Shown here piece by piece: positions 1 through 61,607 of a stretch of 61,607 nucleotides of DNA. Below the pieces are notes generated by a model that searched no databases, was not told where the DNA came from, and saw only the letters and a list, made by a program, of their open reading frames with translations. The stretch covers positions 1 to 61,607 of the forward strand of contig NZ_JVOJ01000037.1 in assembly GCF_001064145.1 (NCBI RefSeq), read 5' to 3'. Position numbers and translations under genes: made by a program. The DNA comes from Sanguibacter keddieii (GTDB lineage Bacteria > Actinomycetota > Actinomycetes > Actinomycetales > Actinomycetaceae). The first letter of the stretch is position 1. Every line of letters starts with the position of its first letter.

Positions 1-1023
1 GGCCAGTGGTACTACCTCGACCCCGCCAGCGGCGTCATGCGCACCGGCATGACCGGCGTGGATGGCACGTGGTACTACCTGGATTCGTCGGGTGCGATGC
101 GCACCGGCTGGGCGCACCTGGACGACGGGTGGCACTACTTCGCGTCCAGCGGTGCCCAGATGGGCGGCTGGCTGAAAGACGGGGGCCAGTGGTACTACCT
201 CGACCCCGACACCGGCATCATGCGCACCGAGCCCCTGGAGCTGAACGGTCGCCGCTACGAGTTCGACGCCTCGGGCGCGTGGCGCGGTTACGAGGCTCCG
301 GCCGGCTACCTGCAGCCCACCGACCACATCACGGGCCTCGGGAACGCGACCAACACCCTCACCTGGGGCATGAACGGCACCAAGGTGCGCATCGCCCAGG
401 TGCGCCTCGGCCTGTGGCACTCCAACAAGCTCGCCTCCGTCGACGCTCCCTTCGTGGCCGCCGTCAAGAACTTCCAGCAGCGCGCAGGCCTGCCCGTCAC
501 CGGCGTCGTCGACGAGGCCACCTGGGATGCCATGGATACTGGCTACCCGTGGACCGTCGACCAGTACCAGGCCACGCCCCTGCCCCTGACGGCCACGCGC
601 AGCGAGCGCGTCGAGGCCATGATCGGCTACGCGTGGAACCAGACGGGCTCGTCCTACACGTGGGGAGGGGCAGGCCCCTACGACCAGGGATTCGACTGTT
701 CAGGCCTGGTCCTCCAATCCCTCTACGCCGCCGGCCTCGATCCTCAGCCCATCGACGTCATCAAGCACGCATGGCCCTCCTACCGTACGTCGCAGGAACT
801 CTACGCATACCCGCGCTTCCAGCACGTGCCCCTCGCCCAGCGCCAGCGCGGTGACCTCATCTTCTACACGACGAGCGGCACCGTCACGCACGTCGCCATC
901 TACCTGGGCGACGACATGATCGTCCACACCGACTGGATGGGGCGCCCCGCCCGCATGCAGCACATCACCGCGGGATACGGGTGGGACCGCATGACGCCAG
1001 ACGTCGTGCGCCCGCTGCCCTAG
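1..1023 (+). CDS. NlpC/P60 cell-wall hydrolase with wall-binding repeats, 5' truncated
   Basis: The reading frame is open from base 1, so the N-terminus lies outside the window. Residues 1-95 are four to five aromatic choline/glucan-binding-type repeats (WYYLD...G.MRTG pattern), which usually tether secreted proteins to the wall. Residues about 115-165 resemble a peptidoglycan-binding helical domain. The C-terminal NlpC/P60 domain has the expected triad: Cys233 in DCSG, His297 in VTHVAIY and His309. It should cleave peptide bonds in peptidoglycan stems outside the cell. The stop is followed by a strong hairpin shared with the convergent glycosyltransferase. Domain assignment is secure; the exact bond cleaved is not known. 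Confidence 0.9.
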   Translation, partial: GQWYYLDPASGVMRTGMTGVDGTWYYLDSSGAMRTGWAHLDDGWHYFASSGAQMGGWLKDGGQWYYLDPDTGIMRTEPLELNGRRYEFDASGAWRGYEAPAGYLQPTDHITGLGNATNTLTWGMNGTKVRIAQVRLGLWHSNKLASVDAPFVAAVKNFQQRAGLPVTGVVDEATWDAMDTGYPWTVDQYQATPLPLTATRSERVEAMIGYAWNQTGSSYTWGGAGPYDQGFDCSGLVLQSLYAAGLDPQPIDVIKHAWPSYRTSQELYAYPRFQHVPLAQRQRGDLIFYTTSGTVTHVAIYLGDDMIVHTDWMGRPARMQHITAGYGWDRMTPDVVRPLP

Positions 1024-1038
1024 GCCAGAGACGCAAGC

Positions 1039-1070
1039 GGGCCGGCCGCGGAGTGCTCCGCGGCCGGCCC
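1039..1070. terminator. Bidirectional hairpin terminator
   Basis: A perfect 15-bp G+C-rich inverted repeat (1039-1053 with 1056-1070) separated by two bases lies between two convergent genes. There is no T tract, as is common in high-G+C actinobacteria. Confidence 0.75.
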
Positions 1071-1092
1071 GACTGTCTAAGACAGGTGTTCC

Positions 1093-2136
1093 TCAGCGCC
1101 CCAGCAGGCGACGCAGGATGCGCTTGGGCAGGGACACCGTGCGGCGCAGCGACCGCTGCAGGGCGAATCCGGCATCGAGCTGCTCGTGCAGGGCACTGAC
1201 CTCTCCGCGCAGCTCGTGTACCTGCTCGTGCAGGGCCGTCATCGTGTTCAGCAAGTTCACGTGCACAAGATTCAGCGAGGAGTGGACGCCCGAATCCACG
1301 CGCGCCAGCTCCTCGCGCATCCGGCGGTAGTACTCCGCCGACAGCAGAGCCTGGCCCAGGTGCGGGGATGAAGGGTCCTCCGTCGCGAGCATGGCACGCA
1401 GGTAGCGGTCGCGGATATGCAGGTTGTCCCACTTGTGCAGGTACGCGTCCGTGACGACGGAGTTACCCAGGGACGCATCCATCGTGTCACGGTGGTGCCA
1501 GTAGGCCAGCGGCTCCCCGTCGATGAACCCAACCGGGGAGGCAGCCAGCAGCCGAAGGTTGAAGTCCCAGTCTGCCTGCGTCTGCAGGGATCCGTCCCAG
1601 TGGCCGACCCGGTCGGCGACCTCGCGCCGAATCAGCTGAGAGATCGGCGGCGTGTAGTTCTCCACCATCATGTCCACGAGGGACAGGCCATAGTTATCCG
1701 TCGACAGGACCTCGCGCTCGATCTCGATGCAGGTGCCGTCGGCGCGCACGCGCTCGCGGACGATCTCACAGCGGGTGGCGACGCCGCCCGCCTCGGGGTG
1801 CTCGTCCAGGTAGGCGACCGTCTTCTTCAGGAAGTGCGGGTGCCAGGAGTCGTCATCGTCGTGGACCGCGTAGTAGCGGTTGTGCGACACCGCCAGGCCA
1901 GACTCGAGCGCGGCCTCGCGGCCGTTGGAGACCTCGTTCGTGACGATCGTGATCTTCGAACGAACGGCGCGCTTCTGCTTCTTCACGACCTCGCGGACCT
2001 CGGCCTCGTCGCCGGCGTCGTTGACGATGACGACCTCGTAGTCGTCGAAGCTCTGCGAAGCGATCGATGCGAGGGCACGGGTGAGCATCGCCGGGCGGTT
2101 ACGCGTGCGCACGACGATGGTGACTGTTGGGCTCAT
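1093..2136 (-). CDS. Family 2 glycosyltransferase
   Basis: A 347-residue GT-A fold glycosyltransferase. The N-terminus (TVTIVVRTRNRP) and the acidic cluster HDDDDSW near residue 95 are the nucleotide-sugar and metal binding motifs of family GT2. The C-terminal 70 residues look like a coiled coil with a basic tail ending RRLLGR, perhaps membrane associated. Its start ATG overlaps the stop of the upstream membrane-protein gene as TAATG, so translation is probably coupled, and an AAGGA sequence lies upstream. Context (DUF2142-like protein, RmlB, another GT2) suggests synthesis of a cell-surface, possibly rhamnose-containing, glycan. Acceptor and donor cannot be read from the sequence. Confidence 0.85.
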   Translation of the reverse strand: MSPTVTIVVRTRNRPAMLTRALASIASQSFDDYEVVIVNDAGDEAEVREVVKKQKRAVRSKITIVTNEVSNGREAALESGLAVSHNRYYAVHDDDDSWHPHFLKKTVAYLDEHPEAGGVATRCEIVRERVRADGTCIEIEREVLSTDNYGLSLVDMMVENYTPPISQLIRREVADRVGHWDGSLQTQADWDFNLRLLAASPVGFIDGEPLAYWHHRDTMDASLGNSVVTDAYLHKWDNLHIRDRYLRAMLATEDPSSPHLGQALLSAEYYRRMREELARVDSGVHSSLNLVHVNLLNTMTALHEQVHELRGEVSALHEQLDAGFALQRSLRRTVSLPKRILRRLLGR

Positions 2137-3758
2137 TATGCATCATCCTTCGTAGGGGTAGGAGCGGCGAGGGACGCGTCGATGTCAGGAGTATCGGTGT
2201 CGCACACCTGCGCATCGGCGGTGGAGGCACCAGGGTGGGAATCGCAGGCGAGGCGAGGGCGCGTGCACGCCAGGTACACCCCGCACGTCAACGCCGTCAC
2301 GTAGCCCAACGAGGCGATGAACCACAGCACCATCGGGGTCAACGGCATGTCGGCCCACCACCAATCGACGCCCAAACTCAGGTTGCCTTTCGCGATCCAA
2401 CCAAGCCCATTGATGTTTTCGAGGCCATGAGCGTAGCGGGCGATCGTCGTGTGCATGGCGACTGCTTCAGCAACGCTGAGGAAGAGCACGAACATTGTCA
2501 GCTGGCTCTTCGATACAGTGGCATTCTTGTGGTGTGAGGTGAGCCAGATAATCAGCCACGTGCCCAAGAGCGGAAGCGCGTAGCGTGGATGGTAAGCGCC
2601 GATGTTAGGGAATTCAGGAGGCGTCGCGATCAGCAGCGGGATGCCCGCCATCGCGCCAAAGACGACGAAAGCAGCCAGTGCCTTGCGCAGGTTCATGGTG
2701 CGTGCGCCGTAGAAGAGGACTGCGCCCATGACGAGGAGAGCGACGATCGTCGTGTAGCCGGGCAAGGGCGTGTCACGCCAGCCGGGACCGCCGGACATAC
2801 CAAAAAAGCCGGCGAAATAGTCGGGCAAAGCGCGGATATTACGGATCGCGACCTCGAGGCGTTGGTATCGGGTCACCGAGGGATCCGTTTGGGTGAGGTG
2901 GTGCGACTGTCCGGTCGCAAACATGCACAAGATACCAATGATGCTCAGCGCCGTAGCCGTGCCGATCTCGGGCAGGCGTTTGCGTGTCGTCGCGAGGATC
3001 AGGATGCCCAGGGAGACAACGAAAACGTAGAAGGCGGCATCGCCGCGCGATCCGTAGCACAGCAAGGCGGAGAAAACCATCAGACCCAGGAGGGTCCAGC
3101 GGCGCCACCCACTCGCGTGCAGGGTTGAGAACAGAGCGGCTCCGTAGCAGAACACGCCCGTCAGCGCCCACGAGGTGGGGTTGTTGGAGGCGATGAAATA
3201 GAAGCCCATCGGAGTCCACGCCACGACCGCTGATAGGCCGATGAGGGCCCGCAGGTCCGGTCGCGTGAAGGCGAGGATGGCACCCAGGAGGATGAGGAGG
3301 ATAGCGACGTTGACGGAGCGCATCACCCATACTGAATGCTCGACGTTGTGCCCGGCGAAAAGGTGGTGGAACTGGTAGAAGCCGTAGGGATACTGGCCGT
3401 CGTTGTACCGGTACGAAGGGTAGGTATCGTCGTCCGAGTACCTGTAGCCGCATACGTGCGAGGCGGCGGGATTAAAAGCCTCGCACTGGGAGTAAGCCGT
3501 GGGCACGGGAGGCATGACGTACAGGTCCCCGTCGATCGTGGTCGTTTCGCAGCCAGAGGATTCGATGGGGCGAGGACACCAGGTGGATACGAGGTGGTAG
3601 TCATCGTCGGGGGAGGAACCGGGGGAGGATGCGAAAACCCATCCCATACCCAGCGCGAGTATGCCGACGACGAGAAGGATGAGTGCGAGCGGCCTTGCCG
3701 CAGTGGAGGCGAATCGCGTCGTCAATGAAGTCGAATTATCGGCGTGTGCACGTGACAT
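2136..3758 (-). CDS. Polytopic membrane protein, DUF2142-like
   Basis: A 540-residue integral membrane protein. One helix at residues 24-43 is followed by a soluble segment of about 100 residues with four cysteines, then about ten more hydrophobic segments. The SPDDDYH motif after helix 1 and SNNPTSWA in the middle resemble DUF2142, a family of GT-C-like membrane proteins found with polysaccharide clusters. It is followed by, and overlaps by one base, the GT2 gene. No good Shine-Dalgarno precedes the ATG. A perfect 13-bp tandem repeat lies just upstream. A role in lipid-linked sugar transfer is inferred from context only. Confidence 0.7.
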   Translation of the reverse strand: MSRAHADNSTSLTTRFASTAARPLALILLVVGILALGMGWVFASSPGSSPDDDYHLVSTWCPRPIESSGCETTTIDGDLYVMPPVPTAYSQCEAFNPAASHVCGYRYSDDDTYPSYRYNDGQYPYGFYQFHHLFAGHNVEHSVWVMRSVNVAILLILLGAILAFTRPDLRALIGLSAVVAWTPMGFYFIASNNPTSWALTGVFCYGAALFSTLHASGWRRWTLLGLMVFSALLCYGSRGDAAFYVFVVSLGILILATTRKRLPEIGTATALSIIGILCMFATGQSHHLTQTDPSVTRYQRLEVAIRNIRALPDYFAGFFGMSGGPGWRDTPLPGYTTIVALLVMGAVLFYGARTMNLRKALAAFVVFGAMAGIPLLIATPPEFPNIGAYHPRYALPLLGTWLIIWLTSHHKNATVSKSQLTMFVLFLSVAEAVAMHTTIARYAHGLENINGLGWIAKGNLSLGVDWWWADMPLTPMVLWFIASLGYVTALTCGVYLACTRPRLACDSHPGASTADAQVCDTDTPDIDASLAAPTPTKDDA

Positions 3759-3771
3759 GGAGGACCAATCT

Positions 3772-3797
3772 GAGTGGGACGGATGAGTGGGACGGAT
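3772..3797. repeat. Tandem 13-bp direct repeat upstream of the DUF2142-like gene
   Basis: GAGTGGGACGGAT occurs twice head to tail, 13 bp upstream of the minus-strand start codon. A weak promoter (TTACTT, 16 bp, TAAATT on the minus strand) lies just beyond it, so the repeat would fall in the 5' leader. Confidence 0.6.
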
Positions 3798-3852
3798 AGG
3801 TCTAATTTACACGACAGGCGCACGAAAGTAAGCGCGTCACACCGTAGGAAAG

Positions 3853-4446
3853 TTAGAACACGACGGGCCAGTGGGGCATGCAGGTCGTCAGCGTCCCGTG
3901 GGCGCTCGTGGCCTCGGCGAGGGCCTGCGTGTAGGCGGGATTCACCTCGGGCTTTTCGCCGCGCTTGAGGGCCTCCTCGGCCTCCTGCTGATCGGCGAAC
4001 TCGGGGATCTCGCCGGAGTCGAGGGCCGCGTTGCGCTCGACGTAGACCGCGAGGGCAGCGAGGGCCTGCTTGGAGGTCTCGTCCGTGGCTGCCTGGGTGA
4101 GGCGGTCGGAGTAGTCGTTCTTGAAGGAGGCCGCGAAGGCCTCCCACGCGTGGTGACGCTCGTCTGCGTTGGTTTCCCCCGAGCGCTTGGCCGCCAGCAA
4201 CTTGTAGGCCTGGCCGGTCTCGGAGCCGTTGAGCGCCTCGGTGAAGATCTCGTCCATGGCCGCGCAGCCGGGGGAGGCCGCGTGCAGGGTCGGCATCGCC
4301 GAACCCGACGGCTGGCTGGGCTCTCCCGGGGAAACGGAGGCCGCGGGCATCGACTGTGCGCTCTGGGTGTCCTCGGGCATGGAGCACGAGGCCGTGGCAA
4401 GAGCACAGAGAGCAAGCATCGCGAGCGAGGGGACGAGACGAGTCAC
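3853..4446 (-). CDS. Small lipoprotein of unknown function
   Basis: About 197 residues if translation starts at the GTG at 4446, which has a GGA-rich sequence six bases upstream. A TTG at 4479 would add 11 residues and has less support. A short signal sequence ends in the lipobox ATASC, so the protein should be lipidated on Cys21 and anchored outside the membrane. The mature part is helical, rich in Glu and Ala, with cysteines near the middle and the C-terminus (LTTCMPHW). I recognise no family. It stands alone between the DUF2142-like gene and rmlB, which is divergent from it. Confidence 0.7.
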   Translation of the reverse strand: MTRLVPSLAMLALCALATASCSMPEDTQSAQSMPAASVSPGEPSQPSGSAMPTLHAASPGCAAMDEIFTEALNGSETGQAYKLLAAKRSGETNADERHHAWEAFAASFKNDYSDRLTQAATDETSKQALAALAVYVERNAALDSGEIPEFADQQEAEEALKRGEKPEVNPAYTQALAEATSAHGTLTTCMPHWPVVF

Positions 4447-4575
4447 GAGGGGTCCGTTTCTGTAGGGGGATACGTCCAATCTATCAGCGTCGCACGGCCC
4501 CTCAACGGTCCTCCAGCGTGGCGAATAGTGACGTATCCGACGGGGAAGTGGGGGTCAGTGGCGAGGAATGCGTGA

Positions 4576-5661
<1,086 letters not shown>

Positions 5662-5665
5662 GTCC

Positions 5666-6640
5666 TTGGATCGCGTGACCCGAGACGAGGCCGTGCCTCG
5701 CCCCCGAGTCACCGTCCTTATGGCCACCTACAACGGGATGGCCGAGGGCGGGGCGTGGCTCGACGAACAGGTGGACTCCGTGCTCGCCCAGGTGGGCGTG
5801 GAGGTCCGCCTCGTCGTGTCCGACGACGCGTCGAGCGATGGAACGCGCGCGCACCTTCAGGCGCGTGCCGCGGCCGACCCTCGGATCACGGTTCTGCCCC
5901 AGCGTGACGGTACCCCCGGCGTGACGGGCAACTTCCTGCACCTCTTCACGACGCACGCCCCCGACGGCTCCTACGTCGCCTTCACCGACCAGGATGACGT
6001 GTGGCACGAGGATAAGCTGAGTTCCCAGCTGGCCCTCATGGCCGATCGCGGGGCCGACGTCGTGTCTTCGAATGTCACGTCCTTCCAGTTGCTGCCCGGC
6101 GGGGTGGTGGGGGAGCGTCGCATCATTCGCAAGTCGCAGCCCCAGCGTGCCTGGGACTTCCTCTTCGAGGCTGCGGGGCCCGGCTCCACCTACGTCTTCA
6201 GCCCGAAGGCCCACGAGGCCCTCGTCGACGTGCTGAGGGGACTCGACTACAGTGAGATCGGCGTGCACGACTGGTATGTGTATGCGCTGGCCCGCTCAAT
6301 CGGCCTCACGTGGGTGATCGGCGAGGAGCCGACACTCGAATATCGTCAGCATGGCGGCAACGTGCAGGGCGCAAACTCCGGATCCGGGGCGCGCGACGCC
6401 CGCCTGGCAAAGCTGCGTAACGGCTTCTATCGCAACCAGTTCATTCTGACTGCCCGCGCCGCCCAGAAGGTCGGCACGTTCGACGAGCGCCGCGCGCGCC
6501 AGCTGCGCGCGATCCTGCACGAGCTCGAGGGGCAGGGCGTCGCCTTGAGGCTGCGCTTCGCCCTGCGCTGGACGCAGATCCGCCGCGACCGCGTGGAGGG
6601 CCTCAAGCTCGCAGGTGCGCGCGTCCTGGGCGTGTGGTGA
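5666..6640 (+). CDS. Family 2 glycosyltransferase, rhamnosyltransferase-like
   Basis: A 324-residue GT2 enzyme: VTVLMATYNG at the N-terminus, then SDDASSDGT, and the DQDDVW metal-binding motif near residue 105 seen in many rhamnosyltransferases. The likely start is TTG at 5666, four bases after the rmlB stop; a GTG at 5675 is an alternative. The close coupling to rmlB suggests that it uses dTDP-rhamnose, but this is inference. It should act on the cytoplasmic face on a lipid-linked glycan. The stop is four bases from the stop of the convergent TIGR03089 gene. Confidence 0.85.
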   Translation: MDRVTRDEAVPRPRVTVLMATYNGMAEGGAWLDEQVDSVLAQVGVEVRLVVSDDASSDGTRAHLQARAAADPRITVLPQRDGTPGVTGNFLHLFTTHAPDGSYVAFTDQDDVWHEDKLSSQLALMADRGADVVSSNVTSFQLLPGGVVGERRIIRKSQPQRAWDFLFEAAGPGSTYVFSPKAHEALVDVLRGLDYSEIGVHDWYVYALARSIGLTWVIGEEPTLEYRQHGGNVQGANSGSGARDARLAKLRNGFYRNQFILTARAAQKVGTFDERRARQLRAILHELEGQGVALRLRFALRWTQIRRDRVEGLKLAGARVLGVW

Positions 6641-6644
6641 CCTT

Positions 6645-7376
6645 CTACCTCTGGTAGGTCACGAGGCCTCCGTCAGCGTCCTCCGTGGTGAGAATGTGGG
6701 GGAGCTTGTCCGGCGAGACGGCGTGCGGATCGATGACGACGACAGAGCGTCCCTGCATCCACTGATCCAGCACTTGGCCCGCGCCCGTGCGCACGTCCCA
6801 CAGTAGCGCGACGCGGCGGCCCTGAACCGGCGCCGACGGGCGGGTCCCAGCCAGTGCCTCGTCGCGGGCCTGGAGGAGCAGCGGGGGAGTGTCGACGACG
6901 AGGGCATCCGGCTGGGTGGCGATTTCCGCGAGGCCGTCGAGAGCCCCGTCCAGGGGTCCATCCCATGCGAACGACAGGTACTGCGGCGGTTGTGCCAGCA
7001 CGTGGGCCCCGGCGTCCAATGCGTCGGATGCTTCGGAACCGAGAGTATTGGAGACGAAAAGGTCTCCGGGGAGGGGGCGTCGTGTATCGAGTACCTCCCA
7101 TCCCATCGCGCGCGCTGCGATCTGCCAGAGGGTGTCCTGCCAGGGTTGAAGAGTCGTGTAGATGCGAGTTGGTGTCGCTTCGCCCGTGCCGAACAGGTCG
7201 GCCGCAAGTTCGTTTGTCAGGTAGTTTGCTATCTTCGCTAACCACCGGCTAACCACGGGTCCCCCCAGTTCGACCCGCTCCTGGCCGTATTGGGTGAGTG
7301 CTGGACCTGACCATCCGTTAATCACTGTGATACAGTGGGTGAGCCTGCTCATAGTTTCTAGGGACTTATTGTTCAT
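6645..7376 (-). CDS. TIGR03089 family protein
   Basis: A 243-residue protein with the features of the actinobacterial TIGR03089 family: PALTQYGQERVELGG.VVSRWLAKIANYL near the N-terminus and later VSNTLGSEASDALDAGAHVLA. The fold is thought to be related to the N-terminal part of AMP-dependent synthetases, but no complete adenylation motif is visible, so activity is doubtful. The family sits beside whiB and cell-wall sugar genes in many actinobacteria. An in-frame ATG at 7352 is an alternative start; neither has a clear ribosome binding site. Function unknown. Confidence 0.75.
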   Translation of the reverse strand: MNNKSLETMSRLTHCITVINGWSGPALTQYGQERVELGGPVVSRWLAKIANYLTNELAADLFGTGEATPTRIYTTLQPWQDTLWQIAARAMGWEVLDTRRPLPGDLFVSNTLGSEASDALDAGAHVLAQPPQYLSFAWDGPLDGALDGLAEIATQPDALVVDTPPLLLQARDEALAGTRPSAPVQGRRVALLWDVRTGAGQVLDQWMQGRSVVVIDPHAVSPDKLPHILTTEDADGGLVTYQR

Positions 7377-7501
7377 GGTTTCAAGTATATCGAAGGTCCC
7401 AGACGACCCAAGTACTTAGTAACTGTGAAGTCCTTGAAATTGGGCATTGTTTTACCGCTGGGTCAAGTGCTACGGGAAAGGTCTCAATATCGCGAAACGG
7501 C

Positions 7502-7530
7502 TTGACTTCCGACAACGACACGCGTGTAAT
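7502..7530 (+). promoter_or_regulatory. Promoter of whiB
   Basis: TTGACT (7502-7507), a 17-bp spacer and TGTAAT (7525-7530) form a good vegetative promoter 38 bases before the WhiB start codon, which has AAGGAG as its ribosome binding site. Confidence 0.6.
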
Positions 7531-7567
7531 TCTCGTATTGATTGATTCGTTATAAGGAGCTCCCGCA

Positions 7568-7864
7568 ATGTGGAACATCTTCGGTGACGGGCCCCTGGAA
7601 TGGTCCGAGGACGCCGACGCGGCGCAGTATGCCCGCATTGACGGCCCCCTTGCGTGGCAGCAGCACGCCCTGTGTGCGCAGACGGATCCCGAGGCATTTT
7701 TCCCTGAAAAGGGTGGCTCCACTCGCGAGGCTAAGGCTGTTTGTCAGTCCTGCCAGGTGCGCGAAGAATGCCTGGAATACGCGCTGGCTAACGACGAGCG
7801 CTTTGGCATTTGGGGCGGCATGTCCGAGCGCGAGAGGCGGCGCCTGCGCCGTATGGCCGGTTGA
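7568..7864 (+). CDS. WhiB-family iron-sulfur transcription regulator
   Basis: A 98-residue WhiB protein. The four cluster-binding cysteines are Cys36, Cys59, Cys62 and Cys68 (C-X22-C-X2-C-X5-C), followed by the GIWGG turn at residues 80-84 and a basic C-terminal tail (ERRRLRRMAG) that contacts DNA. WhiB proteins bind a 4Fe-4S cluster and act with the primary sigma factor. The position beside TIGR03089 and a large glycosyltransferase matches the WhiB2/WhmD/WhiB subgroup, which controls cell division genes in other actinobacteria; subgroup assignment rests on this context. The last four bases overlap the next gene (TTGA). Confidence 0.93.
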   Translation: MWNIFGDGPLEWSEDADAAQYARIDGPLAWQQHALCAQTDPEAFFPEKGGSTREAKAVCQSCQVREECLEYALANDERFGIWGGMSERERRRLRRMAG

Positions 7865-10800
7865 GTCCGACGCAGCGCTCCATCGGTGCGATCCTCGTCA
7901 CAAGGGGAGAGGCGCCGCTCACCCAGTCCGTTTTGCGGGCCATCGAGAATCAATCGGTGGCCCCGCATTCGTTGACCATCATCGACGTCGCAGGACGCCA
8001 CGTCACCCCCTTCCCCGCTGATCGAGTTCCCGACGGTGCCGAGCTCGTGCGTGTCGGCCGCGCCCGCAACCTCGGTGACGCGATCCGTCGCGCTCGGGCG
8101 CAGGGTGCCCCTTTCGCCTCGGAGCAGTGGTGGTGGATCCTACACGAGGACAGCGCCCCCGAACCCGAGTGCCTCGACGAGCTCATTCAGGCCGCCGCCG
8201 TCGGCAAGACCATCGGAGCTGTCGGCGTCAAGCAGATGAGCTGGGACGGCAGCCGCCTCCTCGAACTCGGAATCTTTGCCACGGCCAGCGCCCGCCGACT
8301 CGAGCGCATCGGCGATGACGACATCGACCAGGGTCAGCACGATGGCACGAGCGACGTCCTCGGCGTCGGCACCGCCGGGCTGTTCATCAGCGCCGAGGCC
8401 TACGAGGCCGTCGGCGGATTCGATGCCGCGCTCGGTCCCTTCGGCGACGGCCTCGACCTGGGGCGGCGCCTGCACCTGGCCGGGTATCGCGTGATCGTGG
8501 CCCCCAAGGCACGCGTGCGTCATGCCCGCGTCTCCCTCTACTCCGGCCTCGACGGCGCATCGGACACGGACCACAGCGAACCGACGGGGGATGTCTCCGA
8601 CGCCCTCGTCGATGGGGGCGACGCGACCGATGGATCGTTCCGCAAGCGCCGCTACGCGCAGATGTACAACTGGTGCAAGGCCGTGCCCGCCCTCATCCTG
8701 CCGTTCCTGACGCTGTGGCTCCTCGTGTGGAGCCCCGCCCGCGCCCTGGGACGCATCCTGACGGGCCGGGCCTCGCTGGCTCTCCCCGAAATTGGTGCCC
8801 TCGTGTCTCTGATCGGCGCGACCCCGCGCCTGCTGGCTGGACGTGCGCGCGCAGCTCACTCGCGCCGAGTTCCCCGCTCGGCCCTCCGCGCGCTTGAGAC
8901 GGCTCCCGCCTTGCTGCGCAAGGAACCCGCGGGCGTGGACGAAGACGAGCATGGAGAGCGGATCGATCCGCTCGTCGTCGCATCGATGCGGCGCTACCGC
9001 TTCCGCTCGGCGTCGACTGCCCTGGGGCTTCTCATCCTGACTGCCACCCTCGCACTCATGCAGTGGTGGGGCACGGCGAGTGGCCTCGTGGGCGGTGCCT
9101 GGGTGTCTCTGCCCTCCTCGTGGGCCGAGCTGTGGGAAGCCGCGTGGTCCGCATGGATCCCGGGTGGAGACGGATACGCGGGCGGGGCTGACCCGCTGAC
9201 GATCCTCATGGCGATTCTCAGCGCTCCGTTCGCGCCCATGGGCATTACCCCGGGAGCGCTCGCCACCTTCCTGCTGGTCGCGTCGACGCCGATTGCCGCG
9301 ATGATGGCTTGGATTCCCTCGCGCGTGCTCGCCTCGTCTGTGCGCGTGCGCTTCCTCGTCTCTCTTGCCTGGTCTGTGGCCCCCTCGCTGCTCATGAGCG
9401 CCACGCACGGCGTTCTCGCCGCGACGCTCGCACACGCGGCGCTGCCCGTCTTTGCCGCATACTGCGTGGGCCAGCCCAGGCCTCTGCTGGTCGCCGGTGC
9501 CGGCGGCGTCGATGAGGCCCCGCTGCACCCGCGCGGAATCAACGGCGGATGCGCCGCTCTCGCCCTCGTCGTTGCGGCCTGCTGTGCTCCGTGGACGCTC
9601 CCGCTGGGTGCGGCTGCGCTGGCGTGGCGTTCGCGTCGTTCTCTCCTCGTCGCGCTGCCTGCCCTCGTCCTCCTCGTCCCCACCTACGTCTCGATCGCGG
9701 CGCGCCCCGCGGCGTGGCCGGCGCTCGCCTCGACGAGCGGGGGAGTCCACGCCTACAAGCGTGCCGAATCGTGGATGGCGATGCTCGGCATGCCCGCCGC
9801 GCCGTCGACGCCGCTTGAGACCGTTGCTCTGGGCATTATTGGAGCCGGCGTGATCGCCGCCGCGGGCATTGCTCTCCTGCGTCTGCGTACTCGCTTCGCC
9901 GCCCTCGCCTTCTGCGGAGCCTTCGTGGCCGCCGCGGCCGGCTGGGGAGCCTCGCAGATCGGCGTGGGAATCTCCGGCGCGTTCGTCGCTAGCGCGTGGA
10001 CAGCCCCTGCGCTGTCCCTGTCCTTCGGCGCTCTGCTCGTGCTCGCCGCCCGATCCGGGTCGGGTAACGAAGACGAGGCCGAGGCCTCGCGTCCCGCATG
10101 GGACGGGCCGCGTTCCTTCGCCGTGCGAGCCCTCGGTGCCCTGACCGCGCTTGTTCTGGCGGGAGCAGGAGGAGGCGTGGCTGTCTCCGCCTTCGCTGCA
10201 CGCGGCGACGCAGCGGACACCCCGACCTTCACGCTCGCGCAGCGCTCGACCGTTTCCCCGATGTCCTCGCCGATCGTCTCCGCCGTCGCCGCGCAGGCCC
10301 AGCGCTCGACGCGTGCGGGGCGCATCCTCGTCCTCGACGGCGATCCCACGAACGGCACGGTAAACGCGTCCCTGTGGCGCGGCTCGGGCCCCTCCCTGAC
10401 CGATGGTTCGCCGGCAACACGGGCCCTCGCCCTCGCCCAGGCGCGCTCCGGCGCTGCGGAAGGAGTCCTGCGCGACCCCGCAACCGCGTCGCTCGCCCAG
10501 GCGGCCTACACCCTCGTCGTCTACCCCGATGACGCAACCGTGGCGACCCTGGCCGCCCACGGCATCGACACGATTCTTGTGCCGCTGGGTGCCAGCGGGT
10601 CCCAGGCCCTCACCTCAGGGCTCGACCGCGCCTCCGGCCTCGAAAAGGTCGGCGACACGAATTCGGGAACCGTCTGGCGCGTGCGCCCGAACGGCGTGCC
10701 CCCTTCGCGCGTCCGCGTCGAATCTGCGTCCGGCGTGACCACCCCGGTCGGCGGCAGTCAGCTCAGCGTCAGCGGAGACGTTGATGCGGACGGCACCCTC

Positions 10801-11025
10801 ATCCTCGCCGAGCGCGCTGACTCCGGATGGCGCGCGTCCGTCGACGGGACCGCCCTGGCCGCCACTGAAGCAGCCGACGGTTGGTCTCAGGCCTTCGAGA
10901 TGCCCGCCGCAGGCCACCTGACGCTCACCTACGCCGCGTGGTGGATCATCCCCTGGCAGATCGCCTCCGGCGTGTGCCTGGTCGTCGCCGCAGCAAGCGC
11001 CCTATCCGCGTGGAGGAAGAGATGA
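7861..11025 (+). CDS. Large membrane glycosyltransferase (GT2 domain plus polytopic membrane region)
   Basis: About 1054 residues when started from the TTG at 7861, which overlaps the whiB stop as TTGA; an in-frame ATG 51 bases upstream lies within whiB and is less likely. Residues 1-260 are a GT2 domain (AILVTRG, the acidic patch HEDSAPEP, GGFDAALGPFGDGLDLGRR). A helix near 280 and about ten further hydrophobic segments between 390 and 760 follow, then a C-terminal extracytoplasmic domain and a last helix (WWIIPWQIASGVCLVVAA). This architecture beside whiB is conserved in actinobacteria and is thought to serve envelope glycan assembly. The substrate is unknown. It is coupled to the next gene by ATGA. 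Confidence 0.85.
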   Translation: MSPTQRSIGAILVTRGEAPLTQSVLRAIENQSVAPHSLTIIDVAGRHVTPFPADRVPDGAELVRVGRARNLGDAIRRARAQGAPFASEQWWWILHEDSAPEPECLDELIQAAAVGKTIGAVGVKQMSWDGSRLLELGIFATASARRLERIGDDDIDQGQHDGTSDVLGVGTAGLFISAEAYEAVGGFDAALGPFGDGLDLGRRLHLAGYRVIVAPKARVRHARVSLYSGLDGASDTDHSEPTGDVSDALVDGGDATDGSFRKRRYAQMYNWCKAVPALILPFLTLWLLVWSPARALGRILTGRASLALPEIGALVSLIGATPRLLAGRARAAHSRRVPRSALRALETAPALLRKEPAGVDEDEHGERIDPLVVASMRRYRFRSASTALGLLILTATLALMQWWGTASGLVGGAWVSLPSSWAELWEAAWSAWIPGGDGYAGGADPLTILMAILSAPFAPMGITPGALATFLLVASTPIAAMMAWIPSRVLASSVRVRFLVSLAWSVAPSLLMSATHGVLAATLAHAALPVFAAYCVGQPRPLLVAGAGGVDEAPLHPRGINGGCAALALVVAACCAPWTLPLGAAALAWRSRRSLLVALPALVLLVPTYVSIAARPAAWPALASTSGGVHAYKRAESWMAMLGMPAAPSTPLETVALGIIGAGVIAAAGIALLRLRTRFAALAFCGAFVAAAAGWGASQIGVGISGAFVASAWTAPALSLSFGALLVLAARSGSGNEDEAEASRPAWDGPRSFAVRALGALTALVLAGAGGGVAVSAFAARGDAADTPTFTLAQRSTVSPMSSPIVSAVAAQAQRSTRAGRILVLDGDPTNGTVNASLWRGSGPSLTDGSPATRALALAQARSGAAEGVLRDPATASLAQAAYTLVVYPDDATVATLAAHGIDTILVPLGASGSQALTSGLDRASGLEKVGDTNSGTVWRVRPNGVPPSRVRVESASGVTTPVGGSQLSVSGDVDADGTLILAERADSGWRASVDGTALAATEAADGWSQAFEMPAAGHLTLTYAAWWIIPWQIASGVCLVVAAASALSAWRKR

Positions 11026-12566
11026 CGAAGCGCCCAACCAACTCCCTGACGATCCTGACGGGAGCGGGGATCGCCGCGGCGGTTGTGGCCTCGGCGTCCA
11101 TGTGGTTGTCGTCAGCTCCCGCCACCGTGGAAGGTACCGCGCAGAGCGCGCACCCTTCCCAGGTCCAGCTCGCTTGTCCCTCCGGCATCATCGACCCCTT
11201 TGAGACCACGAACGTCGCCGCGGGCACCACCTGGTCCTCGCTGGCCACGGCTCCCGTGTCTCCCGCACCCGCTTCTGTCACAGGTCAGGGCGGCGTGATC
11301 CCGACAGCCCTCACCCTCGCCGGTCAGGGCGGCGGCGAACTCGCCGGCCTCAGCGCTGTTGGCTGCGCGGCCGCTCGCACATCCCAGTGGATCGCGACCG
11401 GCGCGACCACCGCGGGTGCCGACATGGTTCTGATCCTCTCCAACCCCGGCCCCACAGCCTCGGTCGTCAGCATCGACGGGTACGGCGCGTCGGGTCCGCT
11501 CAACGCCGCACCGCGTCAGGTCACGGTCCCGGCACGTTCCTCGGCCTCGGTGCTACTCGCCGGGTGGTTCCCCGACGAGAGCGCGCTGGCCGTGCACGTG
11601 CGCGCCGACGGGGGAGGGGTTGCCGCCTGGGCGCAGGCTTCCCTTATGAACGGCGAAATCCCGCAGGGCACGACCCTGGCGTCCGCGGTGGTTCCCGCGA
11701 CCACGCAGACGATCCTCGGCGTGGACCCGAAGGGAACCTCCCTGCTGCGCCTCGCCTCGCCGTCGGGAGAGGCTCACGTGAGCGTCTCCGTCGCCGATTC
11801 GACCGGCGTGCACCCCCTGGCTGGAGGCGAGGCGACGGTCGCCGAAGGCACCACCCTCGACATGCCCCTCGACGGCGCGTCCAGCGACTCCACCCCGATG
11901 ACGCTCATCGTGACCTCCGACCACGAGGTCGTGGCTCAGACGACGACGATCACCCTCGGCGCGCCCTGGGCGCAGCGAGCGAGCGCCTGGATCATGCGGT
12001 CCAACGCGACTCCCGCCACCGCTCTGACGGAAGCGACCATTCCTGGCGCCACCCAGATCGAGGGCATGGGACGCCAAGTCCTCTCAACGACGCCGATCCG
12101 CGCCACCTCCCTGGCCACCAATTCTGGCGTGACTCACGTGCGCGCGAGCCTCCTGCTCTACGCACCCGCGCCCTCCCAGCCCACGTCGAACGATCAAGGC
12201 AACCCCTCATCGGATGCCCCCAGCCCGACCGCCACCCCCGACATCTGGGCCTCACCCTCACCGGGCGGCGGGCAGTCCGGGACAAGCCAGTCCGGCGACG
12301 AGGAGGACGCACAGTCGAGCGGTACGTCCGCCTCCACGCCCGGAGCGGTCGCCGTGCGCGTGGGCGGGCGTACCATCTACGTTGCACCCGGGATCCCCAC
12401 CCTCGTGGATCTACCCAACAACGGCGGAACGCTCAGCGCGGACTCTCCGATCCAGGCGGCCGTCGTCGTCTCTGCGGACACGGCTGTGGGGCGCATGACC
12501 ACGACGTGGAACGTGGGCACGGAAGGCATTAGCGCTGTCAGTGGTGCCATCCGCACCACCAACTGA
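11022..12566 (+). CDS. DUF5719-family exported protein
   Basis: 514 residues starting at ATG 11022 (GGAGGAAGAG just upstream; ATGA overlap with the glycosyltransferase). One N-terminal signal anchor (residues 10-30) is followed by an extracytoplasmic region rich in Ser, Thr, Ala and Gly with repeated beta-strand patterns, including a Pro/Ser/Gln-rich low-complexity stretch around 390-440. DUF5719 proteins occupy the same position after the large GT2 gene in other actinobacteria, so the pair probably works together at the envelope. No catalytic motif is visible and no biochemical role is known. Confidence 0.8.
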   Translation: MTKRPTNSLTILTGAGIAAAVVASASMWLSSAPATVEGTAQSAHPSQVQLACPSGIIDPFETTNVAAGTTWSSLATAPVSPAPASVTGQGGVIPTALTLAGQGGGELAGLSAVGCAAARTSQWIATGATTAGADMVLILSNPGPTASVVSIDGYGASGPLNAAPRQVTVPARSSASVLLAGWFPDESALAVHVRADGGGVAAWAQASLMNGEIPQGTTLASAVVPATTQTILGVDPKGTSLLRLASPSGEAHVSVSVADSTGVHPLAGGEATVAEGTTLDMPLDGASSDSTPMTLIVTSDHEVVAQTTTITLGAPWAQRASAWIMRSNATPATALTEATIPGATQIEGMGRQVLSTTPIRATSLATNSGVTHVRASLLLYAPAPSQPTSNDQGNPSSDAPSPTATPDIWASPSPGGGQSGTSQSGDEEDAQSSGTSASTPGAVAVRVGGRTIYVAPGIPTLVDLPNNGGTLSADSPIQAAVVVSADTAVGRMTTTWNVGTEGISAVSGAIRTTN

Positions 12567-12574
12567 AGCGGCCC

Positions 12575-12997
12575 TCAGCGCATCGCGTCGTCGATTTCGT
12601 CCGGCGGCAGCGCCAGAATGTGGCTGATGCGTTCGATCAACACCCTGCGCGTCATCACAGCGACCTCCTCCGGGGCGCACCGCAGCGTGATCGGCAGGCG
12701 ATAGACGACGATACGATCGTGCAGACCGCGACGCCGATCCGCCGGGAAAATGCGCGCGACGACGACGTTGTGAGACTCCCAGGGAGCAGGATTTGACGGG
12801 GGAACATCCTCGACCGCAAACTCGATCGTGGCCACCTGCGGCCATCGTCGAATGAGCTCTGTGACGAGCTCAGCGACCATCAGATCAAAGTCCTCACGCC
12901 GCGTCCTCCACGCCGGAGTCCCCGGGAAAAACAGGGGACCGCGCGGACCGCGACCGTGACGGTCGCGACTCGAGACATGGCGGCGCGTTGGAAACAC
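12575..12997 (-). CDS. Zincin-like metallopeptidase-family protein lacking HExxH
   Basis: About 140 residues from a GTG at 12997. It matches the actinobacterial branch of the Zincin_1/DUF1025 family: RDRHGRGPRGPL at the start, WPQVATIEFAVEDVPPSNPAPWE in the centre and DRIVVYRLPI later. Where zinc-binding family members carry HExxH, this protein reads MTRRVLIERISHIL, so the metal site is missing and peptidase activity is unlikely. It is divergent from the DUF3499 gene with about 70 bases between the start codons, and convergent with DUF5719. The start is uncertain because no clear ribosome binding site is present. Confidence 0.75.
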   Translation of the reverse strand: MFPTRRHVSSRDRHGRGPRGPLFFPGTPAWRTRREDFDLMVAELVTELIRRWPQVATIEFAVEDVPPSNPAPWESHNVVVARIFPADRRRGLHDRIVVYRLPITLRCAPEEVAVMTRRVLIERISHILALPPDEIDDAMR

Positions 12998-13066
12998 CCC
13001 CTCAGGGTAGGCGTATGGCGCGCCGAAGCGGGCGATACGGGCACAGAGTGTCGTACTCTTAGGGGC

Positions 13067-13519
13067 GTGATTGCCCAACGCCACTGCTCCAAGCCCGGCT
13101 GCTCCACGGTCGCCGTCGCCACCCTGACCTACGACTATCGCGACTCGACGGTCGTTGTCGGTCCTCTCGCGACTGTCGCCGACCCTAATTCTTACGACCT
13201 GTGCGACGAACACGCGCATAACCTCACCGCGCCGCTCGGCTGGCAGGTCGTCCGTCTGGCAACCACCTTCGAACCTGCTCCGCCCTCGGGGGATGACCTC
13301 GCGGCGCTCGTCGACGCCGTGCGCAGGGTCGCCCAGGAGGCGCAGACAGCCCCGGCGCCGCCTCAGGAGACCCGCAAGCCGACCACCGGGCCGTTCGGGC
13401 CCGCACGTTCCGTGGGGATCCCCGACACGTCGAGCCCGCTCGACCCGTCGAGCCCCTACGCGCGACGCCGCGCCCAGTTCACCGTCGTTGACGGCACGGA
13501 CACCGAGGACAACGACTAG
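13067..13519 (+). CDS. DUF3499 family protein
   Basis: 150 residues from a GTG at 13067 preceded by AGGGG. The N-terminus RHCSKPGCSTVAVATLTYDY, then PLATVADPNSYDLCDEH and LGWQVVRL, is diagnostic of DUF3499, a small actinobacterial family with a probable metal-binding site made by CSKPGC and the later CDEH. The C-terminal third is Pro/Ala-rich and looks disordered. It lies beside the zincin-like gene, as in Streptomyces and Mycobacterium. Its function is unknown. Confidence 0.85.
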   Translation: MIAQRHCSKPGCSTVAVATLTYDYRDSTVVVGPLATVADPNSYDLCDEHAHNLTAPLGWQVVRLATTFEPAPPSGDDLAALVDAVRRVAQEAQTAPAPPQETRKPTTGPFGPARSVGIPDTSSPLDPSSPYARRRAQFTVVDGTDTEDND

Positions 13520-13522
13520 GGG

Positions 13523-14353
13523 TTACAGGCCGAAACGAGCCTGCGTCGCCTCGTGGAAACGAGCCTGGCCGCGTGAGCGGCGCTCAGCCTCCCGCCCCCA
13601 GTCGCGATCCCTGCGGGCCACCAGCACGGCCGCGATCACAATCTCCGGGTGGAGACCAGCGGGTAGGGGCGTCTGCACGCGACGCGAGAGGCGCTGCGCG
13701 AGTGAGACGGCGACCTGTGCTCGAACGTCCGTCTTCAACGACCGATTCGACTGCAGGAAGGCACGAGCCTCCGCGACGAGGGCATCGTCGAGGGGGAGGA
13801 TCGTCGCGGTGCGCGCCCAGTCTTCGAGGCCCGGTGGCAGAACGAGGGGCGGATAGAACACGGATGCGCCCTGCGAGCACACCATCGTCCCGGCCGCCAG
13901 ATCACCCAGGCGCTTGCCTTTCGAGCTCATGATCTCCGCGAGTGCCGCCAGGCCGCCAAACGTCGCCCAGTTCTCCAGAATGCCCGTCGAGACGCGAACT
14001 GCGCTGTGGCGGGCGGTGATTGCACCGCCGTCGTCGCGTACGACCCGCAGGTTAAACGCCCACTTCCCGAAGGAACGCCCACGTGTTGTGATCTCGACCA
14101 CCAGCGGCAGGAAGAAAAACGTCATCGAGGTGAAGCCGATCACGATCACGCGCTGCATCGACGCGGACGGTGAGGCGAACCTGGTGGCCAAGAGAAACAG
14201 CACGACGAAGCACAGGAAGTACGTCATCGCATCCATGGCGGCGGCGGCGAAGCGTTCCGGAGGCGAGGCCGGCGTCACGTCCAGGGTGACTGCCTCGCCC
14301 GTGCGCACAAAGTCGTCTTGAATGGCGCTCGATTGACTGCGTTGCGTGCTCAT
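13523..14353 (-). CDS. RDD-family membrane protein
   Basis: 276 residues from ATG 14353 (another ATG at 14362 would add three). The RDD domain has three hydrophobic segments in the first half (about 40-60, 70-90 and 130-150) and the family motifs PERFAAAAMDAM, RGRSFGKWAFNLRVV and KGKRLGDLAAGTMV. The C-terminal 110 residues are soluble and rich in Arg. RDD proteins are sometimes linked to ion exchange, but no activity can be assigned. Its start is 18 bases from the divergent start of the SpoIIM-like gene, so the two probably share a promoter region. Confidence 0.88.
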   Translation of the reverse strand: MSTQRSQSSAIQDDFVRTGEAVTLDVTPASPPERFAAAAMDAMTYFLCFVVLFLLATRFASPSASMQRVIVIGFTSMTFFFLPLVVEITTRGRSFGKWAFNLRVVRDDGGAITARHSAVRVSTGILENWATFGGLAALAEIMSSKGKRLGDLAAGTMVCSQGASVFYPPLVLPPGLEDWARTATILPLDDALVAEARAFLQSNRSLKTDVRAQVAVSLAQRLSRRVQTPLPAGLHPEIVIAAVLVARRDRDWGREAERRSRGQARFHEATQARFGL

Positions 14354-14371
14354 ATATGACACGCTAGTCCA

Positions 14372-15364
14372 ATGGACATCGATGTGCTGCGGGTAAGTGG
14401 CGAAACGGAATGGAAACGGCTGGAACAGCTGACGCGCCAGCGCTCGCTGTCGGGCGATGAGATCGATGAATTCGACCGTCTCTACCGTTCGACGACGACG
14501 GACTTGGCGCGCGTACGCACGCTCAACCCGGATCCCGACGTGATCGCGGAGCTGTCGCGCATCCTGTCCGCCGCGCGCGGGCGTCTCGCGGGCACCGGGG
14601 GGCTGTCAGGAGCCGTTATCGCACGTTTCTTCACGGTGTCCCTACCGCTGACGCTCTACCGGATCCGTTGGGTGATCCTGGCCGTGATGGCAGCGTTCAT
14701 CGCCATCGCCGGCGTCCAAGCGTATTACTTGATGAGTCACCCGGACGTCATGAACGAGCTGGGCACTCCCGAGCAGCTGAAGTACTACGCGCAGAGCGCG
14801 TTCGTGGAGTACTACCACCAGGACACGAACGCGGAGTTTGGCCTGTCTGTGTGGGCCAATAATGCCTGGATTGCCCTGGTGGGCGTGGCCACGGGGATCA
14901 CGGGCGTCTACCCGCTGAGGATCCTGTGGGAGAATGCCACGAGCATCGGCACGTCAACGGCCATTGTCTTCAGCTACGGCGGAGTCTGGCACTTCTTCCG
15001 TTTTATCCTGCCGCACGGACTTCCCGAGCTGACTGCCGTCTTCATCTCGATCGCGGCGGGCCTGCGCGTCTTCTGGTCGCTGCTCGTGCCCGGTCCGATG
15101 ACGCGCTTCCAGGCCGTCGGACAGGCGGCTCGCGGCGCGATGACGGTCGCGGCGGGCTGTGCCATCCTCCTGGCGGGCTCCGGCATCCTGGAGGGTTTCG
15201 TGACGCCCTCTGACCTGCCTGACGCCGTCAAGATCACCCTCGGTGCCCTCATGACAGCCGCCGTGTGGGCATACATCCTCATCCTCGGGCGGCGCGCGCA
15301 CCAAGCGGGTGCCAGCGCCGACGTCGGCATTGACGCCGGCTACTACCAGCCCGTCTCGGGGTGA
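14372..15364 (+). CDS. SpoIIM-like (DUF95) integral membrane protein
   Basis: 330 residues with a helical N-terminal cytoplasmic part (ETEWKRLEQLTRQR..., then DRLYRSTTTDLARVRT) and about six membrane segments between residues 95 and 315. The WANNAWIALVGVATGITG motif is typical of the stage II sporulation protein M family. In non-sporulating actinobacteria this gene is paired with an RDD gene and a DUF58/MoxR operon, as here. A membrane transport or envelope role is suspected but unproven. No strong ribosome binding site is visible, so a leaderless start is possible. Confidence 0.85.
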   Translation: MDIDVLRVSGETEWKRLEQLTRQRSLSGDEIDEFDRLYRSTTTDLARVRTLNPDPDVIAELSRILSAARGRLAGTGGLSGAVIARFFTVSLPLTLYRIRWVILAVMAAFIAIAGVQAYYLMSHPDVMNELGTPEQLKYYAQSAFVEYYHQDTNAEFGLSVWANNAWIALVGVATGITGVYPLRILWENATSIGTSTAIVFSYGGVWHFFRFILPHGLPELTAVFISIAAGLRVFWSLLVPGPMTRFQAVGQAARGAMTVAAGCAILLAGSGILEGFVTPSDLPDAVKITLGALMTAAVWAYILILGRRAHQAGASADVGIDAGYYQPVSG

Positions 15365-15404
15365 GGCTCACGCGGCGGCAACGCGTGCGGGAAGTGGGCC
15401 CGGC

Positions 15405-16736
15405 TTAGAGTCGGCCGCTCTTCTTGAGTTCGATGTAGCGGTCCGCAGTCCGAGCGGGAAGCAGACCCGCCGAGGCGCGCACGGTGAGCGCGCCGGCCAG
15501 GCGAGCGTCGGTGGCTCCTGCCTCGTCGGACCGTTCGGCGAGGGAGGCGGAGGCTGCAAGGAACACCTGCTCGGCGTCCTCGCGTCCTGCCCGCGCCCGA
15601 ATTTCATCCGGATCGGTCGCCGATGCAACCAGCACCGTATGGCGGTCGCTCAGGCGCGCTAAAGCGTCGGTGAACTCGGTTTCCATGCCGGCCGGCGGAA
15701 TCTTCGTCGCGATAACGACGAAGGCGGAATGATGCACGGTCTGCTCGACCGTGCTCACCATCTCCGACCAGTCGGTGACATCCAGGCGGGGCGAAATATC
15801 CGTGAACGTGTGAGCCAGGGTCTCGATGACCTTGGCTCCTCGCACGCCCGAGACGCGTGCGCGGACAGCCGAGTCGAGGACGATGAGGTGCACCTTGTCG
15901 CCCGCTCGGTCTGCCAGGGCAGCGAGAAGCAGGGCGGTTTCGATGGAGGAATCGAGGCGTGGGGCGCGTCCCAGCGCGATCGAGTCGACATCTTCGTGCT
16001 CGGGGGCTCCGAGCAGGGCCGAGGAGGCACGCCCGCAGTCCACGACGATCACGACGTGACGGTCGCGTTCGGGCCTCCACTGGCGCACCATCAGTTCCGT
16101 CGAACGGGCGGAAGCTCGCCAGTCAATGTCGCGCGGATCGTCGCCCACGACGTAGGAGCGCAGGGAGTCGAACTCGGTTCCCGCGCCGCGCAGCGTCGTC
16201 GGTGTGGTTCCTTCGAGCTCGTGGAGGCGCGCCAGACGCGAGGGCAGCAGGACGCGCGCCTTGAACTCGGGCAGCACCGACAGGGAGAGGGGAGCGGACA
16301 GGCTTACCTGGCGCGCTCCCAGGTGCAGGGGACCCCACGAGCGAATGGTGACGACGTCGGCCTGGCGGGTGCCGCGCCGGGTCGGCGCGAGCACCGTGGA
16401 GACGCGCTCGGAGGTGCCCGGGCGCACGCGCACTCGCTGGCGCGTCGGCGACGGGTTGAGGGAGGGGGGCCACGCGTCGCGCACGTCCAGGTTCATGTGG
16501 CGCTTCGTCGTGTTCGTCAGCCGCAGGCGAGACTCGGTGGTCTGGTCAGCGCGAATCGGCCCGGTTACGTCTCGGCTGAGACGCAGGGTGCGCGGCGAGG
16601 GTGCGGCGAAGGCATCGAGGAGGCACACGGCCACGACGAGGCCGCACCACGCCCACGCGAGGGCACGGGACGGGGCGAAGGCGAGGGGGACGAGCCCGAC
16701 CAGTACGAGGAGCGCGCTACGCGCTGAAATAACCAC
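15405..16736 (-). CDS. DUF58 domain protein
   Basis: 443 residues from GTG 16736, seven bases after the moxR stop. Two N-terminal membrane helices (about 5-45) are followed by a beta-rich segment and the DUF58 core FDSLRSYVVGDDPRDIDWRAS, after which a von Willebrand A-like domain begins (VVIVVDCGRAS). DUF58 proteins are encoded with MoxR-type AAA ATPases and are thought to act as adaptors or substrates in assembly of envelope complexes. It is the last gene of the minus-strand operon that starts at 20909. The family call is firm; the partner protein is not known. Confidence 0.9.
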   Translation of the reverse strand: MVISARSALLVLVGLVPLAFAPSRALAWAWCGLVVAVCLLDAFAAPSPRTLRLSRDVTGPIRADQTTESRLRLTNTTKRHMNLDVRDAWPPSLNPSPTRQRVRVRPGTSERVSTVLAPTRRGTRQADVVTIRSWGPLHLGARQVSLSAPLSLSVLPEFKARVLLPSRLARLHELEGTTPTTLRGAGTEFDSLRSYVVGDDPRDIDWRASARSTELMVRQWRPERDRHVVIVVDCGRASSALLGAPEHEDVDSIALGRAPRLDSSIETALLLAALADRAGDKVHLIVLDSAVRARVSGVRGAKVIETLAHTFTDISPRLDVTDWSEMVSTVEQTVHHSAFVVIATKIPPAGMETEFTDALARLSDRHTVLVASATDPDEIRARAGREDAEQVFLAASASLAERSDEAGATDARLAGALTVRASAGLLPARTADRYIELKKSGRL

Positions 16737-16743
16737 GGGGGAC

Positions 16744-17895
16744 TCAGCGCGGTACGGGGGTGGCCGCGAGGACACCGGTGATGACGTCCGTGGCGGTCAC
16801 GCCCTCGAGGTTGGCCTCGGCGCGCAGACCCAGGCGGTGTGCGAGCGTCACGGGAGCCATCGTCTTGACGTCGTCGGGGGTGACGAAGCCTCGGCCCTGG
16901 AGGAACGCCCACACGCGCGAAGTGCGCAGCAGCGCGGTCGCGCCTCGGGGAGACACGCCCAGACGCACGGCAGGGGAGGTGCGCGTCGCGCGGCACAGAT
17001 CAACGAGGTAGGCCATGACGGCCGGGGAGACCTCGATGCGGGATGCGACCGTGTGGGCGGCCTGAATGTCGGTGGCGCTGGCGACCGGGCGGATGCCAGC
17101 CTCGGCCAGCGCCATCGGGCTGAAGCCCGCCTGGTGACGCGCGATGATATCGATCTCGGCCTCACGCGACGGCAGCGGCAGCTCAAGCTTGATCAGGAAA
17201 CGGTCGAGCTGAGCCTCGGGCAGCGGGTAGGTGCCCTCGTACTCAACCGGGTTCTGCGTCGCAATCACCATGAATGGATCGGGGAGCTGACGGGTCTCGC
17301 CGTCGATCGAGACAGTGTGCTCTTCCATCGACTCCAGGAGGGCGGACTGAGTCTTCGGAGGCGTACGGTTGATCTCGTCCGCGAGCAGCAGGTTCGTGAA
17401 GACGGGGCCCTCACGGAAGACGAACTCGGACTGGCCGGCGTCCCACACCATCGAGCCCGTGATATCGGCGGGCATGAGGTCGGGGGTGAACTGGATACGC
17501 GCCATGTCCACGTCGAGGGCGCGCGACAGAGTGCGCACGAGCAGCGTCTTAGCGACGCCGGGCACGCCTTCGAGGAGTGCGTGACCGCCCGCGACGAGGG
17601 CGACGATGAGTCCGCTGATCGCGGCATCCTGGCCGACGACCGCCTTGCCGATCTCCGCCTTCAGGGCAAGGAGCGCCTCCTGCGTGCGCTTCTCGGTCTC
17701 ATTGAGCGCGCGGCCCGACCAGCCCTCGCCGGTGGGCGCAGAGAACGAGGCGTTGGCGCCCTGCGGGGCGACCTGCACCTGGGGTGCATAGGGGGTCGCT
17801 GCGCTCTGCGGAGCGTAGCCGTTTTGCGGCACGGCGGGGATGGGTCCGGGCTGGGGCATGCCCTCGGGCGCGGGGCCGGGGATCGGGCTAGTCAT
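16744..17895 (-). CDS. MoxR-family AAA+ ATPase
   Basis: 383 residues from ATG 17895, chosen because AAAAGGAG lies eight bases upstream. A Pro/Gln-rich N-terminal tail of about 60 residues precedes the AAA+ core: Walker A GVPGVAKTLL, Walker B LLADEINRTPPKTQ and sensor 1 VIATQNP. MoxR ATPases are chaperone-like and are normally encoded, as here, with DUF58 and DUF4129/DUF4350 membrane partners. The start overlaps the end of the DUF4350 gene by eight bases. The Lys in GVAKT and the DE pair are intact, so the ATPase should be active. Confidence 0.93.
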   Translation of the reverse strand: MTSPIPGPAPEGMPQPGPIPAVPQNGYAPQSAATPYAPQVQVAPQGANASFSAPTGEGWSGRALNETEKRTQEALLALKAEIGKAVVGQDAAISGLIVALVAGGHALLEGVPGVAKTLLVRTLSRALDVDMARIQFTPDLMPADITGSMVWDAGQSEFVFREGPVFTNLLLADEINRTPPKTQSALLESMEEHTVSIDGETRQLPDPFMVIATQNPVEYEGTYPLPEAQLDRFLIKLELPLPSREAEIDIIARHQAGFSPMALAEAGIRPVASATDIQAAHTVASRIEVSPAVMAYLVDLCRATRTSPAVRLGVSPRGATALLRTSRVWAFLQGRGFVTPDDVKTMAPVTLAHRLGLRAEANLEGVTATDVITGVLAATPVPR

Positions 17896-19039
17896 GGCGA
17901 ATCTCCTTTTCGAGAGCGTCGAGGTCATTGGCGAGGCGGATGAGCGCCTTTTCGGAGGTTGGGGGCGGACCCCACAGGAGGGCGGAGCAGCGCGAGGCGG
18001 GCAGGCCTCGCTGTTCCATCGCGTGAGTGAGGGCTTCCCGGTCGGCGGTGTGCGCAACGCCCAGGGCGGTCGCGATGCGCGAGGCCGTGGAGCTACGCAG
18101 CGCCTGGGCGGCGTGCTCGTAGGCGCGCTGTGAACGCATGAGGCGGGCCTTGCCGATGAGCGTCTCGGAGGCCGGGACCTCGATGGGGAGGCGCTCGGAG
18201 GTCAGTGGGCCGAGCCTGCGACCACGCGCGAGGCCCGCCAACAGGCAGGCGGCGATGATCATGAGGAACGCGGGCATGAGATACGGGGAAGTGAGCATCT
18301 CATCCTGGGACACGCCCGTCGGAGTATCGGAGGGGGTCGGCGAATACCATGCGACCTTCGGAGTCCGGCCGATCGTGTTGATCGCCAGCGCGGCGTTTCC
18401 TCCCTCGGTGATCGCGCGGTTACGCAGGCGCAGGGAGTCGGGGATCAGAGCGCGGAAACGGTCAGAATCGGAGCGCTCGGCGTACGCGTAGTTCCTGCCG
18501 TCGTCGGAGAAGCACAGATGCCATCCCGAGGCGGGGCCGGACAGCACGTAGTCCGAGGCTTGCAGATGCTGAGTCCGGCCCGCAATGTCAGAGGTACAGC
18601 CTGGGGTGAGCCACGTCTTGCTGCTGTATTCGCGCTGGGAGCGTAAGCCCTGGAGGTAGGGGGAATACGACCCATGTTCCTCTTCGAGGCCCACGTAGAC
18701 GACGTTCGTACGCGTCTCGATTGCTTGAGCCATGCTGTCCGTCATACGTGACGGGAAAATAACGACGAGGGTCGTATTCTCATCGACTGACGCGGCCTGC
18801 CGCGCGTTCACTTCGCGTACCGAGATGCCGTGGTCGCCCAGCACCTGGGCGAGGGCGCGCGCCCCATCGCCCTCTTTGTTCCGAATGCCGACGGGTGCGT
18901 TGTTGTACCCAGCCGTGGGCAGGATGGAGGCCACGATCACGAACAGCAGTGAGAACACGACGATGATGATCATCGGGCGTGCCGCGGCGAAGCGCTCGCG
19001 CGCCGTCGGGGTGACGACAGCGACCTGTTTGGCTTTCAC
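17888..19039 (-). CDS. DUF4350 membrane protein
   Basis: 383 residues from GTG 19039, which overlaps the preceding stop as GTGA. One helix lies near residue 28-48, then an extracytoplasmic region of about 200 residues (GARALAQVLGDHGISV, typical of DUF4350), a second helix near 240-262 and a cytoplasmic helical tail. The family resembles the gliding/ABC-associated exported domain and is always found between DUF4129 and moxR in actinobacteria. The exported domain contains two cysteines that could pair. Role inferred: subunit of a MoxR-linked membrane complex. Confidence 0.85.
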   Translation of the reverse strand: MKAKQVAVVTPTARERFAAARPMIIIVVFSLLFVIVASILPTAGYNNAPVGIRNKEGDGARALAQVLGDHGISVREVNARQAASVDENTTLVVIFPSRMTDSMAQAIETRTNVVYVGLEEEHGSYSPYLQGLRSQREYSSKTWLTPGCTSDIAGRTQHLQASDYVLSGPASGWHLCFSDDGRNYAYAERSDSDRFRALIPDSLRLRNRAITEGGNAALAINTIGRTPKVAWYSPTPSDTPTGVSQDEMLTSPYLMPAFLMIIAACLLAGLARGRRLGPLTSERLPIEVPASETLIGKARLMRSQRAYEHAAQALRSSTASRIATALGVAHTADREALTHAMEQRGLPASRCSALLWGPPPTSEKALIRLANDLDALEKEIRHD

Positions 19040-19668
19040 GATGCCACCTCCGCATCGTGACATGTGCGCAGGAGGTCCGGGGTGAAGCGGCGCAACGCCT
19101 CAACCTGATCGGATGAAACGCCGGAGCGGCCGTAGCGCACCTGATCAAAGGCCTGCGCAAACTGATCGAGCTGGGGGCCGAACATGGGCGCAACTCGCGT
19201 CGCCGCCTGGGCAGCCTCGCGCGCTGTCAATCCGGGCGTGGACGTCACGACATCTTGAGCATCGAGGCCCAACACCATGAGACGGTACGCCCACACGTAG
19301 GCAAGGTCCCAGTCCTGGGCTGCCACGGCCTCGTCGAATGAGGCTTGGGCCTCCGTTTCGCTGGCCGCCTCCTCGAACACGGTGGGAGGGACACGCTTGG
19401 CGAGTCGGATCGGGTTGAGGATGAGCGCAATGATGATTGCGGCGACCGCGATGATTCCCACGATCATGAAAATCAGGGAGACCGGGGGATTGCCCTGTCC
19501 CTTCCAAGACAGGGCATCCGAGAACCAGTTGATGAGCGACGCGAGCCAGCGCGCGATGGGGTTGGGAACATTGGCGTAGTCGGTGTGAGAGAGTTCCTCA
19601 ACGATCCACTCGTGCGCCTCCCCCTCATCGGGGGTCAGCGGAGCATCGCAGGCGAGCAGGCCGATCAC
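19036..19668 (-). CDS. DUF4129 membrane protein
   Basis: 210 residues starting at a GTG that overlaps the upstream stop (TAGTG). A single strong helix at residues 65-85 divides a short exported N-terminus, including WIVEELSHTDYA, from a cytoplasmic C-terminal helical domain with the DUF4129 signature DWDLAYVWAYRLMVLGL and LTAREAA. It is coupled at both ends to operon neighbours. DUF4129 domains occur with MoxR and DUF58 proteins and in transglutaminase-like membrane proteins. Function unknown. Confidence 0.82.
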   Translation of the reverse strand: MIGLLACDAPLTPDEGEAHEWIVEELSHTDYANVPNPIARWLASLINWFSDALSWKGQGNPPVSLIFMIVGIIAVAAIIIALILNPIRLAKRVPPTVFEEAASETEAQASFDEAVAAQDWDLAYVWAYRLMVLGLDAQDVVTSTPGLTAREAAQAATRVAPMFGPQLDQFAQAFDQVRYGRSGVSSDQVEALRRFTPDLLRTCHDAEVAS

Positions 19669-20909
19669 TACTGCTGAGCGCCTGCCTGTGCGAGGACCGC
19701 GGCGAAGTTCTCCTTGCGGATGCGCAGATCCGTGTACATGAGCGTCTCGAACGCTGCAGAGAAGGGCAGCAGGAGCCCGGAGCCGAGCATGACGAAGAAC
19801 GTGGAGATCGCCATGCCGATCGGGCTTAAGGGGTCGGACGTCACCGCCATCGTGACCAGGCTGCCGATGAGACCGATAACGAATCCGATGAATCCGCCGA
19901 TGAATCCGACGATGATGTTCAGCAGCAGGTAACGGCCGAGAGCCGGCCAGAATTCACCCTTAACGAGCGACCAGGAACGCTTCAGCGAAGCGACGGGACC
20001 GATCTCTTCCAGCACCGCGCACATAGGGGCGAACAGCAGCTTGATCTGGAGGAAATACATCAGGATAAAGATGGGGATAATTGCAGCGAAGGCGAGAAGA
20101 GAGAGCCACCACAAATCATGGTTGCCGTCCGCCACTACGGCGAGCGACACGAAGACACCGACGATCCAGAGGACAATCGGAGCCGCCGTGATAAGAGCGG
20201 TCAACGCAAAGGAGCCGATGAGTGACCCGAGTCGCTTGCGCGTCATCGCCCATGCCTCGCTCAACGTTAGTTTCCTGCCGACCGTCAGCTGGGAGACCGT
20301 CGCCGCCAGCAGGCCCGTGAGGATGCTCGTGCCCGCGAACGTGGAGAGCCATTGCACCAGGGTTGAAATCATCTGCAGGAGAAGGGCGTTGGCAAAATCC
20401 GTCGCCGATTGCTGGAGTGCCTGGGGGTCGTTCGCAGCACCGATGACGGACTCGTATCCGAGGCCTGAGATCAGGATCGACGCGCTGGCGATGAGCGACA
20501 CGAACAGCATAATGACGATGGTGAAGCCGAAGAGAACCTTCGGGTTGGAGCGGATCGCCTCGAAGGCGCCGCTGAATAGGTCGCCGATCGTCAGGGGGCG
20601 CAAGGGGATGATGCCGGGCTTGGACTGCCATCCCCACCGGTTGGTGGTGGAGTAGCCGGATGCCCCGGGCTGGGCGTTGTAGCCCGGCTGTGCGCCGTAG
20701 GTGGGCTGCGCACCGTAGGCGGGCGCCTGGGGGGCCGCGTATCCCTGCTGGGCACCGTATCCCTGGGTGGCTTGGGGGGGCGTGTAGCCCTGCTGTGCTC
20801 CGTAGCCTGGCTGTGCCCCGTAGCCCTGCTGAGGCGTCGGTGCGCCGGGCTGGGGCGTCCAACCCTGGGAGGGGGCGGACGGATCGGGAGAGGTCCAGGG
20901 GGAGCTCAT
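19668..20909 (-). CDS. Polytopic membrane protein of the GDPD-membrane-domain type with Gly-Tyr-Gln repeats
   Basis: 413 residues from ATG 20909, preceded by GGAGG at an ideal distance. Residues 15-95 are repeats of GYGAQ/GYxxPQ, a flexible cytoplasmic tail. The rest has six to seven hydrophobic segments and motifs (RPLTIGDLFSGAFEAIRSNPK; PMCAVLEEIGPVASLKRSW) of the membrane domain that in some bacteria is fused to glycerophosphodiester phosphodiesterase; no phosphodiesterase domain is present. It is the first gene of the operon running to DUF58 and is divergent from mtrA with 142 bases between the starts. Confidence 0.82.
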   Translation of the reverse strand: MSSPWTSPDPSAPSQGWTPQPGAPTPQQGYGAQPGYGAQQGYTPPQATQGYGAQQGYAAPQAPAYGAQPTYGAQPGYNAQPGASGYSTTNRWGWQSKPGIIPLRPLTIGDLFSGAFEAIRSNPKVLFGFTIVIMLFVSLIASASILISGLGYESVIGAANDPQALQQSATDFANALLLQMISTLVQWLSTFAGTSILTGLLAATVSQLTVGRKLTLSEAWAMTRKRLGSLIGSFALTALITAAPIVLWIVGVFVSLAVVADGNHDLWWLSLLAFAAIIPIFILMYFLQIKLLFAPMCAVLEEIGPVASLKRSWSLVKGEFWPALGRYLLLNIIVGFIGGFIGFVIGLIGSLVTMAVTSDPLSPIGMAISTFFVMLGSGLLLPFSAAFETLMYTDLRIRKENFAAVLAQAGAQQ

Positions 20910-21023
20910 TGATGCCTCCGTGTTGATGGTGCTTCTACAGTGTCCATCCTGCCATATGCGCAACTTATGCGAAACCTTATCTCGGGGAGAAATTGAGGAA
21001 TGGCTGCGCGAGTCTCCTGCGTT

Positions 21024-21051
21024 CGTGACGATTTCGTGACACTATCGTGAT
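21024..21051 (+). promoter_or_regulatory. Three phased direct repeats, probable MtrA autoregulatory box
   Basis: CGTGAC at 21024, CGTGAC at 21035 and CGTGAT at 21046 are spaced exactly 11 bp apart and run up to the mtrA start codon. OmpR-family regulators bind direct repeats at this spacing, and published MtrA sites are GTGAC/GTAAC-like direct repeats. No Shine-Dalgarno precedes the ATG, so the transcript may be leaderless. Confidence 0.55.
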
Positions 21052-21735
21052 ATGAGTTCGCGCATCCTCGTCGTCGATGACGACGTCGCCCTGGCCGAGA
21101 TGATCGGCATTGTCCTCCAGAACGAGGGCTATGACGTCGTCTTCTGTGCCGACGGATCCACTGCGTTGGCTCAATTTCAAGAACACAATCCGGACCTGGT
21201 CCTCCTGGACGTCATGCTGCCGGGCATGGACGGCTTTGACGTGTGCCGCGCGATCCGTCGTGTCTCGGATGCTCCGATCGTTATGTTGACCGCCCGTTCC
21301 GATACCTCTGATGTCGTGACGGGTCTCGAGGCCGGTGCTGACGATTATGTTCCCAAGCCCTTTAAACCCAAGGAACTCGTGGCCCGTGTGCGCGCGCGCC
21401 TGCGTGGTCGCGAGGACTCGCAGGCCGATGAGGGCCTGACTCTCCAGGACCTGTCGATCGATGTTTCCGGCCACATCGTCAAGCGTGAGGGGCGTGTCAT
21501 TGCATTGACTCCTCTGGAGTTCGATTTGCTGGTGACCCTGGCGCGCTCGCCGTGGAAGGTTTTCTCGCGCGAGGAGCTCCTCGAGCAGGTGTGGGGCTAC
21601 CGTCATGCCGCCGATACCAGGCTCGTCAACGTTCACGTGCAGCGCCTTCGTTCGAAGATTGAACGCGACCCGGAGCGTCCCGAGCTGGTCGTGACAGTCC
21701 GCGGGGTTGGGTATCGTGCCGGCGCAGGGGCGTAG
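21052..21735 (+). CDS. mtrA: Response regulator MtrA
   Basis: 227 residues of OmpR/PhoB type. The receiver domain has the acidic pocket Asp9-Asp10-Asp11, phosphoacceptor Asp53 (LLDVMLPGMDG), Thr80 and Lys102. The C-terminal winged helix carries LTPLEFDLLVTLARSPWKVFSR and DTRLVNVHVQRLRSKIE. The sequence is very close to actinobacterial MtrA, an essential regulator of wall hydrolases and cell division. mtrB begins within its last 20 bases and lpqB follows, the standard operon. Phased CGTGAC repeats directly upstream suggest autoregulation. Confidence 0.97.
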   Translation: MSSRILVVDDDVALAEMIGIVLQNEGYDVVFCADGSTALAQFQEHNPDLVLLDVMLPGMDGFDVCRAIRRVSDAPIVMLTARSDTSDVVTGLEAGADDYVPKPFKPKELVARVRARLRGREDSQADEGLTLQDLSIDVSGHIVKREGRVIALTPLEFDLLVTLARSPWKVFSREELLEQVWGYRHAADTRLVNVHVQRLRSKIERDPERPELVVTVRGVGYRAGAGA

Positions 21736-23335
21736 GGACGCCCTCAAGGATCTGGCGCGTGCCGTCGCATCGTCGAGGCCGTGGTCCCTTCTCGCCTCCT
21801 CTCATCTCGCCAGGCGCATCCGGCATTCCCTGTCCGCCCGCATCGCCCTGGCAATCACGGTCGCCGCGCTCGTCATCCTCCTCGTTTTTGGGGTGATTAT
21901 CGCCTCCCAGCTGCGTACCTCCATGTTTGAGACACGTAAGGACGCGATTCTGGCTGACGCCTCCCTGCGCTTTTCGTCCGCGCAGTCCGTGTTCTCCTCG
22001 TCCACTGCCTCGTCTCCCGCGCAGGTTCAGGAGTCCGCGCGCGGTGCGCTGGCCTCCCTCAAGGCCTCGGCGGCCGGCGCGGGTGCAACGAACGTGGCGC
22101 TACTGCGCTCTGAGGGAGCCACGGCCTCGTTGCGCATCAACCAGATCGAGGATGAGCAGATGCGCGCGCTCATCACCCCGCAGATGCGCACCGCGGTCTC
22201 GAGCGGGGGCGCGCAGTGGCAGTCGGTTGGCATCCGCTCAAGCGACTCCGACAAGGTGGTCCCCGGAATTCTTGTCGGCACCCAGGTGCAGCTGCCCCGC
22301 GCGGGCACGCACGAGCTCTACATTCTTTACTCGCTGTCCGCCGATCAGGCGCAGGTCGACGTGGTCCTGCGGGTCCTCATCCTTTCCGCGCTTCCGATCA
22401 TTGTGGCCCTGCCGATCGGTGTGTTCGCGCTGCTGCATCGCCTCTTGCTGCCCGTGCGCGTCACCGCCCAAGCTGCGACGAAGGCGTCGAAGGGTGACCT
22501 CAACGTGCGCGTGGACGTGCACGGGGACGACGAGATGGCCGACCTTGGGCACGCCTTCAACGCGATGACATCCTCGCTCCAGGACACGATCTCGCGCTAC
22601 GACGAGCTGGCCAAGCTCCAGCAGCGATTCGTTTCCGACGTCTCTCATGAACTGCGCACCCCGCTGACGACTATCCGCATGGCGGAGGACATCGTGTGGG
22701 ATAACCGCGACGAACTGCCAGCCCACGCGCGTCGATCCGCCGAGCTCTTGCACGACCAGACCGAACGCATGGAGCAGATGCTCGCCGACCTGCTGGAGAT
22801 CTCCCGCTACGACGCTGCCAGCGCCCTGCTGGATGCCGAGGACCGCGACCTGCGACCCATTGTCACTCGCGTCGTCGAAGCATGCACCGATCTCGCCGAG
22901 CGTCAGGGCGTGTCGGTTGCCATCGTCGCTCCCACGCGCGTCGCGGCCGAAATCGACGAACGCCGTATCGAGCGCGTCATCCGCAACCTCGTCGTCAACG
23001 CGATCGAGCATGCCGATGGTACGCCCGTGACGATCACGCTCGCCGCGACCGAGACCGACGTCGCATGCCGCGTGCGCGACCGCGGGGTGGGCATGACCCA
23101 GGAGGTCGCCGACCACGTCTTTGACCGCTTCTACCGCGCCGACACCGCCCGCGCCCGCACGACCGGCGGTACCGGCCTCGGCCTCGCGATCGCAACTGAG
23201 GACGTTGCCATCCACGGAGGGCGCCTGCAGGCGTACGGAGAACCCGGGCGCGGCGCGTCCTTCCTGATGACCCTGCCCAAGCGCGCCGGCGAGGAGATCG
23301 TCAGCCGCCCCCTGGCCCTGTGGGAGGACGAATGA
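21716..23335 (+). CDS. mtrB: Sensor histidine kinase MtrB
   Basis: 539 residues if started from GTG 21716; a TTG at 21707 would add three. Two membrane helices (about 38-60 and 220-245) flank an extracytoplasmic sensor domain of about 160 residues. A HAMP linker, a dimerisation/phosphoacceptor helix with His311 in SDVSHELRTPLT, and an ATPase domain with the N box (RNLVVNAIEHA), DRGVGM and GGTGLGLAI follow. It phosphorylates MtrA in response to wall or division cues. Overlap with mtrA and the ATGA junction with lpqB indicate one coupled transcript. Confidence 0.95.
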   Translation: MPAQGRRDALKDLARAVASSRPWSLLASSHLARRIRHSLSARIALAITVAALVILLVFGVIIASQLRTSMFETRKDAILADASLRFSSAQSVFSSSTASSPAQVQESARGALASLKASAAGAGATNVALLRSEGATASLRINQIEDEQMRALITPQMRTAVSSGGAQWQSVGIRSSDSDKVVPGILVGTQVQLPRAGTHELYILYSLSADQAQVDVVLRVLILSALPIIVALPIGVFALLHRLLLPVRVTAQAATKASKGDLNVRVDVHGDDEMADLGHAFNAMTSSLQDTISRYDELAKLQQRFVSDVSHELRTPLTTIRMAEDIVWDNRDELPAHARRSAELLHDQTERMEQMLADLLEISRYDAASALLDAEDRDLRPIVTRVVEACTDLAERQGVSVAIVAPTRVAAEIDERRIERVIRNLVVNAIEHADGTPVTITLAATETDVACRVRDRGVGMTQEVADHVFDRFYRADTARARTTGGTGLGLAIATEDVAIHGGRLQAYGEPGRGASFLMTLPKRAGEEIVSRPLALWEDE

Positions 23336-24978
23336 GACGCCGCCTGATGCCACTCGCCGTTGCCGCCTGCCTGGCCCTTGCGGGATGCGCTTCCCTGCCC
23401 ACATCCTCGGCCCCCGCGCCCTTCGACGTGTCAGCTCGGGACGGCAGCGGCATCCAGTTTTCCGCCGAGGGTCCCTCCGATGGGGCGGACGCCGCGACCC
23501 TGGTCAGCGACTTCCTGCTGGCATGCGCCGCCGGCCCCCAGGATGACTACGCGACCGCGCGCCTGTTCCTGAGCGCAGCATCGGCGCGTTCATGGCAGCC
23601 GGAGACGGAAATCCTCATCTACGACACGGACGCGGCCCCTGCGGTCACCGCCGGATCCGAGAACGGTTCCGAGGTGGACGTGACGGTCTCCGTGCTCGGC
23701 GTGGCCAGCATCGACGCGTCGGGCGTGCTGACCCGCGTGGCCGCCTCAACCGTGACGCGCACCTTCAGCCTCGTGCGCGAAGGCGGACAGTGGCGCATCA
23801 ACAGCCCCGAGAACATGGTCCTCATGAGCCGGGCGTCCTTCACGGCGTCGTTCTCCCTCGCCAATCTCTACTTCCCGACGACAGAGGGCGGGGACCTGGT
23901 CGCCGATCCTCGCTGGTACCCGTCGCGACGCCTGGCCTCCCATCTGCTCGCTGGCCTCGTCGAAGGGCCGCGTCAATCTCTCGAGCCGGTCACTGCGAAC
24001 GCAATCCCGGCGGGCACGACCGTTCCCTCCCAGGGGCTAGACGTCGTCGACGGGGTGGCTCGCGTGGAGCTGAACGCGGTGGCGCCCGCGACCGAGGGGG
24101 CGCGTGCGAACCTCGCGTGGGAGCTCACCCGCACCCTTACCCAGGTGGCGGACGTGTCGCAGGTGAGCATCTCGCTGTCCGGTGACGTCCTGGATGTGCA
24201 GGGGATCCCGGTGCCCCCGACCTACTCTCTCGACACGCTCGTCGGGGCAGGCCCCAACGGGGTGGGGATCGTGTCATCGTCGGGGGTGACGAACCTGAGC
24301 GCCGCCACCGACGCCTCCAACCCGACAGTCTCGCCCGTGGATCCCTCCCTGGTCGCCTGGAGCGGCACCGATGGGGTGTACGCGCAGCGCGGTGGAACGT
24401 CGGTTGCATTCCTGCCCGGACAGGCGCCTCTCGGCCCGTCGGTGGACCGCTTCGGATGGGTGTGGGGGCCTGCCACGGCCTCGTCGGTGAGCGTCGGCGG
24501 GGGAGCCGATGGTGCGTTCAGCGTGAGCGTGGAATCCGAGAGCGCCGGCGAGATTCACGCGGTGCGCATTTCCCCCGATGGCACGCGCGCCCTCGTCCTG
24601 CGCGGCAGTGATGCGAGCGCATGGGTGGGGATCGTCGAACGCGGGGCCTCCGGGCGCCCGCTGGCGATCCGCTCCCTCGAACAGATCCCGCTCGAACACG
24701 GCTCGGTTGTTGACGCGTCGTGGACGACGCCGACGGGCCTCGCGCTTGTCGTGCGCGAGACGGGCGAGGATGATCAGCTGGTCACGCTGCCCCTAGGAGG
24801 GTTGCCCTCCAATGTATCCCTCCCGATCCGCGTGACATCGATGAGTGCCGGTGGGTCCTCCTCCGTGGTTGTCATCTCGGGTACCGATGCCGCCGGCAAG
24901 CCGCAGGTGCTCATCCGCTCGGGCGCGCTGTGGCAAAACGCCCCCGAGTCCCTCACTTCCGCCCGATACGCGGGGTAA
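23332..24978 (+). CDS. lpqB: Lipoprotein LpqB
   Basis: 548 residues from ATG 23332 (ATGA overlap with mtrB). A signal sequence ends in the lipobox LALAGC, so Cys18 should be lipidated. A GerMN-like domain follows (about 190-300, with LLAGLVEGPRQSLEPV), then a beta-propeller-like C-terminus. LpqB binds the extracytoplasmic part of MtrB and tunes the MtrAB system in mycobacteria and Streptomyces. Position, lipobox and domain order make the call firm. Confidence 0.93.
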   Translation: MRRRLMPLAVAACLALAGCASLPTSSAPAPFDVSARDGSGIQFSAEGPSDGADAATLVSDFLLACAAGPQDDYATARLFLSAASARSWQPETEILIYDTDAAPAVTAGSENGSEVDVTVSVLGVASIDASGVLTRVAASTVTRTFSLVREGGQWRINSPENMVLMSRASFTASFSLANLYFPTTEGGDLVADPRWYPSRRLASHLLAGLVEGPRQSLEPVTANAIPAGTTVPSQGLDVVDGVARVELNAVAPATEGARANLAWELTRTLTQVADVSQVSISLSGDVLDVQGIPVPPTYSLDTLVGAGPNGVGIVSSSGVTNLSAATDASNPTVSPVDPSLVAWSGTDGVYAQRGGTSVAFLPGQAPLGPSVDRFGWVWGPATASSVSVGGGADGAFSVSVESESAGEIHAVRISPDGTRALVLRGSDASAWVGIVERGASGRPLAIRSLEQIPLEHGSVVDASWTTPTGLALVVRETGEDDQLVTLPLGGLPSNVSLPIRVTSMSAGGSSSVVVISGTDAAGKPQVLIRSGALWQNAPESLTSARYAG

Positions 24979-24983
24979 GAGTC

Positions 24984-25730
24984 GTGGTGGGCGGGAGTAG
25001 AGTCCGGGGCCTGACACGAGGGCTGATCGGCGCGATCCTGCCCGTGCAATGCGCCGGCTGCCGCGCCTGGGACGAGGTGCTGTGCCCGTCGTGCCGCTCC
25101 CTGGCCACCAGCCCCGCGCACGTGGCCTCGATTGACGGTGCGCGAGGCCCCCTTCCCCTGGTGGCGATAGGGGACTACGACGGGTCACTGCGCCGAATTG
25201 TCCTTGCTGCCAAGCACTCCGCGCGCACGGACGTCACTGATTTTCTCGACGAGGCCGGGGCCCGCCTCGGCACCGCGCTGGGTGGGGTGCTGGGCGTGGC
25301 GGGGTCGCCCGCCGCCGCTGTGGGTGTCCCGATGGGGAGGGCAGCGTCGACCGGGAGTGCGGTGGATGTGTGGGTGGTGCCCGCGCCCTCGTCGTGGAAG
25401 AGGCACCTGCGGGGCAGGCAGGTGGCGCTGCCGCTGGCGCGCGCTGTTGCCCGGGCGCTGGCTGCGGGCGCGCGGCCGGGTGTGCGCGTCCGGGTGGTGG
25501 ACGCGGTGCGGCTGCGGATCGGCGCGACCTCGCAGTCGGGTAAGGCTGGGGCGCAGCGCACGGTGGGGCGCATGGGGTCGATGCGTGCGCTCGTGGTCCC
25601 TCCGCCTGGTGTTCTCGTGGTGGCGGTGGATGACGTGGTGACGACGGGGGCGACGGTTCGGGAAATGGAGCGTGTGCTGGGTGGGCTCGATGCGGTAGCG
25701 ACTCTGTGCCGACCCGGACTTATCTCATGA
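24984..25730 (+). CDS. ComF-family phosphoribosyltransferase-like protein
   Basis: About 248 residues from GTG 24984 (GTG 24987 is also possible), six bases after lpqB, with GGGGTAAGAG upstream. The N-terminus carries a probable zinc site, CAGC and CPSC. The C-terminal PRTase fold has the PRPP-binding loop VVAVDDVVTTGATV. ComF proteins aid DNA uptake in competent bacteria, but most actinobacterial members, in this same place after lpqB, have no proven role. The DUF5719-like Ala/Gly-rich insertion near residues 95-125 is unusual but probably just linker. Confidence 0.85.
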   Translation: MVGGSRVRGLTRGLIGAILPVQCAGCRAWDEVLCPSCRSLATSPAHVASIDGARGPLPLVAIGDYDGSLRRIVLAAKHSARTDVTDFLDEAGARLGTALGGVLGVAGSPAAAVGVPMGRAASTGSAVDVWVVPAPSSWKRHLRGRQVALPLARAVARALAAGARPGVRVRVVDAVRLRIGATSQSGKAGAQRTVGRMGSMRALVVPPPGVLVVAVDDVVTTGATVREMERVLGGLDAVATLCRPGLIS

Positions 25731-25749
25731 CGCAGGTCACCGGCTGGGG

Positions 25750-25883
25750 TATGATGGGGGTACAGACTTTCGATAGCGTGAGCAGCAGGGACGCTCCTCA
25801 CGTCAGTGCGGGAGGTGATAGCTCAGACCACGGTTCGGGCAGTGAGCACCGAACAATCCCCACCTGCGGGCAATGATGCCCGC
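25750..25883 (+). promoter_or_regulatory. Promoter and structured leader of hpf
   Basis: A near-perfect -10 box TATGAT lies at 25750-25755 with no strong -35. It would give a leader of about 140 bases. Two hairpins are present: GTTCGG pairing with CCGAAC (25833-25854), and GCGGGCA pairing with TGCCCGC around a four-base loop (25866-25883), ending just before the ribosome binding site GGAGGAA. No known riboswitch was recognised. Confidence 0.45.
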
Positions 25884-25904
25884 CGCACACCATGGAGGAA
25901 ACAC

Positions 25905-26549
25905 ATGGACATCACCGTCGTCGCACGTAATGCCGAGATTCACCCGAATTTCCGGGAATACGTGGAGGAGAAGGTTTCGAAAATCACTCAGTTCTACCCC
26001 CGCGCTCAGCGCGTCGATGTGGAGCTGACTCACGAACGTAACCCCCGCCAGGCCGACACTGCCGAGCGCATCGAGCTGACCGTTTACGGAAAGGGCCCGA
26101 TCATTCGCGCTGAGGCTCAGTCCGCCGATCGCTACGCGGCCGTCGACATCGCCGCCGGCAAGCTCTACGAGCGCCTGCGCCGCCTGCGTGATCGCGTGAA
26201 GAACCACCGCCGCCGGTACCCGCGCGACCTGGCCGAAGCCGAAATCCTCGAGGCTCCCGTCGTCGAAGAGGTGGCCGCAGCCGAACCCGAGGCCCCCAAG
26301 CCGCTGCGCAGCGCTGAGGACCTGAAGGTCGGCGAGGCCCGCGAGGAGCAGTGGGGTGATACCCCGATCATCGTCCGTCAGAAGGTGCACGAGGCCCCGC
26401 CGATGAGCGTGGATGAGGCCCTGGATCAGATGATGATGGTTGGCCACCCCTTCTTCCTCTTCGTCGATAAGGAGACGAACCAGCCGTGCGTCGTCTACCA
26501 CCGTCACGGGTGGACGTACGGTGTGCTTCGCTTGAACACGACAATCTGA
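25905..26549 (+). CDS. hpf: Long-form ribosome hibernation promoting factor
   Basis: 214 residues from ATG 25905, preceded by GGAGGAAACAC. The N-terminal domain (1-100; MDITVVARNAEIHPNFREYVEEKV...) binds the 30S decoding region. An acidic linker (115-150) is followed by the C-terminal dimerisation domain (IIVRQKVHEAPPMSVDEALDQM, then HPFFLFVDKETN and VVYHRHGWTYGVL), which pairs two ribosomes into inactive 100S particles in stationary phase. The long form is standard in actinobacteria. It lies between comF and secA as in mycobacteria, and a strong hairpin ends the transcript. Confidence 0.95.
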   Translation: MDITVVARNAEIHPNFREYVEEKVSKITQFYPRAQRVDVELTHERNPRQADTAERIELTVYGKGPIIRAEAQSADRYAAVDIAAGKLYERLRRLRDRVKNHRRRYPRDLAEAEILEAPVVEEVAAAEPEAPKPLRSAEDLKVGEAREEQWGDTPIIVRQKVHEAPPMSVDEALDQMMMVGHPFFLFVDKETNQPCVVYHRHGWTYGVLRLNTTI

Positions 26550-26566
26550 CGGTTGAAGGACCGTGG

Positions 26567-26595
26567 GGCGCCCCGGGCACCATGCCCGGGGCGCC
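26567..26595 (+). terminator. Hairpin terminator after hpf
   Basis: A perfect 13-bp stem (26567-26579 with 26583-26595) with a three-base loop begins 18 bases after the hpf stop. No T tract follows. Confidence 0.7.
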
Positions 26596-26642
26596 TCCGT
26601 GTGCGCTGTCAGCGTTAAATACGTCCATAGTTCGCGCGGGCG

Positions 26643-26674
26643 TTTCCACTTTGGGCAGTTAGTTCGTAAACTAA
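26643..26674 (+). promoter_or_regulatory. secA promoter with palindrome over the -10 box
   Basis: TTTCCA (26643-26648), 18 bp, TAAACT (26667-26672) fits a vegetative promoter. The palindrome TTAGTT-CGTA-AACTAA (26659-26674) covers the -10 box and could be an operator. It is about 60 bases before the secA start. Confidence 0.4.
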
Positions 26675-26733
26675 TGGGTGGATTTGACTGTCCGCTCTAC
26701 AAGGGGGCGGGCGAGGAACGTCAGGAGCTATTC

Positions 26734-29580
26734 GTGTCGATTATTGACAAGATCCTTCGCGCTGGCGAAGGGCGTATGCTGCGCAAGCTGGATCGGCTTG
26801 CGTCGCAGGTTGATGCCTTGCAGGAGGATTTTGAGGCTCTGACCGACGAGGAGCTGCAGGCCAAGACCCAGGAGTTCAAGGACCGCCTTGAGGATGGCGA
26901 GACTCTGGACGACATCCTGGTTGAGGCGTTTGCGACGGTCCGTGAGGCCTCGTGGCGAATCCTGCGCATGCGTCCCTTCCACGTGCAGGTCATGGGTGGT
27001 ATCGCCCTGCACCAGGGCAAGATCGCGGAAATGAAGACCGGTGAAGGTAAGACCCTGGTCGCCACGATGCCCTCGTACCTGCGTGCGCTGACCGGCAAGG
27101 GCGTGCACGTCGTGACGGTCAACGACTACCTGGCGAAGTACCAGTCGGACCTGATGAGCCGCGTGTACAACTTCCTGGGCATGACGTGCGGTTGTATTCT
27201 CGTGGGTCAGACGCCGGCCGAGCGCCGCGAGATGTACGCCTGCGACATTACCTACGGTACGAACAACGAGTTCGGCTTCGATTACCTGCGCGACAACATG
27301 GCGCAGGTGCCCGAGGACATGGTCCAGCGCGGCCACGCCTTCGTCATCGTCGACGAGGTTGACTCGATCCTTATCGACGAGGCCCGTACCCCCCTCATCA
27401 TTTCGGGTCCCGCTGACGGCGATCTGAATCGCTGGTACGTGGAGTTCGCCCGCATCGCGCGCCTGCTCAAGCGCGACGAGGACTACGAGGTCGACGAGAA
27501 GAAGAAGACCGTCGGCATCCTGGAGCCGGGCATCGACAAGGTCGAGGACCAGCTGGGCGTCGAGAACCTCTACGAGGCGGCGAACACCCCGCTGATTGGC
27601 TTCCTCAACAACGCGATCCGCGCCAAGGAGCTGTTCTTCAAGGACCGCGACTACATCGTGGACGGCGGCGAGGTCCTCATCGTCGACGAGCACACGGGTC
27701 GTGTCCTGCCGGGCCGCCGCTACAACGACGGCATGCACCAGGCGATCGAGGCGAAGGAAGGCGTGGAGATCAAGGCCGAGAACCAGACGCTCGCCACGAT
27801 CACGCTGCAGAACTACTTCCGTCTGTACCCCGAGGGCTCGCGTTCCGGCATGACCGGTACGGCCGAGACCGAGGCTGCGGAGTTCGCGTCGACCTACAAG
27901 ATCGACGTCATCCCGATCCCCACGAACAAGCCGATGATCCGCAAGGATCAGCCCGACCTCGTCTACCCGACGGAGAAGGGCAAGCTGAACGCGATCATCG
28001 AGGACGTCGTGGAGCGTCACGAGGCGGGCCAGCCGGTCCTCATCGGTACCGCTTCGGTCGAAAAGTCTGAGCTGCTCTCCCAGATGCTCAAGGAGAAGCA
28101 CATCCCGCACCAGGTCCTCAACGCCAAGCAGCACGCCCGCGAAGCCGCCATCGTCGCGATGGCCGGCCGCAAGGGCGCGGTCACGGTGGCCACGAACATG
28201 GCCGGCCGTGGTACCGACATCATGCTGGGCGGTAACTCGGAGTTCCTCGCCCAGGCGAACCTGGCTGCCGAGGGCCTCGACCCGAAGGAGAACCCGGAGG
28301 AGTACCGCGAGGCGTGGCCCAAGGCCCTCGAGGCCGCGGAAGATGCCGTCGAGGCCGAGCGCGAGGAGGTGCGCGAGCTGGGCGGCCTGTACGTGCTCGG
28401 TTCGGAGCGCCACGAGTCGCGTCGTATCGACAACCAGCTGCGCGGACGCTCCGGCCGTCAGGGTGACCCAGGCGAGTCCCGCTTCTACCTGTCGATGGAA
28501 GACGACCTGATGCGCCTGTTCAACTCGGGCATGGCGCAGCGCATCATGGCCTCGGGTGCCTACCCGGAGGACATGCCGCTGGAAAACCGCATGGTGTCGC
28601 GCTCGATCGCGTCGGCTCAGCACCAGGTGGAGGCCCGCAACTTCGAGATCCGTAAGAACGTCCTGAAGTACGACGACGTTATGACGGGTCAGCGTGAGAC
28701 CATCTACGGCGAGCGCCGCAAGGTGCTTGAGGGCGAGGACATGGGTCCGCAGATGCGCGCGTTCATGGAGTCCCTCGTGACCGGCCTGGTCGATGAGGCG
28801 ATCGCCGACAAGCTCGTGGACGAGTGGGATCTGCCTTCCTTGTGGGAGAACCTGCGCGGCTACTACCCGCCGTCCGTCACGATCGAAGATGTCGAGGAGG
28901 AGCACGGTGGTGCTGCGTCCCTCGTGCGCGACGATCTGGTGACCGAGCTGGTCGGCGATATTCACGCCGTCTACGCGGACACCGAGGATCGCCTCAATGC
29001 CAACCCGCTGGCGCAGGCGCAGCTGGGCGATGAGCCCATTCGTACTCTTGAGCGTCGCGTCGTCATCTCCGTGGTGGACCGCCTGTGGCGTGAGCACCTC
29101 TACGAGATGGACTACCTGAAGGAAGGCATCGGCCTGCGCGCGATGGGTCAGCGCGACCCGCTCGTCGAGTACAAGGACGAGGGCGCGCAGATGTTCCAGG
29201 CGATGGTCGAGCGCATCCGCGAGGAGTCCGTCCAGCAGGTGTTCTCCTACGCCAAGCAGTTCGAGCGCGCCCTGGCTGCCGCCGAGGAGGAAGCTGGCGG
29301 TTCGATTGCCGCCGCGAGCGTTGCTCCCGCCCAGGAGGAGGCCTCGTCGCCCTCCTCTGAGCCCAGCGTCGAGGATGTTGCCGCTGCCGAGTCCGCGGCC
29401 TCCGCGGCCGCGCGCGAGGCCGTTGCTCACGCCCGTTCGGTGATGGGCAACGTGGGACGCGCGAAGGCGCCGAGCCGCGTGAGCTACAGCTCCGCTGAGG
29501 GCACCGAGTCGTCCGCGTCCAAGCCGAGCGGTAATCGCGCGGAGCGTCGCGCTGCCGCTAAGAAGCGTCGCCGCCGCTGA
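26734..29580 (+). CDS. secA: Preprotein translocase ATPase SecA
   Basis: 948 residues from GTG 26734, chosen because AGGAG lies eight bases upstream and [18 protein letters not shown]-like starts are usual for actinobacterial SecA1. Walker A TGEGKT is at residues 102-107, Walker B is [13 protein letters not shown], and GRAGRGTDI-type helicase motif VI appears as [13 protein letters not shown]. The preprotein-binding and scaffold domains follow. The C-terminal tail is Ala/Glu-rich and ends in a basic [16 protein letters not shown] instead of the zinc-binding SEC-C motif, as is normal for this phylum. It drives proteins through SecYEG. It is monocistronic, with its own promoter and terminator. 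Confidence 0.97.
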
Positions 29581-29592
29581 TTGGTACACGTC

Positions 29593-29630
29593 ACGGGTGA
29601 GGGGGTTCCTGCGGGAGCCCCCTCACCCGT
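29593..29630 (+). terminator. Hairpin terminator after secA
   Basis: A 13-bp perfect stem (29593-29605 with 29618-29630) around a 12-base loop, followed by TTTG, starts 12 bases after the secA stop and also serves the convergent gene. Confidence 0.75.
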
Positions 29631-29662
29631 TTGTGCATCCGTCGAGTCGCGCTGCTGGTCCG

Positions 29663-30154
29663 TCAGGCGAGTTCGAGGGCTGTCGTGATCCAGCGTCCGT
29701 GGTACTCCTCGAGGCGCAGAGCAAGAGCGTAGGTGCGCGACACGGTGGAGACGATGACGGCGGCCTCTGTCGTGCGCTCGTCGAGGGGGCATGTGCGCAC
29801 GTGGACGGGCCTCGTTCCACGCGCGCACGGAGACATGTGGACGGTCGCGAGGGCCCCGTAGAGGTCGGGCAGGAGCCAACGGCGGAGCTGGGGTGCCTGA
29901 CGAACGCCCGTGACGACCTCGACGATGGCGCGTGCGAGGTTCGCCGCCCACGGTCCGGGATCCGGAAGATTGTCCTGCGGGAGAGTGACGTAGTGGGTCG
30001 GTGTCGGCGACGTGGTGCCCCTGTCAACCAACTCGGGATCCTGGCTCCACCGAAAGGGGAAAGGCTGGAGCGGACGAGTGGGGATGGGCCTCGTGCTGGT
30101 CCGTCGTCTGGGGGCCTCGGAGGCGCGAGGCCGGGGCGCGATTTGGGTGCTCAT
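29663..30154 (-). CDS. Rv3235-family protein
   Basis: 163 residues from ATG 30154, overlapping the LysM gene stop as ATGA. A basic, Pro/Arg-rich N-terminus of about 50 residues is followed by a compact alpha-beta domain: PWAANLARAIVEVVTGVRQAPQLRRWL, then YGALATVHM and TAAVIVSTVSRTYALALRLEEYHGRWITTALELA. This pattern matches the Rv3235 family (DUF6459), conserved downstream of secA in actinobacteria. No enzyme motif is visible. Its coupling to a LysM protein hints at an envelope-related or regulatory role, which is inference. Confidence 0.75.
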   Translation of the reverse strand: MSTQIAPRPRASEAPRRRTSTRPIPTRPLQPFPFRWSQDPELVDRGTTSPTPTHYVTLPQDNLPDPGPWAANLARAIVEVVTGVRQAPQLRRWLLPDLYGALATVHMSPCARGTRPVHVRTCPLDERTTEAAVIVSTVSRTYALALRLEEYHGRWITTALELA

Positions 30155-30873
30155 GGCAGGTCCTGGGGGATGACGAGAGTCTGTCCGGGATAGATGAGAG
30201 CGGGGTCGTGAACCGACTCGGAGTTGGCGGCGTGGATTGCCCGCCACGTGGCGTCGATGCGCGCGTCGTCCGCATCGGGGTGTAGGGAGGCAGCGATCGA
30301 CCAGAGCGAATCGCCCGGCGTGACCGTGATTGAGGTGGGGTGAGCGGGAGCATCCGCGGCCGGTGCATCCTGCGCGGGCGCGGGGAGCGCGGCCGGAGCC
30401 GTCTGTGTCGCCTCCTGGTCGGGGGAAGTAGTTCCAGGAGTATCCGCCCATGTCAGTGAGACGGTGGGGGAGGAATGTTCCTGCGGTGCCGCCAGGGTAG
30501 CAGCGGCGGGCGCTCCGGTGACGAGTGCCGAGCCGATCAATGCGCTGGCTCCGGCGCGTGCCAGAAGCGACCGAGAGAGACGGGTGCCGCAACGGGAGAC
30601 GAAGAAACGTGAGGCTGCGCGCACCGCGGGCGGAGCAACGCGAAGAAGCGCGACGTGAGCGCACGCAGAGCATAGAAGGCTCCACGCCAGGAGCACGAGG
30701 GCAGCAATGCCGAGAACCCAGACGACGAGCGTCTCGGGACGGTCCGCGCTCAGTGGCGGCGCGAGGTGGGAGAGATAGAGCGCATCGAGGAGGGCGAGTG
30801 GGGCGCCGACGAGCCACAGGAACGCGTCGGTCAGGTGTGATTGGCCGGTGGTGGCCAGTGAATCAGCAGTCAT
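30151..30873 (-). CDS. Membrane protein with C-terminal LysM domain
   Basis: 240 residues. Two or three hydrophobic segments lie in the first 130 residues (about 18-40, 48-68 and 108-128), then a Pro/Ala/Thr-rich spacer and a C-terminal LysM domain (SITVTPGDSLWSIAASLHPDADD...IHAANSESVHDPALIYPGQTLVIP), which binds peptidoglycan. GAAGAG precedes the ATG. It is the first gene of a two-gene operon with the Rv3235-like protein. A consensus promoter with an inverted repeat in its spacer lies upstream, so expression is probably controlled by a repressor. Confidence 0.88.
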   Translation of the reverse strand: MTADSLATTGQSHLTDAFLWLVGAPLALLDALYLSHLAPPLSADRPETLVVWVLGIAALVLLAWSLLCSACAHVALLRVAPPAVRAASRFFVSRCGTRLSRSLLARAGASALIGSALVTGAPAAATLAAPQEHSSPTVSLTWADTPGTTSPDQEATQTAPAALPAPAQDAPAADAPAHPTSITVTPGDSLWSIAASLHPDADDARIDATWRAIHAANSESVHDPALIYPGQTLVIPQDLP

Positions 30874-30911
30874 GGTGAACTCTTCATTGAGTGGACGGAT
30901 TCGATGCGTTA

Positions 30912-30940
30912 ACTATCCGCTTTGTAGCGGACAATGTCAA
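30912..30940 (-). promoter_or_regulatory. Consensus promoter with operator-like palindrome, LysM operon
   Basis: On the minus strand TTGACA (30940-30935), 17 bp and GATAGT (30917-30912) form a strong promoter about 32 bases before the start. The spacer holds the inverted repeat TCCGCT-ACAA-AGCGGA (30916-30931), which overlaps the -10 edge and would let a dimeric regulator block RNA polymerase. Confidence 0.6.
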
Positions 30941-31002
30941 TATATGTCTGTTGATATTACCTAAATGTGATGTGCGGCTCATAAATGTGGCATTGTAGGG
31001 GC

Positions 31003-31569
31003 ATGGACATGTCAGCGTTTATTGCCGAGCTGGAAGCGCGCTTTGATGATGAGCGCGGTCGCGATCTCGATGCGCTCATCGACGAACTCACCGATGCTGA
31101 GCGTGCTTCGGTTACCCTGTCCGCCCGCCTGGCTGGTGCGGACGGAGACATCACGCTGGCGCTGCGAGGGGGCTCGACGATCACCGGCTCGGTGCTCGAC
31201 TCGACCCGCTCGTGGGTGCTCCTGCGAGGAAGCCTCGACGACAGCCTGATCATGCTCTCCGCAATTGTCGCGGCCTGGCCCCTCGGGCGTAGCGTCGCGC
31301 GAGAGGTCTCCGTACGAGGAGGCGTCGGCGTGGGCCATGTCCTGCGCGAACTAGGTGCGCGCGGCGTCGGAGTCGTCGTCGAATCCGACGGGGGTGACCA
31401 CCGGGGGATCATCGACGCGGTCTACGCGGACCACGTCGATGTCGCCCTGGATGGAGAGGCTTTCACCTATGACGGCCGGGATGAAATGGGTGGCATGACC
31501 GTGTCGCTGGCACTGGCGGGGCTTCGTCGACTCCGCGTGCTCGGCCAGCGATGGTCGGCCGACTACTGA
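31003..31569 (+). CDS. Conserved actinobacterial protein of unknown function
   Basis: 188 residues from ATG 31003 (ATG 31009 is an alternative), with TAGGGG upstream. The N-terminus is helical and acidic (FIAELEARFDDERGRDLDALIDELTDAER), followed by a mostly beta domain with short Gly-rich turns (LRGGSTITGSVLDSTRSWVLLRG) that recalls small beta-barrel folds. No signal sequence or membrane helix is present, so it should be cytoplasmic. I do not recognise a named family, though proteins of this kind sit beside the BldC-like HTH gene in related genomes. Its last seven bases overlap the end of that convergent gene. Confidence 0.7.
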   Translation: MDMSAFIAELEARFDDERGRDLDALIDELTDAERASVTLSARLAGADGDITLALRGGSTITGSVLDSTRSWVLLRGSLDDSLIMLSAIVAAWPLGRSVAREVSVRGGVGVGHVLRELGARGVGVVVESDGGDHRGIIDAVYADHVDVALDGEAFTYDGRDEMGGMTVSLALAGLRRLRVLGQRWSADY

Positions 31570-31775
31570 GAGTTTTCTGCCTTCTGACGCTCGCGCGTTG
31601 CGGCGTATTGATCCTGGATGAACTGCTCCAGGACGGATTCTTCGATCCGCCAGACGTGCTTGCCGCCCACCTGGATGGCGGGCAGTTCGCCGGAGGAAAC
31701 GAGGGCGCGGGTGGCTGACATCGTGAGATTCAGGGTCTCGGCGACGTCAGCGAGAGTGAGGAATCGTGTTGCCAT
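31563..31775 (-). CDS. BldC/excisionase-like helix-turn-helix protein
   Basis: 70 residues with the MerR/AlpA-type HTH: FLTLADVAETLNLTMSATRALVSSGELPAIQVGGKHVWRIEESVLEQFI. The wing IQVGGKHVWRI matches BldC-like regulators of actinobacteria and, more distantly, phage excisionases. No integrase or other phage gene is near, so a chromosomal regulator is preferred. It is divergent from the SAF gene across an A+T-rich gap of about 145 bases and could regulate it. The 3' end overlaps the convergent gene by seven bases. Confidence 0.85.
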   Translation of the reverse strand: MATRFLTLADVAETLNLTMSATRALVSSGELPAIQVGGKHVWRIEESVLEQFIQDQYAATRERQKAENSQ

Positions 31776-31920
31776 GGCAACATGCTATCAGTTGTGGTTG
31801 CTTCGTTTGATTGGTTTGAGTCGGCAATTTTTTACGCGTCATTTCACCAATCGGATCGGTTGGTTCCGATGAATAGTCGGCAACCTACCGCTTTTTCGAT
31901 CGAACGTGCATCATAGAAGC

Positions 31921-32556
31921 GTGAAACGCGTCTCAGCTTCAGTGTCGATCCCAACGCGCGCCCCCGGCAAGATGGATCGTCGATTCATTATCGGCCTGGT
32001 CCTCATCATCGCGTCCGTGATCGCATTCAGTGCCCTCAGCGGCCTCCTGCGGGGAGGAAGCCGCGTCTACACCGCGACGACGACCATCGCCCCGGGTGAC
32101 GCCCTCACCGCCGACAATGTCCGCGAGGTCGTCCTTCACGTCGACACCGCCGTCTACGCGCCCACGTCCGAGGCTCCCATGGGCTCCATCGCGACCCGCC
32201 AGATCACCCCGGGCCAGATCGTCATGCGCATGGACCTGTCGCATGGAGAAAGCGGAGCAGCTCAGGGTGACATGCTGCGTGTGGCCGTCACCGTCAGCGC
32301 TGGGCTGCCCGACGGCGTCGCTGATGGAACTCGGATCCGGCTGTGGACGATCCCCGCGCGCACGCAGGGACAGGCGGGTAATCAAGCGCGTGAGATCGAG
32401 GGGACCTTCACCTTCGTACGCCGAATCGAGGACTCGTCCCAGTCGCGCCGTGGCCAGCGGATCGAGATCCTCGCCAACGCCCAGTCCATGCCGGTCCTCC
32501 TCGCCGCGCAGTCCTCGACCGACGAGTTAGCCGCCGTCCCCGTGGGGGAGCCGTGA
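31921..32556 (+). CDS. SAF-domain membrane protein (CpaB-like)
   Basis: About 211 residues from GTG 31921; GTG 31906 and ATG 31972 are alternatives. A single N-terminal helix (about residues 20-40) is followed by an exported SAF domain (TATTTIAPGDALTADNVREVVLHV; IATRQITPGQIVMRMDL). SAF proteins of this size resemble CpaB/RcpC, a periplasmic part of Flp pilus systems, but no pilus ATPase, secretin or pilin gene is near. The gene overlaps the following CpaE/MinD-like ATPase as GTGA, so the pair probably acts together. Confidence 0.8.
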   Translation: MKRVSASVSIPTRAPGKMDRRFIIGLVLIIASVIAFSALSGLLRGGSRVYTATTTIAPGDALTADNVREVVLHVDTAVYAPTSEAPMGSIATRQITPGQIVMRMDLSHGESGAAQGDMLRVAVTVSAGLPDGVADGTRIRLWTIPARTQGQAGNQAREIEGTFTFVRRIEDSSQSRRGQRIEILANAQSMPVLLAAQSSTDELAAVPVGEP

Positions 32557-33740
32557 GCTCCATACACGGGGTCGTCATCCTGGCCGATCAGCGCTACGAG
32601 GCACCCCTCATCCAGGCGATTCAGGGGCGATCGGAGGCCCTCGCCATCGTCCGGCGCTGCGCCGACCTGGCCGAGGTCGTCGCCGCAGCCCGCGCCGGCC
32701 TCGCCGACCTCGCAGTCGTCGACGGATCCGACCCCGACCTGACGATCGAGGCCGTCGAATCGTTGCGCGCTTGCGGCATGGTCGTGGTCGCCCTCGCGCC
32801 CCATCATGAGCGCTCCCGCCTCATCGCCCTGGGGGTCGCCTCGGTCGCCGCGCCCGGCAGCCCAGACCAGGTCGTCAACTCTCTTATCGCGGCGACACGT
32901 ACGCGCCGCTCGACACCGGCCATGGCCTCGTCCGCGCCCCCACCGCCCCCTCCTCCCTCCGCTCCGGGCAGCGTTCTGGCGGTGTGGGGGACATCCGGCG
33001 CGCCCGGGCGCACGACCCTCGCCGTCGGCATCGCGACCGCGCTGTCCGCCCACGCTTCCACCCTCCTCGTCGATGCGGACACCGCCAACCCGTCGATCGC
33101 GCACCTGCTGGGACTTCCCGTCCACGCCTCGGGTCTGTCCACCCTCGCGCGGATGGCCTCGCGAGGCCCTATCACGCCCGCGGACACGCTCGGGGCATCA
33201 GTCATGCGCACCGAGAAGCTCCACGTCATCACGGGCCTCGTGACGCCGCACCGCTGGCGCGAAGTGAGCAAACCCGGCATCGAATCCATCATCGGGGCCC
33301 TGCGTCTGAGCGCCCGCTACTCGGTCGTCGATGTTGCGTCGACCTGCCTGGAAAAGGCCTCGCGCGGGGCCAGCCGGGATGACGCTGCCCTCGGGGTGCT
33401 GGAACGCGCCGATAGGCTCGTCATCGTCGCGCGCGGCGACATCGTCGGCATCAACCGGCTCTCCTTCCTGGCGCGATGGTGGCGCGAGCAAGAGCGTGAC
33501 ATCCCGGTCGAGGTGATCGTCAACCGCGTGAGCACCGCGACGATCGGCCCGCACCCGGTGCCCTCCCTGCAGGCGGCGATCGGTGCCTTCATGCCCGAGT
33601 GCATCTTCCACGTCGTCCCCGAGGACGAGGGCGTTGGACGGGCTTCCCTGCGAGGCAAGGCTCTGGGAGAAAACGGTGCGCGTTGCGACGCCTCCGACGC
33701 GTTGCAGGCGATTGTCGAGCAGTGGGTGCCTACACTGTGA
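32553..33740 (+). CDS. CpaE/MinD-like ATPase with altered Walker A
   Basis: 395 residues from GTG 32553 (GTGA overlap). Residues 1-115 resemble a degenerate receiver domain (DLAVVDGSDPDLTIEA; VVALAP). A Pro-rich linker (125-140) leads to a ParA/MinD-type domain (VLAVWGTSGAPGRTTLAVGIATAL; LLVDADTANPSIAHLLGL). In the deviant Walker A the usual GKTT lysine is Arg (PGRTT) and the N-terminal signature lysine is absent, so ATP hydrolysis may be weak or lost. The same form is seen in related actinobacterial proteins. Role unknown; possibly positions the SAF protein. Confidence 0.82.
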   Translation: MSSIHGVVILADQRYEAPLIQAIQGRSEALAIVRRCADLAEVVAAARAGLADLAVVDGSDPDLTIEAVESLRACGMVVVALAPHHERSRLIALGVASVAAPGSPDQVVNSLIAATRTRRSTPAMASSAPPPPPPPSAPGSVLAVWGTSGAPGRTTLAVGIATALSAHASTLLVDADTANPSIAHLLGLPVHASGLSTLARMASRGPITPADTLGASVMRTEKLHVITGLVTPHRWREVSKPGIESIIGALRLSARYSVVDVASTCLEKASRGASRDDAALGVLERADRLVIVARGDIVGINRLSFLARWWREQERDIPVEVIVNRVSTATIGPHPVPSLQAAIGAFMPECIFHVVPEDEGVGRASLRGKALGENGARCDASDALQAIVEQWVPTL

Positions 33741-33742
33741 CC

Positions 33743-34213
33743 ATGCGCGTCTACGTTCCCGCCGTCCTGTCCGACCTGTCCGTCCCGCTGCCGCCCGTGC
33801 GCAGCGGCGTTCTGTGCGTGCCCGAGACCGGCATGAGCGGCGAGGACGTCGAGGTCCTCGAGGACGACGCCATCACCGAGGCGGCGCTGTCCTCACTCGA
33901 ACTGGCACGCGAGACGGAGGGCGCGGGCGCCGCGCGCGTCGTCCTGGCCGTCGACACTCCCACCTCGACGACGCTGACCCCCGGCGAGCAAATCGAACCC
34001 CACATCTTCGAGGCCGCGGCCTTCGAATACACTTGGTCGGACGTGGCCGCGATCCTCGCGGACCTGCCCGACGCGTCGCCCGCTGTGCAGGCTGTGCTAA
34101 GCGCCGACACGCAAGAGAGCGCCGACGAGGCTGTGGCCGCCCTGTGGGAGTCCTCCCTGGCTTGGTTTGACCGCTCCGAGCGCCCCGACGTCCTGGCCCT
34201 GCACAAGGGCTGA
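33743..34213 (+). CDS. DUF6912-like protein
   Basis: 156 residues from ATG 33743, immediately after the CpaE-like gene. The start MRVYVPAVLSDLS and the central SSLELAR...RVVLAVDTPTSTTL fit the DUF6912 family of actinobacteria. It is acidic, cytoplasmic, and has no visible catalytic motif. The second half is helical (SADTQESADEAVAALWESSLAWFDRSERPDV shows amphipathic spacing). It ends three bases from the stop of the convergent sbcC gene. Function unknown; the operon position with the SAF and ATPase genes is the main clue. Confidence 0.7.
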   Translation: MRVYVPAVLSDLSVPLPPVRSGVLCVPETGMSGEDVEVLEDDAITEAALSSLELARETEGAGAARVVLAVDTPTSTTLTPGEQIEPHIFEAAAFEYTWSDVAAILADLPDASPAVQAVLSADTQESADEAVAALWESSLAWFDRSERPDVLALHKG

Positions 34214-34216
34214 CAC

Positions 34217-37200
34217 CTACGCGCGCACGCTGAGGGTCGATCCGCCCTCCGGCAGGGGGCGAACCTGGATCTGATCCGCGATCTGGGTCGCCATCTCCTC
34301 GACGTGCGAGATGACGCCGACCGTGCGTCCCGCGCAGCGCAGCGCCTGGAGCTGCGCCATCACCAGGCTCAGCGTGTGCGAATCCAGCGATCCGAAGCCC
34401 TCGTCGATGAACATCGTGCGCAGTTCAACGCCCCCGGCCTCGGCTGAGACGACGTCCGCGAGGCCGAGTGCCAGCGCGAGGGACGTGTAGAACGTTTCCC
34501 CACCCGACAGCGTGCGCGGGCTGCGCAGCGCGTCCGTGTCGTGATCGATGATCGCCAGGCCCAGGCCGGACTTGCGCGAGGCGGTGCCGTCGTCGGGGAC
34601 GGACACGAGCTCGTAGCGTCCCGACGAAATCGCCGCCAGGCGCGGATTCGCGGCCGCCAACACCTCCTCCAGGCGCGAGATGAGCACCCACGCCGACAGG
34701 GGAGTGGACGCCAGGTTCTCCGGGCCCGACGCAGCGGCGATGTCAGCCAGGCGGCGGATGGGGCCGGCCTGCTCCCGGGCGACGGCGAGCGCCTCCAACG
34801 CCCGCTCGAGGGAGGTGCGGGCGGCGTCCAGCTGCGCGCAGTGCTGCTCAAGGACGCCCGAGGCCCGGGCACTCGCAGCGGCGTCCTCCTCGGCTTTGCG
34901 GGCGGTCTCGGTGAGGGACTCGAGATTCGGCGCGGGCACCGACGCCGCGCGTGTCAGGCGTTCCGAAGCAAGCGCTTCGCGTGCCGCGAAGAGTGCCTTT
35001 TCATGCGCGGCCACGCGCGCCTCAAGGGCCTCGACCTGGGGGACGGGAAGCAGGAGGGAACGCCAGGAGTCCGCCTGAAGGCCCTGTTCTGTCAGCGCAT
35101 CTGCGAGGGAGCGGCGCGCTTGGGCGTGTGCGGAACGCGCGTTGTCCCAATCGGCGCAGGCCCCGGCCAGAGCCGCCGCCCGGTGTGCGTGTTGATCCAG
35201 GTGCGCCGCGCGCGCGTCGAGGGAGGCGAAGTCGGCGCGCTCAGCCTCCACGCGAGCCACAGCCGCAGCCAGAGCAGATTCGCGCTCCTCAAGGGTGGAC
35301 GCGAGGGATGCGGCGGACTCGCGGGCACCCGCGAGAGCATCCGTCAGTCCGTCGAGGCGGGTGCGCTCCTGCGCGAGGGCCGCCTCGATCTCGGTGATCT
35401 GCGGGCTGAGAGCCTCGAGCTTCGCCACGAGCTCGGCGGCCCGATCCCCCTCGGTCTCGAGAGTCGGAGTGGGGGCGCCGGCCACCTCGTTGAGCTGGGC
35501 GATACGGCGCACGAGGTCCTGGTGGTGCGCCTGCGCATCCCGCAGCGCGTTCTCTGCGCGGTCTCGCGCATGGTCCAGCTCGGCGACCTGCTCCCGCGTA
35601 ATTTCCCCGTCCGCGGCCGGTGCCGGATTTGGGTGCTCAGTGGATCCGCACACGGGACAGGGCGTGTCATCTTCGAGTTCGCGTGCGAGCGCCGAGGCGC
35701 TCTGCGCAATCCACAGATCGTGACCGTCTGCCGCCGCGGCGTTCGCGAGCTTTGCGGCGACCGTGGCCTCGCGCAGCTCGTCCGACGCTCCGAGGAGAGC
35801 CGAACGCAGCAGGTCCGCCTGCATGGAGGCATCCAGGCGCTCGTTGATGGCACGCAGCGCAGATACGGCCTCGGGCAGGGTGTCGGCGTCCGCGCGCATG
35901 AGGCGCAGGGCCTCGGTGGCCTGCTCGATGCGCAGGGGCAACGCCTCGCGCTCAGCCTCGATCGACGCGATGCGCGCCAATGCCTGCTCGCGGCGGGAGC
36001 GCAGCGACTCGATCTGGGCGCGCGCCTCGGGCAGCGAGCGCTCAACGGCCAGCGCTTCGTCGAGAGAGCCGCGCGTGCGCGTCGCCTCGTCGCGCAGGTC
36101 CTGCGCCCGCTCGCCGAGAGCCGCCACGGCCTCGGGTGTCAAGGATGCAGGATCGATGGCATCTGCGTCTGAGAGGGCGGGAGACAGAGCCGCGACCTGG
36201 TCCCCTGCGGCCTCCAGACGCGCGAATGCCGAGGCCTCGGCCGCGTCAAGGGGCGACACGGCGAGTGCCCGCCGGGCCTGGCGTGCGCGCTCACGGTCCG
36301 ATGCAATCGATTCCTCCGATGCGGCAAGCTCGGCGAGCGTCGCGCTCGCGCGCGCGTGCTCCGCCTGCGCCTCTGCGAGGGCACGCCCCTCGGCGAGGGC
36401 ACGGGAGGCCTCGCGTGCTGCTGTCGTGGCCGCCTCGGCGACGCGAAGGGTCTGTGCGTGCGCCTCCCGCGCGCGCTCACATGCGTCGTCGGCCCAGCGC
36501 GTCACGGGGCTGGGGTCTTCCGAACCCGCATCCAGCTGAGCGGCCTCCTCGGCCTCGGCTGCGTGCTCCTCCTCGCCGGGTGCGTCCGTGTGCACGTCCT
36601 CGCTCAGAGCGTCATCGAGCGACCGTACGCGCTCGAAAGCACCGACCGCGGCGAGGCACCGCTCCTCAATGCCGCGCTTCGACGAAGCGGCCGCATCGAC
36701 GAGGGCCTTCGTGAAGTCCACGTAGATCTGCGTGTCAAAAATGTCGCGCAGGATCTGCTCGCGAGCATCCGACGTGGCGTTGAGGAACTGGGAAAACTTG
36801 CCCTGCGGGAGCACGATCGTCTGCAGGAACTGGTCCTTGTCCAGGCCGACGATTGCCGGAATCTCGTAGCCCACGTCGCGCGGACCCGACGCGATCGGCT
36901 CTACCGTGCGCCACCCGTCCGGAGCGTCCGGATCCTCCACGACCCGCGTGAGCGTCGACTTCGAATTACGCTGCGACTTCTTGCCCGCCGGGGTGTAGGC
37001 GGGGGTACGGGTCACCCGGTAGATGCCCGTCGCCACCTCGAAGACCAGGTCCGCCTCCGACGGGTCCGAATCCGAAATGTGGTTCGAACGCAGGCGGTCC
37101 TTCGACGCGTCCTTCGTGCGAGCCACGTCCCCGTACAGGGCGAAGGTAATCGCGTCGATGAGCGTGGACTTTCCCGCGCCCGTCGGCCCGTCCAGGAGGA

Positions 37201-37291
37201 ACAGGCCCGAGTCCTCGAAGGCCGAAAAGTCGACCGTGTGCTCGCCCGCGAAGGGGCCGATGCCCACAATGCGCAGCCACCGAATCTTCAC
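34217..37291 (-). CDS. sbcC: Exonuclease subunit SbcC
   Basis: 1024 residues from GTG 37291 (GTGA overlap with sbcD; AAGGAC upstream). The N-terminal ABC half has Walker A GPTGAGKST. Long Ala/Glu/Arg-rich coiled coils follow, with the zinc hook CPVC at residues 545-548, close to the midpoint. The C-terminal half has the signature LSGGETFYTSLALALGLADVV and Walker B MFIDEGFGSLD. SbcCD opens and resects DNA hairpins and blocked ends. Gene order sbcD-sbcC is the usual one. All key residues are present. Confidence 0.95.
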   Translation of the reverse strand: MKIRWLRIVGIGPFAGEHTVDFSAFEDSGLFLLDGPTGAGKSTLIDAITFALYGDVARTKDASKDRLRSNHISDSDPSEADLVFEVATGIYRVTRTPAYTPAGKKSQRNSKSTLTRVVEDPDAPDGWRTVEPIASGPRDVGYEIPAIVGLDKDQFLQTIVLPQGKFSQFLNATSDAREQILRDIFDTQIYVDFTKALVDAAASSKRGIEERCLAAVGAFERVRSLDDALSEDVHTDAPGEEEHAAEAEEAAQLDAGSEDPSPVTRWADDACERAREAHAQTLRVAEAATTAAREASRALAEGRALAEAQAEHARASATLAELAASEESIASDRERARQARRALAVSPLDAAEASAFARLEAAGDQVAALSPALSDADAIDPASLTPEAVAALGERAQDLRDEATRTRGSLDEALAVERSLPEARAQIESLRSRREQALARIASIEAEREALPLRIEQATEALRLMRADADTLPEAVSALRAINERLDASMQADLLRSALLGASDELREATVAAKLANAAAADGHDLWIAQSASALARELEDDTPCPVCGSTEHPNPAPAADGEITREQVAELDHARDRAENALRDAQAHHQDLVRRIAQLNEVAGAPTPTLETEGDRAAELVAKLEALSPQITEIEAALAQERTRLDGLTDALAGARESAASLASTLEERESALAAAVARVEAERADFASLDARAAHLDQHAHRAAALAGACADWDNARSAHAQARRSLADALTEQGLQADSWRSLLLPVPQVEALEARVAAHEKALFAAREALASERLTRAASVPAPNLESLTETARKAEEDAAASARASGVLEQHCAQLDAARTSLERALEALAVAREQAGPIRRLADIAAASGPENLASTPLSAWVLISRLEEVLAAANPRLAAISSGRYELVSVPDDGTASRKSGLGLAIIDHDTDALRSPRTLSGGETFYTSLALALGLADVVSAEAGGVELRTMFIDEGFGSLDSHTLSLVMAQLQALRCAGRTVGVISHVEEMATQIADQIQVRPLPEGGSTLSVRA

Positions 37292-38493
37292 TGCATGTCC
37301 TTTCCTCGAAGCCCCGCCCACACGTCCAGGGCGAGCTCGCGCTCCTGAGCGCTCAGCGACCGCCCGCCCACGGCCTCGTAAAACTCCTCCGTGACCTCGC
37401 GCGGATCGCGGGATGCGCGCACGGTCATCGCGGGAGCCATCGAGGGGGCCTGGGAGGGGCGGTGAACGACGACGAGGGCGTGCGGGTAGACCTCGCGGAT
37501 GCGCGGAACCATGCGCTCGGGGCGCGCATCGTCCGTGACCGTGATCGACACGTACGAGGCCGTGGTGGCCTCGTCGGGATCCGCGAGCAGCTCATCCATG
37601 GTCCCCTCGAGCACCGCGACGGCGCGCAGCGTCGGGATGGGAACCACCTCAATGTCGGTCACCGAGGTGGCGTCCGTGGTCACGAGAGTGACCGACTTGG
37701 TGGCCCCGGCCTCGGAGAAGGAATACGCGATGGGGGAGCCCGCGTAGCGAATCGGCACCGACGCCCCCGCGATGTCCTGCGGGCGGTGCAGGTGCCCGGC
37801 CGCCACGTAGTCCAGGCCGTGAGCCAGGGGATCCGCGCCCCCGAGCGTGTCGAACAGGTCCGCCGATACGGAAGGGACGCCGCCCACCTGGATGTCGCGC
37901 TCGGAGTCCGAGGTCTGGGCCCCCGTCACGAAGGCGTGCGGCATCGCGATGGCCGGGCGCTCGTCGCCCGCCTCTCGCCGGACCGCCAGGTCCGCGCGCA
38001 CCCGGCGCAGCGCGGCCGCAAGGACCGCCTGGTGGGAGCGGGGTAGGGGAGCGGGCAGGTCGGTTTCACCGCTGGGCTCCAGGTCCGACAGTGGCTGGCG
38101 CACGAGGTCGGGCTCCAGGTAGGGCATCGGGTATACGAGAGCGCCCCCGGCCTGGATGGGCGTGCCGATCGCCTCGGGGTCGGTCACCACGTGCAGCGAG
38201 GGGGTGAGCATGTCGGCGAAAAGCCCCAGGCGAGCCGCGCCGTCGTGGTTTCCCGACGTCAGGATGACCGTCGTGATCTCCGTCAGCTCGCGCAGGGCGC
38301 GCCGCATCCGCGCGAGCGCGTCAACGGGTGGAACCGCGCGGTCGAACACGTCGCCCGAGATGAGCACGGCATCCACGCCGCGCTCACGCACCAGGGCGAC
38401 CAGCCACTCGATGAACGCGTCCGCGCTGTCTGCCAGGGACGCGCCGTGCAGCGTGCGCCCCAGGTGCCAGTCGGAGGTGTGCAGAATCAACAT
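37288..38493 (-). CDS. sbcD: Exonuclease subunit SbcD
   Basis: 401 residues from ATG 38493, with GGAG five bases upstream; an ORF start 72 bases further up lacks support. Metallophosphoesterase motifs are intact: HTSDWHLG (Asp8, His10), ISGDVFD, LTSGNHD and later AAGHLH. It binds two manganese ions and forms the nuclease core with SbcC. The C-terminal capping domain is present. The start lies about 90 bases from the divergent amidotransferase gene. Confidence 0.95.
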   Translation of the reverse strand: MLILHTSDWHLGRTLHGASLADSADAFIEWLVALVRERGVDAVLISGDVFDRAVPPVDALARMRRALRELTEITTVILTSGNHDGAARLGLFADMLTPSLHVVTDPEAIGTPIQAGGALVYPMPYLEPDLVRQPLSDLEPSGETDLPAPLPRSHQAVLAAALRRVRADLAVRREAGDERPAIAMPHAFVTGAQTSDSERDIQVGGVPSVSADLFDTLGGADPLAHGLDYVAAGHLHRPQDIAGASVPIRYAGSPIAYSFSEAGATKSVTLVTTDATSVTDIEVVPIPTLRAVAVLEGTMDELLADPDEATTASYVSITVTDDARPERMVPRIREVYPHALVVVHRPSQAPSMAPAMTVRASRDPREVTEEFYEAVGGRSLSAQERELALDVWAGLRGKDMQ

Positions 38494-38585
38494 GCTCCCA
38501 GTGTGGCAGAGGGCGCCCACATCTGCGTCCGTCACACACGCTTGGAAGGCGGACACCTTCTGCATGCGCGCAGGTAGCCGATAGC

Positions 38586-39323
38586 ATGGTGGACATGACC
38601 AAGCCCTTCCTCATGCTGACCTCGCGCGACGACGGCCCCGTCCTGGCCGCCGAGTGCGCCGACCTGCCTCGTTTCTCGGGACTCACCCCCGACCAGGTCC
38701 GCCAGGTGCGCATGGAGAGGGAGCTGCCCGACCTTGACCTGTCCGAGTACTCGGGTGCCTTCGTGTGCGGGTCCCCGTGGGACGCGAACGCCGACGATTA
38801 CCTGAAGGAAGAACGCCAGGTGCGCGCCGAGGCATGGCTACGCTCCTTCTACGACCGGGCGCTCGCAGAGTCCTTCCCGATCCTGGGCCTGTGCTACGGG
38901 CTGGGCACCCTCACCCTGCACCTGGGCGGCGTCGTCGACACCCACCACGGCGAGGAAATCAGCGGCATCGCTCTGACAAAGACCGACGCCGGCCGCGAGG
39001 ACCCGCTCCTGGAGGGCACGCCCGACCGCTTCCACTCCTACGTCGGCCACCACGAGGCCGTGCGCGAGCTGGCCCCCGGCATGCAGGTCCTCCTGGCAGG
39101 CGACGACACTCCGATCCAGATGGTGCGCGTGGGCGAGGCCGCGTGGGCAACCCAGTTCCACCCCGAAATGGACCTCGAGGGTGTCAACGTACGCATCGAC
39201 CAGTACGCGGGCCGCTACTACCCGGTGGAGAAAGCCGAGGCGATCCGTGCCCAGGTCGCCACCGTTGACACGGATCCCTCGCGCCTCGTCCTGCGCAACT
39301 TCGTGCGCCGCTTCCAGCGCTGA
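38586..39323 (+). CDS. Class I glutamine amidotransferase-like protein
   Basis: 245 residues (ATG 38595 is a possible start three codons later). The fold and triad fit GATase1: nucleophile Cys103 in LGLCYGLG, and His-Glu in TQFHPEMD near residue 192. It resembles stand-alone GMP-synthase-like amidotransferases (FxCGSPWDAN near the start, FHSYVGHHEAV before the catalytic His) that hydrolyse glutamine or glutamyl conjugates. No synthetase partner is adjacent. Substrate unknown. A hairpin terminator begins directly after the stop. Confidence 0.88.
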   Translation: MVDMTKPFLMLTSRDDGPVLAAECADLPRFSGLTPDQVRQVRMERELPDLDLSEYSGAFVCGSPWDANADDYLKEERQVRAEAWLRSFYDRALAESFPILGLCYGLGTLTLHLGGVVDTHHGEEISGIALTKTDAGREDPLLEGTPDRFHSYVGHHEAVRELAPGMQVLLAGDDTPIQMVRVGEAAWATQFHPEMDLEGVNVRIDQYAGRYYPVEKAEAIRAQVATVDTDPSRLVLRNFVRRFQR

Positions 39324-39324
39324 G

Positions 39325-39349
39325 CGCCCGCGCGCTTGACGCGCGGGCG
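39325..39349. terminator. Bidirectional hairpin terminator
   Basis: A perfect 10-bp stem CGCCCGCGCG / CGCGCGGGCG (39325-39334 with 39340-39349) and five-base loop lies between the convergent amidotransferase and small membrane-protein genes. Confidence 0.7.
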
Positions 39350-39369
39350 ACCGGCCCAGGCTCCTGGCT

Positions 39370-39822
39370 CTAGCGGGACGGGGGAAGAAGCCCGCGTCGG
39401 CGGGCGCGTTCCTTTGCGATGAGGAGCACCACGAAGAAACAGAGGGCCACAAGCCCCGCGCCCATGGCGACGTTCCATGGCATGTTGTAGGGCTCGGGGC
39501 GGACTCCGTGGTCCGTGACGTCACCGACGATGACAGCGGCGGTAGATACGAGGGAACAAGCCATCACCACCCACTCGCAGGCCCGAAGTGCCCGGTGTGC
39601 GCCAGGAATGTGACGCGAATAGCCAGGGATGAAGACAGCGAGGAGCAACGCAGCGTCGGCGAGCCCGTAGTCATTCAGGCGGTTGTCCCTACCAAAGAAG
39701 GTGCCGCCAATCGAATAGACGACCGTGCCGATAAACAGCGCGAAGAAGAAGTAGCGGAGGACCTTGTCGACCCGCGAAAGCCCCGCAGTGTTGCCGATAA
39801 AGGGAGACTCAATGGTGGACAT
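39370..39822 (-). CDS. Small four-helix membrane protein, unknown function
   Basis: About 150 residues from ATG 39822 (a GTG at 39831 is the alternative). Four hydrophobic segments are visible near 20-40, 52-68, 80-100 and 115-137, with a basic C-terminus KERARRRGLLPPSR. I recognise no family. It has its own promoter (TTGACA, 16 bp, GACAAT on the minus strand) and a palindrome in the leader, so it looks like a separately regulated single gene. It lies between the amidotransferase and rsgA, and is not part of the core synteny block. Confidence 0.65.
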   Translation of the reverse strand: MSTIESPFIGNTAGLSRVDKVLRYFFFALFIGTVVYSIGGTFFGRDNRLNDYGLADAALLLAVFIPGYSRHIPGAHRALRACEWVVMACSLVSTAAVIVGDVTDHGVRPEPYNMPWNVAMGAGLVALCFFVVLLIAKERARRRGLLPPSR

Positions 39823-39848
39823 AGCGATCACGACCTTGTGAACCAGAG

Positions 39849-39899
39849 ATAGCGACCATCGCTATATCCTCATTGTCCACGCAGGGGGAGCGCTGTCAA
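39849..39899 (-). promoter_or_regulatory. Promoter and ATAGCGA operator of the small membrane protein
   Basis: Minus-strand TTGACA (39899-39894), 16-bp spacer, GACAAT (39777-equivalent position 39877-39872). Just downstream of the expected start is the palindrome ATAGCGA-CCA-TCGCTAT (39849-39865), and another half-site ATAGCGAT overlaps the start codon near 39823. This arrangement suits a roadblock-type repressor. Confidence 0.5.
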
Positions 39900-39922
39900 G
39901 TACTTTCGGCGCGCACTTTTCT

Positions 39923-41008
39923 TTACCGGGCAGCCTTGCTGGCAGCCTCCGCCGTCGCCACGGCCTCGAGGAGCCTGCGCGCCGACGCCACGCGGGAAGC
40001 GCGCTCAGACCTCACTCGATCCGCATCCTCATCCCCGGCCTCGTCGATGGTGAAGGGGCCGGTGGCGCGCGCGTAACTGTCAAGTGCGCACGAGGGCTCC
40101 TCCTCGCCGTGCGAGCACAGCGGCAGGCACCAGGCGGCCGCCTCCGCGACGTCCGGGAACACGCCGAGCACGTCGGCGACGCTCACGTGCCCCAGACCGA
40201 AGGACCTCACGCCGGGCGTATCCACGATCCAGCCGCCCGTCTCCAGCTCGAAGGCCTCCGAGGACGTGGAGGTGTGGCGCCCGCGTCCCGTCACCTCGTT
40301 GACGTGCCCCGTCGCGCGGCCCGCGCCCGGCACCAGGAGGTTGATGAGCGTGGACTTTCCGACCCCCGAGTGCCCCACCAGCACCGACCAATGGCCGGTC
40401 AGGAGGGCCCGCAGCTCGGCGACGCCTGGGTCGGCCTGGCCGGCCTCGGCGCTCGTGAGCACGACGCGCACGTCGAAGTCCTCGTAGGCGGCGATGAGCT
40501 CGTCCGCGCTGGCCAGGTCGGCCTTTGTCAGTACGAGGACGGGGTCGAGGCCCGCCTCGAAGGCCGCGACGAGGCAGCGGTCGATCATGCCGGTGCGCGG
40601 CGGCGGATCCGCCAGCGCCACGACGATACACATCATGTCCGCGTTCGCGACGATCGCCTTCTCCCCGCGCTGATCCGGCGCGTCCTCGAGGGAACGGCGA
40701 AGCACGGAGGAGCGTTCCTCGACGGCGACGATGCGCGCGAGCGTGTCGGGGCGCCCGGACAGGTCGCCGGTGAGGCGCACACGGTCGCCCATGATGACGG
40801 AGCCGCGGCCCAGCTCGCGGGCGCGCACGGCGACCACGCGGGTCCCGTCCGCCTCCAGGCACACCTGGTAGCGGCCGCGGTCGATACCGACGACGCGGCC
40901 CAGCGGCTTGGAGGACCAGTCCGGCCGGTCCTTCGTACGCGGGCGCGAGCCCTTGCCGGCGCGCACGCGCACGCGCGGGTCGTCGGTTCCGGTGTCGCGG
41001 CGGGCCAT
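39923..41008 (-). CDS. rsgA: Ribosome small subunit-dependent GTPase A
   Basis: 361 residues from ATG 41008 (TGATG overlap with aroA; GGAGGAGAAG upstream). An OB-fold (residues 40-110) is followed by a circularly permuted GTPase in which G4 (LTKADLA) precedes G1 (GHSGVGKST) and G3 (VDTPGVRSFGL). The zinc site CLPLCSHGEEEPSCA then follows. RsgA checks late 30S assembly. Pairing with aroA is conserved across actinobacteria. The N-terminus is basic and the C-terminus helical, as usual. Confidence 0.95.
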   Translation of the reverse strand: MARRDTGTDDPRVRVRAGKGSRPRTKDRPDWSSKPLGRVVGIDRGRYQVCLEADGTRVVAVRARELGRGSVIMGDRVRLTGDLSGRPDTLARIVAVEERSSVLRRSLEDAPDQRGEKAIVANADMMCIVVALADPPPRTGMIDRCLVAAFEAGLDPVLVLTKADLASADELIAAYEDFDVRVVLTSAEAGQADPGVAELRALLTGHWSVLVGHSGVGKSTLINLLVPGAGRATGHVNEVTGRGRHTSTSSEAFELETGGWIVDTPGVRSFGLGHVSVADVLGVFPDVAEAAAWCLPLCSHGEEEPSCALDSYARATGPFTIDEAGDEDADRVRSERASRVASARRLLEAVATAEAASKAAR

Positions 41009-42360
41009 CACTTCTCCTCCTCGATCGACGAGGCCGGGGCAGCCTGGGTGCTTCCCTGACTGTGAGCGCTCACGAGCGAGGCCCACATGGCCTCGAAGGT
41101 GGGCATCGTCTTGGAGGTGCAGGCGATGTCGTCGACCGTGATGCCGGGCGTGACAAGGCCCAGGATCGCGCCGAAGGTCGCCATGCGGTGATCCGCGTAG
41201 GAGCGGATCTGCGTAGCGTGGAGGGGGTGCGGCGTGATGATCAGGCCGTCCTCGGTCTCGTCGGCCTGCCCGCCCGCGCGGTTGATTTCGGCGACCAGCG
41301 CCGCTAGGCGGTCCGTCTCGTGTCCGCGCAGGTGCGCGATTCCGCTCAGGTGCGAGGGAGTCGAGGCGTAGGCGCAGATCGCGGCCAGGGTGGGGGTGAG
41401 CTCGCCGACCTCGGCCATGGTCGCCTTGATGCCCGGGTAGTTGCCGGCGCCCGGACCGCTCAGGGTCAGGCCCTCCTCATCGAGCGTGATGGTCGCGCCC
41501 ATGTGGCTCAGCAGCGCGCGCCAAGCGTCGCCCGCCTGCGTCGTCGCCCCCGGCCACGCCGGGATACGCACGCGCCCGCCCGTCACCATCGCGGCAGCCA
41601 GGAATGGGCCGGCGTTGGACAGGTCGGGCTCGACCGTGATGTCGCCGCCTCGCGGGCGCGACGGGAAGATGTGCCAGGTGGACAGGTCCGCGCGGCCCTC
41701 GTCCACGACCTCCAGGTCGATGCCTGCTCCCGCCAGGGACGCCAGCGTCATTTCCACGTGCGGCATCGATGGGACGAGCCCCGGAGCCGACACGAACAGG
41801 GGATCGCCAACCAGGGGAGAGGCGAGCAAGAGCGCGGACAGGAACTGCGAGGAGGACGAGGAGTCCACCCAGGCCTGCGCGCCGAGCGGCGTGTGGATCG
41901 GCCCCTGGATCGTGAAAGGCAGGTGCCCGCGCTCCCCGTGATACGTGACCGTTGCGCCCATACGCACGAGGGCGTCCAGGAGCGGGCCGAGCGGGCGCGC
42001 GTAGGCCTGCTCGTCCCCGTCGAAGAGCGTCTCCTCGGGAGACAGTGCCGCCAATGGAGGCAGGAAACGCATGACGGTGCCGGCCAGGCCGCACTCGATG
42101 CGACCGCCGCGCGGCGGAAGCTCCATCGGGGTGACGCGCAGGATGCCCGCGCCCTCGTCCTCGACGCGCGCACCCATGACCTCCAGGGCAGCCGCGAAGA
42201 GGCGTGTGTCGCGCGCATCCAGGGCACCGCGAATGACGGAGGGAGAATCGGCGACGGCAGCCAGGTACAGGGCGCGCGCCGTGATCGACTTCGAACCCGG
42301 CACCTCGACCGTGGCATCCACGGGAGAGGCGGCCAGGGGAGCGAGCCAGGGTGCGCTCAC
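41008..42360 (-). CDS. aroA: 3-phosphoshikimate 1-carboxyvinyltransferase (EPSP synthase)
   Basis: 450 residues from GTG 42360 (GTGA overlap with the DoxX-like gene). It joins shikimate-3-phosphate and phosphoenolpyruvate in aromatic amino-acid synthesis. Family motifs: VPGSKSITARAL near residue 20, ECGLAGTVMRFLPPLAAL near 90, DSSSSSQFLSALLL near 165 and a late SYADHRMATFGAILGL. The C-terminal 20 residues (QGSTQAAPASSIEEEK) are a short extension containing the recurrent word discussed in the findings. Normal length otherwise. Confidence 0.95.
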   Translation of the reverse strand: MSAPWLAPLAASPVDATVEVPGSKSITARALYLAAVADSPSVIRGALDARDTRLFAAALEVMGARVEDEGAGILRVTPMELPPRGGRIECGLAGTVMRFLPPLAALSPEETLFDGDEQAYARPLGPLLDALVRMGATVTYHGERGHLPFTIQGPIHTPLGAQAWVDSSSSSQFLSALLLASPLVGDPLFVSAPGLVPSMPHVEMTLASLAGAGIDLEVVDEGRADLSTWHIFPSRPRGGDITVEPDLSNAGPFLAAAMVTGGRVRIPAWPGATTQAGDAWRALLSHMGATITLDEEGLTLSGPGAGNYPGIKATMAEVGELTPTLAAICAYASTPSHLSGIAHLRGHETDRLAALVAEINRAGGQADETEDGLIITPHPLHATQIRSYADHRMATFGAILGLVTPGITVDDIACTSKTMPTFEAMWASLVSAHSQGSTQAAPASSIEEEK

Positions 42361-42884
42361 GAAGCGGTGCCGCTCAGACGCCGCGCGACGGCGGCCTCGG
42401 CCGCAGCGATTGCGCGGCGCTGATCGCGGCGCATCGCATGGGCGACGAGGGCCGAGGGCTGACCGACACGATCCGTCGACGCGAGGAGGACGCCGGCGGC
42501 CAGGCCCGCCTTATTCAGCGTGCGGTAGCGACGGCGCTTGATCTGCTCCTTGGACAGGCCTCGCGTCGTGCCTGGCAGGGGAGCGTTCACGAGGGCCATG
42601 GGCGCGCCGATCGCGGCCAGGGTCAGGGCGGCCACGCGGGGCTTGCGACCCAGCGCAAAGCGCAGGCCGGCGACGACCGTCACCGCGCCCGTCACGCGGG
42701 TCGCGACGGCCAGCTGCTGATCCGTCAGCGGCTCCAGGCCGACCGCGTCGGTCGCCTTGTCGATGAGGGGACGAACGCCCGCGGCGCGCTCCACATGGAA
42801 ACGCGGATGCATGAGGGCATCAACCCCGTCGGCGATGAACGGGGCGGCGAGCAGGGGACGGGCAACAACGCGCAGCAGATTCAT
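42357..42884 (-). CDS. DoxX-family membrane protein
   Basis: 175 residues from ATG 42884, preceded by AGGGGT. The N-terminus LLRVVARPLLAAPFIADGVDALMHP and two later hydrophobic segments (about 70-85 and 90-105) match DoxX-like proteins, small membrane proteins linked to thiol and oxidative-stress systems in actinobacteria. It overlaps aroA and is divergent from sigH with about 200 bases between them. The SigH-type promoter in that gap faces sigH. Confidence 0.82.
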   Translation of the reverse strand: MNLLRVVARPLLAAPFIADGVDALMHPRFHVERAAGVRPLIDKATDAVGLEPLTDQQLAVATRVTGAVTVVAGLRFALGRKPRVAALTLAAIGAPMALVNAPLPGTTRGLSKEQIKRRRYRTLNKAGLAAGVLLASTDRVGQPSALVAHAMRRDQRRAIAAAEAAVARRLSGTAS

Positions 42885-42987
42885 ACCCCTATTGTTCGAC
42901 ACCTTTGCCCCCGGGGGAAGCCGAACGGCCCGGCCACTCCCAAACAACAGGGTGAAAGTGGTGCAACGCACAATTGTTGGGGGTTGT

Positions 42988-43012
42988 GGAATAAAGAGGG
43001 GCGTGAGGCGTT
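42988..43012 (+). promoter_or_regulatory. SigH/SigR-type promoter upstream of the sigma factor gene
   Basis: GGAAT (42988-42992), 17 bp, GTT (43010-43012) matches the GGAA(T/C)-N17-19-GTT consensus of SigH/SigR. It lies 70 bases before the sigma factor start codon and implies positive autoregulation. Confidence 0.6.
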
Positions 43013-43082
43013 GCCCTCAGTATGACCACCCATCGCCCACTCCCATTCGCGCCGCACGACCGCGCGACTACGCTGGGAGGCG

Positions 43083-43715
43083 ATGGATACGACAACCCCC
43101 TCACCGACGCTCCGGGCGCCCGAGCTCGCCCCGGCCTCGTCCGCCACGGATGGTGCCGCGCTCGAGGCACGCTTCATGGACGAAGCAATGCCCCTCATGA
43201 ATCAACTCTTCGGCGCGGCGCTGGGCATGACCCGCAACCGAGCCGACGCGGAGGACCTGGTTCAGGAGACCTACCTCAAGGCCTACCAAAAGTTCCACCA
43301 GTACAAGCCCGGCACCAACATCAAGGCCTGGCTCTACCGGATCCTCACCAACACCTACATCACCAGCTACCGCAAGGCGCAGCGCTCGCCCAAGCGCGCC
43401 TCCAGCGACACCGTCGAGGACTGGCAGCTCGCCGACGCAGCCTCCCACTCGGAGGTCGGCCTCAAATCCGCGGAAGTCGAGGCCCTCGAAGCGCTGCCCT
43501 CCTCGCAGCTGCGCGAGGCCCTCGATTCGCTCTCGGAGGAACATCGGATGGTTGTCCTCATGGCTGACGTTGAGGGAATGAGCTACAAGGAAATCGCCGA
43601 AGAACTAGGAGTTCCCATGGGGACCGTCATGAGCCGACTGAACCGGGCGCGCAAGAACCTGCGCTCCGCGCTGGCCGACGTCGCCGCGGAATATGGGATC
43701 GGAGGAGCCAAGTGA
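43083..43715 (+). CDS. sigH: ECF sigma factor of the SigH/SigR group
   Basis: 210 residues. Region 2 (about 30-105) has [36 protein letters not shown], the hallmark of SigH/SigR/RpoE. Region 4 (150-205) has [29 protein letters not shown]. It is coupled by GTGA to a zinc anti-sigma gene. Members respond to thiol oxidation and heat, inducing thioredoxin, mycothiol and protease genes. A matching promoter upstream suggests autoregulation. Confidence 0.93.
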
Positions 43716-44011
43716 CCACCGACATCACCTGCCAGGACGTCCTGGACGCCCTGTACGAACTGATCGACTGCGAGGAGTGCGACCGCCGCAGCGGCCTCAT
43801 CGACGCCGGATCTGTGCCCGGTCCCGATGCTCGCGCCCGCGCCCTCATGATCCAGCACGTCGCCACCTGCGAGCACTGCACCGACGCCTTGGACGCCGAG
43901 CGCCACGTGCGCGCCCTCATGCGCGGCTGCTACGAGACCGAGCAGGCCTCGGATGCGCTGCGCGCCCGCGTCGTCGCCTCCATTACGAGCGTGTCCGTCA
44001 GCTGGCGTTGA
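43712..44011 (+). CDS. Redox-sensing zinc anti-sigma factor (RsrA/RshA type)
   Basis: 99 residues from GTG 43712 (GTGA overlap with sigH). The zinc motif HVATCEHC (His49, Cys53, Cys56) plus the N-terminal Cys7 and Cys20/Cys23 fits RsrA-like anti-sigma factors, which release their sigma factor when the cysteines form a disulfide. The C-terminus contains [18 protein letters not shown] as in the family. The extra CEEC at residues 20-23 is unusual in closeness. It should bind and silence the adjacent SigH. Confidence 0.9.
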
Positions 44012-44217
44012 ACCTGGCGTGGGGTTGTTACCCGCTTGGTCGCGTCGTCGGCGTCCGTTCGCGTGCCAACTCGCGCATCGACTCGTGCATCGACGAGGCC
44101 CGGTGAGCCACCCGTTTTTCGGTGACCTTCGTCGCCGCGAACGGCCTGTGCCTTGGTGGTTTGGGCCGATGTGTGCAAAAATGCTTCAGTCTAGACAACA
44201 AACCCAAGGAGAATGAC

Positions 44218-44292
44218 ATGTCGAAGCGGGGTCGTAAGCGTCGCGATCGTCGTAAGCACGGCGCGAACCACGGCAAGCGTCCTAACGCCTGA
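44218..44292 (+). CDS. 50S ribosomal protein bL37
   Basis: Only 24 codons, reading MSKRGRKRRDRRK then HGANHGKRPNA. This tiny basic protein matches actinobacterial bL37 (AURKAIP1/COX24-domain family), first seen in mycobacterial ribosome structures, where it sits in the large subunit. AAGGAGAATGAC precedes the ATG at good spacing, and a textbook terminator with a T run follows. Its place just after the sigH-anti-sigma pair is common in actinobacteria. It is too short for most gene finders. Confidence 0.92.
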   Translation: MSKRGRKRRDRRKHGANHGKRPNA

Positions 44293-44305
44293 GCCGAATA
44301 CGTTG

Positions 44306-44337
44306 CGCGCCCGGACCGGTTGGTCCGGGCGCGTTTT
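44306..44337 (+). terminator. Rho-independent terminator after bL37
   Basis: A perfect 12-bp stem CGCGCCCGGACC / GGTCCGGGCGCG with loop GGTT, followed by TTTT, starts 13 bases after the stop. Confidence 0.88.
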
Positions 44338-44640
44338 GTACGCGCGTTGTTTACGCGTTTTGTTTGCACCGCTGGCGGGAACCAGGTGCGGTTGCGCCAG
44401 GCGCGCGTGACGCGAGGGGCGCACGGGTACGGGACCAGGCGTGCGCCGTGTCTGGGGTGTGCACCGCTGGATTTGCGTTCCTACAGCACTGGACAACGGT
44501 GTGCGGTGTGCTCATAGGCTGCCGATCATGCTTGTGCCGCGCGCATGCGGATAGGTTGTGTGTGCTGGGGCGGTGCTGAGGACGCTCGCGGTGGCGTGGG
44601 TAACCCGTCTATGGGTGGTGTCAATCCACCGGCCGTCGTT
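44338..44640. other. Intergenic stretch without a supported gene
   Basis: Short open frames occur on both strands but none has a ribosome binding site or family features. One degenerate copy of the CATCCGGATAGG word (CATGCGGATAGG) appears near 44542-44553. It leads into repeat copy 1. Confidence 0.5.
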
Positions 44641-44799
44641 CTGGATAGGAACGGCGCATCCGGATAGGAACCGCGCATCTGGATAGGAACGGCGCATCCG
44701 GATAGGAACCGCGCATCCGGATAGGAACCGCGCATCCGGATAGGTTATTAAGGTATCCGGATGTTCGTAACCTATCCGGATGTTCGTCACCTATCCGCG
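44641..44799. repeat. Iterated 19-bp repeat with palindromic tail, copy 1
   Basis: A 15-base partial unit and four full tandem units of GCATCYGGATAGGAACSGC (44656, 44675, 44694, 44713) run into a 68-bp tail (44732-44799). The tail holds the inverted repeat CATCCGGATAGGTTA (44733-44747) and TAACCTATCCGGATG (44768-44782). The core ATCCGGAT is itself a palindrome. Confidence 0.9.
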
Positions 44800-44900
44800 T
44801 GATAGCGTCCGATGGGTGGGATCCGTGAGAAGACGTGAGGCCAGTTGATTTTCCGCATGCGAGACGGCGTGAGCCTGGCGGTTGGTGGTCTCGTGGCCTC

Positions 44901-45006
44901 GTATCTGGATAGGAACCACGCATCCGGATAGGAACGGCGCATCTGGATAGGTTATTAAGGTATCCGGATGTTCGTAACCTATCCGGATGTTCGTTACCTG
45001 TCCGCG
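44901..45006. repeat. Iterated 19-bp repeat with palindromic tail, copy 2
   Basis: Two 19-bp units (44901, 44920) followed by the same 68-bp tail (44939-45006). The tail's last 13 bases overlap the 3' end of the minus-strand AbiEi/DUF559-like gene. Same orientation as the other copies. Confidence 0.9.
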
Positions 45007-46076
45007 TGTTTGCGTCCCATGCGCGGGGTTCGTGAGTAGAAGCGCCGCAACGGTCCATCGCAACGTTGTGTCGGTAGTTTCCACAGGAAACGGCAGTCGG
45101 GAGCAGGATTGATCGGACCTAGGACTCGGCTCAACCTGATCCGCAGCTGTTCCCAGTCGTTGTAGTCTGGCCAACTCACTCGGATGACCTGCCACCCGGC
45201 ATCTCGAAGGTTCTGATCGCGCAACACCCATTCGCGCTTGGCTTGTTCGAGCTCGACGCGACTTTCCCCGAGTTTTGCAACCCCATCAAATTCGATGATG
45301 AGGTGCAAGTCTTCAATCAGGATGTCGATGTAGTAGTGGTGGCCGCGTACACCAATATGCGCCTGCGTCTTAACTGAGAAGGGACAGATGGACCGTATCA
45401 GCCATAGAAGTGCTGCTTCGGCGGGATTGGCACAGCCCGGATCGATAGTCTTGAGGATCGCGTGAGCGCGTCGGTAGCCGCGCACGTGGCCAGCCCGATC
45501 AAGTCGAGCGAGCAGTTCAGCTCGTATCTCCTCGGCTCTCCGGCGGCACTCATCCTGATGAAACATCGAGAACTGGCTCCATACGTTGAGTGCCATACAT
45601 CCGAGGACGAAGGACTCTAACGGCTCATCATGAAGCGCGCTTCTCACGAGCGCATCGTAGGGGTGTTCTACGACCAAACCGTCGATCCTGTTACGTTCTT
45701 CCGAAAGAGGTGGAAACTCAGAGCATGACACCGATGTCGCTGGAACCGTCGTGGAGCCGACGTGGCACGAAGGGAGAGAAGAAGTGCATCTTCGGTTGTC
45801 CCGGTAGATGGTAACGGGAGGGTTTTGGGACCAGCCGTGAATCCCCAACAGTCGTAAGCAGCTCTGTCCGACAAAGATGGACGAGTGCTTGTGGGAGGCA
45901 TCGACGGCATACATGCGTGCGCGAGCGACGGCCTCCCACACGTCCCAGGGGGTGGAATTTATGGAATCGAGGGGTAGCACTGCACAGATGCCGCGCATGA
46001 TGCGGACCAGCGTAGATGTTGGTTGTTCACGAGGTGAGTCTGCTGGAGGGGTGATGATGATGGAAGCCTGCGTCAT
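44994..46076 (-). CDS. AbiEi-like/DUF559 (Vsr-type nuclease fold) protein
   Basis: 360 residues. The N-terminal half resembles the antitoxin-type AbiEi arrangement of actinobacteria (SHKHSSIFVGQSCLRLLGIHGW, then PVTIYRDNRR). The C-terminal 120 residues carry a DUF559/Vsr-like fold: YYIDILIEDLHLIIEFDGVAKL, then LEQAKREWVLRDQNLRDAGWQVIRVSW. The Asp-Glu-Lys pattern fits a PD-(D/E)XK nuclease. The ATG has no good ribosome binding site. Base composition is visibly richer in A+T than the neighbours, a sign of transfer. Iterated repeats flank both ends, and the last codons lie within copy 2. Probably a defence or accessory gene; target unknown. Confidence 0.78.
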   Translation of the reverse strand: MTQASIIITPPADSPREQPTSTLVRIMRGICAVLPLDSINSTPWDVWEAVARARMYAVDASHKHSSIFVGQSCLRLLGIHGWSQNPPVTIYRDNRRCTSSLPSCHVGSTTVPATSVSCSEFPPLSEERNRIDGLVVEHPYDALVRSALHDEPLESFVLGCMALNVWSQFSMFHQDECRRRAEEIRAELLARLDRAGHVRGYRRAHAILKTIDPGCANPAEAALLWLIRSICPFSVKTQAHIGVRGHHYYIDILIEDLHLIIEFDGVAKLGESRVELEQAKREWVLRDQNLRDAGWQVIRVSWPDYNDWEQLRIRLSRVLGPINPAPDCRFLWKLPTQRCDGPLRRFYSRTPRMGRKHADR

Positions 46077-46178
46077 AGACGAAGTCTCGTACCATCATCA
46101 GCAGCGAGGAAAGCGCTAGACGGTGGCCTGTGGATACAGCCGGTAGTGGATGGCCGCCCTGTGGATAACCCCGTGCGA

Positions 46179-46341
46179 GCATCCGGATAGGAACCACGCA
46201 TCTGGATAGGAACCGCGCATCTGGATAGGAACGGCGCATCCGGATAGGAACGGCGCATCTGGATAGGAACGGCGCATCTGGATAGGTTATTAAGGTATCC
46301 GGATGTTCGTAACCTATCCGGATGCTCGTCACCTATCCGCG
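46179..46341. repeat. Iterated 19-bp repeat with palindromic tail, copy 3
   Basis: Five 19-bp units (46179, 46198, 46217, 46236, 46255) and the 68-bp tail (46274-46341), about 100 bases upstream of the AbiEi/DUF559-like start codon. Units differ only at C/T and C/G positions. The rest of the gap up to 46566 shows no gene. Confidence 0.9.
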
Positions 46342-46566
46342 TAGTCGGTTCGTCCGACGCGCTAGCGCCAGATTCCGGCGGTGAGCAGAAACGGCCTTCA
46401 GCCGCGGGTACCTACCACCACTAGTGTTTCCTCCCGATCGTCACAATGAACACTCGCAGTGAGAAACGAACCACTCTCGCGGCGTATCCTGGTACGTGCT
46501 GGCGCGCGGGTGCGTCCCGATGCGAACAGAAACCGTTTATCGATCCGAAAGAGCGAAAGAGGCTCC

Positions 46567-47451
46567 ATGTCCCTCCAGATGCGCGTTGTTCACTTCTGTA
46601 TGGGGCTTGTGCCTCCGTTGCTGCACAGCGAGGCAGCGACTGAGCAGATGGCGCTCCACGCCCCGCAGCCCGCCCCGATGCCTGCACGCATGCGAGGACG
46701 TTTCACGGCGACGTGCGACAAAGGCATAACCCGCGTGTTCCCGAAGCTGGGCCTCCGCTCGGGCGGTGTACTCATCTATCTGCATGGTGGAGCGTATGCG
46801 TACCCGATGGTCGCTGGTCAGTGGGGTATCGTCGAGGGCCTCATCGACCGCACTGGGCTGCCCGTCATCATCCCTGACTACCCGATTGCTCCCGCGCACA
46901 CTGCGGCCGAAGCCTTTGACGTCGTCCAGCCCATCATCGACGAGGCACAGGCCGAGTTCGGTCGCGTCATCATCTTCGGCGACTCGGCGGGTGGCGGCCT
47001 GGCGCTATCCCTCGCCATGCAGCGACGCAACGCGGACAAACGTCAGGTGGACGGCCTCGTCCTGTACGCGCCGTGGGTGGACGTCACCATGACGAACCCG
47101 GCGATTGAGGACGTGCAGGGGCGCGATAAGATCCTGCGAGTGCCCGGGCTGGCGTGGGCGGGCCGCGTGTGGGCGGGCGACCTGGACCCGGCCGACTGGC
47201 GCGTCAGCCCCCTGTACGGTGACCCGGCGGGCCTGCCGCCGATACGCATTTTCCAGGGGGACGCGGACATCGTCGGCCCCGACGTGATCGAGTTCGCGCG
47301 CAAGGCCGCTCGCGCTGGCGTGGACGTGCGCCTGCGCGTGGAGCCGGATGGCTTCCACGTGTATGTCCTGGGCGTTCCCACCATTCCCGAGGCTGCGGCC
47401 GCCCTCGACCGCAGCGCGCGCTTCATCTCGGGGATCCTCACCCAGGCGTAG
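46567..47451 (+). CDS. Alpha/beta-hydrolase, HSL-type esterase
   Basis: 294 residues from ATG 46567, with AGAGG upstream; an ORF start at 46459 would add 36 residues that look non-native. Hormone-sensitive-lipase family motifs: oxyanion HGGAY from His73, nucleophile Ser140 in GDSAGGG, acid in GDADIVGPD and His in DGFHVY. No signal peptide, so it should be cytoplasmic and act on short-chain esters. It follows repeat copy 3 and is convergent with the membrane-protein array. Substrate unknown. Confidence 0.88.
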   Translation: MSLQMRVVHFCMGLVPPLLHSEAATEQMALHAPQPAPMPARMRGRFTATCDKGITRVFPKLGLRSGGVLIYLHGGAYAYPMVAGQWGIVEGLIDRTGLPVIIPDYPIAPAHTAAEAFDVVQPIIDEAQAEFGRVIIFGDSAGGGLALSLAMQRRNADKRQVDGLVLYAPWVDVTMTNPAIEDVQGRDKILRVPGLAWAGRVWAGDLDPADWRVSPLYGDPAGLPPIRIFQGDADIVGPDVIEFARKAARAGVDVRLRVEPDGFHVYVLGVPTIPEAAAALDRSARFISGILTQA

Positions 47452-47542
47452 TCCCGCCCGTTTCACGCCCGTTTCACGGCCTCGTCGATCGAGGACCACG
47501 GTCGCAGGCAACGGCTGCAGGCCATCCTGCGCCGCTAGGCAA

Positions 47543-48248
47543 CTAATCGACCCGCGCGTCCACCAGGGTTTTACTGTGCACGTACATGTCGACGGTCAGC
47601 GGCGTCTGGTCGGGGTGGAGGACACAGCCTTCGTAGAGCGGATGAATGATGCCCGACAGCTGGGAAATGTCCTGCTCAGAGGTGGCGATGGTGAAGGTGT
47701 GCTGGGTGCCATCATTGAAGCGCATGACGAAGTGGTTGTTGTAGCTGGTGCCTCCGGTGAACCACTGTGATCGTGTGACGGTGTCTTGGGCGTAGCTACA
47801 GGAGGTGACCGCGCGTGGTTGGGGTCCTTGAGCCAGGTCGATCACCGCGGGCGTGAGGAAGTACAAGACTGGTGCGGCAATGACGAGGACGCCGCATGCC
47901 ATCGAGGCGAGGTTGTCCAGCTGCTTGCGTACAGCTCGCCGATCGCCGGAGCGTTTCGCGGCGCGCAGGTCTTGCACGGAGGCGAGGAGCGTGGCGACGG
48001 CACCGATGACGACAAGGAGCCCCAGGCAACACAGGATGATGGTGCCGATGAGTTTGCTCTTCCCATACGAGCCCATGTTGCGCATGACGACGATGATCGT
48101 GATGGTCAACGCCGGGGGGGACGAGGAGGAGCAGGAATAGGGAACGCCCTGTGTGTCGGCCCTGCTTGGTGTCGGCGGGCATGGGGACTCGAGGCTGGGG
48201 CGGAGTATCAGGAACTGGAGGCAGGTGAGGGGTACTGGGAAAACTCAT
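47543..48248 (-). pseudogene. Frameshifted sixth member of the Cys-pair membrane-protein array
   Basis: Two overlapping frames make one gene. From ATG 48248 the protein has a Pro-rich start and the beginning of a helix (GRSLFLLLLVPP). The frame is then lost at seven consecutive G (48114-48120, plus strand) and continues one base out in the frame ending at 47543 (LTITIIVVMRNMG, more helices, QGPQPRAVTSC and PLYEGC). Removing one G gives a continuous protein of about 234 residues, close to its paralogues (220-289). The rest of the gene is intact. It may be phase variation, a decayed gene or a sequencing error. Confidence 0.8.
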
Positions 48249-48288
48249 GGGAATCGTGTCCTGTGTGTGGAGGTCGTGGGGCCTGGTG

Positions 48289-48975
48289 CTAGCCGAGGTG
48301 GGCCTCGATAATCCGCCACGTGTGGGGCATGACCTGTAGCGTCATGGGTGTCTGGCCGGGATGGGTGACGCAGGCGTCGTAGAGGGTGTCGTAGACCGCG
48401 AGGGAGCTGGCGGGTTCGGAGTCCTGCGGTTGCAGGCTGATGTCTAGGACATGGGTGGAGCCGTCTGCGAGCTGCATGGTGATCTCGTAGACCTGGTACA
48501 TGGTGGTTGTGCGCGATCCTCGTCGGCCGCTGCGCCATTCTCGGTCGGCAACGCTACTCGTGCAGCTGGTGACGGTCACGGGTTTCGGCCCGCTTGCCAG
48601 GTCTTGGACGAGTGGGATGATGCGCACGGTGCTCAGTATCCCGAAAAAGATGGCGATGGCGACTCGCCCGGCGGCTTTCCAGCGGCGTCGGCGGGGGATC
48701 GCCTTGTCGACGCCGCGGTCCTGTGCCTCGCGGGCGTCGCGCAGCATCACGGGAATCGCCAGCGGGATCGTCAGGCAGGTGAGGAGGATGCTGAGGTTCA
48801 TGCCGATGCCCGTCCACATGCTGAGCGATCCGTATAGCGCGCCGGTCTTCAGTGCGATCGGGAAGAGGATGAGCGGGGCGAACGTGAGACCGCGGATGAC
48901 GTAGTGGTGGTCGATGAGGTCCCTGTAGTCCTGCCGCGATGGCGGGAAGGAGGGCTCATGCGGGGGCGTGCTCAT
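48289..48975 (-). CDS. Cys-pair membrane protein, array member
   Basis: 228 residues, with AGGAGAGAACC before the ATG. Three hydrophobic segments (about 28-46, 53-77 and 103-125) are separated by a basic loop (IPRRRRWK), which predicts an inside loop and an exported C-terminal domain. That domain begins SGPKPVTVTSC, has LADGSTHVLDISL and ends YDACVTHPGQTPMTLQVMPHTWRIIEAHLG-like in family style. The two cysteines (in TSC and YDAC) are conserved in every member and could form a disulfide. No known family recognised. Confidence 0.8.
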   Translation of the reverse strand: MSTPPHEPSFPPSRQDYRDLIDHHYVIRGLTFAPLILFPIALKTGALYGSLSMWTGIGMNLSILLTCLTIPLAIPVMLRDAREAQDRGVDKAIPRRRRWKAAGRVAIAIFFGILSTVRIIPLVQDLASGPKPVTVTSCTSSVADREWRSGRRGSRTTTMYQVYEITMQLADGSTHVLDISLQPQDSEPASSLAVYDTLYDACVTHPGQTPMTLQVMPHTWRIIEAHLG

Positions 48976-48994
48976 GGTTCTCTCCTGTGCTATG

Positions 48995-49696
48995 TCAGTC
49001 GATGGAAGCCTTGACGATGGACCACGTGTGGGGGTAGACCTCCACGGTCATGGAGGCGGATCCGGAGCGTCGAGCGCAGGCCTCGTAGAGGACGCCCGTG
49101 AGACCGCCGCGCGAGGCGATGTCGTCGGCATGATCTGTCTCGATGACCGTGAGGCGCTTGGTGCCGTCGGCGAGGGTCATCGTGAAGTAGTTGTCCCATC
49201 CGTTGTCGGGCGCACGATCAGCGCGCGTCTTCGGGTTTGATCGTGGCATCTGCTGGAAGCTGCACGAGGTGACAGTGACGGTGGTGGTGCCCTCCTTCAG
49301 GTCGCGGAAGGCGGGAAGGCCGCGGCTGATCGACTGGAAACCCACGAACAACGCGGTCACGCACAGGACGACGATGGCGAAGGAGCGCTGGTTGTACCTC
49401 TCAATATCGACGTCGCGCTTGGCCCGCCAAACGCCGAGGTACGCGAACGCGCACGCGATGAGGAGACCCGCGACGAGGACGAGCCCAACGCCGCAGGCCT
49501 GCACTTTCCACACGACGCGATCACGGCCGAAATCTGTGTGATCTCCGATGAACCAGAAGATGGCGATGGCAGCAATGACCAGAGCCATGAAAATGACCCC
49601 GATGGTGGTGGCGATCTTCTTGAGGACGCTTGCGCCTGTCGAGCCTTGCGCGGGTGAGGACGCCCGACGAGGAGAGGAAGCGGGGTTGTGTGACAT
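48995..49696 (-). CDS. Cys-pair membrane protein, array member
   Basis: 233 residues, with AAAGGG before the ATG. Helices lie near 25-48, 60-85 and 105-125. The exported domain starts EGTTTVTVTSC, has a variable middle with ADGTKRLTVIETD and the closing motif YEACARRSGSASMTVEVYPHTW. Its helix 2 region (FGRDRVVWKVQACGVGLVL) is clearly related to the next member upstream (FGTERIVWTLIKCAVALVF), which shows recent duplication. It has no enzyme motif. Probably co-transcribed with its neighbours, which are only 19 and 60 bases away. Confidence 0.8.
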   Translation of the reverse strand: MSHNPASSPRRASSPAQGSTGASVLKKIATTIGVIFMALVIAAIAIFWFIGDHTDFGRDRVVWKVQACGVGLVLVAGLLIACAFAYLGVWRAKRDVDIERYNQRSFAIVVLCVTALFVGFQSISRGLPAFRDLKEGTTTVTVTSCSFQQMPRSNPKTRADRAPDNGWDNYFTMTLADGTKRLTVIETDHADDIASRGGLTGVLYEACARRSGSASMTVEVYPHTWSIVKASID

Positions 49697-49756
49697 GGGT
49701 TCCCTTTCGGGTTGCAGAGGCTGGGACGAGGCCGGGGCGCGCGTGCGGCCGAGCGA

Positions 49757-50626
49757 TCAGTTGTTGATCCTCGCGCTCGCGACGACCCTCGAATGCGTGT
49801 AGTAACCGATGGTCATGGTCGCGTTGCCGGAGCGTAGGGCGCAGGCCTCGTAGAGGACGGCAGTCACGTCCCTTTGCCTCGCAATCTCATCCTTGCTGTC
49901 TGTCTCGACTGTCTGCGTGTGGGTCGAGCCATCCTCAAACGTCATGATGAACTGATTCTCATACACGGTACTGGATCCGCCGCGGTAGCGTGACCGACTC
50001 GTCTTGTGCTGCTCAAATCTGCACGATGTCACCGTGACAGTGTGTGGGCCGTCGGCAACGTCGAGGATGGCGGGAACGCCGTTCGACAGGGCGTACAAGC
50101 AAAATCCGAGGCCAAAGCAGGCTACCAGGACCTGGCCGCGCTTCCTTGTTTGTACCAGTTCCTCGTCGCCCTGGGCGCTCGCAATGCGGAAATTGCGCCG
50201 TGCAGCAGCAAACCAGGGAATCATGGCGAGGGCGAAGACGAGTGCGACGGCGCACTTGATGAGGGTCCAGACGATCCGTTCCGTGCCAAAATTGAACATT
50301 TCGCCGAAGAAATAAAGGACCATGCCGACGAGGAGTCCCACGAGCGTGAGGAGGATCCACCACCCCGTGTGCTTCTTTGGCGCTGTGTCCTCGCCGGAAG
50401 GATCGGTGGGGAAAGGAACACTCTGAGAGGATGCATCAGCGTCCGACGATGCGGCATATGTGTCCCCGTATGGGGATCCCTGGTATCCCCAGCCCTGGTA
50501 CGACAGCGGCGGCACGGAAGGCTGAGCGTTGCCCGCTTGCGGCTGTGGCACCTGCGGCTGGTTGGCGGGTTGACTGCCGGCAGTGGACGGATCGTAAGGG
50601 GACGGATAAGGGTTCTGATTACTCAT
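49757..50626 (-). CDS. Cys-pair membrane protein with Pro/Gln-rich tail, array member
   Basis: 289 residues, the longest member. A cytoplasmic Pro/Gln/Ser-rich N-terminus of about 85 residues (SNQNPYPSPYDP...) precedes three helices (about 90-110, 120-140 and 170-190). The exported domain has DGPHTVTVTSC, the motif FEDGSTHTQTVETD and YEACALRSGNATMTIGYYTHS. The basic loop between helices 2 and 3 (AARRNFRIAS; TRKRG) supports an inside loop. The N-terminal tail resembles that of the next upstream member. Confidence 0.8.
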   Translation of the reverse strand: MSNQNPYPSPYDPSTAGSQPANQPQVPQPQAGNAQPSVPPLSYQGWGYQGSPYGDTYAASSDADASSQSVPFPTDPSGEDTAPKKHTGWWILLTLVGLLVGMVLYFFGEMFNFGTERIVWTLIKCAVALVFALAMIPWFAAARRNFRIASAQGDEELVQTRKRGQVLVACFGLGFCLYALSNGVPAILDVADGPHTVTVTSCRFEQHKTSRSRYRGGSSTVYENQFIMTFEDGSTHTQTVETDSKDEIARQRDVTAVLYEACALRSGNATMTIGYYTHSRVVASARINN

Positions 50627-50681
50627 GGTGGACCTGAGGGGAAGGGTGGGAACGAGGCCGGGGCGAGATTGATCGTGTGTG

Positions 50682-51485
50682 TCAGTTCAGGCGGGCGTTG
50701 ACGATGATCCAGCTGTGGCGATAGACCTCAAGCGTCAGAGATGAGGGCCCGTTCTTTTCAGCACATGCTGTGTAGAGGGTGCTGTAGACGCCGGCTGCGT
50801 CGTAGGCGCTGCCCAAGCGAGTCGTGTGCTTCGAGCCGTCGGTGAGGGTGAGATCGAACCTGTAGGACGTAGAGGTGCCTCCCCGTCGTGAGCGCATTCT
50901 GAGCTCACTGTAGCTGCACGACTTGACGGTGACGGTCTGTGTTCCTTCGATCGTGTCCGCAACCGACTGCACGGAACCAATGACCGCCATCGTTCCGACG
51001 ATGAGGACGGGGATGGAGAGAACCACGAGCCAGACGATTGGCTTACGCATGTTCGTCCTGTCGCCAGCGCGCTTCGCTCGGTTCATACGGAGAGCCGTCA
51101 CGACAATGATGACCGCACAGATGAGCATACTGATGGTGCCCACGGCGCTTGCGATGCTTTGCCACGTGAGTTTGATGTCGCCCACGTCGTAGAAATTGCT
51201 CAGCACAAAATAGGTAACGACACCGCTGAACGTGAGGAACTTCAGAACGTTGAGCACCGTCGCGTAGTTCGTGTTCATGACCGGACGGCCCATGTTAGTG
51301 CCTCCATGCGGCGCAGCGGGCCCCTGACCCGGGAAGGGCTGCTGGGGGTACATGCCGCCCATGTATTGGCCGGGTGCCGGTTGCGTCGGGGCTTGGCCCA
51401 TGTATTGGCCGGGTGCCGGCTGGGTCGGGGCTTGGCCCGGGAAGGGGTGCTGCTGAGGATAACCGTAGGGGTATTGGTTGCTCAT
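50682..51485 (-). CDS. Cys-pair membrane protein with 13-residue tail repeats, array member
   Basis: 267 residues. The Pro/Gln-rich N-terminus contains two exact or near-exact copies of GQAPTQPAPGQYM, encoded by a 39-bp tandem repeat. Three helices follow (about 80-98, 108-130 and 148-170), with a basic loop (RMNRAKRAGDRTNMRK). The exported domain has EGTQTVTVKSC, LTDGSKHTTRLGS and YTACAEKNGPSSLTLEVYRHSW. The start ATG has only a weak GAG upstream. Same operon and family as its neighbours. Confidence 0.8.
   Translation of the reverse strand: MSNQYPYGYPQQHPFPGQAPTQPAPGQYMGQAPTQPAPGQYMGGMYPQQPFPGQGPAAPHGGTNMGRPVMNTNYATVLNVLKFLTFSGVVTYFVLSNFYDVGDIKLTWQSIASAVGTISMLICAVIIVVTALRMNRAKRAGDRTNMRKPIVWLVVLSIPVLIVGTMAVIGSVQSVADTIEGTQTVTVKSCSYSELRMRSRRGGTSTSYRFDLTLTDGSKHTTRLGSAYDAAGVYSTLYTACAEKNGPSSLTLEVYRHSWIIVNARLN
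51361..51438. repeat. 39-bp tandem repeat inside an array gene
   Basis: Two head-to-tail 39-bp copies (51361-51399 and 51400-51438) keep frame and encode 13 residues each. Slippage would change the tail length in steps of 13 residues. Confidence 0.85.
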
Positions 51486-51557
51486 GGTGTCTCGCTGGTC
51501 AGTGGGGTTGTGTCCTCGTGCAGAGGCTAGCCATATGTGAGGAGTGTACCGACAATA

Positions 51558-51833
51558 CTATGGGTGCGCGGACACCTGTCGAGGCCGAGGTTCGGGTGCA
51601 TCCGCAGCGCCGCGTGCGTGCACCCCTGGGTTACCTGAACTATAGGTGTTGATGAGTCGGCAGGGGTATTCGTTCATGGACAGGTGCTCGCTAGACGAGG
51701 CGCGCGACACGGCCGCGATGACGATGCCGACAACGCCGACCGCGAGTGAGACGACGGCGTAGAGCTTTCCGGAGGACGCGTTCCCCTTGGCCTGCGCTCG
51801 GCACCCACGCCTGCGCAGCAGGCGCTCGATCAT
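51558..51833 (-). CDS. Possible small single-helix membrane protein
   Basis: A 91-residue frame with one hydrophobic segment (LYAVVSLAVGVVGIVIAAVS) in a 372-base gap between two array genes. There is no ribosome binding site, and the tail is Pro/Arg-rich and not conserved-looking. It may be a gene remnant, a decayed array member or chance. The rest of the gap (51486-51557 and 51834-51857) shows nothing. Confidence 0.3.
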   Translation of the reverse strand: MIERLLRRRGCRAQAKGNASSGKLYAVVSLAVGVVGIVIAAVSRASSSEHLSMNEYPCRLINTYSSGNPGVHARGAADAPEPRPRQVSAHP

Positions 51834-51857
51834 CGACGAGGCCGGGGCGCGTTCGCG

Positions 51858-52520
51858 TCACGCCTCACGGATAGCCTTCATGATCCCAGTGCGCGGGTAG
51901 TAGTCGACGACGAGAGAGGTCGTGAAAGGGCGGACGACACATGCCTGATAGACAGCGTAGTAAGGGCTTGTTGGTTTCGTGAACTCGTCTTGCGTGTGCG
52001 TCGTGATGTTGAAGTGACGCTGCTTTCCGTTGTCAAAATGGAGGGTAAAAACGTTGCGGTAGTAGGTGCTGCCGCGACGCCCGTGTTCGGTGAACGTCTG
52101 GAAGTTCTCACAGCTCGTGACGGCCCGCGTCTGGGGGCCTTGGCGGGCGTCACTGGATAGCTCACCGAAGGCGCCAGCGCCCATGACGGTGCACGCGGTC
52201 GCGACCAACGCGATCATAGCAATGCCGAAAAATGTCTTCATGGCGGGGCCTGCGTCGCCAGGTTGATCCAGTTGTGCGCGCATCGTGCGCACGAGCATCG
52301 GAAGGAGCGACAAGAGACAGATGCCGAAGACAACGGCCGCGCCAGAGCCGATGAGTGAACAGACCAGCTGACGCACACCGAAGTTCCCGGCTAGCAAAAA
52401 CGCGCCGAGCATGATGACCGCGGATCCGGTGAGCGCGCAGGCGCATATGGTCATGCCGAGCTGTTGCCGAGCGTTGCCCGGACGTATCTCAGGGGAGAAA
52501 CGCGAACGACGTGGATACAT
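51858..52520 (-). CDS. Cys-pair membrane protein, first member of the array
   Basis: 220 residues from ATG 52520, set by AGGAGGAA eight bases upstream; the TTG six bases earlier is too close to it. Three helices lie near 20-42, 48-72 and 90-112, with a basic inside loop (VRTMRAQ). The exported domain has QGPQTRAVTSC, FDNGKQRHFNITTHTQDEF and YQACVVRPFTTSLVVDYYPR. Helix 3 to Cys is most like the frameshifted member (QGPQPRAVTSC). It begins 18 bases after the SGNH-like gene stop, so the array may be read from the sucA side. Confidence 0.8.
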   Translation of the reverse strand: MYPRRSRFSPEIRPGNARQQLGMTICACALTGSAVIMLGAFLLAGNFGVRQLVCSLIGSGAAVVFGICLLSLLPMLVRTMRAQLDQPGDAGPAMKTFFGIAMIALVATACTVMGAGAFGELSSDARQGPQTRAVTSCENFQTFTEHGRRGSTYYRNVFTLHFDNGKQRHFNITTHTQDEFTKPTSPYYAVYQACVVRPFTTSLVVDYYPRTGIMKAIREA

Positions 52521-52538
52521 GCTCAATTCCTCCTGCTC

Positions 52539-53141
52539 TTAGACGTCCGCCGGGGTCGCTCCCGTCCACTCGTACCAGCCCTGGTGCTGGACGATCCACG
52601 CCATGAGGGCGTAGCCGGCCTGGCCGGGCAGGGTCTGACCGTCCCCGCCGCGCGCGAGGGAGGCGGCCATGTCCTCGAACCACTGGTCGTGCGCGACGAG
52701 CGGCGTGTAGCAGTCGACGAAGGGGATGCCTCGGCGCGCGCACACTTCGGAGCACGAGGAGGACAGGGCCTTCAGCGAACCGGAGTCCACGCCTGCGAGC
52801 GGCGGGGGACCGACCACGAAGCTGGGGATGCCCAGCGCGGTCGCTCGGTCGGTGATGTTGGCCAGGTTCAGGCGCGAGCGGGCCGTCGAGATGCCTGCTG
52901 CGACGTCGCCCGGCCCCACGCCGATGACGAGGCCGTGTGGCTCGCGTTCGGCCAGGCGCGGCAGGACCTCGGCCTCCCAGCGCGCGGCCATCTGCTTCGT
53001 CGTCTCGGAGGGCACGGCCAGGGTCAGGAACGTGGCGGGCAGATCGAAGGTGGAGTGCGCGTTGACGCGGCCGACCCAGCCCAGGCCGCGGGGGTCGCCG
53101 ACGCCCGCGACGAGCTCGTCTCCGATGAAGCAGATCCGCAT
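52539..53141 (-). CDS. SGNH/GDSL-fold protein lacking catalytic residues
   Basis: 200 residues, with GGAAAGGA before the ATG. The fold fits SGNH hydrolases: block I reads CFIGDELVAGVGD, then VIGVGPGDVAAG and VVGPPPL for blocks II and III. The nucleophile position in GDS is Glu (GDE), and in block V the expected DxxHP is DGQTLPGQ with no His. Hydrolysis by the usual mechanism is therefore unlikely. Similar GDE proteins seem to accompany sucA in related genera. The gene is 51 bases downstream of sucA and 18 before the membrane-protein array. Confidence 0.75.
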   Translation of the reverse strand: MRICFIGDELVAGVGDPRGLGWVGRVNAHSTFDLPATFLTLAVPSETTKQMAARWEAEVLPRLAEREPHGLVIGVGPGDVAAGISTARSRLNLANITDRATALGIPSFVVGPPPLAGVDSGSLKALSSSCSEVCARRGIPFVDCYTPLVAHDQWFEDMAASLARGGDGQTLPGQAGYALMAWIVQHQGWYEWTGATPADV

Positions 53142-53192
53142 GGTGTTCCTTTCCGGTGCCGCTTGCGCCCCCGGTGGGAGCGCCGGCCCTCG

Positions 53193-56100
53193 TTAGCCTT
53201 CGAAGGCCTGCGCAATAAGGGTAGCTGCTTGCTCCTTGTGAAGCGAGGCACGTCCCGCGGCGGTCGTGGCGGACTCGGGACGAGAGACCACGCGGACCGT
53301 GCGTCCCAGAGACGGGAACAGGTTGAGCGCCAGGTGCGGCCACGCGCCCTGGTTGCGAGGCTCGTCCTGCGCCCACGTCACCGACGCGTTCGGGTACTGG
53401 GCCAGGGTCTCGGCCACCTCGGCCTCGGGCAGCGGGTAGAGCTGCTCCAGGCGAATGATCGCCGTCGACGTGTCGGTGCGGTGCTCGCGCTCCTTGACGA
53501 GGTCGTAGTACAGGCGGCCCGAGCACAGCAGGACGCGCGTCACCGACGCCGGATCGGTGATGGTGTGATCGCCGATGACGGGCAGGAAGGCACCCGAGGT
53601 GAACTCGTCGAGGCGTGAGGACGCGGCCGACAGGCGCAGCAGCTGCTTGGGCGTGAACGCGATGAGTGGCTTGCGCGGGCGCTTGTAGGCCTGCGTGCGC
53701 AGCATGTGGAAGTAGTTCGCCGGCGTCGAGGGCTGGACGATCCACATGTTGTCCTGGGCGGCCAGCTGCAGGTAGCGCTCGATGCGCGCGCTCGAGTGGT
53801 CGGGCCCCTGGCCCTCGTAGCCGTGGGGGAGCAGCATGACGAGCGAGGAACGCTGGCCCCACTTCTGCTCGGCCGAGCACACGAACTCGTCGATGACGGT
53901 TTGCGCGCCGTTCGCGAAGTCGCCGAACTGAGCCTCCCAGATCGTCAGGGTTTCGGGGCTCTCCAGCGAGTAGCCGTAGTCGAAGGCCAGCACGCCGTAC
54001 TCGCTCAGCGGTGAGTTCCACACATCGAAGCGTGCCTGGTCTTCGGTGAGGAAGCGCAGCGGCGTGAACTCGCGGCCGTCGTTCGCGTCGTGCAGGATCG
54101 CGTGACGCTGGACGAAGGTCGCGCGGCCCACGTCCTCGCCGGACAGGCGCACGCCGGTGCCCTCCATGAGGAGCGTGCCGAAGGCCAGGAGCTCCGCGAA
54201 ACCCCAGTCGATCGGCTTGTTGCCCAGCGCCATCTCGAGGCGGCGCTCGCACAGCTGACGCAGCTTCGGGTGAGGTTCGAAGCCCTCCGGGAAGTGCGTG
54301 TGCGCGTGGCCGATGCGGCGCAGCTGCTCGGCGGGGGCAGCCGACGTCCAGCCGATCATCATGCCGATGCCGGGCATCTGGGACTCCGGCATGGTCCATT
54401 CCTCGTCGGGGGACTCCCCGGCCTCGCCCACGCCGACGGTGAGCGCCGGGTCGTGCGTGCGGCTGCCCGGGTTAATCTCGGACACCGAGGAGGCACCGCC
54501 CGCGCGGGTCTCCTCGAGGATGCGCCCGAGCTCCGCCTCGTACTGGGCGATCGACTGGCGGGCCTCGTCCTCGGTGAGCTGGCCGCGACCCACGAGGCCG
54601 CGGATGTACACGGCGCGCGTGGAGGGGATGCGGTCGATGAGGGAGTACATGACCGGCTGGGTCATCGACGGGTCGTCGCCCTCGTTGTGACCGCGGCGGC
54701 GGTAGCACACCATGTCGATGATGACGTCCTTGTGGAAGGCGTTGCGGTACTCGAAAGCCAGGTGCGCGCAGCGGATGACGGCCTCGGGGTCGTCCGCGTT
54801 CACGTGCAGGATCGGGACCTGCAGGCCCTTGGCCAGGTCGGTCGCGTAGCCGGTGGAGCGGCCCTGCGTCGGGCCGGTCGTGAAGCCGATCTGGTTGTTG
54901 ACGATGACGTGGATCGTGCCGCCGGTCTTGTAGCCCTCCAGCTGGGAGAGGTTGAAGGTCTCCTGGACGACGCCCTGGCCGATGAAGGCCGCGTCGCCGT
55001 GGATGAGGATCGGGATGATCGGCAGGTCAGGGTCTCCCAGGTGCTCCTGCTTGGCGCGCACGATGCCCTCCAGGACGCCGTCGGCGGCCTCCAGGTGCGA
55101 GGGATTGGCGCCCATGTAGACCTTGGTGGCCAGGCCATCGTCGAGGGAGTACACGCCCCACGTACCCAGGTGGTACTTGACGTCGCCCGATCCCTGGACC
55201 GAGTTGGGCATGTAGTTGCCTTCGAACTCGTCGAAGATCTGCGCGTAGGACTTGCCTGCGATGTTGGCCAGCACGTTGAGGCGGCCACGGTGCGCCATGC
55301 CGATGGCGACCTCGTGGATGCCGGCGCGCGCCGAGTCGGCCAGGATGTGGTCGAGCAGCGGGATCAGGGACTCGCCGCCCTCGAGGGAGAAGCGCTTCTG
55401 GCCCATGAACTTCGTCTGGAGGAACTCCTCGAAGGCCTCGGCGCGGATGAGGGTGCCCAGGATGTGGCGCTGCGCGTCGGGGGAGGGGGCCTCGTACGGG
55501 CGCTCGATGCGCTGCTGGACCCACGCGCGCTGCTCGGGATCCTGGATGTGCATGTACTCGATGCCGACCGTGCGCGTGTAGGTGTCGTGCAGGCGCGTGA
55601 GGATGTCGCGCAGCAGCATCTGGTCGGAGCCGCCAAAACCGCCGGTGGGGAAGGGGCGATCCAGGTCCCACACGCTCAGGCCGTAGGAGGAAATATCGAG
55701 GTCGGGGTGGCGACGCACGCGGTAGGCTAGCGGGTCGGTGTCGGCAGCGAGGTGGCCGCGCGAACGGTACGCGTGGATGAGCTCCGCGATGCGCGCGGGC
55801 TTGCCCTTTTCGTGGTTCGGGTCGTAGTCGTAGTCCGCTTCCCACGCGTAGGGGCGCGCGGGCACGTGCAGGGACGTGAAGACGCGCTCGTAGAAGCCGT
55901 CGCGTCCCGACAGTTTCGCGTCGACCAGACCCAGGAGGCGGCCCGACGCCGCGCCCTGGATGATGCGGTGGTCGTAGGTGGAGGAGAAGAACATCGTCTT
56001 GCCGATGCCGAGGGCGGCCAGGCGCTTGGGGGAGACGCCCCGGAATTCCGCCGGGTAGTCGGTGGCGCCCACGCCGATGATGAGGCCCTGGCCGACCATG

Positions 56101-57101
56101 AGGCGCGGCACGGAGGTGGTGGTACCGAGCGTGCCCGGGTTGGTCAGGGTGACGGACGCGCCCTGGAAGTCGGCGGTGGTCAGCGTCGCCGTGCGGGCGC
56201 GCGCCACCAGGTCCTGGTAGGCGTCGACGAACTCGGCGAAGGTCAGCGTGTCTGCGTCGTGGATGACGGGGACCTTCAGCGAGTGATTGCCCTGCGCGTC
56301 GGCCACGTCGATGGCCAGGCCGAAGCCGATGTGCGCGAGCTGCTCGACGGCGGGCTTGCCGCCCTCGATCGTGTAGCGCACGTTGAGGTCGGGCATCTCG
56401 CACAGCGCCTCCACCAGGGCGTAGCCGATGAGGTGCGTGAAGGAGACCTTGCCGCCGACGGTGCGCGCCAGGTGCGCGTTGATGAGGGCGCGGTTTTCGA
56501 TGAGGAGCTTGGCCGGGATCTGGCGCTGGGAGGTGGCCGTGGGGATGGAGAGCGAGGCCTCCATGTGCTTGGCGGTCGCGCGCGCCGCGGACTTGAGGAT
56601 GTACAGCTCGTCGTGCGAGGGGGTGCCCTGGGAGAGCGTGAAGGCCGCGCGCCCGTGCTGTTGGCGCGTGTAGGGGCTGGTGGCCTCGGCGACGGCGGCG
56701 GGCGGGGCGGGCGGCAGGTCGGAACGCGTCACGGAGATGACGGGAGCGTGTTCGGTGGCGGCCGCCTCGGGCCCCTCATCTTCGATGTCGAGGGTCGGCG
56801 GGGTGACCGTCACGGGGGCGACGTGGTCAACTGGGGGTGCGACATTGACCGACGAGGCCGGGGCTGGCTGGGGCGTTGAGGGAGCGCCCTCGGGGATGTT
56901 GGGGCGCTTGGCGCGCAGCTGCGGGGGAGCGGACTCCGTGGAGAAATAGGCACGCCAGGAGGGATCCAAGAGCTGCGGATCGCGCTCGTAGAGGTCTCGC
57001 ATCTTCGCGATGTACCACTGCGGATCGGGCTGGGAAGCGGTGGGAGTGGGCACGTATTCCTCCGTAAGTGTCGCGCCGCGCGCATGGGCAAAATCCTGCA
57101 C
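53193..57101 (-). CDS. kgd: Multifunctional 2-oxoglutarate metabolism enzyme (Kgd/SucA)
   Basis: 1302 residues from GTG 57101, which lies seven bases after GGAGG; ATG 57107 is only one base from it. The N-terminus (QWYIAKMRDLYERDPQLLDPSWRAYF) is E1-type. An E2-like acyltransferase domain (about 120-400) has the active-site motif YDHRIIQGAASG. The thiamine-diphosphate E1 domain follows, with GDAAFIGQGV and NNQIGFTT. No lipoyl domain is present, as in mycobacterial Kgd. It decarboxylates 2-oxoglutarate for the TCA cycle or forms 2-hydroxy-3-oxoadipate. The linker contains PAPASS, site of a recurrent 13-mer. Confidence 0.95.
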   Translation of the reverse strand: MQDFAHARGATLTEEYVPTPTASQPDPQWYIAKMRDLYERDPQLLDPSWRAYFSTESAPPQLRAKRPNIPEGAPSTPQPAPASSVNVAPPVDHVAPVTVTPPTLDIEDEGPEAAATEHAPVISVTRSDLPPAPPAAVAEATSPYTRQQHGRAAFTLSQGTPSHDELYILKSAARATAKHMEASLSIPTATSQRQIPAKLLIENRALINAHLARTVGGKVSFTHLIGYALVEALCEMPDLNVRYTIEGGKPAVEQLAHIGFGLAIDVADAQGNHSLKVPVIHDADTLTFAEFVDAYQDLVARARTATLTTADFQGASVTLTNPGTLGTTTSVPRLMVGQGLIIGVGATDYPAEFRGVSPKRLAALGIGKTMFFSSTYDHRIIQGAASGRLLGLVDAKLSGRDGFYERVFTSLHVPARPYAWEADYDYDPNHEKGKPARIAELIHAYRSRGHLAADTDPLAYRVRRHPDLDISSYGLSVWDLDRPFPTGGFGGSDQMLLRDILTRLHDTYTRTVGIEYMHIQDPEQRAWVQQRIERPYEAPSPDAQRHILGTLIRAEAFEEFLQTKFMGQKRFSLEGGESLIPLLDHILADSARAGIHEVAIGMAHRGRLNVLANIAGKSYAQIFDEFEGNYMPNSVQGSGDVKYHLGTWGVYSLDDGLATKVYMGANPSHLEAADGVLEGIVRAKQEHLGDPDLPIIPILIHGDAAFIGQGVVQETFNLSQLEGYKTGGTIHVIVNNQIGFTTGPTQGRSTGYATDLAKGLQVPILHVNADDPEAVIRCAHLAFEYRNAFHKDVIIDMVCYRRRGHNEGDDPSMTQPVMYSLIDRIPSTRAVYIRGLVGRGQLTEDEARQSIAQYEAELGRILEETRAGGASSVSEINPGSRTHDPALTVGVGEAGESPDEEWTMPESQMPGIGMMIGWTSAAPAEQLRRIGHAHTHFPEGFEPHPKLRQLCERRLEMALGNKPIDWGFAELLAFGTLLMEGTGVRLSGEDVGRATFVQRHAILHDANDGREFTPLRFLTEDQARFDVWNSPLSEYGVLAFDYGYSLESPETLTIWEAQFGDFANGAQTVIDEFVCSAEQKWGQRSSLVMLLPHGYEGQGPDHSSARIERYLQLAAQDNMWIVQPSTPANYFHMLRTQAYKRPRKPLIAFTPKQLLRLSAASSRLDEFTSGAFLPVIGDHTITDPASVTRVLLCSGRLYYDLVKEREHRTDTSTAIIRLEQLYPLPEAEVAETLAQYPNASVTWAQDEPRNQGAWPHLALNLFPSLGRTVRVVSRPESATTAAGRASLHKEQAATLIAQAFEG

Positions 57102-57151
57102 GGCCATACCTCCGCAATTCTACCGCCGCGTGATCGTCTTCACGAAACCTG

Positions 57152-57195
57152 GTACACCTTTGGCGTGTACTTCAAGGGCCTTTGGTCCGTTGAAG
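57152..57195. promoter_or_regulatory. Two adjoining inverted repeats in the sucA upstream region
   Basis: GTACAC...GTGTAC (57152-57170) and CTTCAA...TTGAAG (57170-57195) touch end to end between sucA and its divergent neighbour. A minus-strand TAGAAT at 57122-57117 could be the sucA -10 box. Confidence 0.4.
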
Positions 57196-57275
57196 AATGA
57201 TTGTTGGCACATGCGCCGCGGTGTGTGGAAATGCGCGCTGGGGGAGCGGGACAGGCCCGCTAGACTGTAACCATC

Positions 57276-57377
57276 ATGGACTGCGACACTGCCGGCTTTC
57301 CCGCCGCTCTTTCTCACCCCTCCTCCGCGCGTGTACCCGCGAGGCGCACCGGCCTCGTCGAGGGGGCCACGCGATGA
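57276..57377 (+). CDS. Putative leaderless upstream ORF
   Basis: A 33-codon frame (MDCDTAGFPAAL...) whose ATG lies nine bases after TAGACT (57261-57266), a good -10 box, so transcription could start at or next to the ATG. It ends in ATGA overlap with the start of the CNNM/CorC gene. No Shine-Dalgarno is needed for leaderless actinobacterial mRNAs. It may couple or attenuate translation of the transporter. Not shown to be translated. Confidence 0.4.
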   Translation: MDCDTAGFPAALSHPSSARVPARRTGLVEGATR

Positions 57378-58702
57378 CGACCGCCCTCATGCTTCTGCTC
57401 GGCATCGTCCTGACCGCCGGAACCTTCGTCTTCGTTTCCGCCGAGTTCTCGCTCGTTGCGGTCGACCAGGCCGTCCTCGAGAAGAAGGCCGAGGAAGGGG
57501 ACCGTGGGGCCGCCTCCGTCCTGCGCGCCACTCGCACTCTGTCCACCCAGCTGTCGGGCGCGCAGGTGGGCATCACGCTGACCACGATCCTGCTCGGCTA
57601 CACGACGCAGAGCGCGCTGGCGGACCTGCTGCAGGACCTGCTCGGATCGGTCGGCCTCGCCTGGGGGCTTGCGACCGGCATCGCGGCATTCGTGGCCGCC
57701 GCGTTCATCAACGTGTTCTCGATGCTCTTCGGCGAGCTCGTCCCCAAGAACCTCGCCCTGGCCCACCCCCTGGCCACCGCCGTGCGCGTCGTCCCCTTCC
57801 AGATGGTCTTCACCGCCATCGCTCGCCCCATCATCTGGGTGCTGGGCGGCACCGCGAACTGGGTGCTCGCCCGCATGGGTATCGAGCCGCAGGAGGAGAT
57901 CTCCTCGGCGCGCTCCGCCTCCGAGTTGGCGGCCCTTGTCGAGCACTCAGCCGAGGAGGGCACGTTCGACACCTCGACAGCGGACCTGTTCACGAACACA
58001 ATCCGCATGTCCACTCTGAGCGCCGCCGACGTCATGACCGACCGCGGCCGCCTGCACACCCTCAGCGAGGGCGACAGCGCCCAGGACGTGCTCGACCTGG
58101 CCCACGAAACCGGGCACTCCCGATTCCCCGTGATCGGGGACGACTCCGACGACATCCTCGGCCTAGTGTCCCTGCGTCGCGCGGTTGCCGTGCCCGCCGA
58201 TCGTCGCGCCGAGGTTCCCGTGATTTCCTCGTCTCTCATGACCGACGCGCCCTCGGTTCCCGAGACCGCGCCGATCGGACCCCTCATGGTTCAGCTGCGC
58301 GACGAAGGCCTGCAAATGGCAGTCGTCGTCGACGAGTACGGCGGCGTCTCCGGCATCGTCACCCTCGAGGACGTCGTCGAGGAGATCGTCGGCGAGGTCT
58401 CCGACGAGCACGACCAGCGTCGCCTTGGCATCCGTCCGCGCCCCGACGGGACCTTCCTTGTTCCCGGCACGCTGCGCCCCGACGAGCTCGCGCGCCGCAC
58501 GGACATCAACCTGCCCGAGGACGGACCCTACGACACGATCGGCGGCCTCGTCATGAACGAGCTGGGCGAGATCCCGGTCGTCGGATCGCGCGTGAGCGTG
58601 GACGGCATCGGCATCGAGGTCACGCAGATGCAGGGCAGGCGCGTCGCCCAGGTGGCGATCACGCCCGCCTCCGAGACCGACGACGAGGAGGTGTCACTGT
58701 GA
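57374..58702 (+). CDS. CNNM/HlyC-CorC family transporter
   Basis: 442 residues from ATG 57374 (AGGGGG upstream). The N-terminal DUF21/CNNM domain has four hydrophobic segments (about 5-25, 55-75, 95-120 and 130-155; FGELVPKNLAL). Two CBS domains (about 205-325; GHSRFPVIGDDSDDILGLV; VVVDEYGGVSGIVTLEDVVEEIVGE) and a C-terminal CorC/HlyC domain follow. Such proteins are linked to magnesium or cobalt efflux. It is coupled to a shorter paralogue (GTGA) and preceded by a possible leader ORF. Confidence 0.9.
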   Translation: MTTALMLLLGIVLTAGTFVFVSAEFSLVAVDQAVLEKKAEEGDRGAASVLRATRTLSTQLSGAQVGITLTTILLGYTTQSALADLLQDLLGSVGLAWGLATGIAAFVAAAFINVFSMLFGELVPKNLALAHPLATAVRVVPFQMVFTAIARPIIWVLGGTANWVLARMGIEPQEEISSARSASELAALVEHSAEEGTFDTSTADLFTNTIRMSTLSAADVMTDRGRLHTLSEGDSAQDVLDLAHETGHSRFPVIGDDSDDILGLVSLRRAVAVPADRRAEVPVISSSLMTDAPSVPETAPIGPLMVQLRDEGLQMAVVVDEYGGVSGIVTLEDVVEEIVGEVSDEHDQRRLGIRPRPDGTFLVPGTLRPDELARRTDINLPEDGPYDTIGGLVMNELGEIPVVGSRVSVDGIGIEVTQMQGRRVAQVAITPASETDDEEVSL

Positions 58703-59733
58703 GCGTGGGAGTTGGTCTCGCCATCACCGTGGCCCTGCTGGCCGTCAACGCTTTTTTCGTCGCCGGCGAGTTCGCCGTCACCTCGACGCGCCGCTCGCAG
58801 GTCGAGCCTCTCGCGGATGAGGGCGCGCGCGGCTCGGCCGCTGCGCTGTACGCGCTACAGCACGTCTCCCTCATGCTGGCGATCTGTCAGCTCGGCGTGA
58901 CCGTCGCGTCCACGACGCTCGGTGTCGTCGCCGAGCCTGTGCTCGCCCACCTCGTCCAGTCGCCGCTCGGACGTTTGGGTGCGCCCGAGGCGACCAGTCA
59001 CGTCGTCGGCTTCGCCGCCGCCCTCGTGGTCGTTCTTTTCTGCCACGTCGTCTTCGGCGAGATGGTCCCGAAGAACATCTCGATCGCCGCCCCCGTGCGC
59101 ATGCTGCTGATCCTGGCCCCCGTCCTCGTGCGACTGGGCCACGTCCTGCGCCCGATTATCGAGGCCATGGATCGCTTCGCGAACTGGTTTGTGCGCCTAT
59201 CCGGCTATGAGCCGCGCTCGGAAATCTCGGCCTCCTACACGGTCGAGGAGGTCGCCTCGATCGTCGTCGCCTCGCAGGAGAAGGGCGTGCTGACCGACGA
59301 GCTGGGCCTACTCAGCGGCACCCTGGAATTCTCCGAGGAGACGGCTGGGACTGCGATGGTCCCCCTCGACAAGCTCATCGTCCTGCCCGAGGGTGCCACC
59401 CCGGCCGACGTGGAAGAACAGGTCGCCCACACGGGCTACTCGCGCTTCCCGATCGCCGGCGACGACGGTTCCATCGTCGGCTACGTGCACCTCAAAGACG
59501 TCCTGTACGCCACCGGCGAGGACCGCGAGCAGCCGATCACCCCGTGGCGCATCCGACGCCTCGAGGCCGTGTCCGCCGACGACCAGGTCGAAGACGCGCT
59601 GCGTCACATGCAGCGCACCGGCGTACACTGCGCCCTCGTGCGCGAGGCGGGTGCCGTCGTCGGCATCCTCTTCCTCGAGGACATCCTCGAACTGCTGGTC
59701 GGTGAAGTCCGAGACGTTCTCCAGCGCCCGTGA
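58699..59733 (+). CDS. CNNM/CorC family transporter, shorter paralogue
   Basis: 344 residues from GTG 58699 (GTGA overlap). It repeats the architecture of the gene before it: DUF21 membrane domain with FGEMVPKNISI and two CBS domains (HTGYSRFPIAGDDGSIVGYVHLKD; VVGILFLEDILELLVGEV), but stops before the CorC/HlyC domain. The tandem long-short pair is common in actinobacteria and may form a heteromer. It should regulate divalent cation flow at the membrane. Confidence 0.9.
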   Translation: MSVGVGLAITVALLAVNAFFVAGEFAVTSTRRSQVEPLADEGARGSAAALYALQHVSLMLAICQLGVTVASTTLGVVAEPVLAHLVQSPLGRLGAPEATSHVVGFAAALVVVLFCHVVFGEMVPKNISIAAPVRMLLILAPVLVRLGHVLRPIIEAMDRFANWFVRLSGYEPRSEISASYTVEEVASIVVASQEKGVLTDELGLLSGTLEFSEETAGTAMVPLDKLIVLPEGATPADVEEQVAHTGYSRFPIAGDDGSIVGYVHLKDVLYATGEDREQPITPWRIRRLEAVSADDQVEDALRHMQRTGVHCALVREAGAVVGILFLEDILELLVGEVRDVLQRP

Positions 59734-59804
59734 CGAGCCGCGATCCGCAAGGTACATTAGACCGAGGTCAAAACTTCGTGACGAACACAGACAAGGGGGA
59801 GAGC

Positions 59805-60761
59805 GTGAGCGACACCGAGTGCCCGCTGCCGAAGCGGTCGCAGCTGCGCGCGGCACGCCCCCACGACGCGGACGATCAGCAGGAGAACCCGACGACGTCT
59901 GCGATCCCGATGACTGACGAGGCCTCGGCCCCCGCCCCCGATCCCGCGACGGATCGAGACGGCGCGGAGGAAGCCCCGGCCTCGTCCGTGGGAGAGCGAC
60001 GTCGCAACGTTCACCCGGTCGGCTACGTGCTGCGCGCCTTCCTCGTGCTGGGGCTGGCGGCGACCACCATCGCCGTGCCCATGACGGGACGCGTCGGATC
60101 CGACTCCTCCCTGACCGTGCCCGCGCGAGCCTTCGGCGCCTCGATGGGCGGCCCCAGCTGGGCCGTGTCCTCCGCCCTGCCCCAGGCCACCGCCCTGGAC
60201 GGTACTCTCACCGCGAACTCCCGCGCCAAGGCCAAGGCCCCCGTGTCCATCACCGGCTGCGCGTCGGGCAACGGGGCGGACGGCAACCGCAACGTGCGCG
60301 TTGTCGCCGACACGATCTACTGGCCGTTGCCGGAGGGGACTTACACGATCACCTCGCCCTTCACGATGCGTATTTCGCCCGTGTCCGGCCAGCTCCTCGC
60401 CCACGAGGGCATCGACATGGCCGCCCCGCTCGACACGCCCATTACGGCCGTGTACGGCGGCGTCGTCGAGGAGGTTGCGGAGAACTCGCGCTCGGGTGCC
60501 TACGTGCAGATCAAGCACACGAAGTCTGACGGCACCGTCTTCCACTCCGCCTACCTGCACCAGTACATGAACAAAATTAAGGTGAAGGTCGGCGACACCG
60601 TCACCGCCGGGCAGGTCATCGGCGCGGTCGGCAACAACGGCTGGTCGACGGGCCCGCACCTGCACTTCGAAATCCACGACTCCTCGGATACCCCCGTGGA
60701 TCCGGACGCGTGGATGCAGACAAACAAAGCTGTTTATCTCGGACAGGAGTCTTGCTCATGA
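59805..60761 (+). CDS. M23-family peptidase (LytM domain)
   Basis: 318 residues from GTG 59805 (AAGGGGGAGAGC just upstream); a GTG at 59730 that overlaps the previous stop would add 25. After a cytoplasmic tail with the linker EEAPASSVGE, a helix (about 75-95) anchors the protein, and the exported part ends in a LytM domain. Zinc ligands: His-Asp in AHEGIDMAAP and the HLHFE motif near the end, with an SGAYVQIKH strand between. It should cut peptidoglycan cross-links or act as a regulator of amidases. Coupled to the next gene by ATGA. Confidence 0.9.
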   Translation: MSDTECPLPKRSQLRAARPHDADDQQENPTTSAIPMTDEASAPAPDPATDRDGAEEAPASSVGERRRNVHPVGYVLRAFLVLGLAATTIAVPMTGRVGSDSSLTVPARAFGASMGGPSWAVSSALPQATALDGTLTANSRAKAKAPVSITGCASGNGADGNRNVRVVADTIYWPLPEGTYTITSPFTMRISPVSGQLLAHEGIDMAAPLDTPITAVYGGVVEEVAENSRSGAYVQIKHTKSDGTVFHSAYLHQYMNKIKVKVGDTVTAGQVIGAVGNNGWSTGPHLHFEIHDSSDTPVDPDAWMQTNKAVYLGQESCS

Positions 60762-61585
60762 TGCCCGTGACCATGCGTCAGGGACCTATCGTTTTCGCCC
60801 ACCGCGGCGGCAGCGAGGAGGCCCCTGAGAACACGATGAGTGCCTTCGCCTACGCGTACGAGGCCGGGATCCGCCACGTGGAGACCGACGCCCACGTCAC
60901 CGCCGACGGCAAGGTCGTCATCTGTCACGACGAGACCGTGGACCGCTGCTACGACGGTACTGGCGTGATCGCTCAGATGACGTGGCGCGAGCTGTCCAAG
61001 CTACGCCACCGCGACTCCGGGGAGCAGATGCCGCTGCTCGCTCAGGTCCTCGAGGCCTTCCCCGACATGTACTTCAACATCGACGCGAAGGAGCCGGGCG
61101 TCGAAGGCCCCCTCCTCGACGTCATCGCCGACCACAGCGCGGCTGGCCGCGTGCTCGTGGCCTCCTTCTCTGAGCCTCGCCTGCGCGCCGTGCGCGACAT
61201 CGCCGCCTCGGACCCCACGCGCGCCGTCGCGACCTCGCTGGGTACCGAGGCCGTTGTGCGCCTCGTGGGTGCCGCGAAGTGCGCCACGAACCCAGCTTGG
61301 TGGCACGTGCCCGGCCCGCGCCAGGGCGCCATCGCCGCGCAGGTGCCCATGCACCAGGGCCCGATCCGCGTCGTCGATGAGCGCTTCGTGGCCACCGCCC
61401 ACACCCTGGGCCTGGCCGTCCACGTGTGGACCATCAACACGGTGGCCGACGTGCTGCGCCTCCTCGAGGTCGGCGTCGACGGCATCATCACCGACCGCCC
61501 CGTCTTCCTGCGCGACTTCCTGGACCAGCGAGGCCTGTGGACCCAGCCCCCGGCCCCCGGCGCTGCCTCGGGCCCCAGGGACTGA
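60758..61585 (+). CDS. Glycerophosphodiester phosphodiesterase
   Basis: 275 residues from ATG 60758 (AGGAG upstream; ATGA overlap). GDPD motifs: FAHRGGSEEAPENT near residue 12, VETDAHVTADGKVVICHDETVDR near 40 and a late VWTINTVADVLRLLEVGVDGIITDRP. It hydrolyses glycerophosphodiesters to glycerol-3-phosphate and an alcohol, and the catalytic His-Arg, Glu-Asp and His are intact. No signal sequence, so cytoplasmic. The short Pro/Ala-rich C-terminus ends just before the window edge. Confidence 0.93.
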   Translation: MMPVTMRQGPIVFAHRGGSEEAPENTMSAFAYAYEAGIRHVETDAHVTADGKVVICHDETVDRCYDGTGVIAQMTWRELSKLRHRDSGEQMPLLAQVLEAFPDMYFNIDAKEPGVEGPLLDVIADHSAAGRVLVASFSEPRLRAVRDIAASDPTRAVATSLGTEAVVRLVGAAKCATNPAWWHVPGPRQGAIAAQVPMHQGPIRVVDERFVATAHTLGLAVHVWTINTVADVLRLLEVGVDGIITDRPVFLRDFLDQRGLWTQPPAPGAASGPRD

Positions 61586-61607
61586 GGTTATTGCTTGAAA
61601 TGGCGGG

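Follow-up and report, generated by a model that had tools for sequence, protein, structure and literature searches.

A tandem array of membrane-protein genes with a predicted outer cysteine-pair domain, kept as a variable repertoire at one site in Schaalia

The window, the whole stretch of 61,607 nucleotides that was analysed, carries on its minus strand six co-directional homologous genes, A to F, exactly where the original prediction had placed them (47543-52520), and the array is best read as a birth-and-death repertoire of membrane-anchored proteins with putative binding domains outside the membrane. Variation is greatest in the choice of members that each species retains. Lineage-specific membrane proteins kept in this way at one site would most likely serve in protection against variable surface attackers, a role that we propose tentatively and by analogy with known immunity arrays. 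Each member would counter a single attacker, out of many variable ones acting at the cell surface, by neutralising or excluding it; candidates are phages, the Saccharibacteria living on this species, and membrane toxins or bacteriocins secreted by competitors. Copies would be lost by deletion, some would be gained or replaced via exchange with relatives, and the whole would act like orphan immunity arrays.

When gene D was compared with its own genome by tblastn, the other five array genes were recovered at E-values of 3.1e-5 to 5.1e-33, so that the six are homologous beyond chance, and they were the only matches at E <= 0.001; two further, more distant relatives lie outside the array on contig C20. 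The array consists of six homologous tandem genes plus the relic of a seventh, as expected from the local duplication proposed at the outset. The relic belongs to subfamily G, is 60% identical to the copy in genome G020 (E 1e-11), and is recognisable only in the region of the loop between helices 2 and 3. The one frameshift that had been noted is in gene F, orthologues of which without the frame break are present in G001 and G020. The array probably extends the transcription unit of kgd-GDSL and would be co-transcribed with it; a promoter and terminator scan did no better than shuffled sequences (2 vs 0.9, s.d. 0.9; 2 vs 3.0).

Table 1. Features of the array and its flanks (positions in the window)
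Feature	Position	Strand	Remarks
Alpha/beta hydrolase (Abhydrolase_3)	46567..47451	+	fixed downstream flank, convergent
Gene F	47543..48248	-	frame broken in helix 1 at C run 48114-48120; open part 47543-48109
Gene E	48289..48975	-	
Gene D	48995..49696	-	outer domain 48998-49303
Word CGCGCCCCGGCCTCGTC, spacer C-D	49725..49741	-	exact; genome-wide word
Gene C	49757..50626	-	
Word CGCGCCCCGGCCTCGTC, spacer B-C	50651..50667	-	2 mismatches
Gene B	50682..51485	-	long tail rich in P/Q/G/Y
39-nt direct repeat, two copies	51357..51434	-	95% alike, within tail of B
Decayed seventh copy (subfamily G)	51705..51848	-	between A and B; listed as 91-aa ORF 51558-51833
Word CGCGCCCCGGCCTCGTC, spacer after A	51835..51851	-	at relic (deletion) junction
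Gene A	51858..52520	-	first array member; 18 nt downstream of GDSL gene; ATG after AGGAGG
GDSL-type lipase/acylhydrolase	52539..53141	-	fixed upstream flank; Pfam E 9.7e-16
2-oxoglutarate dehydrogenase/decarboxylase, presumably kgd	53193..57107	-	fixed upstream flank; Pfam domains

Each array protein starts with an N-terminal tail, very different in length and composition among members; two or three helices were detected in each, and the C-terminal domain contains a cysteine pair. The tail is predicted to be cytoplasmic and the C-terminal domain to lie outside the membrane. Hydropathy profiles of 14 proteins gave the predicted three helices for A, B, C, D and the G020 orthologue of F, but only two above threshold for E, the open frame of F, and subfamily J of another genome. 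The basic loop expected between helices 2 and 3 is present in all six as 3-10 Lys/Arg in the stretch preceding the last helix. Besides both cysteines, a six-way alignment leaves invariant V-x-S-C, the glycine of DG, the tyrosine of YxxC, and an Asp and a Gly following helix 3. The supposed YxHTW-like terminus is loose, with A ending in YYPRTG and E in MPHTW. At roughly 100 residues, the outer domain is small and probably beta-rich; the segment that separates its first cysteine from the following strand is highly variable. Invariance of the cysteine pair extends to 69/69 outer domains with full profile coverage (10/79 matches were partial and set aside) and to 57/57 rows of the outer-domain alignment A5, all of these rows having been picked by likeness to a profile that itself contains the cysteines. 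Both are absent from a G118 protein (L092) read by eye, as expected if the two pair, and one disulfide may staple the domain. Since no enzyme-like residue pattern is conserved, the domain most likely binds something.

The statement that the proteins belong to no known family agrees with every library consulted (Pfam, NCBIfam, PHROGs, PADLOC, and PDB sequences). Scans of the six whole proteins with Pfam and NCBIfam gave weak matches below curated cut-offs (best E 0.00087 and 0.00036), with no signalling domain recognised; the 52 rows of alignment A2 likewise stayed below the Pfam cut-offs, with MFS_1 at best E 0.0001, DUF7937 in 15/52 and Yip1 in 5/52, and weak matches of this kind fall mostly over helices. 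The original prediction had called for a profile search of the outer domain; the 57 outer domains of A5, on which the PHROGs scan was run, were placed in no described family by Pfam or PHROGs (best E 0.03 and 0.0079), nor did PDB sequences match profiles A2 and A5 convincingly (best E 0.0088 and 0.068). Among PADLOC anti-phage defence models, the only match to the six proteins, PD-T4-6 over the tail of C (E 0.044), was rejected as not credible. The literature searched, including the available portions of PMC12369343 and PMC12206443, yielded no paper on the array.

DUF3592 proteins are anchored in the membrane, their outer beta domain has a DG turn, and they end in Y-x-P-x-x-P; their helix order differs from that of the array proteins. 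That the array's outer domain is a divergent version of theirs is very improbable: a profile-profile match does cover the F-T-x-x-x-D-G hairpin (E 0.0068), and its score of 17.3 exceeds the 6.0-9.7 obtained with eight column shuffles and one reversal, but the hhalign probability is 5.6% over 25 aligned columns, the end motif is not reached, and the DUF3592 alignment has only 11 rows, none with more than one cysteine, in contrast to the pair found here. PF12158 was absent from the matches listed for window proteins and outer domains, and from the best 25 of 49 Pfam families for the A2 rows.

A count of copies per genome found arrays of 2-7 genes at the same site in 9/35 genomes of the genus, always between kgd-GDSL and the alpha/beta hydrolase (in G023 these flanks are on two contigs), and the GDSL gene in 35/35. 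Each array holds a subset of the 12-14 subfamilies, and the maps follow nearly the same linear order, to which a 33-residue relic, K2 in G023 (E 0.005), is a doubtful exception. Relics are frequent, and one locus, in G018, has been emptied. The credible relatives found all belong to the same bacterial family; many matches outside the genus cover helices only and were excluded from membership. The differing species subsets, together with the apparent swapping of some members, suggest protection or recognition. The locus illustrates the sharing of variable genes across a species group, next to genes that remain core.

In the phylogenetic tree, long inner branches separate the paralogue clades, with mostly short branches between orthologues within them. 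Most orthologues in sister species share 81-94% identity with the window genes, and those in the more distant G021 share 55-60%. Values of dN/dS are 0.14-0.63 for the array and 0.01-0.06 for GDSL; from this analysis the comparison of kgd with L039 was dropped, since its dN of 3.03 is an artefact that probably stems from a frame problem in the stretch matched. With array values below 1, we read the genes as being under relaxed purifying selection, and the paralogues, given also the identity of their orthologues, are old rather than freshly diverging. The claim that all but the cysteine pair is diverging fast is, as worded, not supported by the same tree, identities and dN/dS values, on which rapid residue divergence was rejected as the driver.

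Outer domains alone have median dN/dS of 0.16-0.56 over the six genes, with single pairs reaching 0.97 in D, and positive selection was shown neither in them nor in the whole array genes; the kgd_C set was dropped from the outer-domain comparison because its coordinates were out of frame. The lack of positive selection, together with the possibility that a domain of about 100 residues near the membrane is buried under a thick wall, makes it unlikely that the array is a surface-variation or receptor family, in which exposed outer domains would be recognised by phages, host antibodies or Saccharibacteria and changes of subset would hide the cell. Such a family would nevertheless produce the same repertoire pattern, and could account for the variable stretch after the first cysteine; furthermore, the array loci include that of S. 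odontolytica, identified in PMC12369343 as the host species of Nanosynbacter lyticus TM7x.

There are signs, drawn from sequence comparison, that some array members may have been exchanged between species. Between the window and G001, dS is 0.13-0.18 for A, D, E and F and 0.34 for C, as compared with flank values of 0.36 (hydrolase), 0.47 (kgd) and 0.85 (GDSL); B in G013 gives 0.10 against 0.27 for GDSL. Array dS lies strongly below flank dS only in these two cases: the two are similar in G020, G026 and G023, and the relation is reversed in G021, where array genes have diverged further (E 0.68 and F 0.90 vs 0.29-0.36 for kgd/GDSL). In G010 and G019, array remnants lie beside a hydrolase 91-92% identical to that of the window, while the GDSL identity there is 70-71%.

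This genome contains the 14-base word GCCCCGGCCTCGTC 184 times, and the core of the word marks this species group in the manner of a DNA uptake sequence. Its 12-base core is found in the arrays of L036 (3 occurrences), L040 (4), L041 (1) and L045 (1), and is absent from those of L037, L038, L039, L043 and L044; being genome-wide, and rare or absent in most other arrays, the spacer word was rejected as an array-specific element. DNA uptake sequences are short, present on both strands in genome-wide excess, located in coding and non-coding DNA, and lineage-restricted, and the word shares all these features. No uptake sequence in Actinobacteria appeared in the literature searched; should the word prove to be an uptake signal, it would be unexpected in that group. 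It is a rather doubtful proposition that oral Schaalia form a transformable pool sharing the 12-14 subfamilies as membrane immunity/exclusion proteins, with lineages reshuffling subsets via neighbours' DNA marked with putative uptake word GCCCCGGCCTCGTC, which could also seed deletions between spacers; if true, it would couple an actinobacterial uptake-sequence system to a defence repertoire.

Were the genes simply dispensable and under loose selection, coding for membrane proteins such as partners of envelope enzymes, and were their copy number to drift through birth and death with no role in conflict, import across species would not be predicted. That explanation is somewhat unlikely, as the subfamilies are still recognisable and ordered over several species and the orthologues stay constrained, but it would accommodate the dN/dS range of the array, the frequent relics and emptied locus, and the distant single copies, which adjoin purD/purC, an ABC transporter, or NlpC/P60 and D-Ala-D-Ala carboxypeptidase genes. 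As regards protection, the housekeeping genes among these neighbours (purD/purC and ABC transporter genes) fit a general envelope role just as well. Also counting against protection, no toxin was found nearby and no copy in the viral and plasmid records searched. Pfam, run on 20 window genes other than those of the array (of about 48, a count that includes 44994-46076), detected no toxin family, and none was noticed by eye beside the divergent G031 copies. A search with D found no copy in phage and plasmid records; in IMG/VR, C gave no pattern match, and the four given by D were unconfirmed by tblastn.

The original prediction had offered an envelope sensor, an inhibitor/immunity set or a surface-variation family; the data do not separate the three, although the repertoire behaviour fits the latter two better. 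Envelope-stress or ligand sensing, with the outer domain perceiving a signal that the tail relays inward, is quite improbable. The widely differing tails would suit it, as would an ECF-like sigma-70 family factor about 4 kb off (43083-43715), but the region of that gene is also matched at loci without arrays (with an overlapping query), the six proteins have no recognised signalling domain, and relics and subset turnover are unusual for regulators. If the array members are immunity/exclusion proteins, then oral Schaalia, as Saccharibacteria hosts, carry a readable record of the attackers they have met, and a strain's subset could predict its resistances.

Two kinds of known array invite comparison. 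One is that of EsaG, a soluble protein, and of TipC, a singly anchored one. Their immunity arrays are described in PMC9484751 as tandem paralogues whose copy number shifts by recombination at short shared blocks. The Schaalia array similarly has a shared word in three spacers and at one deletion junction, but this word is genome-wide rather than array-specific; no NCBIfam match to EsaG or TipC was listed for the six proteins, in a library that may not hold both models. The tsaI arrays of S. aureus, also according to PMC9484751, have 2-16 genes for membrane immunity proteins, none identical and all gathered at one site. TsaI (DUF443) resembles the array proteins in being a tandem, non-identical polytopic membrane protein with a fixed site and variable copy number, but differs in its five predicted helices and its location downstream of the toxin gene tspA. 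The Schaalia proteins have three helices and an outer domain with a cysteine pair; the DUF443 model was not among the Pfam matches listed for the six at E up to 10 (HMMER filters drop most above 0.1), and the place of a cognate toxin directly upstream is taken at array loci by the GDSL lipase and kgd. The tandem, copy-variable and membrane features of the tsaI arrays are all found here, and immunity or exclusion factors comparable to those of S. aureus are what the array proteins would most likely be.

The array comprises six minus-strand genes, A to F, running from 52520 down to 47543, with spacers of 18 nt (GDSL-A), 372 nt (A-B, with a relic, or decayed copy, inside), 55 (B-C), 60 (C-D), 19 (D-E) and 40 nt (E-F). 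Homology is common to all six proteins (tblastn E 3.1e-5 to 5.1e-33), identity to D is 21-33%, and both cysteines of the C-terminal outer domain are invariant in the alignment. Hydropathy gives A, B, C, D and the G020 orthologue of F three helices, a tail of ~24 to 89 residues ahead of the first helix, as reckoned from the chosen start codons, and ~100 residues C-terminal to helix 3. Because all six carry 3-10 K/R before the last helix, the C-terminal domain is predicted to lie outside the membrane by the positive-inside rule, an established principle. F loses its frame within helix 1, where seven C stand in a row (48114-48120), and its orthologues in G001 and G020 are intact; either a slip in sequencing or a genuine mutation may be the cause.

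Features of the window and array maps of genus relatives (G to L, K2, C2, further paralogue subfamilies; G000, own genome)
Feature	Position	Remark
kgd-type gene	53193-57107	directly before array, upstream flank
GDSL lipase gene	52539-53141	directly before array, upstream flank
A	51858-52520	minus strand
Seventh-copy remains, subfamily G	51705-51848	between A and B; 60% identity
B	50682-51485	minus strand
C	49757-50626	minus strand
D	48995-49696	minus strand
E	48289-48975	minus strand
F	47543-48248	minus strand
Alpha/beta hydrolase	46567-47451	tail-to-tail with array
360-aa protein	44994-46076	no Pfam match
Word copies, array spacers	49725-49741, 50651-50667, 51835-51851	
Word copies, elsewhere	25248-25264, 43125-43141	
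G000 array		A-(G relic)-B-C-D-E-F
G001 array		A-G-H-C-D-E-F
G020 array		A-G-C-K2-D-E-F
G021 array		(relic)-H-C2-E-F
G013 array		G-B-(relic)
G026 array		I-B-(L relic)-K-C-D
G023 array		I-J-(B tail), contig break, L-(relic)-C-D
G005 and G006 arrays		I-J-(B tail)-(L relic)-K

Arrays of 2-7 genes, found in 9 of the 35 genus genomes, are taken from nearly one order, the exception being one 33-residue relic. A tree of 42 core sequences yields 12-14 paralogue clades, depending on the fineness of splitting, whose inner branches are long and outer ones mostly short; the long branches were flagged, and the deep order is not settled. In G018 array genes were not detectable within ~0.9 kb; its GDSL gene (L140:3589-4186) matches in two overlapping pieces and is apparently frame-broken. 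Array genes occur at 5 of 17 named loci, L118 having one end only; of the remaining 12, ten lack a match or related hydrolase in the available stretch, and two (L122, L124) hold remnants plus the hydrolase. The record of L118 bears the name Xylanimonas cellulosilytica 352_XCEL, probably wrongly, as its locus is of the Schaalia odontolytica group (GDSL identity 99%). L124:10001-14329 (Actinomyces marseillensis) carries two tandem GDSL-relic-hydrolase units, in which one copy each of GDSL and the hydrolase is incomplete. The 360-aa protein shows 60-95% identity where found in array genomes, by which the region past the hydrolase is variable too.

The left junction of the G relic, compared by eye with G020, is exact: what lies to the left of the spacer word after A is fused to what lies to the right of a 13-base word copy within the beginning of G (L040 6023 and 6109), although a MAFFT alignment puts the junction bases elsewhere. 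A second, internal deletion lies beyond it, also by eye. The relic looks like the outcome of deletion between short repeats.

The word itself, GCCCCGGCCTCGTC, is the commonest 14-mer within 461 kb (runs of N excepted), with 184 copies (88 + 96) in the own genome against none for its reversal; its flanks are uninformative. The 12-base core, CCCCGGCCTCGT, has 77 copies in 461 kb (300 permuted words: mean 0.35, maximum 4), 42 of them outside genes, which, as called by our own script, cover 84% of the sequence; a variant with A at position 3 has 42 copies. Five inverted pairs lie <= 60 bp apart. The word looks like an uptake sequence; a binding site or terminator-derived repeat is also possible. 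A count across the 213 family genomes gave 119-426 copies of the core in 12 of the 35 belonging to the genus, <= 45 in the other 23 and <= 18 in the 178 of other genera (list read by eye). All ten genomes with family members (profile A1, E <= 0.001) belong to these 12; G010 and G019 do not, despite their array remnants. The core occurs three times in the window's array and 3, 4, 1 and 1 times in four other array loci, and is absent from five, so that the array does not need the word. ComEC, present in 33/35 genus genomes, does not discriminate. Titles and abstract openings of the literature matches listed gave no pointer to such a word in Actinobacteria.

The A1 search found 3-8 matches in each of 10/35 genus genomes (E <= 0.001). 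Profile A2 matched 44/213 family genomes, including 14 from the genus, beyond which many of the matches covered helices only. In samples from larger groups, 6/396 order genomes matched at E <= 1e-6, each from the own family, and the outer domain alone matched 1/394 class genomes, the own genome. Judging by the record names (Schaalia, Actinomyces), this bacterial family is Actinomycetaceae. The libraries searched, with whole proteins and outer domains, contained no credible match; hhalign against an 11-row DUF3592 alignment gave a probability of 5.6%, above shuffled controls and not a match.

Both cysteines are present in 69/69 fully covered outer-domain matches, 10/79 partial ones having been set aside; one G118 protein, read by eye, has neither. 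Residue propensities weakly suggest the order strand-strand-strand-helix-strand-strand, parts of the helix being labelled as strand in the output, with the first cysteine perhaps ending strand 1 and the second near the helix end. Since conservation in the array proteins is limited to the cysteine pair and a few G, D and Y residues, with no catalytic pattern, the simplest reading is that the outer domain binds something.

Relatives also occur elsewhere. A further tandem pair sits on contig C20 of the own genome, between NlpC/P60 protein and D-Ala-D-Ala carboxypeptidase genes (L048:4538-6060); G021 has four matches at seemingly the same place, judged by ORF sizes. Divergent copies in G010, G016, G019 and G022 adjoin large ORFs. 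Those tested, the two of G010 and one of G019, encode ABC transporter proteins, and the rest were likened to these by size. G055 and G065, of another genus, have copies at a purD + purC site (G065 tested, G055 by size). As neighbours differ across sites, there is no constant partner gene. In G031 (L047:7346-9137) two small proteins starting KKPFY-[TR]-RW adjoin family members; we take them to resemble Ltp-type lipoproteins.

In G010 and G019 the hydrolase beside the remnants shares 91-92% identity with that of the window, whereas GDSL shares 70-71%, which argues for transfer. Array dS between the window and G001 (A 0.129, D 0.176, E 0.138, F 0.183, C 0.338) lies below that of the flanks (hydrolase 0.364, kgd 0.468, GDSL 0.845) and likewise speaks for exchange. 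Against it, array and flank dS are similar for G020, G026 and G023, and in G021 E (0.68) and F (0.90) exceed kgd (0.29) and GDSL (0.36). Window genes have dN/dS of 0.14-0.63 against orthologues; flank values are 0.01-0.06 (GDSL), 0.07-0.10 (kgd, one row dropped) and 0.17-0.23 (hydrolase).

An immunity-like repertoire is the favoured reading, though a tentative one because a toxin is missing and single copies have housekeeping neighbours; its strongest rival is that these are dispensable envelope proteins that drift. The repertoire resembles orphan immunity arrays in its turnover at one site, tolerated loss and import from relatives, the nearest published comparison found being tsaI of S. aureus (PMC9484751).
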